DNA of 64,000 bases, from positions 682,001-746,000 of the forward strand of contig NZ_CP071238.1 in NCBI RefSeq assembly GCF_017299535.1, written 5' to 3'. The translations under genes were made by a program, and so were the position numbers. The stretch comes from Serratia marcescens subsp. marcescens ATCC 13880. Lineage in GTDB: Bacteria; Pseudomonadota; Gammaproteobacteria; Enterobacterales; Enterobacteriaceae. Of the stretch, positions 1 to 64,000 are shown one piece after another (within the stretch, counting starts at the first letter, position 1; each line of letters begins with the position of its first letter). Under the pieces are notes generated by a model. It did no database searches. It was not told the DNA's origin and was given only the letters and a program-made list of their open reading frames with translations.

Positions 1-2
1 CT

Positions 3-1349
3 TACGACGCCGTCGAGGCGCTCAACTGGGGCCTCAACGGTGAGTGGGGCTCACCGAAAAACCCGTGGCTGGTCGGGGCGGCGATGCAGCCGGCGATCGG
101 GTTCTCGTGGCTGCCGCTGAACCTGTACTGGTATGGCGGGCACTTCATCGCCATCGCCATCGGCATGTTGGGCGTCTGGCTGTTGGCGCGCCGGCTGAGC
201 GGCAGCACCTCGCTGGCCTGGATGGCGCTGTTGACGCTCAACCTGTCCGGCATCATCAATTTCGACATCATTCCCTACAACGACAATTACCTGTTGGTGA
301 TGCTGTGGCCGTGGATGGCGCTGTTTTTCCACCTGGCTATTTCGCGTTCGGCCAACTGGTGGCCGGCCTTCGCGTTGGCCGCCGGGCTGGCGATGATGGC
401 GAAGTACTCGACCTTCGCCTTTGTCTATTTCGCGGCGCTGTCGACGCTGTTCGTGCCGCAGATCCGCCGCTGCTATCGCCAGCCGCAGTTCTATCTGGCG
501 GTGGCGATCTGGTTGGCGCTGGTGCTGCCGAACGTGTTCTGGTTGTGGAACCACGACTTTGCCGCCTTCAAGTGGGTGGATTCGCAGATCAAGATGCAGC
601 TCAACCTCGATATGCTGCAGTCGCTGCTGCTGGTGTTCTATCCGTCGCTGGTGCTGTGGGGGATCCTGCGGCGCAGCGGGGCGGTGCTGGCCTGGCCACC
701 GGCGTTGCCGATGCGGGTGTTGCTGTGGGTCTATCTGTTGCCGCTCGGCATCATTACCTTCTGGTTCTCTTTCAACGTCGGCGGCCGGCTGACCGAATGG
801 CTGCAGCCTTTCTTCATGCTGGCGCCCGCGCTGCTGGTCGGTTGCGTGCGCCAGCCGCCGGTGCGTTCGCTGCGCGCGGCAACCATTGGGCTGATGTGTG
901 CGGCGCTGGCGGTCTATCTGGGGTATGCCGCGGTGATGCTGGGCAACGTGCGCAACGCCGGTCAGAAAATGGTGGGTATCAAGGCGTTCAGCGCCGGGGT
1001 GGAGCGGCAGTGGCAAGAGCGGTATGGCGTTGAACTGCGCTACGTCGGCGGCGAATACCTGTCGCAGTGGATGACGGTGTACGCCGGTTCCCGGCCGCGG
1101 ACCATTACGCGTTGGTCCAATCATGCGCGGCCGAATATCTACAACGTCAACATCAGCTATCCGCAGATTGCGCAGCACGGCGTCGCCCTGTTCGGGCGGT
1201 TGGGTGAAGACTGCGCGCACAGCGACTTTGGCGGCGAGTTGGCCCACTGGCCGAAGATGCGCCTTGATTGGCAGCAGACGCTGAGCTTCCGCGCCGATCC
1301 GCATAGTGACGAGCAGATGCTGTGCGTCGGCTTCGTTCGCCCGCAGTAA
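3..1349 (+). CDS. Glycosyltransferase family 39-type membrane protein (5' truncated)
   Basis: The reading frame is open from the first bases of the window, so the N-terminus is missing; about 448 residues remain. The protein is very hydrophobic, with many predicted membrane segments (for example around residues 45-60, 70-85, 90-115 and 125-150 of the visible part). The visible N-terminal part has a DAVEALNWG-like segment followed by a W/P-rich stretch, as in PMT_2/GT39 enzymes (ArnT-like dolichyl- or polyprenyl-phosphate sugar transferases). Such enzymes move sugars from lipid-phosphate carriers onto lipid A, proteins or glycans at the periplasmic face of the inner membrane. Donor and acceptor cannot be read from the sequence. 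The family call is reasonable, the specific role unknown. Confidence 0.7.
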   Translation, partial: YDAVEALNWGLNGEWGSPKNPWLVGAAMQPAIGFSWLPLNLYWYGGHFIAIAIGMLGVWLLARRLSGSTSLAWMALLTLNLSGIINFDIIPYNDNYLLVMLWPWMALFFHLAISRSANWWPAFALAAGLAMMAKYSTFAFVYFAALSTLFVPQIRRCYRQPQFYLAVAIWLALVLPNVFWLWNHDFAAFKWVDSQIKMQLNLDMLQSLLLVFYPSLVLWGILRRSGAVLAWPPALPMRVLLWVYLLPLGIITFWFSFNVGGRLTEWLQPFFMLAPALLVGCVRQPPVRSLRAATIGLMCAALAVYLGYAAVMLGNVRNAGQKMVGIKAFSAGVERQWQERYGVELRYVGGEYLSQWMTVYAGSRPRTITRWSNHARPNIYNVNISYPQIAQHGVALFGRLGEDCAHSDFGGELAHWPKMRLDWQQTLSFRADPHSDEQMLCVGFVRPQ

Positions 1350-1380
1350 CGGCGGCGCGCTGCGCCGCCGCGATTCAGGC

Positions 1381-2382
1381 TCAGTAAGCGATGACCAGCT
1401 TGCCTTGCATATGGCCGCCGAGCAGCTGTTGATGCGCGGCGGTCAGCGTGTCTACCGACAGCCCGTGCAGGGTTTCGCTCAGCGTGGTGCTCAGCTTGCC
1501 CTCGTCCAGCAGCTGCGCCACCTGCTGCAGGATCTGGCCCTGCTGCGCGATGTCCGGGGTGGTGAACATGCTGCGGGTGAACATGAACTCCCAGTGCAGC
1601 GCGGCGCTTTTCAGCTTCAGCGCGTTTTGATCCAACGGCTGCGCGTTCTCGACGATGGTGCAGATATGGCCGAGCGGCGCGATCAGTTCGGCCATCGCCG
1701 GCCAGTGGCCGTCGGTATCGTTCAGACACAGGATGTAATCCACCTGCTCGATGCCGTGCTGCGCCAGGTTGCCCTTCAGATCGCGGTAGTCCACCACCAG
1801 ATCGGCGCCGCGCTCACGGCACCAGGCGGCGGATTCAGGTCTTGATGCGGTGGCGATCACTTGCACCTTGCTGCGCAATGCGGCCAGCGGAATGGCCAGC
1901 GAGCCGACCCCGCCGGCGCCGCCGATGATCAGCAGCGTCTTGTGCTCCGGCGCGTCCTGAATGTTCAGGTGTTCGAACAGCGCCTCCCAGGCGGTGAGGG
2001 CGGTGAGCGGCATGGCGGCGGACTCGGCCCAGTTCAGGCTGCGCGGTTTGTGCGCGGCGATGCGTGAGTCGATCAGTTGGTGACTGCTGTTGCTGCCGGG
2101 GCGGGTGATGTCGCCGGCGTACCACACTTCATCGCCGGGCTTGAAGCCGCTGACGCTGCTGCCCACGCCCACCACGATGCCGCTGGCGTCCCAGCCGAGG
2201 ACGCGCGGCTGCTGCAGGCCGCTTTTCTGCAGGCCGGCGTGCACTTTGGTGTCCACCGGGTTGACCGACGCCGCTTTCACTTCCACCAGCAGATCGTACT
2301 GGCCGGGAACCGGCATCTCCGGTGAGATTTCGATGAAACTGGCGGGGTTCTGCGGGTCTACGGCAATGGCTTTTATCGACAT
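1381..2382 (-). CDS. Zinc-type alcohol dehydrogenase / quinone oxidoreductase-like protein
   Basis: A 333-residue medium-chain dehydrogenase/reductase of the zinc-binding alcohol dehydrogenase group. The N-terminal GroES-like part carries SVNPVDTKVHAG and GWDASGIV motifs. The Rossmann part has a glycine-rich GGAGGVGS motif near residue 158 for NAD(P)H. Full zinc-ligand sets are not obvious, so it probably belongs to the zinc-independent quinone oxidoreductase branch. The ATG at 2382 was chosen over an upstream in-frame start because a GGAG ribosome site precedes it closely and the protein then begins like its family (MSIKAIA). It is divergent from the LysR gene at 2480, which is its likely regulator. 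Substrate unknown. Confidence 0.82.
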   Translation of the reverse strand: MSIKAIAVDPQNPASFIEISPEMPVPGQYDLLVEVKAASVNPVDTKVHAGLQKSGLQQPRVLGWDASGIVVGVGSSVSGFKPGDEVWYAGDITRPGSNSSHQLIDSRIAAHKPRSLNWAESAAMPLTALTAWEALFEHLNIQDAPEHKTLLIIGGAGGVGSLAIPLAALRSKVQVIATASRPESAAWCRERGADLVVDYRDLKGNLAQHGIEQVDYILCLNDTDGHWPAMAELIAPLGHICTIVENAQPLDQNALKLKSAALHWEFMFTRSMFTTPDIAQQGQILQQVAQLLDEGKLSTTLSETLHGLSVDTLTAAHQQLLGGHMQGKLVIAY

Positions 2383-2479
2383 GATTGTACTCCTTTCAAA
2401 TGATGCCCCCAGTGTAGACCCGCGACAGTGGGGTGATAAGATGGACAATATCTAACGGAGTGTTCGTTTAAGGTGAACA

Positions 2480-3391
2480 ATGGAATTCAAACAGCTGCAG
2501 GACATGGCGTTGTTCGCGCTGGTGGCGGAGTGCGGCAGCTTCACCGCCGCCGCGCAGCGCGTCGGGTTGCCGAAATCCAGCGTCAGCCAGCGCATCAGCC
2601 AGCTTGAGCAGACGCTGGGGCTGCGCTTGCTCAATCGCACCACGCGCCAGCTGAACCTGACCTTCGCCGGCGAGCGTTATCTGGAGCATTGTCAGGCGAT
2701 GATGTCCGCTGCCGAACGCGCCGATCTGGCGTTGCAGCGGCTGCGCGATAACCCGAGCGGGCGCCTGCGCATCTCGACGCCGGCCGGGCTGGGGGCGACC
2801 CTGGTGGCGCGGCTGGCGGCGGATTTTCAGCGCCAGTACCCGGACGTTTCGCTGGAGGTGTCGGTGTCCGACGCCATGGTGGATCTGGTGCAGGAAGGTT
2901 ACGACGCCGCGCTGCGCACCGGCAAGCCGCAGGATTCTTCGCTGATCGGCCGACGCCTCGGGTACGCGCCGCGCTATCTGCTGGCGGCGCCGTCCTACCT
3001 GGCGCAGCACCCGCCGATCGAACATCCGCAGCAACTGCAGCAGCATCGTTGCATCGCCCACCGCGCCTGGACGGCCTGGAACCTGCGCTGCGGCGATGAC
3101 TACTACCGTTGGCAGCTGCCGCTGGCGCACACCACCGACAACCTGCTGTATGCGCGCGAATGCGCCATTGCCGGTGCCGGCATCACGTTGCTGCCGGCGT
3201 TTCTCAGCCGCGAGGTGGTGGCGCAGAAGCTGTTGGTGGAGGTGTTGCCGGCGTGGCGTGCGGAAGGGAATGAGCTGTATCTGGTCTACCCGAGCCGCAA
3301 GCTGAACTCCCCGGCGCTGGCTTGTTTCATCGATGTGGTGCTGCAGCACCCGGCGTTCGACGATTACGCGCGCGAGTTGGCGCGGGGGTAA
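2480..3391 (+). CDS. LysR-family transcriptional regulator
   Basis: A 303-residue LysR-type regulator. Residues 1-65 form the winged helix-turn-helix (FTAAAQRVGLPKSSVSQRI), and the rest is the substrate-binding-like effector domain. The DNA-binding part and the GRLRIS linker resemble the CrgA/AaeR-like branch that controls adjacent oxidoreductase genes. It is transcribed away from the dehydrogenase at 1381-2382 with about 97 bp between the starts, the usual LysR arrangement for controlling a neighbour and itself. The inducer is unknown. Confidence 0.9.
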   Translation: MEFKQLQDMALFALVAECGSFTAAAQRVGLPKSSVSQRISQLEQTLGLRLLNRTTRQLNLTFAGERYLEHCQAMMSAAERADLALQRLRDNPSGRLRISTPAGLGATLVARLAADFQRQYPDVSLEVSVSDAMVDLVQEGYDAALRTGKPQDSSLIGRRLGYAPRYLLAAPSYLAQHPPIEHPQQLQQHRCIAHRAWTAWNLRCGDDYYRWQLPLAHTTDNLLYARECAIAGAGITLLPAFLSREVVAQKLLVEVLPAWRAEGNELYLVYPSRKLNSPALACFIDVVLQHPAFDDYARELARG

Positions 3392-3417
3392 AAAAAAGGC
3401 GCCGCATGCGGCGCCTT
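3391..3417 (-). terminator. Rho-independent terminator of ettA
   Basis: A GC-rich perfect palindrome (ggcgccgcatgcggcgcc) lies at 3398-3415. On the minus strand it is followed by a run of T (the A run at 3391-3397), so it ends ettA transcription. On the plus strand no T run follows, so it would serve the LysR gene poorly. Confidence 0.85.
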
Positions 3418-3422
3418 GGGTA

Positions 3423-5090
3423 TTACTTGGCGATCTTTTTGTACTTGATGCGGTGCGGCTCGAGCGCATCGGCGCCCAGCGTGCGCTTCTTGTACTCTTC
3501 GTACTCGGTGAAGTTGCCTTCGAAGAATTCCACCTTGCCCTCGTCCTGGTAGTCCAGGATGTGGGTGGCGATACGGTCGAGGAACCAACGGTCGTGCGAG
3601 ATCACCATGGCGCAGCCAGGGAATTCCAGCAGGGCGTTTTCCAGCGCGCGCAGGGTTTCGATATCCAGGTCGTTGGTCGGTTCATCGAGCAGCAGCACGT
3701 TGCCGCCAACCTGCAGCAGCTTGGCCAGGTGCAGACGGCCACGCTCACCGCCGGACAGCTCGCCCACGCGTTTGCCCTGATCGACGCCCTTGAAGTTGAA
3801 GCGCCCGACATAGGCGCGGCTCGGCATCTCGGTGTTGCCGATGCGCATGATGTCCTGCCCGCCGGAGACTTCTTCCCAGACGGTTTTCGAACCGTCCATG
3901 CTGTCGCGGAACTGATCGACGGAAGCGAGTTTGACGGTGTCGCCCAGCACGATGCTGCCGGAATCAGGCTGCTCCTGACCGGACATCATGCGGAACAGCG
4001 TGGATTTACCCGCGCCGTTCGGGCCGATGATGCCGACAATCGCGCCTTTCGGCACCGAGAACGACAGGTCGTCGATCAGCAGGCGGTCGCCATAAGACTT
4101 GCGCAGGTTGCTGACTTCGACCACTTTATCGCCCAGGCGCGCGCCAGGTGGAATGAACAGTTCGTTGGTTTCGTTACGTTTCTGGTATTCGGTGTTGTTC
4201 AGCTCTTCAAAGCGGGCCAGGCGGGCCTTGCCTTTGGACTGACGGCCTTTGGCGCCCTGACGCACCCACTCCAGCTCTTTCTCGATCGACTTGCGACGAG
4301 CGGCTTCGGCGGACGCTTCCTGCGCCAGACGCGCGTCTTTCTGCTCCAGCCAGGACGAGTAGTTGCCTTCCCACGGAATGCCTTCGCCGCGGTCGAGTTC
4401 GAGGATCCAGCCGGCCACGTTATCCAGGAAGTAACGGTCGTGGGTGATCGCCACCACGGTGCCTTCAAAGTCGTGCAGGAAGCGTTCCAGCCAGGCCACG
4501 GACTCGGCGTCCAGGTGGTTGGTCGGTTCGTCCAGCAGCAGCATGTCCGGCTTTTCCAGCAGCAGGCGGCACAGCGCGACGCGGCGGCGTTCACCCCCGG
4601 ACAGGTGGGCGATTTTGGCGTCCCAGTCCGGCAGGCGCAGCGCATCGGCGGCGCGTTCCAGCTGGGCGTTGAGGTTGTGACCGTCGTGCGCCTGAATGAT
4701 CTCTTCCAGGCGGCCCTGTTCGGCGGCCAGCTTGTCGAAGTCTGCGCCTTCTTCCGCGTACAGCGCGTACACTTCGTCCAGGCGCTTCAGCGCGCCGACC
4801 ACTTCCGCCAGCGCTTCTTCCACCGATTCACGCACGGTGTGTTCGAGGTTAAGCTGCGGCTCCTGCGGCAGGTAACCGATCTTGATGCCCGGCTGCGGGC
4901 GCGCTTCCCCTTCGATATCGGTATCGATGCCGGCCATGATGCGCAGCAGGGTGGACTTACCGGCGCCGTTCAGGCCCAGCACGCCGATTTTGGCCCCAGG
5001 GAAGAAGCTCAGGGAGATGTTTTTCAAAATATGACGCTTCGGCGGTACCACCTTGCCGACGCGGTGCATGGTATAGACGTATTGAGCCAC
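3423..5090 (-). CDS. ettA: Energy-dependent translational throttle protein EttA (ABC-F ATPase)
   Basis: A 555-residue ABC-F protein, the same length as E. coli EttA. It binds the ribosomal E site and gates entry into elongation according to the ATP/ADP ratio. Two ABC domains are visible: Walker A GLNGAGKST at residues 39-47 with LSGGERRR, and a second Walker A GPNGAGKST with LSGGERGR. An arm/linker rich in charged residues separates them (WVRQGAKGRQSKGKARL). Both LLLDEPTNHLD and LLLDEPTNDLD Walker B motifs are intact. There are no membrane segments, as expected for ABC-F. The start codon is GTG at 5090, beginning MAQYVYTMHRVGK as in the family. It is a single gene, separated from yfiB by about 140 bp. 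Confidence 0.97.
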   Translation of the reverse strand: MAQYVYTMHRVGKVVPPKRHILKNISLSFFPGAKIGVLGLNGAGKSTLLRIMAGIDTDIEGEARPQPGIKIGYLPQEPQLNLEHTVRESVEEALAEVVGALKRLDEVYALYAEEGADFDKLAAEQGRLEEIIQAHDGHNLNAQLERAADALRLPDWDAKIAHLSGGERRRVALCRLLLEKPDMLLLDEPTNHLDAESVAWLERFLHDFEGTVVAITHDRYFLDNVAGWILELDRGEGIPWEGNYSSWLEQKDARLAQEASAEAARRKSIEKELEWVRQGAKGRQSKGKARLARFEELNNTEYQKRNETNELFIPPGARLGDKVVEVSNLRKSYGDRLLIDDLSFSVPKGAIVGIIGPNGAGKSTLFRMMSGQEQPDSGSIVLGDTVKLASVDQFRDSMDGSKTVWEEVSGGQDIMRIGNTEMPSRAYVGRFNFKGVDQGKRVGELSGGERGRLHLAKLLQVGGNVLLLDEPTNDLDIETLRALENALLEFPGCAMVISHDRWFLDRIATHILDYQDEGKVEFFEGNFTEYEEYKKRTLGADALEPHRIKYKKIAK

Positions 5091-5232
5091 GTTGCTCTAA
5101 GCCTCTCTATATCAGTATTTATAGGATGTCTGGCGGCATGAGTGTAGCCCGTTTCGATCTCGGATCCCAGACATCGCTCAGCGATCGCCAAGTATAACCG
5201 TTTATGCGCCGATAAAGGCGCATATTGGTGGC

Positions 5233-5730
5233 TTATGGCGTGACGACGATCGCGACGCGGCGGTTTTCCGCGCGGCCGCTGGAGGTGCGGTTATCGGCAA
5301 CGGGATCGCGCTTGCCCATGCCGCGAGTTTCGATATTGGCGCGCGGAATGCCGACGCTGGCCAGCAGATCGGCCACCGCATCGGCGCGGCGCAGGGAAAG
5401 CTGATCGTTATAGCTGTCTTCACCGTAGTTGTCGGTATGGCCGTCCAGGCGGAACTTGGTGATGCCGACGCTCAGCAGCGCACGGCCCATCTTCTGCACC
5501 GTCTCGGTGCTTTCCGGGTTCAGCTTGCCGATGTTGTTGCCGAACAGCACCTTATCCGACAGGCCGAACTCCCAGCCGTTATCGGTCAGTTTGAAGCCCT
5601 GCGATTGCAGCAGCGCAACCTGCTCGGGCGTCAGGCCCTGCGGTTTGCTCTGGCAGCCGGCGAGCGCCAGCAGGGCGACGAACGCCATCGCCAGCAGTGA
5701 AAAACGACCTTTAAACAGTTGCTGTATCAT
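5233..5730 (-). CDS. yfiB: OmpA-family lipoprotein YfiB (YfiBNR system)
   Basis: A 165-residue outer-membrane lipoprotein. A signal peptide ends in the lipobox LAGC, so the Cys would be lipidated. The C-terminal two thirds form an OmpA-like peptidoglycan-binding domain (FRLDGHTDNYGED, LSLRRADAV, NRRVAIVV). In the YfiBNR system of Pseudomonas and E. coli, YfiB sequesters the periplasmic inhibitor YfiR and so frees the cyclase YfiN. It is the last gene of yfiR-yfiN-yfiB here. The ATG at 5730 was preferred to the TTG at 5736 because the AGGG ribosome site fits it and it gives a normal signal peptide. Confidence 0.88.
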   Translation of the reverse strand: MIQQLFKGRFSLLAMAFVALLALAGCQSKPQGLTPEQVALLQSQGFKLTDNGWEFGLSDKVLFGNNIGKLNPESTETVQKMGRALLSVGITKFRLDGHTDNYGEDSYNDQLSLRRADAVADLLASVGIPRANIETRGMGKRDPVADNRTSSGRAENRRVAIVVTP

Positions 5731-5768
5731 AGTCAAAATCCCTAGTTCAAGTGTTATAGCCGGGGCTC

Positions 5769-7016
5769 TTATTTATGTATAGCCAGCCGCCAGCCTCCGT
5801 TATAACGATGCTTTGCCTGATACATCGCATCGTCAGCTTCGTGCAAAAGACCCTGAGGCGTCGACGCGTGATCAGGGTACAGCGCAATACCGATACTCAG
5901 AGAGGTGATGACCGCCTCGTCGTTCGGCAAAATGACCGGTTGCGTCATGCAGTCGATGATGTTGTCAGCGATCTGCAAGACATCTTCCGTGCCGTGTACC
6001 GGCGCCAACAGCACGGCGAATTCATCCCCTCCCAGGCGGGCGACCAGATCGGTTTCGCGCAACTGCGCGCGAATGCGTCCGGCAATGGTAGTCAGCACCG
6101 CGTCGCCTGCGGCGTGGCCGTAACTGTCGTTCACCTCCTTGAAGCGATCGCCGTCGATAAACAGCACCGCCAATTTCGCCGGCGATTCGATATCGCCCAG
6201 CGCCCGGCTCAGCCGTCCTTCGAAGAAGGCGCGGTTCGGCAAACCGGTCAGGCTGTCGTGCGTCGCCCGGTGCGCCAGCGAGTCGTTTTCCTGCTTCAGA
6301 TGGGCCTGCCAGGCCTCCAGCTCGTCGAGCAAGCCGTTGAAATCGTTGCTGAGCTCATGCAGCTCGGCGATAGGCGCCGACGGCACCCGCAGGCCGAAAG
6401 TGCGATCGCGGCGCACCGCATGCGCCACGTTGGCGATATCGTCCAGCGAACTGACGATGCCGACCAGCATGCGGCGCGACAACACCAGGGCGCACAGGGT
6501 GCTGAGCACAAGGCAGGCGATCATGCCGACCATGCCGCGCAACAGGAAACGCAGCAGGCTGCCGCCGTTGCCGCTCAGCCAGACCTGGCCGACCTGTTTG
6601 CCCTCGTGGGTGATAGGCAGAATGACCGGTTCGGGCAGCGCCCAGTGCGCGACGATCTGCTCCAGGCCGTGCAGCGGCCCATCGGTAGGATGGCGCCAGT
6701 TGGCCAGCATCTTGCCGTTGTTGTCGAGGATCCGCGCGTCCGATACCTCTTCATTGGAGGATATCAGCATCAGCGCCTCGCGCGCGGCGGTGCGGTCTTC
6801 AAACACCACGGCGGCCTCCACGGTATAGCTGATGGAGCGCGCGATCAGGTGCAGGTTGTGATTGGCATAGGCGCGCAGCGCAAACAGCGCCACCAGCGTC
6901 AAAAAGATGCCGGCGGTGCCGACGGCGATCAGCGCCAGCCCAAGGTGCACCCGCTGCAGCACTCGGCCCAGCGTCGGGCGCGCATTGCCGGAGCGGTTTC
7001 TACGCAACAGCCTCAT
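5769..7016 (-). CDS. dgcN: Membrane diguanylate cyclase YfiN/DgcN
   Basis: A 415-residue inner-membrane cyclase making c-di-GMP from two GTP. It has an N-terminal membrane helix (about residues 25-50), a periplasmic CHASE8-type sensor, a second membrane helix (around 155-180), a HAMP-like segment, then a GGDEF domain from about residue 255. The catalytic GGDEF is intact. An inhibitory RxxD site (RETD) sits exactly five residues before it, so product inhibition is expected. The start ATG overlaps the yfiR stop (ATGA at 7013-7016), indicating translational coupling. In this family the periplasmic partner YfiR holds the cyclase off until YfiB or redox stress removes it. Confidence 0.93.
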   Translation of the reverse strand: MRLLRRNRSGNARPTLGRVLQRVHLGLALIAVGTAGIFLTLVALFALRAYANHNLHLIARSISYTVEAAVVFEDRTAAREALMLISSNEEVSDARILDNNGKMLANWRHPTDGPLHGLEQIVAHWALPEPVILPITHEGKQVGQVWLSGNGGSLLRFLLRGMVGMIACLVLSTLCALVLSRRMLVGIVSSLDDIANVAHAVRRDRTFGLRVPSAPIAELHELSNDFNGLLDELEAWQAHLKQENDSLAHRATHDSLTGLPNRAFFEGRLSRALGDIESPAKLAVLFIDGDRFKEVNDSYGHAAGDAVLTTIAGRIRAQLRETDLVARLGGDEFAVLLAPVHGTEDVLQIADNIIDCMTQPVILPNDEAVITSLSIGIALYPDHASTPQGLLHEADDAMYQAKHRYNGGWRLAIHK

Positions 7017-7618
7017 AGCGGCGGCGCCTGTTTGCGTGCCAGCTGCAGCACGTTGGGGTGAACGCGCACGCCGCTGCGCGCCAGAGCGTCCAGGTTGACC
7101 TTGAAGCTGGCCTGGTCCCCATCAATCTGCAGGCAAAATGCGCTGCCGGCGGAGCATTCGCTATCGTTCTCGCTGATGCTGAGAATGGAGTTGCCGGAAA
7201 TGCGCTGCATGAAATTTTGTCTCTGCGCGGCGGTGATGTTCCCTAAGTAGATGACATCACAGCCGGTACTCAGCGTTGGGCTGTCGAACGGCACGCGCTC
7301 GGCTTTAATCGGACGCGGCGCGCTCAGCAGGATCGGATCGAACAGCCCTTCGGCATACTGGGTGGGTGCGGTCACGCACAAGCGGATCGGATTGGGTTCA
7401 CGCGACCAGCGTGCGTAGCTGATGATGCCTACCACCACGGTCGTCACGGCGTGCGTGCGCTTTTGATAGGGATCAGCGGCGGCGTGCGCAGGCTCGGACA
7501 ACGTCAGCAGCACCAACAAAACGATCAGCAGCAGGCGGCCGATATTCAGGCGTGCGTCAAGGAAGCCCGGTTCGGGGCTTTTTGCGCAACGCATCGCTAT
7601 CGCGGTCTTATTCACCAT
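7013..7618 (-). CDS. yfiR: Periplasmic c-di-GMP cyclase inhibitor YfiR
   Basis: About 201 residues, with a hydrophobic signal segment ending near SEPAHA followed by a YfiR/DUF4154 domain (RTHAVTTVVVGIISYARW). Four cysteines remain after the signal (CVT, CDV and the CSAGSAFC pair), matching the disulfide-based redox sensing known for YfiR. It represses the adjacent cyclase from the periplasm. The start was set at the ATG at 7618. A more downstream ATG at 7594 and an upstream in-frame start at 7699 are possible, so the N-terminus is uncertain. It is the first gene of the operon, so its promoter should lie in 7619-7800. Confidence 0.85.
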   Translation of the reverse strand: MVNKTAIAMRCAKSPEPGFLDARLNIGRLLLIVLLVLLTLSEPAHAAADPYQKRTHAVTTVVVGIISYARWSREPNPIRLCVTAPTQYAEGLFDPILLSAPRPIKAERVPFDSPTLSTGCDVIYLGNITAAQRQNFMQRISGNSILSISENDSECSAGSAFCLQIDGDQASFKVNLDALARSGVRVHPNVLQLARKQAPPL

Positions 7619-8257
7619 CTTCACCCGCCATTCCGGCCTGATCCACCGCCCGCAGGCCGTGGCCTGACAAGGAAAAATCCGGCCCGCTTGAAGGGACAAT
7701 CGTTTTGCTGAAAGCTGTCAGTCGCACTGCCTAATGAACACTATCTAACCCATAATTGGCGCGGATTGTATTATAAGATGTCTTCGTTGGGCGCTTTATG
7801 TGCTGTTTTCTCGGAATTATCTTACTTATTTTTGATAGTATAAAAATGCCCACCCGGGTTTGCCACCGCTTTTCTGCAAAGTTGGCGCGTTTAGCCTGCT
7901 GTCAGGCGATTTGCGCAACGGCGGCGTCATGTCGAAAATGCAATAATGTGATGGCTAATAATTAAAAAGTATTTTACTTCTCCAATAAGTGCCGGGGCAG
8001 CTAATAAAAATCCGGTGGCTGGAAATATCCCGCCGGCCTGATTTGTCAGCCAAAGTAAACGTTTTTTACCTGGCCCCCGTCATGGCGATACACTTCTTCT
8101 TCTACAGTATTGAATGGATAAGCGATTGCGCTGTCTATGGTAGATATCCGCGTCCGGGCCGTGCGCCCGGCTTTATTTTGTCCCGCGGCGCCGTGGTGCG
8201 GCGGTCACCGGGGAGCTGGGCGGCTCCTGCGGTACAACCAGTGAGGAAAGAGCGAGG
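7619..8257. other. Long intergenic region between yfiR and slt
   Basis: About 640 bp, less GC-rich than its surroundings in the middle (7740-8120). It must hold the divergent promoters of the yfiRNB operon and slt. No convincing protein gene was found; a 105-codon plus-strand frame at 7989-8306 runs into slt and lacks family features. It contains one clear hairpin with a T-rich tail (8154-8179), listed separately. Confidence 0.6.
8154..8179 (+). terminator. Terminator-like hairpin upstream of slt
   Basis: The stem ccgggc (8154-8159) pairs with gcccgg (8165-8170) around a 5-nt loop and is followed by ctttatttt. It lies about 80 bp before slt with no gene ending there. It could end a short RNA made from 7750-8150 or act as a leader attenuator for slt. 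The hairpin is seen directly; its function is inferred. Confidence 0.5.
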
Positions 8258-10186
8258 ATGGTCAAGGTGGACAAGCGACGGCTGTTGGCAATGGGCCTGT
8301 GTCTGACGGCGTTTTCAGGCGCGGCGCTGGCGGATTCTCTGGATGCGCAACGTCAGCGTTACCAGCAGATCAAACAGGCGTGGGACGGCAATCAAATGGA
8401 CGTGGTGGCGCAGCTGATGCCGACGCTGCGCGATTACCCGCTTTATCCTTACCTGGAATACCGCGAGCTGACACAGGATCTGAGCCAGGCGGGGTTCTCC
8501 GAGGTGAACGACTTTATCAAACGCCACCCGACGCTGCCGCCGGCGAAATCACTGGTGCCGCGCTTCGTCAATGAACTGGCGCGGCGCGAAGACTGGCGCA
8601 CCCTGTTGGCCTTCAGCGCGCAGCCGCCCAAACCGGTGGCTGCGCGCTGCAACTATTACTACGCCAAATGGGCTACCGGTGACCAGCAGGCGGCCTGGAG
8701 CGGCGCCGATGAACTGTGGCTGAACGGCAAAACGTTGCCGAGCGCCTGCGATCGTCTGTTCAGCGTCTGGCGCGGCGCAGGCAAGCAAACGCCGCTGGAT
8801 ATTCTGGCGCGCATGAAGCTGGCGTTGAAAGAGGGTAACAGTTCGCTGGTCAGCAACCTTTACGGCCAGTTGCCGGCCGACTATCAAACCATGGGCAACG
8901 CCCTGGTGCGCTTGCAAAACGATCCGACCACCGTGGAAGCCTTCGCCCGCAGCGTGGGGCCGACTGACTTTACCCGTGCCGCCACCGGCATCGCCTTTGA
9001 ACGCCTGGCGCGGCAGGATGTGGAAAACGCGCGGGCGATGATCCCGACGCTCGCGCGGTTGCAGAAAATGAGCGACGACGAACGGCTAGGGTTGGAAGAG
9101 GCGGTGGCCTGGCGCCTGATGGGCAGCGACGCTACCTACGAGCAGGCGCAGTGGCGCGATCAGGTGATTCTGCGCAGCCGTTCGCCTTCGCTGTTGGAGC
9201 GCCGAGTACGCATGGCGTTGGGCAACGGCGATCGGCAGGGCGTCGCGACCTGGCTGGCCCGCCTGCCGGAAGAGTCGCGCAACAAGGATGAGTGGCGCTA
9301 CTGGCGCGCCAGTCAACTGATGGACGAAGGCAAACGCGCCGAAGGCGAGGAGATGTTGCGTAACCTGATGACCGAACGCGGCTTCTATCCGATGGTCGCG
9401 GCGCAGAAGCTGAACGCCACTTATCCGGTGATGGTGGCGGTGGCGGCCAAGCCGCGCACGTCGCTGGTCGACGGGCCGGAGGTCGCCCGGGTGCGTGAGC
9501 TGATGTACTGGAATATGGACAACCTGGCCCGCAGCGAGTGGGGCTCGTATGTCGCCAGCCGCAGCCGGCCGGAACAAGAAGCGCTGGCGCGCTACGCCTT
9601 TGAGCAAAAATGGGCCGATCTGAGCGTGCAGGCGACCATCGTCGGCAAGCTGTGGGATCATCTGGAGGAGCGTTTCCCGGTCGCCTGGCCGCAGGAGTTC
9701 CGCCGCGCGACCGATGACAAGGGGATCACCACCAGCTACGCGATGGCGATCGCGCGTCAGGAGAGCGCCTGGAATCCGAAAGCGCAGTCGCCGGTTGGCG
9801 CTACCGGCCTGATGCAGGTGATGCCGCGCACCGCGCAGCATACGGTGCAGATGTACAATATTCCCGGCTATGTCGGCCCGAGCCAACTGTTCGATCCGCA
9901 GACCAATATCACCATTGGCACCAGCTATCTGGAGTCGGTCTATCAGCAGTTCGGCCGCAACCGCATTCTGTCGAGCGCCGCCTATAATGCCGGCCCGTCG
10001 CGGGTGAATACCTGGCTGGGCAACAGCGCGGGGCGGATCGACCCGGTGGCATTCATCGAAAGCATTCCGTTCTCTGAAACCCGCGGCTACGTCAAGAACG
10101 TGCTGGCTTATGATGCGTTTTACCGTTATCTGACGCACCGGCCGGCCAAGGTGCTGACCGACGCCGAGTGGCAGAGACGTTATTGA
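8258..10186 (+). CDS. slt: Soluble lytic murein transglycosylase
   Basis: A 642-residue protein (E. coli Slt70 has 645). The N-terminal signal peptide (about residues 1-25, ending ALA) directs it to the periplasm. A long alpha-superhelical U/L domain follows. The C-terminal lysozyme-like SLT domain carries ARQESAWNP with the catalytic Glu at residue 502, then GATGLMQVMP and AAYNAGPSRV. It cleaves the MurNAc-GlcNAc bond to give 1,6-anhydro-muropeptides during wall turnover. The ATG at 8258 follows a gagg ribosome site. The slt-trpR order matches E. coli. Confidence 0.97.
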   Translation: MVKVDKRRLLAMGLCLTAFSGAALADSLDAQRQRYQQIKQAWDGNQMDVVAQLMPTLRDYPLYPYLEYRELTQDLSQAGFSEVNDFIKRHPTLPPAKSLVPRFVNELARREDWRTLLAFSAQPPKPVAARCNYYYAKWATGDQQAAWSGADELWLNGKTLPSACDRLFSVWRGAGKQTPLDILARMKLALKEGNSSLVSNLYGQLPADYQTMGNALVRLQNDPTTVEAFARSVGPTDFTRAATGIAFERLARQDVENARAMIPTLARLQKMSDDERLGLEEAVAWRLMGSDATYEQAQWRDQVILRSRSPSLLERRVRMALGNGDRQGVATWLARLPEESRNKDEWRYWRASQLMDEGKRAEGEEMLRNLMTERGFYPMVAAQKLNATYPVMVAVAAKPRTSLVDGPEVARVRELMYWNMDNLARSEWGSYVASRSRPEQEALARYAFEQKWADLSVQATIVGKLWDHLEERFPVAWPQEFRRATDDKGITTSYAMAIARQESAWNPKAQSPVGATGLMQVMPRTAQHTVQMYNIPGYVGPSQLFDPQTNITIGTSYLESVYQQFGRNRILSSAAYNAGPSRVNTWLGNSAGRIDPVAFIESIPFSETRGYVKNVLAYDAFYRYLTHRPAKVLTDAEWQRRY

Positions 10187-10211
10187 TTTTGACGGCCCTA
10201 TGGTATGCTGC

Positions 10212-10231
10212 TGTACTAGTTAAATAGTATG
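10212..10231 (+). promoter_or_regulatory. Trp operator in the trpR promoter
   Basis: The near-palindrome gtactagttaaatagtat lies directly before trpR. It matches the known Trp repressor operator core (CTAGTTAACTAG), with a one-base change in the right half. TrpR bound to tryptophan would autorepress its gene here. The ATG at 10229 falls inside the operator and is unlikely to be the start codon. Confidence 0.85.
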
Positions 10232-10240
10232 GTGGCTGCC

Positions 10241-10570
10241 ATGACGCAATTATCGTTAAACGACCCCGCTCTTTCAGAACAAGGCAATGAGGATTGGCTG
10301 CGCTTCGTCGCGCTGCTGCAGAATTCCTTTGCGCAAGAACTGCATCAACCGCTGCTGCAGCTGATGTTGACGCCGGACGAGCGCACCGCGCTGGGCACCC
10401 GGGTGCGGATCATTCAGGAACTGATGCGCGGCGAGATGAGCCAGCGCGAGTTAAAAAATGAACTGGGCGCGGGGATCGCCACCATCACCCGCGGATCGAA
10501 CAGCCTGAAAGCGGCTTCACCCGCGCTGAAACAGTGGCTTGAGCAGCAGCTGTTGCACGACGCGCCCTAG
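10241..10570 (+). CDS. trpR: Trp operon repressor
   Basis: A 109-residue protein, close to the 108 of E. coli TrpR. The helical core ([18 protein letters not shown]) and the helix-turn-helix ([24 protein letters not shown], split by the turn at GAG) are strongly conserved. As a dimer loaded with L-tryptophan it represses trp, aroH, mtr and its own gene. The ATG at 10241 was chosen over 10229 because the earlier codon sits in the operator and GGTGG precedes 10241. Confidence 0.97.
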
Positions 10571-10581
10571 CAGACTCAGCG

Positions 10582-11100
10582 TTATTGCTGATAGATGGCG
10601 TTGTGGAACGGCACCAGCGCCAGCAGCAGCGCCTGGTGGTAAACGCTGGTGCGGCTCAGCCGGCCGTCGGTGAAGACGCCGATGGCGCCGCCCTGACGTT
10701 TCACCTCGGCGTTGCCGGTGATCGCCGCCATTTCGCTGCCCAATTCGCGACCGGCGCGAATACCTTGTAAGATGACTTCCGGCAGCATCAGGCTCGCCGA
10801 GCGGGATTCGCCACGGATGTGCGGGTTCTCGATGGTCATCCAGGCGAAGGTCATATTCTCTTCAATCCCGGCTTCCACGCCGACCCAAAAATCGGCCTCG
10901 GGCCTGACCTGGCGCGCTTCCATGACGCGTTGACGCGAACCGGTGCGGGTTTCGTGGTTGCCTATCGGCTGCAGCGAGACGCCGCTGGCGACGTCAACGG
11001 ATTCAATGCGGTATTGGCCCGCGCCAAAGACGTCATCGAAGGCGAGTTGAATAGCCTTGATCTTTGCCGGGTTGGTAGTTGCAGCGACAACATGGTACAT
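10582..11100 (-). CDS. yjjX: Inosine/xanthosine triphosphatase YjjX
   Basis: A 172-residue cytosolic house-cleaning enzyme (E. coli YjjX has 170). It hydrolyses ITP and XTP, keeping deaminated purines out of nucleic acids. It begins [17 protein letters not shown], the NTPase fold signature. [12 protein letters not shown] holds the acidic metal-binding residues and [10 protein letters not shown] the C-terminal motif. The start at 11100 fits the family; an in-frame extension to 11199 would overlap the gpmB promoter and is not conserved. It is divergent from gpmB. Confidence 0.93.
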
Positions 11101-11201
11101 AACGGGTTTGATATCCTTCTGGCCGATACGCCGGGCAGCGGCAAAAGCGCCGCCGGGCCGGGGATAAACGCAAATTTCACGCAGTATAACGGAAAACAAA
11201 A

Positions 11202-11849
11202 ATGTTACAGGTATACCTCGTTCGCCATGGCGAAACGGAATGGAACGCGGCTCGCCGTATCCAGGGTCAGTCCGACAGCCCGTTAACCGCCATGGGTGAA
11301 CACCAGGCCCGTCTGGTCGCCAGGCGCGTCAGCAAAGAAGGCATTACGCACATCATTACCAGCGATCTGGGGCGCACGCGGCGCACCGCGCAGATCATCG
11401 CCGACGCCTGTGGCTGCGAAGTGATTGGCGATCCGCGTTTGCGTGAGCTGCACATGGGGGTTCTGGAAGAACGCCTGATCGACAGTTTGACGCCGCAGGA
11501 AGAGCAGTGGCGCAAACAGATGGTCGATGGTACTCCTGACGGCCGTATCCCTCAAGGCGAATCCATGGAGGAGCTGGGCGAGCGCATGCGCGCCGCGCTG
11601 GAGAGTTGCCTGATGCTGCCTGAAGGCAGCAAGCCGCTGCTCGTCAGTCATGGCATCGCGTTGGGGTGTTTGATCAGTACGGTGCTGGGGCTGCCGGCCT
11701 ATGCGGAACGCCGCCTGCGCTTGCGCAACTGCTCACTGTCGCGCGTCGATCACCAGCAGAGCCCGTGGCTGGCTTCCGGCTGGATCGTGGAAACGGCGGG
11801 CGATGTCACGCATTTGGACATGCCCGCGTTGGACGAACTGCAGCGTTAA
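11202..11849 (+). CDS. gpmB: Histidine phosphatase-superfamily protein GpmB
   Basis: A 215-residue member of the phosphoglycerate mutase-like histidine phosphatase family (E. coli GpmB/YtjC has 215). The catalytic LVRHGETEW motif places the phosphoryl-accepting His at residue 9. A second conserved His lies in [10 protein letters not shown]. Annotated as a phosphoglycerate mutase, but in the family it behaves more as a phosphatase of uncertain substrate. Its stop codon overlaps that of the convergent rob gene by two bases. Confidence 0.93.
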
Positions 11850-12715
11850 CGCCGAATCGGGATCAGGTAATCGCACTTGATCTCGATAGGCGCCTGATGT
11901 GGACGGCGCTCGCCTTTCGGATAGAAGCGCTCGATGTCGTGCCCTTTGCGGCGCGTCAGCTGGAGCGCCGGCAGGCAGGTGCCGTAGACCGTCAGAATAA
12001 AGTCTTGCAGTCCCTCGGTGGGCCCTTCGTAGCTGAACATCGCAAACTCACCGCCCGGCAACACCAGCGGCTGGCCTTCCTGTACCTTGTCAGGCACCTG
12101 ATCCGGCTCCAGCGCCGTGGTGTACAGCACTTCCTGTTCGTCGTCCTTCTCCTGGCTCGGTCTCGAGTGGTGCAGCCCGTACAGCACCGGCGGCAGGGTT
12201 TCGACGTCACCGAGGAACTGACGCCAGAACTGTGAGCGCAGTTCGGTGCGCACGGTGGTGATCTGTTCCAGCGTACAGGAGTAGCTTTGGGTCAGGCCGA
12301 CCAGGTGCTTGTCCGGCAGCGAGACGAATTCCGGCTGCGGCAGGGTGAAGGCTCCCAGACGGATCGGCGGACAGATGCCGAATGCGTTCCAGTCTTCGGC
12401 GCGGCGGTACAGCGCCGGCGTCTGCGCAAACTGTTTTTTGAAGGCGCGGGTGAAGGTCTGCTGCGAGTCGAAGCGATATTGCAGGGCGATATCCAAAATC
12501 GGCCGGCTGGTCAAACGCAGCGCGACGGCGGCTTTGGACAGCCTCCTTGCCCGGATGTAAGCACCGATGGCGTTACCGGTAATATCTTTGAACATCCGTT
12601 GCAGATGCCATTTGGAGTAGCCTGCCTTGGCCGCCACGTTATCCAGCGACAAGGGTTGGTCCAAATGGCTTTCCAGCCAGCTAAGCAGATCACGAATGAT
12701 ACCGGCTTGATCCAT
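11846..12715 (-). CDS. rob: Right-origin-binding AraC-family regulator Rob
   Basis: A 289-residue protein, as in E. coli. The N-terminal AraC/XylS domain (residues 1-110) has two helix-turn-helix motifs (LDNVAAKAGYSKWHLQRMF and ILDIALQYRFDSQQTFTRAF). A GyrI-like effector domain follows. Rob binds oriC and marboxes, activating acrAB, micF and other stress genes when bile salts or fatty acids bind the C-terminal domain. A strong GAGGAAG ribosome site precedes the ATG at 12715. The gene converges on gpmB with no spacer. Confidence 0.96.
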   Translation of the reverse strand: MDQAGIIRDLLSWLESHLDQPLSLDNVAAKAGYSKWHLQRMFKDITGNAIGAYIRARRLSKAAVALRLTSRPILDIALQYRFDSQQTFTRAFKKQFAQTPALYRRAEDWNAFGICPPIRLGAFTLPQPEFVSLPDKHLVGLTQSYSCTLEQITTVRTELRSQFWRQFLGDVETLPPVLYGLHHSRPSQEKDDEQEVLYTTALEPDQVPDKVQEGQPLVLPGGEFAMFSYEGPTEGLQDFILTVYGTCLPALQLTRRKGHDIERFYPKGERRPHQAPIEIKCDYLIPIRR

Positions 12716-13056
12716 AGATCTTCCTCGTAAAGCTTGGGGGTAGGAACCCGAACTGTTGATTCGTCACGCTGGTGCTGCGCTATCAGACCGATCCATGAGC
12801 CATTATGCGTTGCACTCTTTGCCTCTGCTGCGCATGCCGCGCCAGAGTTGGATTGGGGTACACCGTAGTGGGCGCAAAGAAATAACGACGCCGCATCATA
12901 GCAATTTTTTTACTCCGCGACTCTCAAAGATTTTTGTCACGCTCTGTGCTAAAACGGACGGTGCGGACCCGTAAAAACCGATTCCGTGAGCTTAGACATA
13001 AATAATGGCGACCGCCGAACCTATTTTTGCAGCAAGGTTATACCGGAGTTAAGTAA
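12716..13056. other. Intergenic region between rob and creA
   Basis: About 340 bp between divergent genes, so it carries both promoters. A small plus-strand frame (12756-12974) shows no family features and is judged non-coding. No marbox or other operator was recognised with confidence. A GGAG ribosome site lies just before creA. Confidence 0.6.
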
Positions 13057-13536
13057 ATGAAAAAAAGCTGGATATTTTTATTCGGTTTGGTTTGCGCAAC
13101 CGTTGGCAGCGCGCAGGCGGAGCAGGTGGGCTCCGTTGATACGGTGTTTAAATTGTTAGGGCCGGACCACAAAATCGTGGTGGAAGCGTTCGACGATCCG
13201 GACGTTAAAAATGTAACTTGTTATATCAGCCGCGCCAAAACCGGCGGCATCAAAGGCGGCCTGGGGCTGGCGGAGGACACCGCCGACGCGGCCATTTCCT
13301 GCCAACAGGTGGGGCCTATCGAGCTGAGCGACAAGATCAAAAACGGCAAGGCGGAAGGCGATGTGGTGTTTCAGAAACGCACCTCGCTGGTGTTCAAGAA
13401 GTTGCAGGTGGTGCGCTTCTATGACGCCAAGCGCAATTCGTTGATTTACCTGAGCTACTCCGACAAGGTGATCGACGGTTCGCCGAAGAACGCGTTGAGC
13501 GCGGTGCCGATCATGCCGTGGGCTGAGACGAAATAA
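13057..13536 (+). CDS. creA: Periplasmic protein CreA
   Basis: A 159-residue protein with a clear signal peptide ([21 protein letters not shown], cleavage after AQA around residue 21). The CreA domain follows, with two cysteines (CYIS and SCQQ) that may form a disulfide. The function is unknown; in E. coli it heads the creABCD operon. Here the next gene is arcA on the other strand and creB, creC and creD are absent from this position. A strong terminator follows immediately. Confidence 0.94.
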
Positions 13537-13569
13537 AAAAACGGGGTTCAGCATGCTGAACCCCGTTTT
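13535..13569. terminator. Bidirectional terminator between creA and arcA
   Basis: A perfect 26-nt palindrome at 13541-13566 (arm acggggttcagca) is flanked by an A run on the left and a T run on the right. It can end creA on the plus strand and arcA on the minus strand. Confidence 0.92.
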
Positions 13570-13587
13570 CATGACGGCAGGCCGGAA

Positions 13588-14304
13588 TTACTCTTCCAGA
13601 TCGCCGCAGAAGCGGTAGCCTTCGCCGTGAATGGTGGCGATGATTTCCGGCGTGTCCGGCGTCGATTCGAAGTGTTTGCGAATGCGACGGATGGTGACGT
13701 CCACGGTGCGGTCATGCGGCTTCAGCTCGCGGCCGGTCATTTTCTTCAGCAGTTCGCCGCGCGACTGGATCTTGCCCGGGTTTTCGCAGAAGTGCAGCAT
13801 GGCGCGGAATTCGCTGCGCGGCAGCTTGTATTGTTCGCCGGCCGGGCTGATCAAAGAACGGCTGTTGATGTCCAGCTCCCACCCGTTGAACTTGTAGCTC
13901 TCGACCAGGCGGCGCTCTTCGCCCAGGCTGCCCAGGTTCATGGTGCGCGACAGCAGGTTGCGCGCGCGGATGGTCAGCTCACGCGGGTTGAACGGCTTGG
14001 TGATGTAATCGTCGGCGCCGATTTCCAGGCCGAGGATTTTGTCCACTTCGTTATCGCGACCGGTCAGGAACATCAAGGCGACGCTGGCCTGTTCACGCAG
14101 TTCGCGCGCCAACAGCAGGCCGTTTTTGCCTGGCAGGTTGATGTCCATGATGACCAGATTGATATCATTTTCAGACAGGATATTGTGCATCTCTGCACCA
14201 TCATTGGCTTCATGAACAATGTAGCCTTCCGCCTCGAAAATGCTCTTCAGGGTGTTACGAGTGACTAACTCGTCTTCGACAATCAGAATGTGCGGGGTCT
14301 GCAT
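13588..14304 (-). CDS. arcA: Aerobic respiration control response regulator ArcA
   Basis: A 238-residue OmpR/PhoB-type response regulator, the same length as E. coli ArcA. The receiver domain (1-120) carries the phospho-acceptor Asp54 in [10 protein letters not shown] plus the conserved Thr (FLTGRD) and Lys (YITKPF). The C-terminal winged helix (135-234) has the wing motif [15 protein letters not shown]. Phosphorylated by ArcB under low oxygen, it represses aerobic respiration genes. Upstream is a long leader/promoter region with an FNR-like site. Confidence 0.98.
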
Positions 14305-14405
14305 ATTTGCTACCTAAAATTGCCAACAAAATAGAAAATCGGAAGTACAGAAGTCTTTGTTTTCTTAGAGGAGGGCAGAGATAGCGCCACGTTCCCTCTC
14401 AGCAA

Positions 14406-14546
14406 ATGACTAAAGTACGTAAACTCGTTCTTGATGCACTTTCCATCTCATGTCAACAAGATCGCTAGCCTGGTGGGGATGCTGTTCCCTACAACCCCTG
14501 GGGTGCCGAAACGGCGCATATCCTAACCCCATTAACAGCAATATAA
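14406..14546 (+). pseudogene. yjjY: yjjY-like small ORF with an internal stop
   Basis: The frame from the ATG at 14406 begins MTKVRKLVLDALSI, nearly the start of the 46-residue E. coli YjjY as I recall it. An in-frame TAG follows at 14466. The same frame reaches TAA at 14544-14546, with codons for AHILTPLTAI just before it, resembling the YjjY C-terminus (AVILTILTAT). The total is 46 sense-or-amber codons before TAA, so frame and length are kept but the frame is closed. Either the gene is dead here, or the conserved DNA is the arcA regulatory region and was never coding. No good ribosome site was seen. Confidence 0.55.
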
Positions 14547-14587
14547 CAGCGCGTGCCGAATTCATCACCCAACAAAACTACGCTTTG

Positions 14588-14601
14588 TTGACATATATCA
14601 A
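14588..14601. promoter_or_regulatory. FNR-like box upstream of arcA
   Basis: TTGACATATATCAA matches the FNR consensus TTGAT-N4-ATCAA at nine of ten defined positions. FNR is known to activate arcA in E. coli. The site is about 285 bp upstream of the arcA start, so it would act on a distal promoter. The match is seen; binding is inferred. Confidence 0.55.
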
Positions 14602-14933
14602 ATTCAATTGTAGCACGTTAACAGATTTGTGAAAAACACTTACAGAAATGCCAGTTTAAGTCACAGAACCTCAAATTCTGTGAACGATTCAGCATTATCC
14701 GGCCCGATAGGATACAATTATTCGCTTATTGATCATCGCGTTGTTTTAACTTATTGATAAATAAACACAGTAAAACATAAGCGCGAATAATGACTATTAC
14801 GATGGGTTTATTAGCTCAACGAGCCGTTTAATCTTGTTTGTTGCTATTAACGCGTTTATTGTTACGTAATTGTAAATATAAGCGGGCGCTGCGCCATCGT
14901 CAAAAACGCAGGCCCGCCTTCGGTGGAAGAGTG

Positions 14934-15620
14934 ATGCAGCTTCATATTGTTTTAGTGGCTCCGGCGCGGCCGGAAAATGTCGGCGCGGCGGCGCGCGCGA
15001 TGAAAACCATGGGCTTCACGTCGTTGCGCATCGTCGACAGCGAGGCGCACCTGCAGCCGGCGGCGCGCTGGGTGGCGCACGGTGCCGGCGAGATCCTCGA
15101 CGGCGTGCAAACGTTCGCCACGCTAGAGCAGGCGCTGGCGGGCGTGGATTTTACCGTCGCCACCACCGCCCGCAGCCGCGCGCGCTTTCACTACTACTGT
15201 ACGCCGCCCGAACTGCTGGAACAGCTGAGCGAGCGTAAGCAGTGGGTCGGCCAGGCCGCGCTGGTGTTCGGCCGCGAAGATTCCGGCTTGACCAACGAAG
15301 AGCTGGCGTTGGCGGACTTGCTAACCGGCGTGCCGATGCAGGCGGACTATCCGTCGCTTAACCTGGGCCAGGCGGTGATGGTGTACTGCTACCAGCTGGC
15401 GAGCCTGATGGGTGTCAATACGCCACAGGAAACGGCGGCGTCGGAAGGGCAGCTTAAGGCGCTGCGCCGCCGCGCCGATGCCTTGTTGAGCGCATTGGAT
15501 GTCGGCGATGACCAAAAATTGCGCGACTGGCTGCACCAGCGTCTCGGCGCGCTGCAACAGCGAGATACGGCGATGCTGCATACGCTGCTGCACGACATCG
15601 AAAAAAAACTCGCCAAGTGA
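14934..15620 (+). CDS. yjtD: SPOUT-family RNA methyltransferase YjtD/LasT
   Basis: A 228-residue SpoU/TrmH-type RNA methyltransferase. The knot motifs are visible: an N-terminal LVAPARPENVGAAARAM motif, LVFGREDSGLTNEE in the middle, and a SLNLGQAVMVY cofactor motif. The target RNA of this subfamily is not firmly known. The ATG at 14934 was chosen because a GGAAGAG ribosome site precedes it and the longer frame from 14838 adds an unconserved basic tail. Its place between arcA and the thr operon matches E. coli yjtD (lasT). Confidence 0.9.
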   Translation: MQLHIVLVAPARPENVGAAARAMKTMGFTSLRIVDSEAHLQPAARWVAHGAGEILDGVQTFATLEQALAGVDFTVATTARSRARFHYYCTPPELLEQLSERKQWVGQAALVFGREDSGLTNEELALADLLTGVPMQADYPSLNLGQAVMVYCYQLASLMGVNTPQETAASEGQLKALRRRADALLSALDVGDDQKLRDWLHQRLGALQQRDTAMLHTLLHDIEKKLAK

Positions 15621-15764
15621 TAGCGGCTCCATCAGACGGTTACCCAGCGTGATCCACTAGTAAATCGGCTTTAAGTTGTTTTTTTGTTCTGTCATTTTGC
15701 TTTTCACCTGTTGCATCGCGCATTACCGCCGCTGAACGGAAAATAAGCAAAAAAAAGAAATAGT

Positions 15765-15792
15765 TTGACTTGGGATAGCGATTGCTTTAACC
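15765..15792 (+). promoter_or_regulatory. thr operon promoter
   Basis: TTGACT (15765-15770) is the -35 element. The -10 region is TTTAACC at 15786-15792, in the same arrangement as the E. coli thr promoter. It lies about 25 bp upstream of the leader peptide start. Confidence 0.7.
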
Positions 15793-15814
15793 AATAGAGG
15801 GGACAGAGTATTTC

Positions 15815-15901
15815 ATGAGACAGACAGACAACATGCGCAACATCAGCCTGAAAACCACAATTATTACCACCACCGATACCACAGGTAACGGGGCGGGCTG
15901 A
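15815..15901 (+). CDS. thrL: thr operon leader peptide
   Basis: A 28-codon leader rich in regulatory codons. It has eight Thr codons, seven of them in the [11 protein letters not shown] run, plus three Ile codons, and ends TTGNGAG as in E. coli ThrL. Ribosome stalling at these codons when threonyl- or isoleucyl-tRNA is short lets RNA polymerase read through the attenuator. Two in-frame ATGs exist (15815 and 15833). 15815 is preferred because GAGGGG precedes it, whereas 15833 has no ribosome site and would give a 22-residue peptide, nearer the 21 of E. coli. Confidence 0.88.
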
Positions 15902-15920
15902 CGCGCACAGGAAACACAGA

Positions 15921-15956
15921 AAAAAGCCCGCACCTAATCAGTGCGGGCTTTTTTTT
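15921..15956 (+). terminator. thr operon attenuator
   Basis: The stem agcccgcac (15925-15933) pairs with gtgcgggct (15941-15949) around a 7-nt loop. It is followed by seven T. It lies between thrL and thrA and is the transcription attenuator responding to threonine and isoleucine supply. Confidence 0.95.
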
Positions 15957-15981
15957 CGGCTTAAATTCGGAGAGATCACAC

Positions 15982-18441
15982 ATGCGAGTGCTGAAATTTG
16001 GCGGAACCTCGGTGGCGAATGCAGAACGTTTTCTGCGCGTCGCCGACATCATGGAGAGTAATGCGCGTCAAGGGCAGGTAGCCACGGTCTTGTCCGCCCC
16101 CGCAAAGATCACCAACCATCTGGTGGCGATGATCGACAAAACGGTGGCGGGCCAGGACATTCTGCCGAATATCAGCGACGCCGAGCGGATCTTTGCCGAC
16201 CTGCTGAGCGGGCTGGCGCAGGCGCTGCCGGGCTTTGAATACGATCGCCTGAAAGGCGTGGTCGATCAGGAATTCGCGCAGCTCAAACAGGTGCTGCACG
16301 GCGTCTCGCTGCTGGGGCAGTGCCCGGACAGCGTGAACGCGGCGATCATCTGCCGCGGCGAAAAACTCTCCATCGCCATCATGGAAGGGGTGTTCCGCGC
16401 CAAGGGCTACCCGGTCACGGTGATCAACCCGGTGGAGAAACTGCTGGCGCAGGGCCACTACCTGGAGTCTACCGTGGATATCGCCGAGTCCACGCTGCGC
16501 ATCGCCGCAGCGGCGATCCCGGCCGACCACATCGTGCTGATGGCCGGTTTCACCGCCGGTAACGACAAGGGCGAGCTGGTGGTGCTGGGCCGCAACGGCT
16601 CCGACTATTCCGCCGCGGTGCTGGCCGCCTGCCTACGCGCCGACTGTTGCGAAATCTGGACCGACGTCGACGGCGTGTATACCTGCGATCCGCGCACCGT
16701 GCCGGACGCCAGGCTGCTGAAATCGATGTCGTACCAGGAGGCGATGGAGCTCTCCTATTTCGGCGCCAAAGTGTTGCACCCTCGCACCATCACGCCGATT
16801 GCCCAATTCCAAATCCCATGCCTGATAAAAAACACCTCTAACCCGCAAGCCCCCGGCACGCTGATCGGCAAAGACAGCACCGATGACGCAATGCCGGTGA
16901 AAGGCATCACCAACCTGAACAATATGGCGATGATCAACGTCTCCGGCCCGGGCATGAAAGGCATGGTCGGCATGGCCGCGCGGGTGTTCGCCGTGATGTC
17001 GCGCGCCGGCATTTCGGTGGTGCTGATCACCCAATCCTCTTCCGAATACAGCATCAGTTTCTGCGTGCCGCAGGGCGAACTGCAGCGCGCCCGCCGCGCG
17101 CTGGAGGAGGAGTTCTATCTGGAATTGAAAGATGGCGTGCTGGATCCGCTGGACGTCATGGAGCGCCTGGCGATCATCTCGGTGGTCGGCGACGGCATGC
17201 GCACCCTGCGTGGCATTTCCGCGCGCTTCTTCTCCGCGCTGGCGCGCGCCAACATCAATATCGTCGCCATCGCCCAGGGCTCTTCCGAACGTTCAATCTC
17301 GGTGGTGGTCAGCAATGACTCCGCTACTACCGGCGTGCGCGTCAGCCACCAGATGTTGTTCAACACCGATCAGGTGATCGAAGTGTTCGTCATCGGCGTC
17401 GGCGGCGTCGGCGGGGCGCTGATCGAGCAGATCTACCGCCAGCAGCCGTGGCTGAAACAAAAACATATCGATCTGCGGGTGTGCGGCATCGCCAACTCGC
17501 GCGTGATGCTGACCAACGTGCATGGCATCGCGTTGGACAGCTGGCGCGACGAGCTGGCCGGCGCGCAGGAGCCGTTCAATCTCGGCCGCCTGATTCGTTT
17601 GGTGAAGGAGTATCACCTGCTGAACCCGGTGATCGTCGACTGTACCTCCAGCCAGGCGGTGGCCGATCAATACGTGGACTTCCTGGCGGACGGCTTCCAT
17701 GTGGTAACGCCGAACAAAAAGGCCAACACCTCGTCGATGAACTATTATCAGCAACTGCGCGCCGCCGCCGCCGGTTCGCACCGCAAGTTCCTGTACGACA
17801 CCAACGTCGGCGCCGGTTTGCCGGTGATTGAGAACCTGCAAAACCTGCTGAACGCCGGCGATGAGCTGGTGCGCTTCTCCGGCATCCTGTCCGGCTCGCT
17901 GTCCTTTATCTTCGGCAAGCTGGACGAAGGGCTGTCGCTGTCGGCGGCGACCCTGCAGGCCAGAGCCAATGGCTACACCGAGCCGGATCCGCGCGACGAT
18001 CTGTCCGGTATGGACGTGGCGCGCAAGCTGCTGATCCTGGCGCGCGAGGCCGGTTACAAGCTGGAGCTGAGCGATATCGAGGTCGAGCCGGTGCTGCCGC
18101 CGTCCTTCGACGCGTCGGGCGACGTGGACCATTTCCTGGCGCGGCTGCCGGAACTGGATAAAGAGTTCGCGCGCAACGTGGCCAATGCCGCCGAGCAAGG
18201 CAAGGTGCTGCGCTATGTCGGTCTGATCGACGAAGGGCGATGTAAGGTGCGCATCGAGGCGGTGGACGGCAACGATCCGTTGTATAAAGTGAAGAACGGC
18301 GAGAACGCGCTGGCCTTCTACAGCCGTTATTATCAGCCGCTGCCGCTGGTGCTGCGCGGCTACGGCGCCGGTAACGATGTGACCGCAGCGGGCGTGTTCG
18401 CCGATCTGCTGCGCACACTGTCATGGAAGTTGGGAGTTTAA
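15982..18441 (+). CDS. thrA: Bifunctional aspartokinase I / homoserine dehydrogenase I
   Basis: An 819-residue fusion enzyme (E. coli ThrA has 820). Residues 1 to about 250 are the aspartate kinase ([10 protein letters not shown] at the start, [21 protein letters not shown]). Two ACT regulatory domains follow ([14 protein letters not shown] and ISVVGDGM) for threonine feedback. From about residue 465 is the homoserine dehydrogenase with its NAD(P) motif [11 protein letters not shown]. It catalyses the first and third steps from aspartate to homoserine. thrB starts one base after the thrA stop, so the genes are tightly coupled. Confidence 0.98.
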
Positions 18442-18442
18442 T

Positions 18443-19372
18443 ATGGTTAAGGTGTATGCACCGGCCTCGATCGGTAACGTCAGCGTCGGTTTCGATGTGC
18501 TGGGCGCGGCGGTTTCGCCGATCGACGGCACGCTGCTGGGCGACTGCGTCAGCGTGGAAGCCGCCGAGACGTTCAGTTTGCAGAATGCCGGGCGCTTCGT
18601 CAGCAAGCTGCCGGCCGAGCCGAAAGAGAACATCGTTTATCAATGCTGGGAGCGTTTCTGCCAGGAGATCGGCCGCGAAGTGCCGGTGGCGATGAGGCTG
18701 GAAAAGAACATGCCGATCGGATCGGGGCTGGGCTCCAGCGCTTGTTCGGTGGTGGCCGGGCTAATGGCGATGAACGAATTTTGCGATCGCCCGCTGGATA
18801 AGACGACGCTGCTCGGCCTGATGGGCGAGCTGGAAGGCCGCATTTCCGGCAGCGTGCATTATGACAACGTGGCACCCTGCTATCTGGGCGGCCTGCAGCT
18901 GATGCTGGAAGAAGAAGGCATTATCAGCCAGGAGGTGCCGTGCTTCGACGATTGGCTGTGGGTCATGGCCTATCCGGGCATCAAGGTCTCCACCGCCGAA
19001 GCACGCGCCATTTTACCCGCGCAATACCGTCGTCAGGATTGCATCAGCCACGGCCGCTATCTGGCCGGCTTTATTCATGCCTGCCATACCCGGCAGCCGC
19101 AGTTGGCCGCCAAATTGATGCAGGACGTGATCGCCGAACCGTACCGCACCCGTCTGCTGCCGGGCTTCGCCGAAGCGCGCAAGGCGGCGCAGGACATCGG
19201 CGCGTTGGCCTGCGGCATCTCCGGCTCCGGCCCGACGCTGTTCGCCGTCTGCAATGACGGCGCCACCGCGCAGCGCATGGCCGCCTGGCTGCAACAACAC
19301 TATCTGCAAAACGACGAAGGTTTTGTTCATATTTGCCGTCTGGATACCGCAGGCGCTCGACTACTGGGATAA
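18443..19372 (+). CDS. thrB: Homoserine kinase
   Basis: A 309-residue GHMP kinase that phosphorylates L-homoserine with ATP. The N-terminal [18 protein letters not shown] motif, the phosphate-binding loop [12 protein letters not shown] around residues 90-102, and the C-terminal [14 protein letters not shown] motif are all intact. It lies between thrA (1-bp gap) and thrC (3-bp gap) in one operon and shares the thrL attenuator. Confidence 0.98.
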
Positions 19373-19375
19373 CGC

Positions 19376-20665
19376 ATGAAACTGTACAACCTTAAGGATC
19401 ACAACGAGCAGGTCAGCTTCGCGCAGGCGATCAAACAAGGCCTGGGCAAGCAGCAGGGGCTGTTCTTCCCGCTGGAGCTGCCGGCGTTCGAACTGACCGA
19501 GATCGACCACCTGCTGGAGCAGGACTTTGTCACCCGCAGCAGCCGTATTCTGTCGGCCTTTATCGGTGACGAGGTGCCGGAAGCGGCGCTGAAGAAACGC
19601 GTGCAGGCCGCCTTTGAGTTCCCGGCGCCGGTGGCGAAAGTGACGGAAGACGTCTCCTGCCTGGAGCTGTTCCACGGCCCGACGCTGGCGTTCAAAGACT
19701 TTGGCGGCCGCTTTATGGCGCAGATGCTGGCGGAAGTGGCCGGCGATCAGCCGGTGACCATTTTGACCGCCACCTCCGGCGACACCGGCGCCGCCGTGGC
19801 GCATGCCTTCTACGGCCTGAAAAACGTCCGGGTGGTGATCCTCTACCCGCAGGGCAAAATCAGCCCGTTGCAGGAGAAACTGTTCTGCACCCTGGGCGGC
19901 AACATTCACACCGTGGCGATCGACGGCGACTTCGACGCCTGTCAGGCGCTGGTGAAGCAGGCGTTTGACGATCAGGAATTGAAAGATGCGCTGCACCTGA
20001 ACTCGGCCAACTCGATCAACATCAGCCGTTTGCTGGCGCAGATCTGTTACTACTTCGAAGCGGTGGCGCAGCTGCCGCAGGAAGCGCGCAATCAGCTGGT
20101 GATTTCGGTGCCGAGCGGCAACTTCGGCGATCTGACCGCCGGGCTGCTGGCCAAATCGCTGGGCCTGCCGGTGAAGCGCTTCATCGCCGCCACCAACGCC
20201 AACGACACCGTGCCGCGCTTCCTGACCAGCGGCCAGTGGCAGCCGCACGCCACGGTCGCGACGCTGTCCAACGCCATGGACGTCAGCCAGCCGAACAACT
20301 GGCCGCGCGTGGAAGAGCTGTTCCGTCGCAAGGTCTGGCAGTTGAAAGAGCTGGGCCACGCGGCGGTCAGCGACGAGACCACCAAAGACACGATGCGTGA
20401 GCTGGCCGAGTTGGGCTATGTCTCTGAACCGCACGCGGCCATTGCCTACCGTGCGCTGCGTGACCAATTGCAGGAAGGGGAGTTTGGTCTGTTCCTTGGC
20501 ACCGCGCATCCGGCCAAGTTTAAAGAGAGCGTGGAGGCGATCCTCGGCCAGGAACTGCCGTTGCCGAAAGCGCTGGCGTTGCGGGCCGATCTGCCGCTGT
20601 TGTCGCACACGCTGCCGGCCAGTTTCGGCGAGCTGCGCACGTTCCTGATGGCACTTCCGGCCTGA
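19376..20665 (+). CDS. thrC: Threonine synthase
   Basis: A 429-residue PLP enzyme that converts O-phospho-L-homoserine to L-threonine, the last step of the pathway. The PLP-binding Lys is K107 in LAFKDFGGRF. The phosphate-binding loop is seen in TATSGDTGAAVAHA. The length equals the E. coli protein (428-429). It is the last gene of the operon and is followed by a hairpin terminator. Confidence 0.98.
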   Translation: MKLYNLKDHNEQVSFAQAIKQGLGKQQGLFFPLELPAFELTEIDHLLEQDFVTRSSRILSAFIGDEVPEAALKKRVQAAFEFPAPVAKVTEDVSCLELFHGPTLAFKDFGGRFMAQMLAEVAGDQPVTILTATSGDTGAAVAHAFYGLKNVRVVILYPQGKISPLQEKLFCTLGGNIHTVAIDGDFDACQALVKQAFDDQELKDALHLNSANSINISRLLAQICYYFEAVAQLPQEARNQLVISVPSGNFGDLTAGLLAKSLGLPVKRFIAATNANDTVPRFLTSGQWQPHATVATLSNAMDVSQPNNWPRVEELFRRKVWQLKELGHAAVSDETTKDTMRELAELGYVSEPHAAIAYRALRDQLQEGEFGLFLGTAHPAKFKESVEAILGQELPLPKALALRADLPLLSHTLPASFGELRTFLMALPA

Positions 20666-20685
20666 AATTCGGCAGGTTAGAATGC

Positions 20686-20714
20686 GAAAAGCCGTCTTGC
20701 GACGGCTTTTTTTT
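20686..20714. terminator. Bidirectional terminator between thrC and yaaA
   Basis: The stem agccgtc (20690-20696) and gacggct (20701-20707), loop ttgc, is followed by eight T on the plus strand. An A run precedes it, so it can also end yaaA from the other side. The yaaA stop codon lies in the T run. Confidence 0.9.
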
Positions 20715-21489
20715 ATGCCTGCTCCGGGCGCTTGAACACCAGTTCATTGCCCTGCGAGGCGGCTTCGTCGAAGGCGTAGCCTTCCAGGTTGAAGTCCGCC
20801 AACTGCTCGCTGCGCGTCAGGCGGTTCTTGATGATAAAGCGGCTCATCAACCCGCGCGCTTTCTTGGCGTAGAAACTGATGACCTTGTATTTGCCGTTCT
20901 TCTCGTCGAGGAACACCGGTTTGATCAGCGCGCCGTGCAGTTTGGCCGGCTTCACCGCTTTGAAATACTCGTCGGACGCCAGGTTGACCACCACGTCATC
21001 GCCCTGTTGCTCCAGCGCTTCGTTGAGCTTTTTGGTGATCTGATCGCCCCAGAAGCTGTACAGATCTTTGCCCTTCGGGTTTTCCAGCTTGATGCCCATC
21101 TCCAGCCGATACGGCATCATCAGATCGAGCGGGCGCAGCACCCCATACAGGCCGGACAGCATGCGCAGATGCTGTTGGGCGAAGTCGAAATCGGCTTCGC
21201 TGAAATCCTGCGCCTGCAGGCCGGTGTAAACGTCGCCCTTGAACGCCAGCAACGCCTGACGGGCGTTGTCCGGGGTAAATGCCGGCTGCCACTCGCTAAA
21301 GCGCGCGGCGTTCAGGCCGGCCAGCTTGTCGCTGATGCTCATCAGGCTGGCGATTTGCGCCGGCGTCAGCTTGCGGCAAATGTTGATAAGCCGCTGAGAC
21401 TTGTCCAGCAGTTCGGGTTGCGTGAAGCGTTTTGTCGCCAGCGGGCTGTCGTAATCGAGCGTTTTTGCAGGGGAAATAATAACGAGCAT
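20713..21489 (-). CDS. yaaA: Peroxide-stress protein YaaA
   Basis: A 258-residue UPF0246/DUF328 protein, the same length as E. coli YaaA. It begins [16 protein letters not shown] and has the family motif [14 protein letters not shown] near the C-terminus, where DNA-binding basic residues are reported. In E. coli it is induced by OxyR and lowers free iron during hydrogen peroxide stress. The start at 21489 follows the family; the in-frame extension to 21528 is not conserved. It converges on thrC. Confidence 0.94.
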
Positions 21490-21594
21490 GGCCAGATCCT
21501 GTTTATCCAAGTGCGGGTACTGTAGCAAAAAGCGCAGGAAAAAGCGGCAATCGGTCCAATAGGCGGGGCGCGCATCGCACGCGCCCCGGAAAAC

Positions 21595-23031
21595 TCAGCG
21601 CGGCGGCTTTTGATCGTCCCACACGCCCGGCTCCAGCTGCGATTTCAGCTCCGGGAATCGGGTGGCGTCGAAGGTTGGTAGCTTGCCCAGGCGGCGCTGG
21701 CGATGGTAGTCGTCGGCCAGTTTCAGCGCCACCCGCGACAGCAGCAGGATCGCCGTCAGGTTGGTGATCGCCATTAGCGCCATGGAGGTATCCGCCATTT
21801 TCCACACCAGCGGCAGCTCCGCCAGCGCGCCGAACATCACCATGCCCAGCGCCACACAGCGGAAAATCAACAGGCCGCCCGGATGATTGTGTTCGAGGAA
21901 CACCAGGTTGCTCTCGGCATAGGCATAGTTGGCGATGATCGAGGTGAAGGCGAAGAAGAAGATGGCGATGGCGACGAACGGTGCCCCCCAGCTGCCGACG
22001 GCGGTCGACAGCGCGCGCTGCGTCAGATCGATGCCGCTGATGCTGTCGGTCGGCTGATCGAGTATGCCGGAAGAGAGGATGATCGCCGCGGTGGCGCTGC
22101 AGATGACGATGGTATCGATAAACACCCCGAGCATTTGCACGTAGCCCTGCGAAGCCGGATGCGGCGGATAAGGCGAGGCGGACGCCGCCGCGTTGGGCGC
22201 CGAGCCCATGCCGGCTTCGTTGGAGAACAGGCCACGCTGCACGCCCTGGGTCATCGCCTGGGAGATGCCGTAACCGACGGCGCCGGCTGCGGCTTCCTGC
22301 AGGCCGAAGGCGCTTTTGAAGATCAGCGCCAGGATCGCCGGCATGTGTTCGATGTTATGGCCAATCACCCAGAGAGCCAGCAGCAGGTAGGCGCCCGCCA
22401 TCAGCGGCACCACCAGTTCGGCCACTTTGGCGATGGAACGGATGCCGCCGAAGATCACCACGCCGCTCAGCAGCACCAGACCGATACCGACGTGCAGCGG
22501 TTGCAAATGGAAGGCGACGGCGGAGGCTTGCGCGATGGAGTTGGCCTGCACGGCGTTGAACACCAGACCGAACGCGATGATCAGGAAGATCGAGAACAGC
22601 ACGCCCATCCAGCGCATGCCGAGGCCTTTTTCCATGTAATAGGCCGGGCCACCGCGGTAGTTGCCGTTGTCGTCTTTGGTTTTATAGAGCTGAGCCAGCG
22701 AGCTTTCCACAAATGAGGTGGCCATGCCGATAAACGCCACCACCCACATCCAGAAGATGGCGCCGGGGCCGCCGGCGGTCAGGGCGATGGCGACGCCGGT
22801 CAGGTTGCCGGTGCCGACGCGCGCCGCCAGCGTGGTGCACAGCGCCTGGAAAGAGGAGATGCCGGCGCTGTCGCTTTTATTGCTGTTTTTCAACACCGAG
22901 AACATGTGGCTGAAGTGGCGAAGCTGGATAAAGCGGGTACGCAACGTGAAGTAAATGCCGGTGCCGAGCAGCAGATAAATCAGCACTGACCCCCACAAAA
23001 TGTTGTTTATAAAATTCATCAGGTCCGTCAA
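21595..23031 (-). CDS. yaaJ: Alanine/glycine:cation symporter YaaJ (AGCS family)
   Basis: A 478-residue sodium:amino acid symporter with about 10-11 membrane segments. AGCS signatures are clear: ARVGTGNLTGVAIAL, GGPGAIFWMW, RGGPAYYMEKGLG and FSNEAGMGSAPNAAA. It aligns end to end with E. coli YaaJ as I recall it. The start is probably the TTG at 23031, with AGGAGG six bases upstream; the ATG at 23019 would leave an overlong spacing. Substrate within the family (alanine or glycine) is not decided by sequence. Confidence 0.9.
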   Translation of the reverse strand: MTDLMNFINNILWGSVLIYLLLGTGIYFTLRTRFIQLRHFSHMFSVLKNSNKSDSAGISSFQALCTTLAARVGTGNLTGVAIALTAGGPGAIFWMWVVAFIGMATSFVESSLAQLYKTKDDNGNYRGGPAYYMEKGLGMRWMGVLFSIFLIIAFGLVFNAVQANSIAQASAVAFHLQPLHVGIGLVLLSGVVIFGGIRSIAKVAELVVPLMAGAYLLLALWVIGHNIEHMPAILALIFKSAFGLQEAAAGAVGYGISQAMTQGVQRGLFSNEAGMGSAPNAAASASPYPPHPASQGYVQMLGVFIDTIVICSATAAIILSSGILDQPTDSISGIDLTQRALSTAVGSWGAPFVAIAIFFFAFTSIIANYAYAESNLVFLEHNHPGGLLIFRCVALGMVMFGALAELPLVWKMADTSMALMAITNLTAILLLSRVALKLADDYHRQRRLGKLPTFDATRFPELKSQLEPGVWDDQKPPR

Positions 23032-23414
23032 GGGATCCCTCCTCTTATCGAAATGTCATGCGCACCTTGCAGCATCCACCGCAGGTGAAAAACATTGGCC
23101 TATTTTTTACAAGAGCTTAGCTGGAATCTGTCCGGCGTCAGTCGATTAAGATTTTTCGCAGATTAGCGGACGAATTGCATCAATTTTTTCGAATTTAACA
23201 TAATTTATTCGGGCGATAGCACGTTATTGCCTTTCCATCCGCTCGGTTATGGCGAAAGATATCGGCGTAAACGGTTGCTCGCCCAAGGATAAAACAGATG
23301 CTTGCGCGCCGCGGTTTTCCAGCCTTGCACCGGGCTTGGCGCATGTTATTATCAGGGCAGGGCATGGTTGAACAATGCCAAAAGTTCATGCACAAACGAT
23401 GAGATAATGCCAAC
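23032..23414. other. Intergenic region between yaaJ and talB
   Basis: About 380 bp between divergent genes, AT-rich near 23095-23215. It should contain both promoters. No coding frame, RNA gene or recognised operator was found; a 76-codon minus-strand frame at 23195-23425 overlaps the talB start and looks spurious. Confidence 0.6.
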
Positions 23415-24368
23415 ATGACCGACAAATTAACTTCCCTGCGCCAGCTGACTACAGTGGTTGCAGATACGGGTGATATCGCGGCAATGAAGCTGTATCAACC
23501 GCAGGACGCCACAACCAACCCTTCGCTGATCCTCAATGCAGCCCAAATTCCTGAATACCGCAAACTGATTGACGAAGCCATTGCCTGGGCGCGCGGCCAG
23601 AGCAGCGATCGCGAGCAGCAGATCGCCGACGCCGCCGACAAGCTGGCGGTCAACATCGGTCTGGAGATCCTCAAACTGGTTCCGGGCCGCATTTCCACCG
23701 AGGTTGACGCGCGTCTGTCTTACGACACCGTTGCCAGCGTGGCCAAGGCCAAGCGCCTGATCAAGCTGTACAACGAAGCCGGCATCAGCAACGATCGCAT
23801 TCTGATCAAACTGGCCTCGACCTGGCAGGGCATCCGCGCGGCGGAGCAGCTGGAGAAAGAAGGCATCAACTGTAACCTGACGCTGCTGTTCTCCTTCGCT
23901 CAGGCTCGCGCCTGTGCCGAAGCCGGCGTTTACCTGATCTCGCCGTTCGTCGGCCGTATCCTCGACTGGTACAAAGCTAACGGCGACAAGAAAGAGTTCG
24001 CTCCGCACGAAGATCCGGGCGTGATCTCCGTGACCGAAATTTACCAGTACTACAAACAGCACGGTTACAACACCGTGGTGATGGGCGCCAGCTTCCGCAA
24101 CGTCGGCGAAATCATCGAACTGGCCGGCTGTGACCGCCTGACCATCGCGCCTGCGCTGCTGAAAGAGCTGGCGGAGAGCGAAGGCGCGCTGGAGCGTAAA
24201 CTGTCTTACACCGGTGAAGTGAAGGCGCGTCCTGCCGCACTGACCGAACCTGAGTTCTACTGGCAGCACAACCAGGATCCGATGGCGGTTGAAAAACTGA
24301 CCGACGGCATCCGCAAGTTCGCCGTAGACCAGGGTAAACTGGAAAAAATGATCGCCGACCTGCTGTAA
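23415..24368 (+). CDS. talB: Transaldolase B
   Basis: A 317-residue type I transaldolase, the length of E. coli TalB. The Schiff-base Lys is K132 in [21 protein letters not shown] at 31-40 and the [18 protein letters not shown] segment are also typical. In the cytosol it moves a dihydroxyacetone unit between sedoheptulose-7-phosphate and glyceraldehyde-3-phosphate in the pentose phosphate pathway. A single gene with a strong terminator. Confidence 0.98.
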
Positions 24369-24387
24369 TTCCCGCAGATCGCGCAGT

Positions 24388-24415
24388 AAAAAGGTGGCTC
24401 AGGCCACCTTTTTTT
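24388..24415 (+). terminator. Terminator of talB
   Basis: The stem aaggtggc (24391-24398) and gccacctt (24403-24410), loop tcag, is followed by a T run. Confidence 0.92.
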
Positions 24416-24519
24416 ATGCCCGACGCTCCCGCCGGCGGGGGAAGCCCTTATACTCTCGGCAATGACAACAGAACGGGAGACGAACCCGTTCGGACCCCAT
24501 CAGGCTGTAGAGGTTACGC

Positions 24520-25107
24520 ATGGATATTTTACGTATTGGTTTGGTTTCCGTTTCCGACCGCGCTTCCGGCGGCGTTTATCAGGATAAAGGCATTCCGGCG
24601 CTGGAGGAGTGGCTGGCCGGCGCGCTGGCGACGCCCTTCAAGCTGGAAACCCGGCTGATCCCCGATGAGCAGACGCAAATTGAACAGACGCTGTGCGAGC
24701 TGGTGGACGAAATGGGCTGCCATCTGGTGCTGACCACCGGCGGCACCGGGCCGGCGCGCCGCGACGTCACCCCCGACGCCACGCTGGCGATCGCCGATCG
24801 CGTGATGCCCGGCTTCGGCGAGCAAATGCGTCAGATCAGCCTACACTATGTGCCAACGGCAATTCTTTCTCGCCAGGTGGGGGCGATCCGCAAACAGGCG
24901 CTGATCATCAACTTGCCCGGCCAACCGAAGTCGATCAAGGAAACGCTGGAAGGGGTAAAGGATGAGCAGGGCAATGCGGTGGTGCATGGCATCTTCGCCA
25001 GCGTGCCTTATTGCATTCAACTGCTTGACGGGCCTTACGTCGAAACGCACGCCGCGGTGGTAGCAGCATTTCGGCCAAAGAGCGCGCGTCGCGAGATAAA
25101 CCTCTAA
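24520..25107 (+). CDS. mog: Molybdopterin adenylyltransferase
   Basis: A 195-residue MoaB/Mog-family enzyme that adenylylates molybdopterin before molybdate insertion, late in molybdenum cofactor synthesis. Its GLVSVSDRASGG start, the substrate loop LTTGGTGPARRDVTPDA and NLPGQPKSIKETL motifs are conserved. The length equals E. coli Mog. It stands alone after talB, as in E. coli. Confidence 0.96.
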   Translation: MDILRIGLVSVSDRASGGVYQDKGIPALEEWLAGALATPFKLETRLIPDEQTQIEQTLCELVDEMGCHLVLTTGGTGPARRDVTPDATLAIADRVMPGFGEQMRQISLHYVPTAILSRQVGAIRKQALIINLPGQPKSIKETLEGVKDEQGNAVVHGIFASVPYCIQLLDGPYVETHAAVVAAFRPKSARREINL

Positions 25108-25231
25108 ATTTCAGCGTTCTGCGAGATCGGCTTCAGCCCGTCTGGTGTGAAAATAATTTGCCGTTATAGTAAGGATTCTTTTACAGAAAGCCTGCGGCTT
25201 TTATTTTTACAGCCTTTACCGACGGTGCCCT

Positions 25232-26539
25232 ATGCCTCACGACAATAATCGCCGGCTGAACCGGCAAGACTACAAAACGCTGACGTTGGCCGCGTTGGGC
25301 GGCGCGCTGGAGTTTTACGACTTCATCATCTTCGTGTTCTTCGCCGCCGTGGTCGGCGATCTGTTCTTCCCGGCGGACATGCCGGAGTGGCTGCGGCTGG
25401 TGCAAACCTTCGGCATCTTCGCCGCCGGCTATCTTGCCCGCCCGCTGGGCGGCATCGTGATGGCGCACTTCGGCGATCTGGTCGGCCGCAAAAAGATGTT
25501 TACCCTGAGCATTCTGCTGATGGCGTTGCCGACGCTGGCGATGGGTCTGCTGCCGACCTACGCCAGTATCGGCATCGCCGCGCCGCTGCTGCTGCTGCTG
25601 ATGCGCGTGCTGCAGGGCGCGGCGATCGGCGGTGAGGTGCCGGGCGCCTGGGTCTTCGTCGCCGAACACGTGCCGCGCCGGCGCATCGGCTTCGCCTGCG
25701 GCACGCTGACCGCCGGGCTGACGGTGGGCATCTTGTTGGGCTCGGTGGTGGCGACGGTGATCAACACCACGCTCAGCCCGCAGAGCATCGCCGGCGGCGG
25801 CTGGCGCATTCCTTTCCTGTTGGGCGGCATGTTCGGCCTGGTGGCGATGTACTTGCGCCGTTGGCTGCAGGAGACGCCGATCTTTATCGAGATGCAGGCG
25901 CGTAAAGCGCTGGCCGAGGAGCTGCCGCTGAAATCGGTGGTGATCAACCACAAACGGGAAGTGGCGGTGTCGATGCTGCTGACCTGGCTGCTCTCCGCCG
26001 GCATCGTGGTGGTGATCCTGATGACCCCGACCTATCTGCAAAAGCAGTTCGCCATCGCACCGGCCTTGACGCTGCAGGCCAACAGCATCGCCACCATCAT
26101 GTTGATCGCCGGCTGCATCGTCGCCGGTTTGTCGGCCGATCGCTTCGGCGCCAGCAAAACGCTGGTGGTCGGCAGTGTGCTGCTGGCCGGCTGCAGCTGG
26201 CTGTTCTATCAAACGGTGGGCGTGCGCCCGGAAATGCTGTTCGCCTGCTATGCGCTGGTGGGCTTCAGCGTAGGCGTGGTGGGGGCCGTGCCGTATGTGA
26301 TGGTGCGGGCCTTCCCGGCGGAAGTGCGGTTTACCGGCATCTCGTTCTCATATAACGTCTCGTACGCTATTTTTGGCGGTTTAACCCCTATTTTTGTGAC
26401 GCTGATCATGAAATTAACCCCGTTAGCGCCCGCTTACTATGTGTTGGCGCTGTCGCTCCTCGGGCTGCTGCTCGGCGTCTACCTGCATCGCGACCTGAAC
26501 AGCGAAGCCGGGGAGCGGCGAGCCGACTCCTACAGCTAA
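25232..26539 (+). CDS. MFS transporter of the metabolite:H+ symporter (MHS) group
   Basis: A 435-residue protein with 12 predicted membrane segments. MHS signatures: an N-terminal GALEFYDFIIF motif in helix 1, ARPLGGIVMAHFGDLVGRKK between helices 2 and 3, and QGAAIGGEVPGAW in helix 4. This group (ProP, ShiA and KgtP-like) imports dicarboxylates, shikimate or osmolytes with protons. The substrate here cannot be assigned. The interval between mog and satP has no such gene in E. coli K-12, so it is an accessory gene. The ATG at 25232 has only a weak ribosome site. Confidence 0.85.
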   Translation: MPHDNNRRLNRQDYKTLTLAALGGALEFYDFIIFVFFAAVVGDLFFPADMPEWLRLVQTFGIFAAGYLARPLGGIVMAHFGDLVGRKKMFTLSILLMALPTLAMGLLPTYASIGIAAPLLLLLMRVLQGAAIGGEVPGAWVFVAEHVPRRRIGFACGTLTAGLTVGILLGSVVATVINTTLSPQSIAGGGWRIPFLLGGMFGLVAMYLRRWLQETPIFIEMQARKALAEELPLKSVVINHKREVAVSMLLTWLLSAGIVVVILMTPTYLQKQFAIAPALTLQANSIATIMLIAGCIVAGLSADRFGASKTLVVGSVLLAGCSWLFYQTVGVRPEMLFACYALVGFSVGVVGAVPYVMVRAFPAEVRFTGISFSYNVSYAIFGGLTPIFVTLIMKLTPLAPAYYVLALSLLGLLLGVYLHRDLNSEAGERRADSYS

Positions 26540-26567
26540 AAAAAAAGCCCTGCAGTGCAGGGCTTTT
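26538..26567. terminator. Bidirectional terminator between the MHS transporter gene and satP
   Basis: The stem agccctgca (26546-26554) and tgcagggct (26556-26564) is nearly continuous, with an A run to the left and a T run to the right. It can end both convergent genes. Confidence 0.92.
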
Positions 26568-26584
26568 TCGTCAGGGGAGGGCGA

Positions 26585-27184
26585 TTACGCCGCGACCGGT
26601 GAGGCCGCGACGCGGGCCGGGGCCGGTTCGCCAATCGGCAGCACGGTGCGGCCGTATTGCTCGTTGAGCACTTCTGCCATCGCCAGGTAGATGGCGCTGG
26701 CGCCGCAGATGATGCCCTCATAACCGGCGAAGGTCAGCAGCACGTGGTTGCCGGTGATGTTGCCGACGGCCAGCAGGGCGAACAGCAGCGTCAGGCTGGC
26801 GAACACGAACTGCAGCACGCGGTTGGCGCCCAGGGTGCCGAAGAACATGAACAGGGTGAAGACGCCCCACAGCGCCAGGTAGATGCCCAGCACGTGCGCC
26901 TCGGTGGCTTCAGCCAGGCCCAGACGCGGCAGCAGCAGCAGGCCGACCAGGCTCAGCCAGAAGCTGCCGTAGGCGGTGAAGGCGGTCATGCCGAAGGTGT
27001 TGCCCTTCTTGTACTCCAGCAGACCGGCCAGGATCTGGGCCAGGCCACCGAAGAAAATCCCCATGCTGATGATGGCGGAGTTCAGTGGGAAAAAGCCCGC
27101 GTTGTGCAGGTTCAGCAAGACGGTGGTCATCCCGAAGCCCATCAGGCCGAGAGGGCCGGGATTCGCCAACTTGTTGGTGTGCAT
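26585..27184 (-). CDS. satP: Acetate/succinate:proton symporter SatP
   Basis: A 199-residue member of the GPR1/FUN34/YaaH family with six membrane segments. The hallmark motif reads NPGPLGLMGFGMTT (consensus NPAPLGL) at the N-terminus. E. coli SatP (YaaH, 188 residues) takes up acetate and succinate with protons. The C-terminal tail here is slightly longer. The start at 27184 has an AGAGGA ribosome site; the frame stays open far upstream only because it runs antisense through dnaK. Divergent from dnaK. Confidence 0.93.
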   Translation of the reverse strand: MHTNKLANPGPLGLMGFGMTTVLLNLHNAGFFPLNSAIISMGIFFGGLAQILAGLLEYKKGNTFGMTAFTAYGSFWLSLVGLLLLPRLGLAEATEAHVLGIYLALWGVFTLFMFFGTLGANRVLQFVFASLTLLFALLAVGNITGNHVLLTFAGYEGIICGASAIYLAMAEVLNEQYGRTVLPIGEPAPARVAASPVAA

Positions 27185-27508
27185 AAGTCCTCTGCGATAA
27201 CAGAAAATTAACGGAAACAGCGAAGTAAAATCATAAATGGTCTGAATGGCCAAAAAATCGAAGTTTTCCACCAGAGCGCGCGCATCATAATGATCCCCGC
27301 AGCCGGAAACAATGATCTGAATGACGATAAAAAAAGAAATTTTTTTCGCCTTGCCCCTTGATGCCGGACTGGATGGCCCCATCTTATTTGCAACCGCAGC
27401 TGCTAACCGCGGGTCGCACTGAGATATCGGGCAGTTGAAAAGCAAAAAATCGCCCGCATATAGGTTAGCAACCTGACTGATTATGAATTTTTTAGTGGAG
27501 ACGTTTAG
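27185..27508. other. Divergent promoter region between satP and dnaK
   Basis: About 320 bp of AT-rich sequence. The half near dnaK holds the sigma-32 promoter (27434-27461) and the dnaK leader. No small gene was recognised. E. coli carries yaaW and yaaI nearby; neither is present here. Confidence 0.65.
27434..27461 (+). promoter_or_regulatory. Sigma-32 heat-shock promoter of dnaKJ
   Basis: GTTGAAA (27434-27440) and CCGCATAT (27454-27461), separated by 13 bp, match the RpoH consensus CTTGAAA-N13-CCCCATNT with two mismatches. It lies about 48 bp before the dnaK start, as expected for the heat-shock operon. Confidence 0.82.
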
Positions 27509-29422
<1,914 letters not shown>

Positions 29423-29528
29423 TCGCCCTTAAGCGGGCACGGGGCGGCCGAGGTGTCGTTCCCGGAAACCAGCACGGGCGTCGAGGCAACTCTGCGCCCG
29501 TGCACGCATGTTAAGGGTAAGCGAAAGA
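29423..29528 (+). other. dnaK-dnaJ intergenic hairpin region
   Basis: A 106-bp spacer within the operon. It contains a strong stem: gcacgggcg (29472-29480) pairs with cgcccgtgc (29495-29503). No T run follows, so it is not a typical terminator. It may be a processing or stability element setting the DnaK to DnaJ ratio (inference). Confidence 0.5.
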
Positions 29529-30653
29529 ATGGCGAAGAAAGACTATTACGAGATTCTCGGCGTCAGCAAGACGGCGGATGAACGTGAGATCAAAAAGGCG
29601 TATAAACGCCTGGCGATGAAATACCATCCTGACCGCAACCAGGAACAAGACGCCGAAACCAAGTTTAAAGAAGTTAAAGAAGCTTACGAAGTTCTGACCG
29701 ACGACCAGAAACGCGCGGCCTACGACCAGTATGGGCACGCGGCCTTTGAACAGGGCGGCATGGGCGGCGGCGGCTTTGGCGGCGGCGCCGACTTCAGCGA
29801 TATCTTTGGCGACGTGTTTGGCGACATCTTCGGCGGAGGCCGCCGTCAGCGCGCCAGCCGCGGTTCCGATCTGCGCTATAACATGGAGCTGACCCTCGAG
29901 GAAGCGGTACGTGGCGTCACCAAAGAGATCCGCATCCCGACGCTGGAAGAGTGCGACGTCTGCCACGGCAGCGGCGCCAAACCGGGCAGCTCGCCGGTGA
30001 CCTGTCCAACCTGTCACGGTCAGGGCCAGGTGCAGATGCGTCAGGGCTTCTTCACCGTGCAACAGGCGTGTCCGCATTGCCATGGCCGCGGTCAGATTAT
30101 CAAAGATCCGTGCAACAAGTGCCACGGCCACGGCCGGGTAGAAAAATCCAAGACGCTGTCGGTGAAAATTCCGGCCGGCGTCGATACCGGCGACCGTATC
30201 CGCCTGGCGGGTGAAGGTGAAGCCGGCGAACACGGCGCACCGGCGGGCGATCTGTACGTTCAGGTGCAGGTGAAGGCGCACCCGATCTTCGAGCGTGAAG
30301 GCAACAACCTGTACTGTGAAGTGCCGATCAACTTCGCCATGGCGGCGCTGGGCGGCGAGATTGAAGTGCCGACGCTGGACGGCCGGGTGAAACTGAAGGT
30401 GCCTTCGGAGACCCAAACCGGCAAGCTGTTCCGCATGCGCGGCAAGGGCGTGAAATCGGTGCGCGGCGGCAGCCAGGGCGACCTGCTGTGTCGCGTGGTG
30501 GTGGAAACCCCGGTCAATCTGAACGACAAGCAGAAGCAGCTGCTGCGTGAGCTGGAAGAGAGCCTGGGTGGCCCGTCCGGCGACAAGAACAGCCCGCGTT
30601 CGAAGAGCTTCTTCGACGGGGTGAAAAAGTTCTTTGACGATCTGACTCGCTAA
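29529..30653 (+). CDS. dnaJ: Co-chaperone DnaJ (Hsp40)
   Basis: A 374-residue type I Hsp40. The J domain (1-70) has the HPD tripeptide at residues 33-35, then a G/F-rich stretch. A zinc domain with four CxxCxGxG-type repeats follows ([32 protein letters not shown]), then the C-terminal substrate-binding part. It stimulates DnaK ATPase and delivers substrates. The ATG at 29529 begins [10 protein letters not shown] as in the family; seven extra upstream codons in frame are ignored. Confidence 0.98.
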
Positions 30654-30679
30654 CCTACTGTTTCTTTTGGTTTATGTAC

Positions 30680-30710
30680 GAACCCCGGACTTCTGTTCCG
30701 GGGTTTTTAT
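30680..30710 (+). terminator. Terminator of dnaKJ
   Basis: The stem aaccccgga (30681-30689) pairs with tccggggtt around a 7-nt loop, followed by a T run. Confidence 0.92.
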
Positions 30711-30889
30711 TTGCGCGCCAAACCGCAAATTCCATAATATAAGTGTGACTTATTCGTGCTTTTTATCGGTTTTTCCGAGCTATTTAGCATTTATAAACTT
30801 ATTTTTTCGAACTAAAACGCCCTCTATACTCACTTCATGACTGTGGTTCGCAGGGCGCTACGTCCTGCACAGATTTGGAGAGACGTACT

Positions 30890-32056
30890 GTGACCAACAT
30901 CATTCGTCAATTTTTACGTCAGGAAGCCGCGGGCGGTATCATTCTGATCGCGGCGGCGATCGTCGCCCTGATCATGGCCAACACCCCGGCGCAGGGGATC
31001 TATCAGGCATTCCTTAACCTGCCGGTGATGGTGAAGATTGCTTCGCTGGAGATCGCCAAGCCGCTGCTGCTGTGGATCAACGATGGCCTGATGGCCATCT
31101 TCTTCCTGGTGGTGGGGCTGGAGGTCAAGCGCGAGCTGATGCAAGGCTCGCTGTCCGGGCGCGATAAGGCGGTGTTTCCGGCGATCGCCGCGCTGGGCGG
31201 CATGCTAGCGCCGGCGCTGATTTACCTGCTGTTCAACGGCGCGGATGACGTCACCCGCCAGGGTTGGGCGATCCCGGCTGCGACCGATATCGCCTTCGCG
31301 CTTGGCGTAATGGCGCTGCTGGGCAACCGCGTGCCGACCAGCCTGAAAGTGTTCCTGCTGGCGTTGGCGATCATCGACGACCTGGGCGTGATTATCATCA
31401 TCGCACTGTTCTACACCCACGAAGTGTCGATGGTGGCGCTGGGCGTGGCGGCGGCGGCGACGGCGCTGCTGGCGGTGATGAACTGGCGCGGCGTGGGCAA
31501 GACCTCGTTATACATGATGGTTGGCCTGGTGTTGTGGGTGGCGATCCTCAAGTCTGGGGTGCATGCGACGCTGGCCGGGGTGATCGTCGGCTTTATGATC
31601 CCGTTGAACGTCAAAAAGGGGCCATCGCCGTCGGAAACGCTGGAGCATGAGTTGCACCCTTGGGTCGCGTTTATGATCCTGCCGCTGTTCGCTTTCGCCA
31701 ACGCCGGGGTCTCTTTGCAGGGCGTATCGCTGGAAGGGTTAACGTCGCTGCTGCCGGTCGGGATTGCGGCTGGGCTGTTTATCGGCAAGCCGCTGGGGAT
31801 TTTCCTCTTCAGCCTGCTGGCGGTGAAAATGGGCATCGCCCGTTTGCCTGAAGGCATCGGCTTCAAACAGGTGTTTGCCGTTTCGGTGCTCTGCGGCATT
31901 GGTTTCACCATGTCGATTTTTATCGCCTCGCTGGCGTTTGGCGATGCAGATGCGGCGCTCAGCACCTATTCCCGCCTGGGGATCCTGTTGGGCTCCACCA
32001 CTGCGGCGGTGGTAGGGTATGGATTGCTGCGTCTGGCGTTGCCGCGCGTGCGTTAA
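30890..32056 (+). CDS. nhaA: Sodium/proton antiporter NhaA
   Basis: A 388-residue, 12-helix antiporter (also 388 in E. coli) exchanging cytoplasmic Na+ or Li+ for periplasmic H+ at alkaline pH. Key signatures: [17 protein letters not shown] at helix [14 protein letters not shown], the paired Asp of [15 protein letters not shown], and [14 protein letters not shown]. The GTG at 30890, with GGAGAG upstream, is preferred to the TTG at 30875. It is followed by nhaR, its activator in E. coli. Confidence 0.97.
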
Positions 32057-32248
32057 TCCTGAATGTGCCCGGTAAAGGCACATAATAAAATGGCTGGTCG
32101 GAGCTGTACGGTATAAAATATGTGCAGCTTCGGCCGTTCTTCGTTGGGACTAATGGGGTTATACGTTGTCTGAAGCAGGGAAAGGAAGTTTGTCGCTCGT
32201 CACGGCACACCGTTTGCCGCTGCGAAACGTTGTTAAGGAGAGCCGCTC

Positions 32249-33148
32249 GTGAGGATGTCGCATATCAACTTTAATCACCTTTACTATTTCTGGCAGGTCT
32301 GCAAGGCCGGTTCCGTGGTTGGTGCCGCCGAAGCGTTGTTTCTGACGCCGCAGACCATCACCGGCCAGATCAAAGCGCTGGAAGAGCGGTTGGACGGCAA
32401 GCTGTTCAAACGCCAGGGGCGCGGGTTGGTGCCTTCGGAGCTGGGGCAGTTGGTGTTCCGCTATGCCGACAAGATGTTTATGCTCAGCCAGGAAATGCTG
32501 GATATCGTCAACTACCGCAAAGAGTCCAACCTGCTGTTCGACGTCGGCGTAGCGGATGCGCTGTCGAAGCGGCTGGTCAGCCAGGTATTGGAAACGGCGG
32601 TGGTGGTGGACAACGAGCAGATCCACCTGCGTTGCTTTGAATCGACGCACGAGATGCTGCTGGAGCAGCTTAGCCAGCACAAGCTGGATATGATCCTCTC
32701 GGATTGCCCGGTGGACTCCAGCCAGCAGGAAGGGCTGTTCTCGCTGAAGCTGGGCGAGTGCGGCATCAGCTTTTTCTGTCGCCAACCGGCGCCGGACCTG
32801 CCGTTCCCGGCTTGTCTGGAGCAGCGCAAGCTGCTGATCCCCGGCCGCCGTTCGATGTTGGGGCGCAAGCTGCTCAACTGGTTCAATACGCAGGGCATTC
32901 AGGTGGAAATTCTGGGCGAGTTTGACGATGCGGCGCTGATGAAGGCCTTCGGCATGTACCACAATGCGATCTTCGTGGCGCCGACGCTGTATGCGCAGGA
33001 TACCTACAACGATGACAACGTGGTGGAGATTGGGCGTATCGACAGCGTGCAGGAGGAGTATTACATCATCTTCGCCGAGCGCATGATCCAGCATCCGGCG
33101 GTGCAGCGCGTCTGCAACAAAGACTTCTCGGCGCTGTTTTCCTGCTAG
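32249..33148 (+). CDS. nhaR: LysR-family activator NhaR
   Basis: A 299-residue LysR regulator almost collinear with E. coli NhaR ([38 protein letters not shown] at the helix-turn-helix, split here at the turn). It responds to sodium and activates nhaA and osmC-type genes, plus pga biofilm genes in E. coli. The GTG at 32249 has AGGAG eight bases upstream and matches the E. coli N-terminus; the ATG at 32255 is an alternative. It shares direction with nhaA, about 190 bp downstream. Confidence 0.95.
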
Positions 33149-33170
33149 CGGTTCACTGAACGCAGGACGT

Positions 33171-33199
33171 AAAAAAACCGGCCTGAGCCGGTTTTTTTA
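33171..33199. terminator. Bidirectional terminator between nhaR and rpsT
   Basis: The stem accggc (33177-33182) and gccggt (33187-33192), loop ctga, is flanked by seven A on the left and a run of T on the right. It serves nhaR and rpsT, which converge. Confidence 0.92.
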
Positions 33200-33219
33200 T
33201 CAAGCAGATAACGAAATGC

Positions 33220-33483
33220 TTATTGCATTGCGTTGATGCGTGCAGTCAGGTTTGACTTATGACGCGCTGCTTTGTTTTTGTGGATCAGGCCTTTAGCTGC
33301 CTGACGGTCCACCAGTGGTTGCATTACCAGGAATGCATTTTGTGCTGCTTCTTTGTCGCCAGCTGCGATAGCTGCGTCTACCTTCTTGATGAAGGTACGC
33401 ACCATTGAGCGACGGCTTGCGTTATGCTTGCGGCGTTTCTCAGACTGTACGGCGCGTTTCTTAGCTGATTTGATATTAGCCAA
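33220..33483 (-). CDS. rpsT: 30S ribosomal protein S20
   Basis: An 87-residue, highly basic protein ([20 protein letters not shown] at the N-terminus, split as needed), identical in length to E. coli S20. It binds 16S rRNA early in 30S assembly. The start codon is TTG at 33483. The rare UUG start is also used by E. coli rpsT, where it takes part in translational autoregulation by S20, so it is likely conserved on purpose. Confidence 0.98.
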
Positions 33484-33873
33484 GGTCCAACTCCCAAATA
33501 TATTCTATTGAGGACAATTCAAAGGCCGAGGAATATGCCCTTTTAGCCTTCGTTTGTCAATGGATTTGTGCAAATAAGCGCCGTTTGTACAGGCGGCACT
33601 CGCTACGTTGTGATGGCGCAGGATTTTACCAGCTTCGCTCTTGGGAATACAGTGTTTCGCGAGAAAATTCGCCAATGTTTTGCCGCGGCGGGCGCAAGCC
33701 GTTGGCCGCGGTCGAGAATCGCCCCGACAACGCCGGATAAACTGCGGCGAAGCCGTTTCACGCGCAGATTATCTCCGGTATGGTATGTCTATTACATAAA
33801 GGCACCAATCGCGGGTTAACCTTACCGGCTGTACAAGGTATAATCCGCCGATTTCCACTGTTTTGAGCCAGCT
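33484..33873. other. Divergent promoter region between rpsT and ribF
   Basis: About 390 bp. It holds the rpsT promoters (minus) and the ribF promoter (plus). A plus-strand frame from the TTG at 33585 to 33740 includes RHSLRCDGAGFYQL, which resembles the start of the hypothetical E. coli ORF yaaY as I recall it. No ATG and no ribosome site support translation, and the rest diverges. I treat it as conserved non-coding DNA. Confidence 0.5.
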
Positions 33874-34812
33874 ATGGAGCTAATTCGCGGCATTCACAAT
33901 ATCCGGGCGCGCCACCATGGTTGCGTGCTCACCATCGGCAACTTTGACGGCGTACACCGCGGTCATCAGGCGCTGCTGGAGCAGTTGAAGCAACAAGGGC
34001 AACGCCTCGGGCTGCCGGTGATGGTCATGATCTTTGAGCCGCAGCCGCTGGAGATGTTCGCCGCAGACAAGGCGCCGGCCCGCTTGACGCGCCTGCGCGA
34101 CAAGGCCAACTATCTGGCGCAGGCGGGCGTCGATTACCTGCTGTGCGTCAAGTTCGATCCGCGTTTCGCCGCCAACACCGCGCAGGCGTTCGTCGCCGAG
34201 CTGCTGGTGGAAAAACTGGGCGTCAAATTCCTGATGGTGGGGGATGATTTTCGCTTTGGCGCCGGGCGTCAGGGCGATTTTCCGCTATTGCAGCAGGCCG
34301 GAAAAGAGTACGGCTTCGACGTGGTCAGCACCCCGACCTTCCGCGAAGGCGATCGGCGCATCAGCAGCACCGCGATCCGCACCGCGCTGAGCGAGGACGA
34401 TCTGCCGTTGGCGGAGACCCTGCTGGGCCACCCGTACAGCATTTCCGGGCGCGTGGTGCACGGTGACGAGCTGGGGCGCACCATCGGCTTCCCGACCGCC
34501 AATCTGCCGCTCAAGCGTCTGGTGGCGCCGGTGAAAGGAGTGTATGCGGTGGAAGTGTATGGCCTGGGGCCGAAGCCGCTGCCGGGCGTGGCCAATATCG
34601 GCACGCGCCCGACCGTCGCCGGCGTGCGCCAGCAGCTGGAAGTGCATCTGCTGGATGTCACAATGGATCTTTACGGGCGCCATATTGAGGTGGTGCTCCG
34701 CGCAAAATTGCGCAATGAACAGCGGTTTGCTTCGCTGGATGCCCTGAAGCAGCAAATCGCCAATGATGTGGTGACGGCCCGGAAGTTCTTCGGGTTAAAA
34801 ACACTGGTTTAA
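33874..34812 (+). CDS. ribF: Bifunctional riboflavin kinase / FAD synthetase
   Basis: A 312-residue enzyme (E. coli RibF 313). The N-terminal nucleotidyltransferase domain has TIGNFDGVHRGHQ and VGDDFRFGAGR for FAD synthesis from FMN. The C-terminal kinase domain has GRTIGFPTANL for riboflavin phosphorylation. It is the only cytosolic source of FMN and FAD. It precedes ileS as in E. coli, but a palindromic repeat separates the two. Confidence 0.97.
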   Translation: MELIRGIHNIRARHHGCVLTIGNFDGVHRGHQALLEQLKQQGQRLGLPVMVMIFEPQPLEMFAADKAPARLTRLRDKANYLAQAGVDYLLCVKFDPRFAANTAQAFVAELLVEKLGVKFLMVGDDFRFGAGRQGDFPLLQQAGKEYGFDVVSTPTFREGDRRISSTAIRTALSEDDLPLAETLLGHPYSISGRVVHGDELGRTIGFPTANLPLKRLVAPVKGVYAVEVYGLGPKPLPGVANIGTRPTVAGVRQQLEVHLLDVTMDLYGRHIEVVLRAKLRNEQRFASLDALKQQIANDVVTARKFFGLKTLV

Positions 34813-34815
34813 TCG

Positions 34816-34942
34816 TTTACCCTAAACAATTCGAGTTGCATCGCGGCGGCAACCGCGCGAACCCCGATGAGCTTGCACAGGCAAGTGATTCGGGTGAGAA
34901 AGGGCGGCCGACAAAGATGCAGCTTGAAGTGTGACGGGTAAA
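34816..34942. repeat. Palindromic intergenic repeat between ribF and ileS
   Basis: A 127-bp element whose ends are inverted: tttaccc...ttcgagttgcatc on the left and gatgcagcttgaa...gggtaaa on the right. The arms match at about 11 of 13 bases in the inner part. A nested pair (cccgatgagcttgc / gcaagtgattcggg) forms an inner hairpin. This looks like the abundant MITE-like palindromic repeat of Serratia, Yersinia and related genomes. It lies in the leader of ileS and would fold strongly if transcribed. No second copy was noticed in the window. Confidence 0.75.
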
Positions 34943-34968
34943 TAGCCGAAAACGGAAACGAGAATCTC

Positions 34969-37785
<2,817 letters not shown>

Positions 37786-37798
37786 GAACTCGCGCCTG

Positions 37799-38308
37799 AT
37801 GAGTAAACCAATTTGTTCGACCGGCCTGCGTTGGCTGTGGGTTGTAGTGGCGGTGCTGGCGCTGGATTTCGGCAGCAAGCAGTGGATCCTCGCTAACTTT
37901 ACGCTGGGCCAGTCCCAGCCGTTGATCCCGTCGTTCAACCTGTTTTACGCGCGCAACTACGGCGCCGCGTTCAGCTTCCTGGCCGATCACGGCGGTTGGC
38001 AGCGCTGGTTCTTCGCCGGCATCGCCATCGCCATCGTCGCGGTGCTGCTGGTGATGATGTACCGCAGCGCGGCGCAGCAGAAGCTGAACAACATCGCCTA
38101 CGCCTTCATCATCGGCGGGGCGCTGGGCAACCTGTTCGATCGCCTGTGGCACGGTTTTGTGGTCGATTTCATCGACTTCTACGTCGGTGACTGGCACTAC
38201 CCGACCTTCAATCTGGCGGACAGCTTTATCTGCGTGGGCGCGGCGATGATCGTGCTGGAAGGTTTCTTGTCGCCGGCGAACAAAGACGCAAAGAGTAAAG
38301 GTGAGTAA
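37799..38308 (+). CDS. lspA: Lipoprotein signal peptidase (SPase II)
   Basis: A 169-residue, four-helix inner-membrane aspartic protease that removes signal peptides from prolipoproteins. The catalytic Asp pair is D123 in VVDFIDFY and D141 in [15 protein letters not shown] and [10 protein letters not shown] are also conserved. The ATG at 37799 lies 13 bases after the ileS stop; no strong ribosome site is seen, so translation may be coupled. The upstream in-frame start at 37757 overlaps ileS and is less likely. Confidence 0.95.
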
Positions 38309-38309
38309 T

Positions 38310-38780
38310 ATGACGGCTCAGGTTATCAGTGACAGCGCGGTGCTGGTTCACTTCACGCTGAAACTGGAAGACGGTTCGACCGCCGAATCCACCCGCAGCA
38401 GCGGCAAACCGGCGCTGTTCCGCCTGGGTGACGGCAGCCTGTCGGCGCCGCTGGAAGAGCAACTGCTCGGCCTGCGCGCGGGCGACAAGCGCGCCTTTAC
38501 CCTGCAGCCGGAAGCGGCGTTCGGCGCGGAGAACCCGGATCTGGTCCAGTTCTTCTCGCGCCGCGACTTCGCGGAAACCGGCGTGCCGGACGTGGGCACC
38601 ATCATGCTGTTTACCGCCATCGACGGCAGCGAAATGCCGGGCGTGGTGCGCGCGGTGGCGGAGGATTCAATCACCGTCGATTTCAACCATCCGCTGGCGG
38701 GCCATCCGGTGACCTTCGACATCGAAGTGCTGGAGATCGATCCGCAGCAGGAGGAGACGCATGCAAATATTGCTGGCTAA
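38310..38780 (+). CDS. fkpB: FKBP-type peptidyl-prolyl isomerase FkpB (SlpA)
   Basis: A 156-residue SlyD-like FKBP (E. coli FkpB 149). [18 protein letters not shown], then [16 protein letters not shown] and the C-terminal [19 protein letters not shown] are diagnostic. It acts as a proline isomerase and chaperone. The start is ATG 38310 with GGTGAG in good position; GTG 38301 is possible and would overlap the lspA stop. Its 3' end overlaps ispH by 20 bp. Confidence 0.93.
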
Positions 38781-39714
38781 CCCGCGCGGCTTCTGCGCCG
38801 GGGTTGATCGTGCGATCAGCATCGTGGAACGCGCGCTGGAGCTATATGGCGCGCCGATCTACGTTCGACATGAAGTGGTGCACAACCGCTACGTGGTCGA
38901 CAGCCTGCGTGAGCGCGGCGCGGTGTTTATCGAAGAGATCGCCGAAGTGCCGGACGGCTCTATCCTGATCTTCTCGGCGCACGGCGTTTCTCAGGCGGTG
39001 CGCGCCGAAGCCAAGGCGCGCGATCTGACCATGCTGTTCGACGCCACCTGTCCTCTGGTGACCAAGGTGCATATGGAAGTGGCGCGCGCCAGCCGCCGCG
39101 GCACCGAAGCGATCCTGATCGGCCATGCCGGGCACCCGGAGGTGGAAGGCACCATGGGCCAGTACAGCAACCCGCAGGGCGGCATGTACCTGGTCGAATC
39201 GCCGGAAGACGTGTGGAAGCTGCAGGTGAAAGACGAAAACAACCTGTGCTTCATGACGCAGACCACGCTGTCGGTTGATGATACCTCGGACGTGATCGAT
39301 GCGCTGCGTCAGCGCTTCCCGAGCATTATCGGTCCGCGCAAGGATGACATTTGCTACGCCACCACCAACCGTCAGGAAGCGGTGCGCAACCTGGCCGGCG
39401 ATGCGGACGTGGTGCTGGTGGTGGGGTCGAAGAACTCTTCCAACTCTAACCGTCTGGCCGAACTGGCGCAGCGCGTGGGCAAACCGGCTTATCTGATCGA
39501 TTCGGCGGCGGATATTCAGGAAAGCTGGCTGAGCGAAGCGCGCAATATCGGCGTTACCGCCGGCGCCTCGGCGCCGGACGTGCTGGTGCAGGAGGTGATC
39601 TCCCGCCTGAAAGCGCTGGGCGGCCTGGACGTGCATGAAATCAGCGGGCGCGAAGAGAACATCGTGTTCGAAGTGCCGAAAGAGCTGCGCGTGGACGTCC
39701 GTCAGATTGACTGA
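38761..39714 (+). CDS. ispH: 4-hydroxy-3-methylbut-2-enyl diphosphate reductase
   Basis: A 317-residue iron-sulfur enzyme ending the MEP isoprenoid pathway by reducing HMBPP to IPP and DMAPP. The three cluster cysteines are C12 ([12 protein letters not shown]), C97 (DATCPLV) and C198 ([11 protein letters not shown]). The glutamate of the [12 protein letters not shown] C-terminal region is in place. It ends the operon and is followed by a strong terminator. After it the local base composition drops sharply in GC. Confidence 0.98.
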
Positions 39715-39732
39715 GGTGCGTGAGTGAATGAC

Positions 39733-39763
39733 AACGGGGGGCTTAGGCTTCCCGTTTTTTTTT
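39733..39763 (+). terminator. Terminator of the ileS-ispH operon
   Basis: The stem acggggggc / gcttcccgt (39734-39755, some G-T pairs, loop ttag) is followed by nine T. It marks the end of the conserved operon and the left border of the accessory locus. Confidence 0.9.
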
Positions 39764-39987
39764 GGAAAGCGAGCCGCGTAAAAAATAACACTCCATGCAT
39801 ATTCAAATTTTCTGCTAACTAAAGTCAAATTTATTCTGAGCATTTGAAATAACGTCGGTGTGATTAATTATATAGGCTGGCGAAAAGTCATTAATAAGAA
39901 TATCATTAGGCTGCAATCTAAATAGGCCCGGTGTTGGCAAAGTGATTACAATAATTACAATAATGGATGTTGCAGATGTTTCTTATT

Positions 39988-40914
39988 TTATTCCTGCCGA
40001 ATATGTTCTACGGCGGTTAATCCCTTCTCCTGCAAATAGAGTTTCATATGTTCCAGCAATCGTCTGACTTTTAATGGCTGGATCTCCCTACGTGGCATAA
40101 TGGCGTAGCAATTAATTTCCGGTAAGCGCCAATCGGGCAATATTTCAATCAGCTCGCCGCTGCGCAATTCACGTTCAACATTGGCGAAGAAATTGCGAAT
40201 GATGCCCTTGCCGGTCAACGCCAACTCCTTCATCGCCATACCGCTGTTGGTGAACAAACGCCCGGTCATGCGCATGCGGTGTTCATCGCCGTTGCGATGG
40301 ATAAGACGGACAAACTGTGGGTTGCCGAGCGGCGTAAAGGTGACCCAATGGTGATGGGTCAGCGCCTGCGGCGAATCCGGCACGCCGTGGTGTGCCAGGT
40401 AGGCCGGTGAGGCGCACAACACTTCGCGGCAGCGGGCCAACCGCGTGGAAACGTAGCTGGAATCGGCCAGCACGCCGCCGCGTATCGCCAGATCGATGCG
40501 TTGCGCGATCAGGTCTATCTTCTCATCGTGGATCTCCAGCCGCAGCGTGAGCCGAGGATGCTCGTCGAGAAAGCTTTGCAACGCCGGCACCAGATAGTGA
40601 GTGGCGAATTCGGTGGAAGTGGCGACGCGCAGTTCGCCGACCAGTTCTCCGCGCAGCGCGGCGATCCGTTGTTGGCCACGTTCGGCAGCGTGGATCATCA
40701 GCAGGCAATCTTCATAAAAACACAATCCTGCTTCGGTCAGACTCAATGAACGCGTCGATCGCAACAGTAATTGAATGCCCAGATGCTCCTCCAGCTGGCG
40801 AATATGTTGGCTGACGGCGGAGGTCGTCATGCCCAATTCTTTTGCCGCCATGCTGAATGCGCCGCAATCGACCACTTTTGAGAAAATGGCCATGCGTTTT
40901 AAAATATTGCTCAT
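39988..40914 (-). CDS. LysR-family regulator divergent from the isonitrile operon
   Basis: A 308-residue LysR regulator. The helix-turn-helix lies at residues 1-65 (FSMAAKELGMTTSAVSQHI), followed by a TauD-unrelated effector domain of the CrgA-like branch (GELRVATSTEF, YVSTRLARCREVLCASPAYL). It is transcribed away from isnA with 191 bp between the starts. A 17-bp palindrome with LysR spacing (T-N11-A) sits 6-22 bp upstream of its start, suggesting autoregulation. It is the likely controller of isnA-isnB-GT. The effector is unknown; tyrosine, the presumed pathway precursor, is only a guess. Codon use is like the core genes. Confidence 0.9.
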   Translation of the reverse strand: MSNILKRMAIFSKVVDCGAFSMAAKELGMTTSAVSQHIRQLEEHLGIQLLLRSTRSLSLTEAGLCFYEDCLLMIHAAERGQQRIAALRGELVGELRVATSTEFATHYLVPALQSFLDEHPRLTLRLEIHDEKIDLIAQRIDLAIRGGVLADSSYVSTRLARCREVLCASPAYLAHHGVPDSPQALTHHHWVTFTPLGNPQFVRLIHRNGDEHRMRMTGRLFTNSGMAMKELALTGKGIIRNFFANVERELRSGELIEILPDWRLPEINCYAIMPRREIQPLKVRRLLEHMKLYLQEKGLTAVEHIRQE

Positions 40915-40919
40915 AGTTT

Positions 40920-40936
40920 GTTAAGCACAACTTAAC
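40920..40936. promoter_or_regulatory. Candidate LysR operator (17-bp palindrome)
   Basis: GTTAAG-cacaa-CTTAAC is a perfect inverted repeat with 6-bp arms. It contains the LysR-type T-N11-A pattern. It lies directly upstream of the LysR start codon at 40914, in the divergent intergenic region. The palindrome is seen; regulator binding is inferred. Confidence 0.6.
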
Positions 40937-41043
40937 CAAGATTGTGAATTATACGGGCTAATAATATAGCATCATCTCTTCTATATTGCCTGAAGCATAT
41001 AAACGACGGGCTGATTATTATTTTGCAGAGATTTTTTCTCTTT

Positions 41044-41069
41044 TTGATAAATCTTATTGCGCTTATCAA
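41044..41069. promoter_or_regulatory. Inverted repeat upstream of isnA
   Basis: TTGATAA (41044-41050) and TTATCAA (41063-41069) are perfect inverted arms with 12 bp between them, ending 36 bp before the isnA start. It could be a second operator or a leader hairpin. The right arm overlaps the region expected for the isnA promoter. Confidence 0.5.
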
Positions 41070-41105
41070 TAATACTCCCGCACCACATCGTAACAGGAGC
41101 TCATT

Positions 41106-42071
41106 GTGGACAGCGCTCAGAAAGAAGAAATATCGTTAAAGATCCTACGTGAATTATTGCAATACCGCCGCCGTTTCCCCGGCGACGACACCTCGATCGC
41201 TGAAGAAGAACGGCGGGTCACTCAGGTGCAATTGCCGCGCATTCGGGCATTCATCGAAAACGAGCAACGTATCGAATTCGTGCTGCCGGCCTTCCCGACC
41301 AAGTCGCCCAACACCAACAAGGTGATCGGCGCGGTGCCGGACATGGCGGAGCGGCTGTCGCTGATCTTCCTCAACTCGCTATGCCAGCGCATTCAACTCT
41401 ACTACCCGCCGGGCGCGCATATTGTTATCTGCTCAGATGGCCACGTGTTCGGCGATCTGATCCGCGTCAGTGACGAAGCGATCAACCACTATCAGCGCGA
41501 AATTGAAAACCTGCTGCATGAAGTGGGCGCGACGCATCTCAGCGTATTCAACCTCGGCGACGTCAAAGGCCTGGCTGAACATACCGATGATTACGATCTG
41601 CTGCGCCAACTGTTGGTGGAGGGCTATGCCGAATCGGAAGAGGCGATCAAACAGCAGTTGATGCAGGACGAACAGGGCCTCTTGCTGTACCGCGCCATCA
41701 CGCGCTTCCTGTATGAAGACAGCCAACTGCCGGGCTACAGCGGTTCCAACGCCGCGCTGCAGAAAGACGCCAAACGGCGCGCCTGCGGAGTGATCCAGCG
41801 TAGCTGGGCCTGGGGCAATCTGCTGGCGCAGCATTTCCCGGCGGCGATCCGGCTGTCGATTCACCCGCAGCCGGTCGACAGTCTGAAAATGGGCATCCAC
41901 ATGATGCCGACCAAAGACGATTGGCTGACGCCGTGGCATGGCGTGGCAGCCAACGTGAACGGCCAGTTCGTGCTGATGAAGCGTAAAGACGCGCAGAGCC
42001 TGGACGGCGAATTGGTGGCGATCCGCGGCACGCCGAGCCATTACCTGATCGAACAACCGCAGATGGCCTGA
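41106..42071 (+). CDS. isnA: Isonitrile synthase (PvcA/IsnA, DIT1 family)
   Basis: A 321-residue DIT1/PvcA-family protein. The diagnostic motif is seen as FVLPAFPTKSPN followed by NKVIGAVPDMAE (residues about 58-82). The C-terminal part has SIHPQPVDSLKMGIHMMP and the TPWHGV segment. The family converts the amino group of L-tyrosine or L-tryptophan to an isonitrile, taking the carbon from ribulose-5-phosphate. With isnB and the glycosyltransferase downstream, the tyrosine branch leading to a rhabduscin-like product is favoured. The start is GTG with AGGAG six bases upstream. It is the first gene of a three-gene operon. Substrate choice is inference. Confidence 0.92.
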   Translation: MDSAQKEEISLKILRELLQYRRRFPGDDTSIAEEERRVTQVQLPRIRAFIENEQRIEFVLPAFPTKSPNTNKVIGAVPDMAERLSLIFLNSLCQRIQLYYPPGAHIVICSDGHVFGDLIRVSDEAINHYQREIENLLHEVGATHLSVFNLGDVKGLAEHTDDYDLLRQLLVEGYAESEEAIKQQLMQDEQGLLLYRAITRFLYEDSQLPGYSGSNAALQKDAKRRACGVIQRSWAWGNLLAQHFPAAIRLSIHPQPVDSLKMGIHMMPTKDDWLTPWHGVAANVNGQFVLMKRKDAQSLDGELVAIRGTPSHYLIEQPQMA

Positions 42072-42167
42072 GGCCGCTGCAGGCTTTTGCGCCCGAAATC
42101 CTGGCGGACGCGTTTTTGACGGCACGTTGCCGTGTGAGCAGCACATTCGATGCAAGGAGAATCACCG

Positions 42168-43031
42168 ATGAATAACCAACCGCTTAATTGCCATATTCAA
42201 CCGAATACCCCGTTTGGCGCGATCCTGACGCCGCAGCATCCGGGGCAAAAGATCGGCGAACTGCCGGTGGCAGCGCTGCGGGCGCTGGCGCAGGAACATC
42301 ATTTGCTGGTGCTGCGCGGATTCGACTCCGGTTTCAGCGATGGGGAGGTTCTGACGCGCTACGCCGAGCAGTGGGGCGAGATCATGATGTGGCCGTTCGG
42401 CGCGGTGCTGGACGTGAAGGAACATCCGGACGCCAAGGATCATATTTTCGACAGCAGCTACGTCCCGCTGCATTGGGATGGCATGTATAAGCCGACTATT
42501 CCCGAATTCCAGCTGTTCCACTGCGTGGCGGCGCCGTCGCCGGACGAAGGCGGGTGCACTACCTTCGTCGATACCACGCGGCTGCTGGCCAATGCGGACG
42601 AAGCGTTGCTGGATCAGTGGCTGTCGGTCTCGATCACCTACCGTATCAAGCAGGTGGTGCATTACGGCGGTGAAGTCTGTTCGCCGCTGGTGGTGCAGCA
42701 CCCGAACGGCAGGGGCTTGATCATGCGCTACAATGAACCGCCGACGGAAGGGAAAAAATTCCTCAATCAACATGCGCTGGAATATGACGGCGTGCCGGAA
42801 CAACAGCAGGAACAGTTCCACCACACTCTGCAGCAGCATCTGTACGATCCGCGTCACTATTATGCCCATCAGTGGCAACAGGGCGACGTGGTGGTGGCGG
42901 ACAACTTCTCGCTACTGCACGGCCGTGAGGGCTTTACCGCCCGTTCCGCGCGTCATTTGCAGCGCGTGCATATTCAAAGCAATCCGGTGTGCGCCAATCT
43001 GGCGCTGAAGCCGGCCAACGCAGAAGCTTAA
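42168..43031 (+). CDS. isnB: Fe(II)/2-oxoglutarate oxygenase (PvcB/IsnB, TauD family)
   Basis: A 287-residue TauD-fold oxygenase. The iron ligands are H102 and D104 (LHWDG) and H251 (LLHGREGF); the 2-oxoglutarate Arg is R262, 11 residues after H251 as in TauD. In the family IsnB desaturates the amino acid isonitrile with loss of CO2, giving the vinyl isonitrile; PvcB keeps the carboxylate instead. The ATG at 42168 has AAGGAGA upstream, so the longer frame from 42150 was rejected. It lies 96 bp after isnA and 10 bp before the glycosyltransferase. Confidence 0.92.
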   Translation: MNNQPLNCHIQPNTPFGAILTPQHPGQKIGELPVAALRALAQEHHLLVLRGFDSGFSDGEVLTRYAEQWGEIMMWPFGAVLDVKEHPDAKDHIFDSSYVPLHWDGMYKPTIPEFQLFHCVAAPSPDEGGCTTFVDTTRLLANADEALLDQWLSVSITYRIKQVVHYGGEVCSPLVVQHPNGRGLIMRYNEPPTEGKKFLNQHALEYDGVPEQQQEQFHHTLQQHLYDPRHYYAHQWQQGDVVVADNFSLLHGREGFTARSARHLQRVHIQSNPVCANLALKPANAEA

Positions 43032-43041
43032 AAGGAGCATT

Positions 43042-44316
43042 ATGGCAAGGATACTGATGGCGGCGGTCGCCACTCCGGGGCACGTCTACCCGATGTTAGC
43101 CATCGCTCGCCACCTGATTGCCCAAGGGCATCAGGTGCGAGTGATGACCGGCGCGCTGTTCCGCGAACGCGCCGAAGCGGCTGGGGCGAGCTTCGTGCCG
43201 TTCGACGCGCAGGTGGACTTCGACTATCGCCACCTGGAGGCGCATTTCCCCGAGCGCGCCGCGCTGCCGCCGGGCAACGCGCAGATGGCGCTGGCGCTGA
43301 AAGACTTCTTCGCCGCGCCGATCCCACTGTTGGATCGTCAGCTGCGTGCGGCCATCGCCGCCGAAAAGACCGATCTGCTGATGGTGGAGAACTGCTTCTA
43401 CGGCGTGCTGCCGCTGTTGCAGTCCGCCGAACGGCCGCCGGTGTTCGGGATCGGCGTCACGCCGCTGTCGTATTCTTCGCGCGACGCCATTTTCTATGGC
43501 CCGCGCATCCCGCCGGCGCTGCTGCCGCGGGCGCTGACCCGTGAGCAGTTGGTGGATGAAGAAACGCGGGTGTTGCTTGATGAGGTGCAGCAAAGCTTTG
43601 ATGCCGCGCTGGTGCAGGCGGGCGGGCGGCCGCTGAATCGCCCGTTCACCGACGCGCTGATCGGCGGCTGCGAGCGTTTCCTGCAGTTGGCCACCACGGC
43701 GCTGGAATATGAGCGTGACGATCTGCCGATCGGCGTGCGCTTCGTCGGCCCGCTGCGCAGCGGCGGCCAGCCGGCGGCGGAAGAAACGCTGTGGGAGGCA
43801 GACGATGATCGGCCGCTGGTGATCGTGTCTCAGGGCACGCTGGCCAATGTCGATCTGCATCAGCTGATCGTGCCGACGCTGCAAGCGCTGGCGCATCTGC
43901 CGGTGCGGGTGTTGGCCACCACCGGCGGGCGGGCGACGGAAGGCCTGATGGACGCGCTGCCGGGCAATGCCAGAGTGCGGGAGTTCATCTCCTTCGAACA
44001 CTGGCTGCCGGAGACGGCGCTGCTGATCACCAATGGCGGTTACGGCTCGATCAACTATGCGCTGGACAGCGGCGTGCCGCTGATTGTCGCCGGCACGGGC
44101 GAAGACAAACTGGAGGCGGCCGCGCGCGTGGTCGCCGCCGGCTGCGGCATCAGCCTGCACACCAGCACGCCGAGCCCTGAACAGATCCTGGCGGCGGCGA
44201 CGCGCATTCTGCAGCAGCCGATCTATCGACAACGCGCAGCGCTGGTGCGTGAGGATTATGCCCGCCACGATGCGCTGACGGCGATCGCCAACGAAGTGGC
44301 CGCCATTACCGCCTGA
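43042..44316 (+). CDS. UGT-like glycosyltransferase of the isonitrile operon
   Basis: A 424-residue GT-B, family 1-type glycosyltransferase. The N-terminal acceptor half starts ILMAAVATPGHVYPMLAIA. The C-terminal donor half holds VSQGTLAN, EFISFEHWLPETALLITNGGYGSINYAL (split here at the turn) and GVPLIVAGTGEDK, the UGT donor-sugar signature. In Xenorhabdus the matching enzyme adds a 4-acetamido-4,6-dideoxygalactose to the phenolic vinyl isonitrile, making rhabduscin. The sugar used here is not decided. No membrane segment is seen. A strong AGGAG ribosome site precedes the ATG, and a terminator follows. Confidence 0.88.
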   Translation: MARILMAAVATPGHVYPMLAIARHLIAQGHQVRVMTGALFRERAEAAGASFVPFDAQVDFDYRHLEAHFPERAALPPGNAQMALALKDFFAAPIPLLDRQLRAAIAAEKTDLLMVENCFYGVLPLLQSAERPPVFGIGVTPLSYSSRDAIFYGPRIPPALLPRALTREQLVDEETRVLLDEVQQSFDAALVQAGGRPLNRPFTDALIGGCERFLQLATTALEYERDDLPIGVRFVGPLRSGGQPAAEETLWEADDDRPLVIVSQGTLANVDLHQLIVPTLQALAHLPVRVLATTGGRATEGLMDALPGNARVREFISFEHWLPETALLITNGGYGSINYALDSGVPLIVAGTGEDKLEAAARVVAAGCGISLHTSTPSPEQILAAATRILQQPIYRQRAALVREDYARHDALTAIANEVAAITA

Positions 44317-44335
44317 CCACGCTGTGATCCTTTCC

Positions 44336-44362
44336 CCAGGCGCCGTTTTCGGCGCCTTTTTT
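44336..44362 (+). terminator. Terminator of the isonitrile operon
   Basis: The stem aggcgcc (44338-44344) and ggcgcct (44351-44357), loop gttttc, is followed by T. It marks the right border of the accessory locus. Confidence 0.92.
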
Positions 44363-44471
44363 CTGCACTTTTTTGCCATGGAAACTGCATGATTATGTAC
44401 AATCGTCGCAGGCCGCCAAATCGGTTGAATGTTAATCTCACGACAGCGCCGCTGATAAAAGCGGGGGAATA

Positions 44472-44491
44472 TCATAATTTTCTAATTATGA
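44472..44491. repeat. AT-rich palindrome upstream of dapB
   Basis: TCATAATT and AATTATGA are perfect 8-bp inverted arms with a 4-bp loop (ttct), about 90 bp before dapB. It may be an operator or part of the promoter. The binding factor is not recognised. Confidence 0.45.
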
Positions 44492-44546
44492 AATGAATCC
44501 TCTGGCGACGCTGAAGCGGGGCAGTTACCCTGAATCGATAGCCTAA

Positions 44547-45401
<855 letters not shown>

Positions 45402-45631
45402 TTAATTTGCATACCATCGTGATGTGGTTGTATTGGTCATAATGCTATGATAATCGGGCAATAATTTTATTGTCCTTTTTTTTAACATGATAAATATCAT
45501 GTTGGCTTTGTTTCATCGTCAAGGATGTTATTTATCTATATTTACTTTGCTAATCATCTCCTTTTTTTCCACTCTCGGTTTTTTTAGCGTCTTTTTTGTC
45601 CCATTCCGGCGCCGTTTTCCGTCATTCTTCC

Positions 45632-45647
45632 CCGCAACCGTTTTCCA
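45632..45647 (+). promoter_or_regulatory. PurR-like box of carAB
   Basis: ccgcaaccgttttcca matches the PurR consensus (acgcaaacgttttcgt) at 12 of 16 bases. It lies about 225 bp upstream of carA, consistent with purine control of the distal carA promoter in E. coli. Match seen, function inferred. Confidence 0.55.
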
Positions 45648-45822
45648 GACCCGGTTTTCTGTGTTTTTATCGGCGCTCAAGCCGCATGCGCGCCGAGAAC
45701 TGCAAAAATAAAACAAAAAACGGCAGTTTGGGTAGACAAGCCAGGCACTCATCATTAAAATGCGCCCAATTTGCCAAAAATTGGCCTCGCGGACGGTTTT
45801 TGCATTGATTTAGATCGTGATA

Positions 45823-45861
45823 TCTGAATTAATATGCAAATATTGTGATTGATTATTCCTT
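45823..45861 (+). promoter_or_regulatory. ArgR boxes of carAB
   Basis: Two adjacent ARG-box-like 18-mers: tctgaattaatatgcaaa (45823-45840) is a good match to the consensus; tgtgattgattattcctt (45844-45861) is weaker. The 3-bp spacing is the one used by paired ARG boxes. They lie over the expected proximal carA promoter, where arginine-bound ArgR represses. Confidence 0.72.
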
Positions 45862-45871
45862 GGAGGGTGTT

Positions 45872-47020
45872 TTGATAAAGTCAGCGCTATTGGTTCTGGA
45901 AGACGGAACCCAATTCCACGGTCGGGCCATCGGGGCAGAGGGAACGGCAGTGGGGGAAGTGGTCTTCAATACGTCGATGACCGGTTATCAAGAAATCCTC
46001 ACTGATCCTTCCTATTCCCGCCAGATCGTTACTCTTACTTATCCTCATATCGGCAATGTCGGCACCAATGCTTCCGACGAAGAATCCTCCGCAGTACACG
46101 CCCAAGGCCTCGTCATTCGCGACCTCCCGCTGATCGCCAGCAACTACCGCAACGAAGAAAGCCTGTCCGACTACCTCAAGCGTCACAACATCGTGGCGAT
46201 CGCCGATATCGATACCCGCAAATTGACCCGCCTGCTGCGCGAGAAGGGCGCCCAGAACGGCTGCATCATCGCCGCCGATTCGCCGGACGCCGCGCTGGCC
46301 CTGGCCAAGGCGCAAGGTTTCCCGGGGTTGAAGGGCATGGATCTGGCGAAAGAGGTCACCACCCAAGAGGCCTACAGCTGGCAGCAAGGCAGCTGGACGC
46401 TTGAAGGCGACCTGCCCGAAGCCAAAACCGCCGCGGAACTGCCATTCCACGTGGTGGCTTACGACTACGGCGCCAAGCGCAACATCCTGCGCATGCTGGT
46501 GGATCGCGGCTGCCGCCTGACCGTGGTGCCGGCGCAGACCCCGGCCGACGACGTGCTGAAAATGAATCCGGACGGCATCTTCCTGTCCAACGGCCCGGGC
46601 GACCCGGAGCCGTGCGACTACGCCATCACCGCCATCAAACAGTTCCTGGAAACCGACATTCCGGTGTTCGGCATCTGCCTGGGCCATCAGCTGCTGGCGC
46701 TGGCCAGCGGGGCGAAAACCATGAAGATGAAGCTCGGCCACCACGGCGGCAACCACCCGGTGAAGGATTTGGACAACAACACCGTGATGATCACCGCGCA
46801 GAACCACGGCTTTGCGGTAGATGAAAACAACCTGCCGGCGAACCTGCGCGTGACGCACAAATCGCTGTTCGACCATACGGTGCAGGGCATTCACCGCACC
46901 GACAAGGCGGCGTTCAGCTTCCAGGGCCACCCGGAAGCCAGCCCAGGCCCGCACGACGCTGCGCCGCTGTTCGATCACTTTATCGAACTGATTGAGACTT
47001 ACCGTTCTAACGCCAAATAA
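45872..47020 (+). CDS. carA: Carbamoyl phosphate synthase small subunit
   Basis: A 382-residue glutaminase subunit, equal in length to E. coli CarA. It hydrolyses glutamine and channels ammonia to CarB. The catalytic Cys269 is in FGICLGHQ; the His and Glu of the triad are in [11 protein letters not shown]. The start is the TTG at 45872 ([12 protein letters not shown]), with GGAGGG just upstream. E. coli carA also starts at UUG, so the longer frame from 45845, which would overlap the ARG boxes, was rejected. It forms an operon with carB. Confidence 0.97.
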
Positions 47021-47036
47021 TCAGGAGCAGTAAAAA

Positions 47037-50261
<3,225 letters not shown>

Positions 50262-50281
50262 CCGCGCGATAACGCAACGTA

Positions 50282-50313
50282 AGGGGCGCTGCAGATGCAG
50301 CGCCCTTTTTTAT
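50282..50313 (+). terminator. Terminator of carAB
   Basis: The stem gggcgctgc (50284-50292) and gcagcgccc (50297-50305), loop agat, is followed by a T run. Confidence 0.93.
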
Positions 50314-50432
50314 TCAGCGAATTTGTCGGCTGGCGTTAAAAATTTCCGCTATCAATCAGTGGGCAAACTGTCACTCTGTGTGATTGGTATATGCTTGGTG
50401 TATTGGCAAGGAACGAAGGAACGACGATAACA

Positions 50433-50990
50433 ATGATTCTGATAATTTATGCTCACCCGTATCCCCGGCATTCGCATGCCAATCACCGCCTGCTGCAGGC
50501 GGTGAGGGATCTCCCCGAGGTGGAGGTGCGCTCGCTGTATGAGTTGTACCCCGATTTCAATATCGACATCAACGCCGAGCAGCGGGCGGTGGAGCGCGCC
50601 GACCTGGTGGTGCTGCAACATCCGATGCAGTGGTACAGCTTCCCGCCGTTGTTGAAGCTGTGGATCGACAAAGTGCTGGAGCACGGTTGGGCCTACGGCC
50701 ACGACGGCAATGCGCTGGTGGGTAAAGACTGCCTGTGGGCGGTGACCAGCGGCGGCGACGAGCACCACTTCGAGCTGGGCGATTTCCCCAACTTCGCCGC
50801 GCTGGCGCAGCCGCTGCAGGCCACGGCGATCTATTGCGGCATGACCTGGCTGCCTTATTTCGCCGTGCACAATACCTTTACCTGCAACGAGCCGGCGCTG
50901 CTCGCCGCCGGCGAAGCCTACCGCCAGCGGCTGGTCGACTATCTGATGGAACATGCCGAAGCGGAAACCCGGGAGGCCAGCCATGGATAA
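50433..50990 (+). CDS. kefF: KefC ancillary quinone oxidoreductase KefF
   Basis: A 185-residue flavodoxin-like NAD(P)H quinone oxidoreductase (E. coli KefF 176). [17 protein letters not shown] at the start, [20 protein letters not shown] and [14 protein letters not shown] are typical. It binds KefC and is needed for full glutathione-gated potassium efflux; it also reduces redox-cycling quinones. The ATG at 50433 follows the family start; the longer frame from 50391 is not conserved. It overlaps kefC by 8 bp. Confidence 0.95.
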
Positions 50991-52836
50991 TCACCACATG
51001 ATGATCGAGGGGCTGATCTATCTCGGCTCCGCGGCGCTGTTTGTGCCGATCGCGGTGCGCTTGGGACTGGGTTCGGTGCTCGGTTACCTGATCGCCGGCT
51101 GCATCATTGGCCCCTGGGGGCTGAAGCTGGTGTCGGATGCCGAGTCGATCCTGACCTTCGCCGAGATCGGCGTGGTGCTGATGTTGTTTATCATCGGCCT
51201 GGAGCTGGATCCCAAACGGCTGTGGACGCTGCGCGCCTCTGTGTTCGGCGGCGGCAGCATTCAGATGGTGGGCTGCGGCCTGGCGCTGAGCGCCTTCTGT
51301 TACTTCCTTGGCCTTAACTGGAAGGTGGCGTTGCTGATTGGCCTGACGCTGGCGCTCTCATCCACCGCCATCGCCATGCAGGCGATGAGCGAACGCAATC
51401 TGACGCCGTCGCCGATCGGCCGCAGCGCGTTTGCGGTGCTGCTGTTCCAGGATATCGCGGCGATCCCGCTGGTGGCGATGATCCCGCTGTTGGCCAGCAG
51501 CGGCGCCACCACCACGCTGGGCGCTTTCATGCTGTCGGCGGCCAAGGTGGTGGGCGCGTTGACGATGGTGGTGTTGCTTGGCCGCTACGTCACCCGTCCG
51601 CTGCTGCACTTCGTCGCCCGTTCGGGCATGCGCGAAGTGTTCAGCGCCGTGGCGTTGTTCCTGGTGTTCGGCTTCGGCATCCTGCTGGAGATGGCCGGGC
51701 TGTCGATGGCGATGGGGGCGTTCCTCGCCGGGGTGCTGTTGGCGAGCTCTGAATACCGCCACGCGCTGGAGAGCGATATTCAGCCGTTCAAGGGACTGCT
51801 GCTGGGGCTGTTCTTCATCGGCGTCGGCATGTCGATCGACTTCGGCACGCTGTTCCATCATCCGTTGCTGATCGCCTCGCTGCTGCTGGGCTTTATGCTG
51901 ATCAAGGCGGCGTTGCTGTGGCTGATTGGGCCGCTGCTCGGCGTGCCGAAGCGCCAGCGCGGCCTGTTCGCCATTCTGCTGGGGCAGGGCAGTGAGTTCG
52001 CCTTCGTGATCTTCAGCGCCGCGCAGCTGGCCGGCGTCTTGCCGGTTGAATGGGCCAAGTCGCTGACGCTGGCGGTGGCGCTGTCGATGGCGGCCACGCC
52101 GCTGCTGTTGGTGATCGCCGCGCAGCTGGAAAAAAATGCGCCGAAAGAGGATCGCCCGGCTGACGTCATTGATGACGAGAACGCCAGCGTGATCATCGCC
52201 GGCTTCGGCCGTTTCGGCCAGATCGCCGGTCGTTTACTGTTGGCCAACGGCGTGCACACCGTGGTATTGGATCACGATCCGGACCATATCGAAACGCTGC
52301 GTAAATTCGACACCAAGGTGTTCTACGGCGACGCCACGCGCGCCGATCTGCTGGAGGCCGCCGGCGCCGCTCACGCCAAGGTGCTGATCAACGCCATCGA
52401 CGATGTGGAGGACAGCCTGGCGTTAACCGAGCTGGCCAGACAGCACTTCCCGCATCTTAAGGTGGTGGCGCGGGCGCGCGACGTCGATCACTGGTATCAG
52501 CTGCGGCAACTGGGGGTGGAAAAACCGGAGCGCGAAACCTTTGAAAGCTCGCTGCGCGTCGGCCGTGAAACCCTGGAGTTGCTGGGGCTGGACGCCTATG
52601 AGGCGCGCGAGAAAGCGGACACGTTCCGTCGCTACAACCTGAAGATGCTGGAAGACACGCTGGATAATTATCAGGATACCGAGTTCCGTATCGCCAGCCT
52701 GCAGCGGGCCAAGGAGATGCTCAGCGCGGCCATCGAGCAGGATCAGAATCGGTTGGCGCGGGTGCAGCAGACCGGCTGGCGCGGCAGCATCGACGGCAAG
52801 GCGCCGGAGGATGAAGTGGTGGAAGCCAAAGGATAA
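50983..52836 (+). CDS. kefC: Glutathione-regulated potassium efflux antiporter KefC
   Basis: A 617-residue CPA2 antiporter (E. coli KefC 620). About 12 membrane helices (residues 5-380), including [21 protein letters not shown] and the [15 protein letters not shown] loop ([12 protein letters not shown]), are followed by a cytosolic KTN/RCK domain with the nucleotide motif [16 protein letters not shown]. It is held shut by glutathione and opened by glutathione adducts, acidifying the cytoplasm to protect against electrophiles. The start overlaps the kefF stop, indicating coupled translation. Confidence 0.97.
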
Positions 52837-52840
52837 CCGC

Positions 52841-52867
52841 AGGGGCGCCGTGATGGCGCCCCTTTTG
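52841..52867 (+). terminator. Terminator of kefFC
   Basis: The stem ggggcgcc (52842-52849) and ggcgcccc (52855-52862), loop gtgat, is followed by tttt. Confidence 0.88.
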
Positions 52868-52868
52868 C

Positions 52869-53483
52869 TTAGCTCAGCGCGACCTTGATGCCTAAGGCGA
52901 TCAACATGCCGCCCAGCAATTTGTCGACGATCTTCTGCGTCTTTTCCAGCCCGCGGCGCACCGGCCCGCTCTGGATCAGGAACACCAGCAGCGGCCACCA
53001 GATGACCGACAGGCCGAGAATAATCCCCGCGTACCACAGCTTGTCCCCCAGACCGGAATCGATCTGCAGCACCTGGGTGAAGACCGCCAGGAAGAACAGG
53101 GTGGCTTTCGGGTTCAGCAGGTTGCACAGGTAGCCTTGCAAAAAGGCGCTCTTCAAGCTGACCCGCTGTTGCGGCAGATTGCTGACGTTCATTTTTCCGC
53201 CGCCGCGCGACAGCAGCGCCTGGATGCCGATCCACACCAGATAGACCGCCCCGGCGTATTTCAGCAGGTTGAACAGCCACGGCGTGGTGGTGATCACCAC
53301 CGCCAGCCCGGCGACGCAGTAGGACATGTGGGTGGCGACGCCGCAGATCACGCCGAAGGCGGTCATCATGGCGGCCAGCCGCGGGTAGCGGGCGGCGTTT
53401 TTGATCACCAGGAAAAAATCCGGGCCGGGGGAGAGCATGCCGAGGGCGGCAATGCCGGCGACGAACAACGAAGTTTCAAGCAT
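52869..53483 (-). CDS. LysE/RhtB-family amino acid exporter
   Basis: A 204-residue inner-membrane protein with about six helices. The family motif GMLSPGPDFFLVIKNA lies near residue 15; LKYAGAVYLVWIGIQ and LLNPKATLFFLAVF are further signatures. The closest E. coli relatives appear to be RhtB/RhtC-type exporters of homoserine and threonine, but the substrate is not decided by sequence. The ATG at 53483 is preferred to the TTG at 53501. It is divergent from yjjP and has no counterpart here in E. coli. Confidence 0.88.
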   Translation of the reverse strand: MLETSLFVAGIAALGMLSPGPDFFLVIKNAARYPRLAAMMTAFGVICGVATHMSYCVAGLAVVITTTPWLFNLLKYAGAVYLVWIGIQALLSRGGGKMNVSNLPQQRVSLKSAFLQGYLCNLLNPKATLFFLAVFTQVLQIDSGLGDKLWYAGIILGLSVIWWPLLVFLIQSGPVRRGLEKTQKIVDKLLGGMLIALGIKVALS

Positions 53484-53611
53484 GGGAGACGTCTCGCGCA
53501 AAAGGCAGCAATCTGGCGATAATAACGCCGCTTCCTCTGATGCGCATCAACCCAATGAGGTATTGTTAGGCTCTATGATAATAATTCATCTCCCGCCAGC
53601 GACGGAGCACC

Positions 53612-54418
53612 ATGCAGCAGACTACCACTACCGCCACAGACAGGCCGGAACCGCACCGGCAACAACGCGAAATCACCCGACTGTGCATTCAATGCGCGCT
53701 GCTGCTGTTGCAGCACGGCGCCGAGAGCACGGTGGTGGAACAGCTGTCGACCCGCCTGGGGCTGGCGCTGGGGATGGACAGCGTGGAAAGCTCGATCTCC
53801 GCCAATGCGGTGGTGTTGACCACTCTTAGCCATGGCGCCTGCCTGACCACCACCCGCAAGAACGTCGATCGCGGCATCAATATGCAGGTGGTGACCGAAG
53901 TGCAGCATATCGTGATCCTCGCCGAGCATCGCCTGGCGGATGCGCACGACGTGGCGCGCCGCTTTGAAAGGATCCGGCCGCTGCGCTACCCGCGCTGGCT
54001 GGTGGTATTGATGGTAGGGCTGTCCTGCGGGTGCTTCAGCATGCTCAACGGCGGCGGCGGCGACGCCTTCCTGGTGACCTTTATCGCCAGCGGCGCGGCG
54101 ATGCTGGTGCGCCAGATCCTCACCGCCCGCCAGATGAATCCGCTGATCAATTTTTGCCTGACGGCATTTGTCGCGACGTCGATCTCCGGGCTGCTGCTGC
54201 GCCTGCCGGCGTTTAAAGACACCTCGAGCGTGGCGATGGCCGCCAGCGTGTTGCTGCTGGTGCCGGGCTTCCCGCTGATCAACGCGGTGGCCGACATGTT
54301 CAAGGGGCACGTCAATACCGGACTGGCGCGCTGGGCGATGGCCAGCCTGCTGACGCTGGCGACCTGTATCGGCGTGGTGATGGCGATGTCGTTGTGGGAT
54401 CTGCGGGGGTGGTCATGA
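53612..54418 (+). CDS. yjjP: ThrE-family exporter subunit YjjP
   Basis: A 268-residue protein with an N-terminal soluble half (DUF1212; [38 protein letters not shown]) and about five membrane helices at the C-terminus. With YjjB it forms a split ThrE-type exporter, linked to succinate export in E. coli. The stop overlaps the yjjB start (ATGA). In E. coli yjjPB lies near dnaT at about 99 min, so the pair has a different position here. Confidence 0.9.
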
Positions 54419-54879
54419 ATCTGCTGTGGGCATTGTTGCAGGAGATGCTGTTGGCGGCGGTGCCGGCGCTGGGCTTCGCCATGGTGTTTAACGTGCCGTT
54501 GCGCGCGCTGCGCTATTGCGCATTGCTCGGGGCTATCGGGCGCGGTTCGCGCATGCTGATGATGCATGCCGGCATGAACATTGAGTGGGCCTCGCTGTTG
54601 GCGGCGATCCTGATTGGCATCATCGGCATCTACTGGTCGCGCTGGCTGTTGGCGCATCCGAAGGTGTTCACCGTGGCGGCGGTGATCCCGATGTTCCCCG
54701 GCATTTCCGCCTATACCGCGATGATAACTGTGGTGGAGATCTCGCATCTGGGCTACAGCGAAGCCCTGATGGAAACCATGATCACCAACTTCCTCAAGGC
54801 CAGTTTCATCGTCGGCGCGTTGTCGATCGGCCTGTCGTTACCGGGCCTGTGGCTGTACCGCAAACGCCCCGGCGTGTGA
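54415..54879 (+). CDS. yjjB: ThrE-family exporter subunit YjjB
   Basis: A 154-residue, four- to five-helix membrane protein (DUF3815, ThrE_2). [18 protein letters not shown] and [17 protein letters not shown] are characteristic. It pairs with YjjP; the 4-bp ATGA overlap supports coupled synthesis of the two subunits. The frame start at 54394 was rejected for this reason. Confidence 0.9.
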
Positions 54880-55022
54880 AATTTCCCGGCGGAAGAACGT
54901 TGGTTATTAGATATGCTGATAAGAGCTATCTTATATATTCATCTTGCTTGATTAGCCTATCGACGGCACTCAGGCCTTTACGTATAGTGTCACCAATTTT
55001 GCTGCCTACACAGGGTTAAACA

Positions 55023-55505
55023 ATGATTATCAGCCTGATCGCTGCCTTGGCGGCGGATCGCGTTATTGGCATGGAAAACGCCATGCCGTGGCACCTGCCG
55101 GCGGACCTTGCGTGGTTTAAACGCAACACGTTGAATAAGCCGGTTATTATGGGCCGCAAGACCTTCGAGTCCATCGGCCGCCCGCTGCCGGGCCGCCACA
55201 ATATCGTTTTGAGCAGCCGCCCGGGCAGCGAAGCCGGGGTGACCTGGGTAACCTCGCTGGATGAGGCGCTGGCCGCCGCGGGCGACGTGGAGGAAGTGAT
55301 GGTGATCGGCGGTGGGCGTATCTATACCCAGCTGCTGCCGCGCGCCGACCGTCTGTACCTGACACACATCGACGCCGAAGTCGGCGGCGATACCCACTTC
55401 CCGGATTACGAGCCGGACGAGTGGGAAACCACGTTCAGCGAATTCCACGACGCCGACAATCTGAACTCGCACAGCTACTGTTTCGAAATCCTGCAGCGCC
55501 GCTGA
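55023..55505 (+). CDS. folA: Dihydrofolate reductase
   Basis: A 160-residue chromosomal DHFR (E. coli 159) reducing dihydrofolate to tetrahydrofolate with NADPH; the target of trimethoprim. The catalytic Asp is D28 ([12 protein letters not shown]), shifted by one because of one extra N-terminal Ile. [12 protein letters not shown] and [12 protein letters not shown] bind NADPH. E. coli has Asn where this protein has His24, a common natural variant. A single gene with a strong terminator. Confidence 0.98.
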
Positions 55506-55528
55506 TTTCAGCGCGTTAGCCAACTCTC

Positions 55529-55566
55529 CCGGGGGCGCAAGCAATTGCGCCCCCGGCCTTTTTGCG
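55529..55566 (+). terminator. Terminator of folA
   Basis: A perfect 12-bp stem (ccgggggcgcaa / ttgcgcccccgg) with a gcaa tetraloop at 55529-55556, followed by a T run. Confidence 0.94.
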
Positions 55567-55574
55567 CCGGTCAT

Positions 55575-55608
55575 TTGTAACCTTTCCGTCACATTACCTG
55601 ATTAGTAT
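55575..55608 (+). promoter_or_regulatory. Candidate Pho box and promoter of the PhoX-type phosphatase
   Basis: ttgtaac (55575-55581) and ccgtcac (55586-55592) are imperfect copies of the PhoB half-site ctgtcat with the required 11-bp repeat distance. A third copy-like cggtcat lies at 55568. A -10-like TAGTAT (55603-55608) follows 10 bp after the box, the usual Pho promoter geometry. Pho control is an inference. Confidence 0.5.
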
Positions 55609-55684
55609 GAAGCCCAACTCCGAGCGCCACGGCAACTCTGGTGAATCTTGACCGCGGCGCCATAACTAAAAAGGTAACCACGTT

Positions 55685-57574
55685 ATGACCAAGCAAATTG
55701 AGCAATTAGACGCCGACCGCCTGATCGATCCCACTCGCCGCAAGCTGCTGCTCGGCAGCGCCGGCGCCGTCGGCCTGGCCGGCTTTCTCGGCGGCGGCAT
55801 CTGGTCGGTTTCCGCCGAGGCGTTGGCCGAGGATCTGCCGCCGAACACGCTGTTGGGCTTTCAGGGCATCGCCGCATCTACCGCCGACGAGGTGACCATC
55901 GCGCCGGGCTACCGCGCGGAGGTGCTGATCTCCTGGGGTGAGCCGCTGGTGGACGGCGCGCCGGCCTTCGATCCGCAGGGCAACAACAGCGCCGCCGATC
56001 AGGAAAAACAGTTTGGCGATAACAATGACGGCATGAGCTTCTTCCCTATCGATGACAATCACGGCGTGATGGCCATCAATAACGAATACGTCAACGAGCA
56101 GTATCTGTTCGCCCACGGCGGCGCCAAAGCCACCAGCCTGGAAGAGGTGCGCAAGTCACAGGCGGCGCACGGCGTCTCCATTGTGGCGGTCAAGCGTGTC
56201 GGCGACGGCCAGCGCTGGGAGGTGGAACGCCCATCGCGCTATAACCGCCGCATCACCGCCAACAGCGAAATGCAGTTCAGCGGCCCGGCCGCCGGGCACC
56301 CGCTGCTGCAGACCGCCGCCGATCCGAGCGGCCGCAAGGTGCTGGGCACCTTCGGCAACTGCGCCAACGGCAAGACGCCGTGGGGGACCTATCTGACCTG
56401 CGAGGAAAACTTCGACACCTATTTCGGCACCCGTCAGGCCGATTATCGAACCACGCCGGAACAAAAGCGCTACACGCTGAAGGTCAGCGAACCGGAGCGC
56501 AACTGGCCGGACTATGACGAGCGCTTCGATGTGGCGAAGAATCCCAACGAATTCAACCGTCACGGCTGGATCGTCGAGATCGATCCGCTGAATCCGAGCT
56601 CGACGCCCATCAAGCACACCGCGCTCGGCCGCTTCAAGCATGAAAACGCGGCGGTGACCGTGGCCAAAGACGGCCGTCTGGTGGTGTACATGGGCGACGA
56701 CGAGCGCGGCGAACATATCTATAAGTACGTTTCCAAAGGCGTGGTCGACGCCGCCAATCCGGCCAACAATCGCACGCTGCTGGACGAGGGAACGCTATAC
56801 GTGGCGCAGTTCGACGGCGATGAGGCCGGCACGCCGCTGAAGGGCAAAGGGCGCTGGATTGCGCTTGAGTTTGGCAAGAATGGCCTGACGCCGGAGAACG
56901 GTTTCCGCGACGAGGCCGAAGTGCTGATCTTCGCCCGCAAGGCGGCGCAGCAGGTCGGCGCCACCAAAATGGATCGCCCGGAGTGGATCGCGGTGAACCC
57001 GCATGACGGCCGCGCATACTGTACGCTGACCAACAACAGCAAGCGCGGTGAGGAAGGGATGCCGCTGAACGCCGCCAACCCGCGACCGAACAATATCTAT
57101 GGCCAGATCATTCGCTGGGACGAAGGCGGCGACGCCACCGCCGATGTCTTCGCCTGGGACATCTATGCGCTGTGCGGCAACCCGATCGCCCACCCCGAAG
57201 GCGTCAACCGCGGCACGCCGAATATCACGGCGGAGAACACCTTCAACAGCCCGGACGGGCTGGGCTTTGATCGCGCCGGCCGTCTGTGGATCCTCACCGA
57301 CGGCAAGTACAGCAACAAGGGCGATTACGTCGGGCAGGGCAACAACCAGATGCTGGTGGGCGATCCGGTCAGCGGCGAGATCCGCCGTTTCATGGTGGGG
57401 CCGAAGTCCTGCGAATTGACCGGCATCACTTTCACCCCGGACTACAAGACGATGTTCGTCAACGTACAACATCCGGGAGAAGAGGGCGATTCGCACTTCC
57501 CGAACAACAGCCCGCGCCCGCGTTCATCGGTGTTGATGATCACGCGTGAAGATGGCGGAGTGATTGGGGCGTAA
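55685..57574 (+). CDS. PhoX-family phosphatase (Tat-exported, DUF839)
   Basis: A 629-residue PhoX-type protein. The N-terminus has a twin-arginine signal (TRRKLLLGSAGAVGLAG), so it is exported folded with its metal centre. The body is a DUF839 beta-propeller domain with typical stretches (WGTYLTCEENFDTYF, RHGWIVEIDPL, WIAVNPHDGRAYCTLTN, PEGVNRGTPN, SPDGLGFDRAGRLWI). PhoX enzymes use iron and calcium to release phosphate from monoesters in the periplasm. It is absent between folA and apaH in E. coli K-12. A candidate Pho box lies upstream. Activity is inferred from family. Confidence 0.88.
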   Translation: MTKQIEQLDADRLIDPTRRKLLLGSAGAVGLAGFLGGGIWSVSAEALAEDLPPNTLLGFQGIAASTADEVTIAPGYRAEVLISWGEPLVDGAPAFDPQGNNSAADQEKQFGDNNDGMSFFPIDDNHGVMAINNEYVNEQYLFAHGGAKATSLEEVRKSQAAHGVSIVAVKRVGDGQRWEVERPSRYNRRITANSEMQFSGPAAGHPLLQTAADPSGRKVLGTFGNCANGKTPWGTYLTCEENFDTYFGTRQADYRTTPEQKRYTLKVSEPERNWPDYDERFDVAKNPNEFNRHGWIVEIDPLNPSSTPIKHTALGRFKHENAAVTVAKDGRLVVYMGDDERGEHIYKYVSKGVVDAANPANNRTLLDEGTLYVAQFDGDEAGTPLKGKGRWIALEFGKNGLTPENGFRDEAEVLIFARKAAQQVGATKMDRPEWIAVNPHDGRAYCTLTNNSKRGEEGMPLNAANPRPNNIYGQIIRWDEGGDATADVFAWDIYALCGNPIAHPEGVNRGTPNITAENTFNSPDGLGFDRAGRLWILTDGKYSNKGDYVGQGNNQMLVGDPVSGEIRRFMVGPKSCELTGITFTPDYKTMFVNVQHPGEEGDSHFPNNSPRPRSSVLMITREDGGVIGA

Positions 57575-57620
57575 GGCGGCAATACCGAACAAAGGCGGCC
57601 GCCGGGCCGCCTTTATCGTT

Positions 57621-58472
57621 TCAGGATGCGGCTAATCTGCCGGCGTGACCAGGCGCCTCGCCCCGATTGGCGGGCTGCGTGAAGTAACGGCGGTCTTCCC
57701 AGCGCAGCATCGTCAAGTCGCCGCCCCAGCAGCAGCCGGTATCCAGCCCGATCACGCCTTCCGGCGTGCCCTTGCCTTCGAGCGAGGCCCAGTGGCCGAA
57801 GATGATGGTGTATTCGGGATCGACCAGGCGCGGCAGTTCGAACCACGGCTTCAGCGGCGCCGGCGCGCTGCCCGGCGCATCTTTGCAGATCATGTCGAGC
57901 TGGCCGTTGGGGAAGCAGTAGCGCATGCGCGTGAGCGCATTGGTGCTGAAACGCAGGCGCGCCAGGCCGCTCAGCTCCGGCGCCCAGTTGTTCGGCATGT
58001 CGCCGTACATGGCGTCGAGGAACAGCGGGTAGCTGTCGCTGCTCAATACCGCTTCCACTTCGCGCGCGCACATTTTCGCGGTGTCGATATCCCACTGCGG
58101 AGTGATGCCGGCGTGCGCCATCACCAGCTTTTGCTCATCGTCCACCTGCAGCACCGGTTGGCGGCGCAGCCAGTTGATCAGCTCGTCGGCGTCAGGCGCC
58201 TCCAGCAGCGGGGTGATGCGATCTTTGGGTTTGTTGCGGCTGATGCCGGCGTAAACCGCCAGCAGGTGCAGATCGTGGTTGCCCAGAACCATGCGCACCG
58301 CCGGACCGAGCGAGCGCACGTAGCGCAGCACGTCCAGCGAGGCGGGGCCGCGCGCCACCAGATCGCCGGTCAGCCACAGTTGATCGCGCTCGGGATCGAA
58401 CGCAGCCTGAGCCAGCAGCGACTTCAGTTCATCGAAACAGCCGTGAACGTCGCCGATAAGGTATGTCGACAT
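57621..58472 (-). CDS. apaH: Diadenosine tetraphosphatase (symmetrical)
   Basis: A 283-residue metallophosphatase (E. coli ApaH 280) that cleaves Ap4A to two ADP and removes Np4 caps from RNA. Metal-ligand motifs [10 protein letters not shown] (8-17), [17 protein letters not shown] and [10 protein letters not shown] are intact. It is the last gene of the lptD-surA-pdxA-rsmA-apaG-apaH operon, two bases after apaG. Confidence 0.96.
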
Positions 58473-58474
58473 AA

Positions 58475-58852
58475 TTAATGGATCAGCGTTGGAATGGCTA
58501 AGCGAAACACGGGAATAGCGGTGCGGAACGGCTGACCCTGATGGTCAACCATTTCGTAATGGCCTTCCATGGTGCCCAGCGGCGTTTCCAGAATGGCGCC
58601 GCTGGTGTACTGAAACTCTCCGCCGGGCGGAATGACGGGCTGTTCGCCGATCACGCCCTCGCCCTGGACTTCGGTTTGGCGGCCGTTGCTGTTGGTGATC
58701 AGCCAGTAACGGCCCAGCAGTTGCACGTCGGTCCGCCCCAGATTGCGGATGGTGATGGTATAGGCGAAGACGTAACGCTCTTCTTCAGGGATCGACTGTG
58801 ATTCCACATAGATGCTCTGAACCTGAATACACACGCGGGGCGAATCAATCAT
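58475..58852 (-). CDS. apaG: ApaG protein (Co2+/Mg2+ efflux-associated)
   Basis: A 125-residue ApaG/DUF525 protein, the E. coli length. It forms a single Ig-like beta fold; [20 protein letters not shown] and [14 protein letters not shown] are the family core. Loss affects cobalt resistance in Salmonella; the molecular role is unclear. It lies 12 bp after rsmA and 2 bp before apaH, so it is cotranscribed. Confidence 0.95.
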
Positions 58853-58864
58853 GACAACAACTCC

Positions 58865-59683
58865 TTATTGCTGCGGCGCCGGATTGGCTGACAGCCAGTT
58901 GGCCAGCTTGCAGTACTGCGCCACAGAAATATTTTCTGCTCTGAGCGAAGGATCGACGCCCAGTTCCATCAGCTGTTCCGGCGTGAACAGGTCGCCCAAG
59001 CTGTTGCGGATGGTTTTCCGCCGTTGGTTGAACGCCTGCGTGGTAATGCGGCTCAGCATGCGCACGTCGCCCACCGGGTTCGGCAGCACGCTGTGCGGCA
59101 CCAGACGCACCACGGCGGAATCGACCTTCGGCGGCGGCGCGAACGCGGTCGGCGGCACTTCCAGCACCGGAATGACGTTGCAGTAGTACTGCGCCATCAC
59201 GGTCAAACGCCCGTAGGCCTTGCTGTTTGGGCCGGCCACCAGACGGTTGACCACCTCTTTTTGCAACATAAAGTGCATGTCGCGGATTGCCTGAGTATAG
59301 CTGAAAAGGTGGAACATCAGCGGCGTCGAAATATTGTACGGCAGGTTACCAAATACGCGCAGCGGTTGGCCAGCTTCCTCGGCCAGTTCGGCGAAATTCA
59401 CCGTCATGGCGTCCTGCTGGTGGATGGTCAGCTTGTCTTTCAACCGCGGGTGGTTCTCCAACCGGGTGGCCAGATCGCGGTCCAGTTCGATCACCGTCAT
59501 GCGGTCCATGCGTGCGCCGACCGGCTCGGTCAAGGCGCCGAGGCCGGGGCCGATCTCGACCACCGCTTCGCCCGGCTGCGGGTGAATGGCGGAGACAATG
59601 CTATCGATGACAAACTGATCGGTTAAAAAGTTTTGTCCAAAGCGTTTGCGGGCAAAGTGCCCTTGGTGGACTCTGTTATTCAT
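58865..59683 (-). CDS. rsmA: 16S rRNA dimethyladenosine transferase RsmA (KsgA)
   Basis: A 272-residue SAM-dependent enzyme (E. coli 273) that dimethylates A1518 and A1519 of 16S rRNA late in 30S assembly. RFGQNFLTD at the start, [13 protein letters not shown] for SAM and the catalytic NLPYNIST are present. Loss gives kasugamycin resistance. Its start overlaps the pdxA stop by 8 bp. Confidence 0.97.
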
Positions 59684-60668
59684 TACAATTAATTATCATT
59701 TTAATGGCGAGATTCAGGGCCGTTTGGAAACTGCCGACATCGGCGGTGCCGGTGCCGGCCAGTTCCAGAGCGGTACCGTGGTCGACCGAGGTGCGTATGA
59801 AAGGCAAACCGAGGGTGATATTCACCGCGCGGCCGAACCCTTGGTATTTTAGCACCGGCAGTCCCTGATCGTGATACATCGCCAGCACCGCATCGGCATC
59901 TTGCAGATATTTGGGCTGGAACAGGGTGTCCGCCGGCAGCGGGCCGACAAGATGGATACCGTCAGCGCGCAGCGCGTCGAGCGCCGGGATGATGGTGTCT
60001 ATCTCTTCGCGCCCCATATGGCCGCCTTCCCCGGCGTGGGGGTTCAGACCGCAAACGTAAATGTGCGGCTGGGCGATGCCAAATTTGGTTTTCAGATCGT
60101 GGTCGAGGATGCGGATGACTTCGAACAGGCTCTGTTGCGTGATGGCGCCCGGCACCGCCAGCAGCGGCAGGTGGGTGGTCGCCAGCGCCACGCGCAGCTC
60201 TTCGGTCGCGAGCATCATCACCACGCGATCGCAGCGGCTGCGATCGGCAAAGAATTCGGTATGGCCGATAAACGGCACGCCGGCGTCGTTGATCACGCCT
60301 TTGTTCACCGGGCCGGTGATCAGCGCCGCGAACTCGCCGTTCAGGCAACCGTCGCAGGCGCGCGCCAGGGTTTCCACCACATAGGCGCTGTTGCCGACGT
60401 TCAACTCCCCGGCGGTGACCGGCTGAGCGAGCGGGACCGGCAGCACGGTCAGCGTGCCGGCGCGTTGCGCTTCGGCCGGTTGCTGCGGCTGGTAGTCGCG
60501 CAGCGTCAGCGGCAGGCCCATACGCTTGGCGCGTTCAAGCAGCAGGGCCGGATCGGCGCACACCACCAGCTCAACAGGCCAATCCTGTTGCGCCAGCGCT
60601 GCCACCAAATCCGGCCCAACCCCGGCAGGTTCGCCGGGGGTAATGACGACGCGTTTATTGCTGTGCAT
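59676..60668 (-). CDS. pdxA: 4-hydroxythreonine-4-phosphate dehydrogenase
   Basis: A 330-residue enzyme (E. coli PdxA 329) of pyridoxal phosphate synthesis, oxidising 4-phosphohydroxythreonine with [18 protein letters not shown] opens the protein; metal His ligands are seen in [18 protein letters not shown] and [12 protein letters not shown]. The ATG at 60668 overlaps the end of surA by 14 bp and the stop overlaps rsmA, so the operon is translationally linked. Confidence 0.96.
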
Positions 60669-61956
60669 CGCTGCCATCGAGGATCTTCACGTAAGCCTGG
60701 GCGCGCTGTTCCTGCATCCAGGTCTGCGCTTCTTCGGCGAACTTACGGTTGAACAGCATGCGGTAAGCACGATCTTTCTGCGCGGCGTCGGTTTTATCCA
60801 CCTGACGGGTATCCAGCAGCTGAATCAGGTGCCAACCGAAGGAAGAGTGGACCGGCGCGCTGATTTCACCTTTGCTCAGCTTCAGCAACGCATCGCGGAA
60901 GGCCGGATCGTAGATGTCCGGGGAGGCCCAGCCCAGATCGCCGCCCTGCATGGCGGAACCCGGATCCTGCGACAGCTGTTTGGCTTCGTCGGCGAATTTG
61001 GCGCGGCCGCTCTTGATCGCTTCCGCCACGGATTGCAGCTTGGCGCGCGCCTGATCGTCAGTCAGCACCACCGAAGGCTTCAGCAGGATGTGACGGGCGT
61101 GCACTTCGGTGACCGACACCGACTGGCTCGCGCCGCGGATGTCGTTCACTTTCAGGATGTGGAAGCCGACGCCGGAACGGATTGGGCCGACGACGTCGCC
61201 TTTCTTGGCGCTCACCAGACGTTCAGCGAACAGGGTCGGGATCTCTTGCAGCTTGCCCCAGCCCATGTTGCCGCCTTTCAGCGCCTGAGAATCGGCGGAG
61301 TAGGTGATCGCCAGTTTGCCGAAGTCGGCGCCGCTGTTGATCTCACCCACCAGGCGTTTGGCCAGCTCTTCGGCTTTATCGACCTGCTGCTGCGACGGGT
61401 TTTCCGGCAGCGGGATCAGGATGTGGCTGATGTTCATTTCGGTGTCGCTGCCGTTCTGCGCGCCCACCTGTTTGGCCAGCGCGTCCACTTCCTGCGGCAG
61501 GATGGTGACGCGGCGGCGCACTTCGTTGTTACGCACTTCGGAGATCAGCATCTCTTTGCGGATCTGCGAGCGGTAGGTGTTGTAGTTCAGCCCTTCGTAC
61601 GACAGGCGGCTGCGCAGCTGATCGACGCTCATGCGGTTCTGCGCGGCGATGTTGGCGATCGCCTTGTCCAGATCGGCATCGGACACGGTGATGCCCATTT
61701 TCTTGGCCATCTGCAGCTGGATGTTATCCATGATCAGGCGTTCGATGATCTGATGACGCAGCGTCTTGTCGTCCGGCAGTTGCTGGCCGGCCTGCTGGGC
61801 GTTGAGCTTCACGGACTGCAACAGACCGTTGACGTCGCTTTCGAGTACCACGCCGTTATCCACGACGGCGGCGACTTTATCCACTTCTTGGGGTGCTGCG
61901 AACGCGGCATTGGCGCAAACCACCAATCCGAGAATAAGCGTTCTCCAGTTCTTCAT
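60655..61956 (-). CDS. surA: Periplasmic chaperone / prolyl isomerase SurA
   Basis: A 433-residue protein (E. coli SurA 428) escorting outer-membrane proteins, notably LptD, to the BAM complex. Signal peptide [21 protein letters not shown]-terminal chaperone domain; two parvulin domains (one from [12 protein letters not shown], the second from [12 protein letters not shown] with [12 protein letters not shown]). The ATG at 61956 was chosen to give a proper signal peptide. It lies 65 bp after lptD. Confidence 0.97.
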
Positions 61957-62021
61957 ACATTTCCCATTATGTAATCCGCAAATGCGGGTGAAAGTTCTCG
62001 TTTTCAAAGTGTTGCAAAGCG

Positions 62022-63998
62022 TCAGAATGCGCGTTGATACGGCAGAATGCCGGAGCGCAGCATTTCTGCGGAGCCGAGACTATGATCGCTGCTCAGGCCG
62101 CGCAGTTCGACGTTGAACGAAACTCTGTTGTCGTAAACGCTGGTATTGTTGCTGGTGTTCCAGTCGGTGATCTTGCGCTCATAGCCCAGCGTCACCGCCC
62201 AGCAGCAGGTGTTGTACTTCAGCCCCACCAGCTGATCGGCGGATTGTTTGGCGCGGGTGTCGTAATAATACGCCCCGACCACCGCCCAACGATCGGCGAT
62301 CGGCCAGCTACCGGTGATGCCCACCTGCGAGATGCCGTCCTGGAAGGCCGGAACCTGCCGGGTGTTCAGCGCCGTCTGGATATATTCCGGCGTGGCGTAA
62401 CGGTAGTTCAACTGCACCACGCGCTCGCTGTCCTGGCGGTATTCCACCACGCCGTTGCCCAGCGAGACGCTGTTCAGGCGGGTGTCGTACTGCAGGCCGC
62501 CGCGCAGGCCCCAACGATCGTCGATTTTCCAATAGGTATCGCCGGCCCAGGCCACGCTGCCGGTGTCGTCGTTGTTGTCGTAACCGGTCATCCGGTCACC
62601 GGTACGGGAACGGCTGAAGTAGTAGATTTGACCCACGGAAGCGTTAAAACGTTCAACCAGCGCGTCATCATAAATACGGGTGGTCACACCGGTAGACACG
62701 CGGTTCTGCGAAGCGATGCGATCCAGGCCGCTGTAGGTGCGGTCGCGGAACAGGCCGGAGTAGTCGGTCTGCAGCAGCGTGGTGTCGTAGGTGTAGATGT
62801 TGCTCTGGTCGCGGTACGGCACGTACAGGTACTGCACGCGCGGCTCCAGCGTCTGGGTGGCGCCTTCGGCCCAGATCATCGGCCGTTCGAACACCAGCTT
62901 GCCGTCAACCTTGAACTGCGGCAGTACGCGGTTGACCGAGTTGTCGAGGTTCGGTGCGTCAGCTGCGCTTACTTGATTACGCATAGCATAGTTGGCGGCG
63001 AAACCGTCAGGAATATCCTGCTGGTAGTGGGTCGCCATCACCTTGGCTTCGGTGTTCAGGCTGGCCCAACCGTTGGTCAGCGGCAGGCTCAGCGTCGGTT
63101 CCATGTGCAGACGGGTGGCGTCCGGGCTGTACGGGTTGACGCTGGTGAACTTGGCCGCCTGACCGTAGATATGGAAGTCGAACGGGCCGAGGTCGTTCTT
63201 GTAGTAGTTCAGATCCAGCTGCGGCTGTACCTTGTAGGTCTGCGACCAGGTACGATCGGTATTGTCGAAGATCTGGAACTGCTTGGAGCTCAGCGTGGCG
63301 TTCCAGTTCTCGTTGGCGTAGCCGAGGCTGAATTTCTGCGTGGCGTAGCCGTCGGTGGTGGAACCGTACTTAGAGTCCAGATCGGTGAAGTATTTGTAAT
63401 CGCTGACCTTGGTGTAATCGACGTTGAAGCGCCACACCTGATCCATGACGCCGTTGTGGTTCCAGTAGAACAGCCAGCGTTTGCTGTCGTCATTGTCTTT
63501 GCCGTATTCCTTGTCGTCCGGCAGCCAGTCGAACTCCATCAGGCCGAGGCCCGGCTGCACCAGATAACGGAACTCGGTCTGCCACTGCAGGCCGCGCTTG
63601 GACATATAGTGCGGCGTGATGGTGGCATCGTAGTTCGGCGCGATGTTCCAGTAGTACGGCAACATGAACTCGAAGCCGTTGTTGCTGCCGTACTTGGCGT
63701 TCGGGATCAGGAAGCCGGAGCGGCGCTTGTCGCCGACCGGCAGCTGCAGGTACGGGCTGTAGAACACCGGCACGCCGCCGATGCGGAAGCGGGCGTTCCA
63801 CACTTCCGCCACCTGCTCTTCGCGATCGTGGATCACTTCGGAGCCGACCACGCTCCAGCTGTCGTCGCCCGGCAGACAGGAGGTAAAGGTGCCGTTTTCC
63901 AGAATGGTGTAACGGTTGGCGCCGCGCATCTTCATCTTGTCGGCGTCGCCGCGCCCCTGACGGCCGACCATCTGGTAGTCGCCTTCATAGACGTCGGT
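62022..63998 (-). CDS. lptD: LPS assembly outer-membrane protein LptD (N-terminus beyond the window)
   Basis: About 659 C-terminal residues of the LPS translocon barrel; the signal peptide and most of the N-terminal jellyroll lie beyond base 64000. [12 protein letters not shown] holds the Cys matching C173 of E. coli and [14 protein letters not shown] the C724/C725 pair, so the two interdomain disulfides needed for function appear kept. The C-terminus ends in an aromatic (QRAF). It puts LPS into the outer leaflet with LptE. It is read before surA in the operon. Confidence 0.97.
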
Positions 63999-64000
63999 AT

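Follow-up and report, generated by a model that had tools for sequence, protein, structure and literature searches.

In the window analysed here, i.e., a stretch of 64,000 nucleotides from Serratia marcescens subsp. marcescens ATCC 13880 (NZ_CP071238.1, positions 682,001 to 746,000), four genes were found intact between two flanking genes, presumably ispH and dapB. An earlier sequence-only reading had put the cluster at the same place. The features are as follows (window positions).

38761..39714, + strand: left flank, presumably ispH (open reading frame position)
39988..40914, - strand: lysR, a LysR-type regulator gene divergent from isnA, with its ATG at 40912-40914
40915..41105, no strand: intergenic region between lysR and isnA; conserved blocks seen on aligning 14 Serratia rows
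40920..40936, no strand: palindrome GTTAAG-N5-CTTAAC, the predicted LysR operator, containing a T-N11-A box
41106..42071, + strand: isnA, predicted L-tyrosine isonitrile synthase gene with a GTG start, published as pvcA in S. marcescens (NCBIfam and PDB matches)
42168..43031, + strand: isnB, predicted Fe(II)/2-oxoglutarate tyrosine-isonitrile desaturase/decarboxylase gene, vinyl isonitrile type (PDB matches, marker residues, tree)
43042..44316, + strand: GT-B glycosyltransferase (GT) gene, rhabduscin GT family (Pfam, identity to the Xenorhabdus nematophila GT, tree)
44338..44362, + strand: intrinsic terminator (stem 44338-44357 plus T tail)
44580..45401, + strand: right flank, presumably dapB (open reading frame position)

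Ribosome sites, as noted before, were present for all three enzyme genes: AGGAG before the GTG of isnA, AAGGAG before isnB and AAAAGGAG before the GT gene. GTG is the isnA start codon in 13/13 named Serratia loci, and isnB starts at ATG 42168, with another in-frame ATG upstream at 42150. The terminator scan gave a stem of 8 pairs, 7 of them G-C; 6 terminator-like sites were found vs. 4.8 in shuffles, a count that alone is no better than chance. The GC content was 0.59 in both isnA and isnB, 0.67 in the GT gene, 0.55 in lysR (measured over 39988-40911) and 0.345 across the lysR-isnA intergenic region (40912-41105), the window as a whole having 0.60.

The cluster appears to be a general possession of the genus. 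isnA, lysR and the GT gene were found in 26 of 30 Serratia genomes, with a single IsnA match in each carrier; they were missing only in the four smallest genomes, and all 26 full-size genomes carry them. An orthologue of lysR was likewise detected in 26/30 (the family and orthologue searches used a query without the initiator Met). In 12 of the 13 named Serratia loci, both ispH and dapB were found alongside; the thirteenth (L007) begins at the edge of a contig, and neither gene is seen there. rihC is presumably the occupant of the equivalent position in E. coli. No near match to isnA-GT was found in 72,556 plasmid records, nor to positions 39700-44600 in 20,395 E. coli records; both sets may omit entries closely related to the window's genome. 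Recent acquisition was rejected on the 26/30 carriage and the lack of near matches in these records. The separate acquisition proposed previously is thus not borne out, as no visibly recent gain was seen with isnA and GT in 26/30 genomes and the same flanks in 12/13 named loci. Similarly, the proposal that this strain holds a rhabduscin-type module was upheld for the enzyme set, which is that of rhabduscin biosynthesis, but the strain is no special carrier.

The LysR protein matched the Pfam families LysR_substrate (6.3e-36) and HTH_1 (4.3e-21); it reached no NCBIfam cut-off, the nearest being the YafC/AaeR type among the best 25 of 53 families. The palindrome lies upstream of lysR, with a gap of 5 bp to the ATG, and is the sole exact site in the window's genome, where about 0.1 would be expected. 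It was present in 25 of the 26 carrier genomes at a constant distance before lysR (a fixed step of 9 counted from the codon after the initiator Met) and was absent elsewhere in those genomes. Its arms were invariant in 14/14 aligned Serratia rows, with a varying spacer. The divergent LysR would control the operon through this dedicated palindrome, and probably its own gene as well. It seems hardly credible that the operon has fallen silent or is decaying. One of the 26 carriers (G003) had a TAA flagged in its IsnA match, yet the frame is open for 329 aa. Against such decay stand the intact ligands and frames in the window, the presence of isnA, lysR and GT in every full-size genome, the constancy of the operator arms while the spacer changes, and the expression of pvc reported in S. 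marcescens (PMC5109203, in the part of the text available).

IsnA matched Pfam DIT1_PvcA far above chance (3e-84) and the solved structures 9dhm, 9dh4 and 3e59 (PvcA). It passed the curated NCBIfam cut-off for L-tyrosine isonitrile synthases (TyIsonSynPvcA; 650 bits, cut-off 600). Tyrosine is read as the substrate because this cut-off was passed; the trees held no tryptophan-specific branch. In the IsnA tree, built from the window, 5 of 57 loci and 25 of 120 listed homologues (the best 120 of 1100 matches), the split from Pseudomonas aeruginosa PvcA had a support of 92/91, under the strong mark of the tool.

IsnB, a TauD-type protein (Pfam, 1e-47), has all four ligands described before, H102, D104, H251 and R262 (numbered from ATG 42168). 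H102, D104, H251 and a further residue, R266, were conserved in 54 of 55 rows, the exception (L052) being broken there, and R262 in 116 of 122 rows among the matches listed. The closest solved structure was 7tcl (394 bits), followed by PvcB 3eat (285 bits). K108 and N189 of IsnB align with K107 and N188 of 7tcl, and K and N at those two positions mark vinyl-isonitrile enzymes according to the available part of PMC9467999. IsnB thus carries the vinyl-isonitrile pair (K/R at 107 and N/H at 188 of PIsnB) and lacks the paerucumarin-type L and C of P. aeruginosa PvcB, which were likewise found in the P. mangiferae homologue. A K/R + N pair occurred in 53/55 rows and in 105/122 rows among the matches listed, the remaining 17/122 having other pairs. 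The same source indicates that these residues predict and do not control selectivity, as the orthologue changes K113L and N194C left the product unchanged (PMC9467999). In the tree, the branch parting IsnB from P. aeruginosa PvcB had a support of 100/99; this tree comprised the window, PvcB, 4 of the 54 loci with IsnB and 19 of 120 listed homologues (the best 120 of 800 matches), X. nematophila IsnB not being among those chosen. Grouping with the paerucumarin branch, which the sequence-only reading had itself named as evidence against it, did not occur for either IsnB/PvcB (100/99) or IsnA/PvcA (92/91).

The GT matched EryCIII-like_C (3e-20) and UDPGT in Pfam and was 58% identical to the rhabduscin GT of X. 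nematophila. The later half of GT-B enzymes normally binds the donor, and it is here that the X. nematophila enzyme is less like the Serratia GT (62% identity over the first 225 residues, 53% over the remainder); the sugar may therefore differ. In the GT tree (the window and 25 of 120 listed sequences, the best 120 of 249 matches), the Serratia enzymes clustered with those of Pectobacterium and Dickeya (91/95), apart from the Xenorhabdus-Photorhabdus group (99/95). We take rhabduscin to bear the sugar supplied by WecE and WecD (TDP-Fuc4NAc), and the window's genome encodes both (WecE 715 bits, WecD 331 bits), WecD being above the cut-off in 26/26 cluster carriers. This donor-supply argument is weak, since common antigen genes are widespread in the order. 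A vinyl isonitrile glycoside with another sugar, either a hexoside, with glucose as a possible capping sugar, or a rhamnoside as byelyankacin presumably is, falls within the explanation preferred below, and is a possible but rather unlikely form of it. It would fit the 53% identity in the later half of the GT and the separate GT subclade, as well as the presence of rmlC (dTDP-L-rhamnose supply) in 14 of the 26 carriers. However, the other 12, including the window's genome, which thus lacks the byelyankacin-type supply, gave no rmlC match, and rhamnose as a donor common to all carriers was rejected as unlikely on these gaps. Byelyankacin is named as another natural product from these intermediates (PMC9467999).

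The cluster has already been studied: for S. marcescens pvc, RssAB has been published as the regulator, along with a product other than the one favoured here. On the evidence, pvcABC of S. marcescens (sma0021, KC291199) is apparently the same locus, because each of the 26 carriers has one IsnA match and pvcABC has three genes. The operon was described as RssAB-repressed and as making ICDH-coumarin (PMC5109203). The fragment used there, -349 to +38 of pvcA, would, on window coordinates, extend across the lysR-isnA intergenic region into the first part of lysR. The available main text of that paper contains none of the terms "glycosyltransferase", "LysR", "isonitrile" and "rhabduscin", and a study of S. 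marcescens RpoS (PMC7266296) has no mention of pvc.

It could be argued from that work that the cluster makes ICDH-coumarin (paerucumarin), a Fe3+ chelator switching off RssAB, with IsnB acting like PvcB and the GT employed otherwise. ICDH-coumarin was detected by LC-MS and NMR upon overexpression of pvc and not without pvc, and deletion and add-back data from strain CH-1 are in agreement (PMC5109203); HpaB and HpaC of the window's genome could in principle replace PvcC. However, the markers and tree position of IsnB side with the decarboxylating enzymes, and on chemical grounds loss of the carboxylate would take away the lactone carbon. PvcC and PvcD do not follow IsnB, where the GT lies instead, and the only HpaB-family protein found in the window's genome was scored as HpaB itself (1082 bits), with HpaC next to it. 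Moreover, the printed m/z of 204.03023 (negative-ion ESI; PMC5109203) corresponds to [M-H]- of C10H7NO4, whereas 202.0146 (negative) and 204.0291 (positive) are calculated for ICDH-coumarin, C10H5NO4; the value printed in the main text may be a slip. The coumarin assignment is doubtful because of the IsnB type, the GT as third gene, the lack of a dedicated PvcC and the printed m/z, and we regard it as improbable.

A pathway common to the genus Serratia that yields a glycosylated vinyl isonitrile with whichever sugar, i.e., rhabduscin or a close congener, is the probable explanation. The rhabduscin-type gene set, isnA and isnB with a rhabduscin-family GT gene, is present, and a rhabduscin-type product is supported by the IsnA cut-off, the IsnB markers and tree, and the GT homology. 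IsnA would convert tyrosine and ribulose-5-phosphate to L-tyrosine isonitrile, IsnB would desaturate this with loss of CO2 to 4-(2-isocyanovinyl)phenol, and the GT would glycosylate the phenol; the sugar would most likely be 4-acetamido-4,6-dideoxygalactose, shared with enterobacterial common antigen synthesis. The operon is reportedly repressed by the RssAB two-component system, and the likely targets of the product would be phenoloxidase/tyrosinase-type copper enzymes and metal homeostasis. Insect-killing bacteria employ isonitriles of this kind to prevent melanin formation. As stated in the available part of PMC6386379, expression of X. nematophila isnA-isnB-GT was enough to confer phenoloxidase inhibition on E. 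coli, S. entomophila or X. poinarii. On the other hand, S. entomophila supernatants (from a strain that may lack the cluster or not express it) gave no such inhibition, and the X. nematophila cluster was dispensable for Spodoptera virulence (PMC6386379). The published ICDH-coumarin data, the variant marker pairs in 17/122 rows and the separate GT subclade also suggest caution about a vinyl isonitrile.

Among known systems, the rhabduscin cluster of X. nematophila (XNC1_1221-1223) has the same gene set and order, with GT 58% and IsnA 71% identical to the window, its gene order and IsnB markers being judged from 19 other Xenorhabdus loci. isnA, isnB and GT occur together in all 19, but none has ispH, dapB or a divergent LysR gene alongside, unlike Serratia. 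Pectobacterium isnA-isnB-GT is among the closest outside Serratia, with IsnA identities of 74-76% (seven full-length loci, L013-L018 and L058); its GT and the related Dickeya GT are 63-70% identical to that of the window among the matches listed. The cluster has a different chromosomal place there, however, and in 8/10 loci a distant LysR (33-39%) is encoded downstream in the direction of the cluster, none being divergent from isnA. The pvcABCD operon of P. aeruginosa with ptxR shares with Serratia the PvcA/PvcB homologues and an adjoining LysR regulator; PtxR raises pvc expression there (PMC3639982, available in part). It differs in PvcB, with L and C in the paerucumarin operon against K and N in Serratia IsnB. 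Judged on the P. mangiferae cluster (L049), it also differs in what comes after PvcB: a protein of the HpaB family and one of the cytochrome c type, presumably PvcC and PvcD, take the place of a GT, none of which was detected. The LysR of L049 is only 31% identical to that of the window. The S. marcescens pvc cluster itself was described as an ICDH-coumarin operon (PMC5109203), unlike the rhabduscin-type reading given here.

We propose tentatively, at somewhat less than even odds, that the iron-responsive RssAB circuit behind swarming and biofilm formation in Serratia works via a vinyl isonitrile glycoside of the rhabduscin type rather than via a coumarin siderophore. If so, the published compound assignment in a bacterial swarming model would need correcting, and a core trait of Serratia would be a compound class linked to insect phenoloxidase inhibition (PMC6386379), the aglycone of which inhibits the human alternative complement pathway (PMC4683029, available in part). 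A metal-binding phenoloxidase inhibitor would then be a core trait under the control of both RssAB and a private LysR, which may sense the isonitrile itself.

The gene set that the sequence-only reading had placed between ispH and dapB was recovered in full, i.e., a divergent lysR gene (39988-40914), isnA, isnB and a glycosyltransferase (GT) gene, and its claims of a GTG start of isnA, good ribosome sites, a terminator and the IsnB ligands H102, D104, H251 and R262 all held. The window, C1:682001-746000 of a 5.16 Mb genome, belongs to Serratia by its named relatives, IsnA having 96-98% identity to those of S. bockelmannii, S. nevei and S. marcescens. Among the 30 Serratia genomes (the window's own among them), isnA, the lysR orthologue and GT were present in an identical set of 26, and the four genomes without the cluster were the smallest ones (1.5-3.6 Mb). 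In the carrier genome G003 (C1:783231-784187), a TAA was flagged in the IsnA match, yet the open frame has 329 aa; this TAA may merely sit at the end of the match. Candidatus Fukatsuia symbiotica is an aphid symbiont, and its IsnA homologue P0147, named an isocyanide synthase by its source, showed 70% identity to IsnA, in contrast to the four small Serratia genomes without an isnA match.

All four genes occurred in 13/13 named Serratia loci (of 57 named loci). ispH and dapB lay on the same stretch in 12 of the 13, the other (L007) having neither and beginning at a contig end; L010 carries about 5 kb of extra DNA ahead of dapB. Within the stretches examined, some ended by contig edges, ispH/dapB were seen in 0/44 non-Serratia loci. 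GT was near isnA in 19/19 Xenorhabdus loci and 7/10 Pectobacterium loci (L052, among these seven, is broken, and L055 and L057 come from a single genome as separate contigs), and in none of the 13 Photorhabdus loci nor in those of P. mangiferae or Phaseolibacter. The available text of PMC6386379 locates the GT of P. luminescens TT01 elsewhere than isnA. In a sample of 149 genomes evenly spread over the wider family, GT matches at 1e-80 were found in 5 genomes of 4 genera (of 148). Given 26/30 in Serratia against these few matches, the system is core in Serratia and patchy in the family. One genome of the wider family, G166 (loci L079 and L081), has two tandem rhabduscin-type GT genes, with isnA/isnB unmatched on 4.3 kb; this resembles the situation described for Photorhabdus luminescens, in which the GT genes are duplicated and separate (PMC6386379, in part).

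IsnA scored 650 bits on the NCBI L-tyrosine isonitrile synthase model (cut-off 600), and its matches in a search of solved structures were 9dhm, 9dh4 and P. aeruginosa PvcA (3e59). As the sequence-only reading required, neither enzyme grouped with the paerucumarin branch. IsnA was placed with Xenorhabdus, Photorhabdus and Pectobacterium, away from PvcA (31 chosen rows; support 92/91, below the tool's own strong mark), and P. aeruginosa PvcB was split from the window's IsnB at 100/99 (25 chosen rows).

The best solved-structure match of IsnB was 7tcl (394 bits), followed by PvcB 3eat (285 bits). The accessible part of PMC9467999 names a K at 107 and an N at 188 of PIsnB; 7tcl has these residues at these positions, and we therefore take it to be the structure described there. 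In that paper, vinyl-isonitrile formers have K/R at 107 and N/H at 188 and isocyanoacrylate formers have L and C. The corresponding residues of the window's IsnB are K108 and N189. K/R with N was found in 53/55 rows (the window and 54 loci), with L and C in P. mangiferae and L052 broken. It was also found in 105/122 rows, comprising the window, PvcB and the 120 homologues listed out of 800 matches; the 17 other pairs or gaps were R/G (four), M/N (three), L/C (two, one being PvcB), T/N (two), V/L (two), and K/-, S/N, S/- and V/C (one each). Since individual substitutions at the two sites left the product of one orthologue unchanged (PMC9467999, in part), the K/N pair is a marker and not proof. 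On sequence grounds, the window's IsnB is of the decarboxylating type.

This bears on the published S. marcescens pvcABC product. The published pvcA and isnA are almost surely the same gene, because each of the 26 carriers has one IsnA match. According to the available text of PMC5109203, RssB-P is a repressor of pvcABC that binds the promoter region of pvcA, deletion of pvcABC causes slower onset of swarming and more biofilm, and the product was assigned as ICDH-coumarin by LC-MS and NMR. In favour of this assignment, the paper reports NMR signals, disappearance of the compound on deletion and activity of the compound once purified; the assignment is nevertheless difficult to reconcile with the sequence. 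By chemical inference the coumarin retains the tyrosine carboxyl carbon, whereas the window's IsnB appears decarboxylating. Moreover, the third gene encodes a GT, whereas the PvcB-type cluster of P. mangiferae has an HpaB-family and a cytochrome c protein, and the sole HpaB-family protein of the window's genome scores as HpaB and adjoins HpaC. The paper prints m/z 204.03023 for negative-ion electrospray, a value that agrees to five decimals with [M-H]- of C10H7NO4, against calculated ICDH-coumarin values of 202.0146 (negative) and 204.0291 (positive); this figure may be a misprint. The main text of PMC5109203 does not contain the terms LysR, isonitrile, rhabduscin or glycosyltransferase.

Domain search assigned the GT to the EryCIII-like/UDPGT family. 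The rhabduscin sugar is 4-acetamido-4,6-dideoxygalactose. GT was 58% identical to the X. nematophila protein named rhabduscin glycosyltransferase (62% over the first 225 residues, 53% over the remainder) and 63-70% identical to Pectobacterium and Dickeya enzymes among the matches listed. In a tree of 26 chosen rows, Serratia, Pectobacterium and Dickeya grouped at 91/95, and Photorhabdus and Xenorhabdus at 99/95. The Serratia and X. nematophila enzymes belong to one GT family, yet the Serratia sugar may differ. The window's genome has donor enzymes for this amino sugar (WecE 715 bits, WecD 331 bits), and WecD was above cut-off in 26/26 carriers and 28/30 Serratia genomes. RmlC, needed for dTDP-rhamnose, had no match in 12/26 carriers, including the window's genome, which speaks against a rhamnoside common to all carriers, without proving the amino sugar. 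The wording for the sugar in the available text of PMC6386379 is 'amidoglycosyl'. A second ECA-like set (L074:3934-9584; G000:C1 about 551900-557600), separate from the ECA genes in L075, has a dTDP-glucose 4,6-dehydratase, a WecF-like protein below cut-off, a WecE-like protein (657 bits) and a weakly flippase-like protein, and may serve a different surface glycan that also contains this amino sugar.

T-N11-A is the usual LysR signature, and such a box lies inside a palindrome beside lysR:

40920-40936, candidate LysR operator, GTTAAG-N5-CTTAAC palindrome, 5 bp ahead of the lysR start codon

This is the one exact site in the window's genome (about 0.1 expected by composition). The exact palindrome was found once each, at a constant step from the lysR match, in 25/26 carriers, the exception being G024; G025 lacks the cluster but has a single site at another place. 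The reversed pattern, as a control, matched in 2/30 Serratia genomes. Aligning 14 named rows showed invariant arms and a variable spacer. PtxR, a LysR protein of P. aeruginosa, increases pvc expression (PMC3639982, in part). The window's LysR shares 31% identity with the one next to the P. mangiferae pvc-like genes, so the likeness to pvc systems is one of arrangement, not close kinship. Also in the window are the tpke11 small RNA (29454-29530, + strand, 69.8 bits) and a threonine operon leader (15840-15957, + strand, 117 bits).

The available text of PMC6386379 notes isnAB homologues in S. marcescens and reports that X. nematophila isnA-isnB-GT was enough to give phenoloxidase inhibition when placed in three bacterial hosts, that the X. 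nematophila cluster was dispensable for virulence in Spodoptera, and that S. entomophila supernatants gave no inhibition. The aglycone is reported to have inhibited the human alternative complement pathway (PMC4683029, in part). No claim of rhabduscin production by Serratia was found in the titles and opening abstract lines searched, a coverage mostly outside the subscription literature. We consider the cluster a real, intact and genus-wide isonitrile glycoside cluster, of which three points are of lasting value: its clash with the published product, its being core in Serratia, and the candidate operator of its private LysR.
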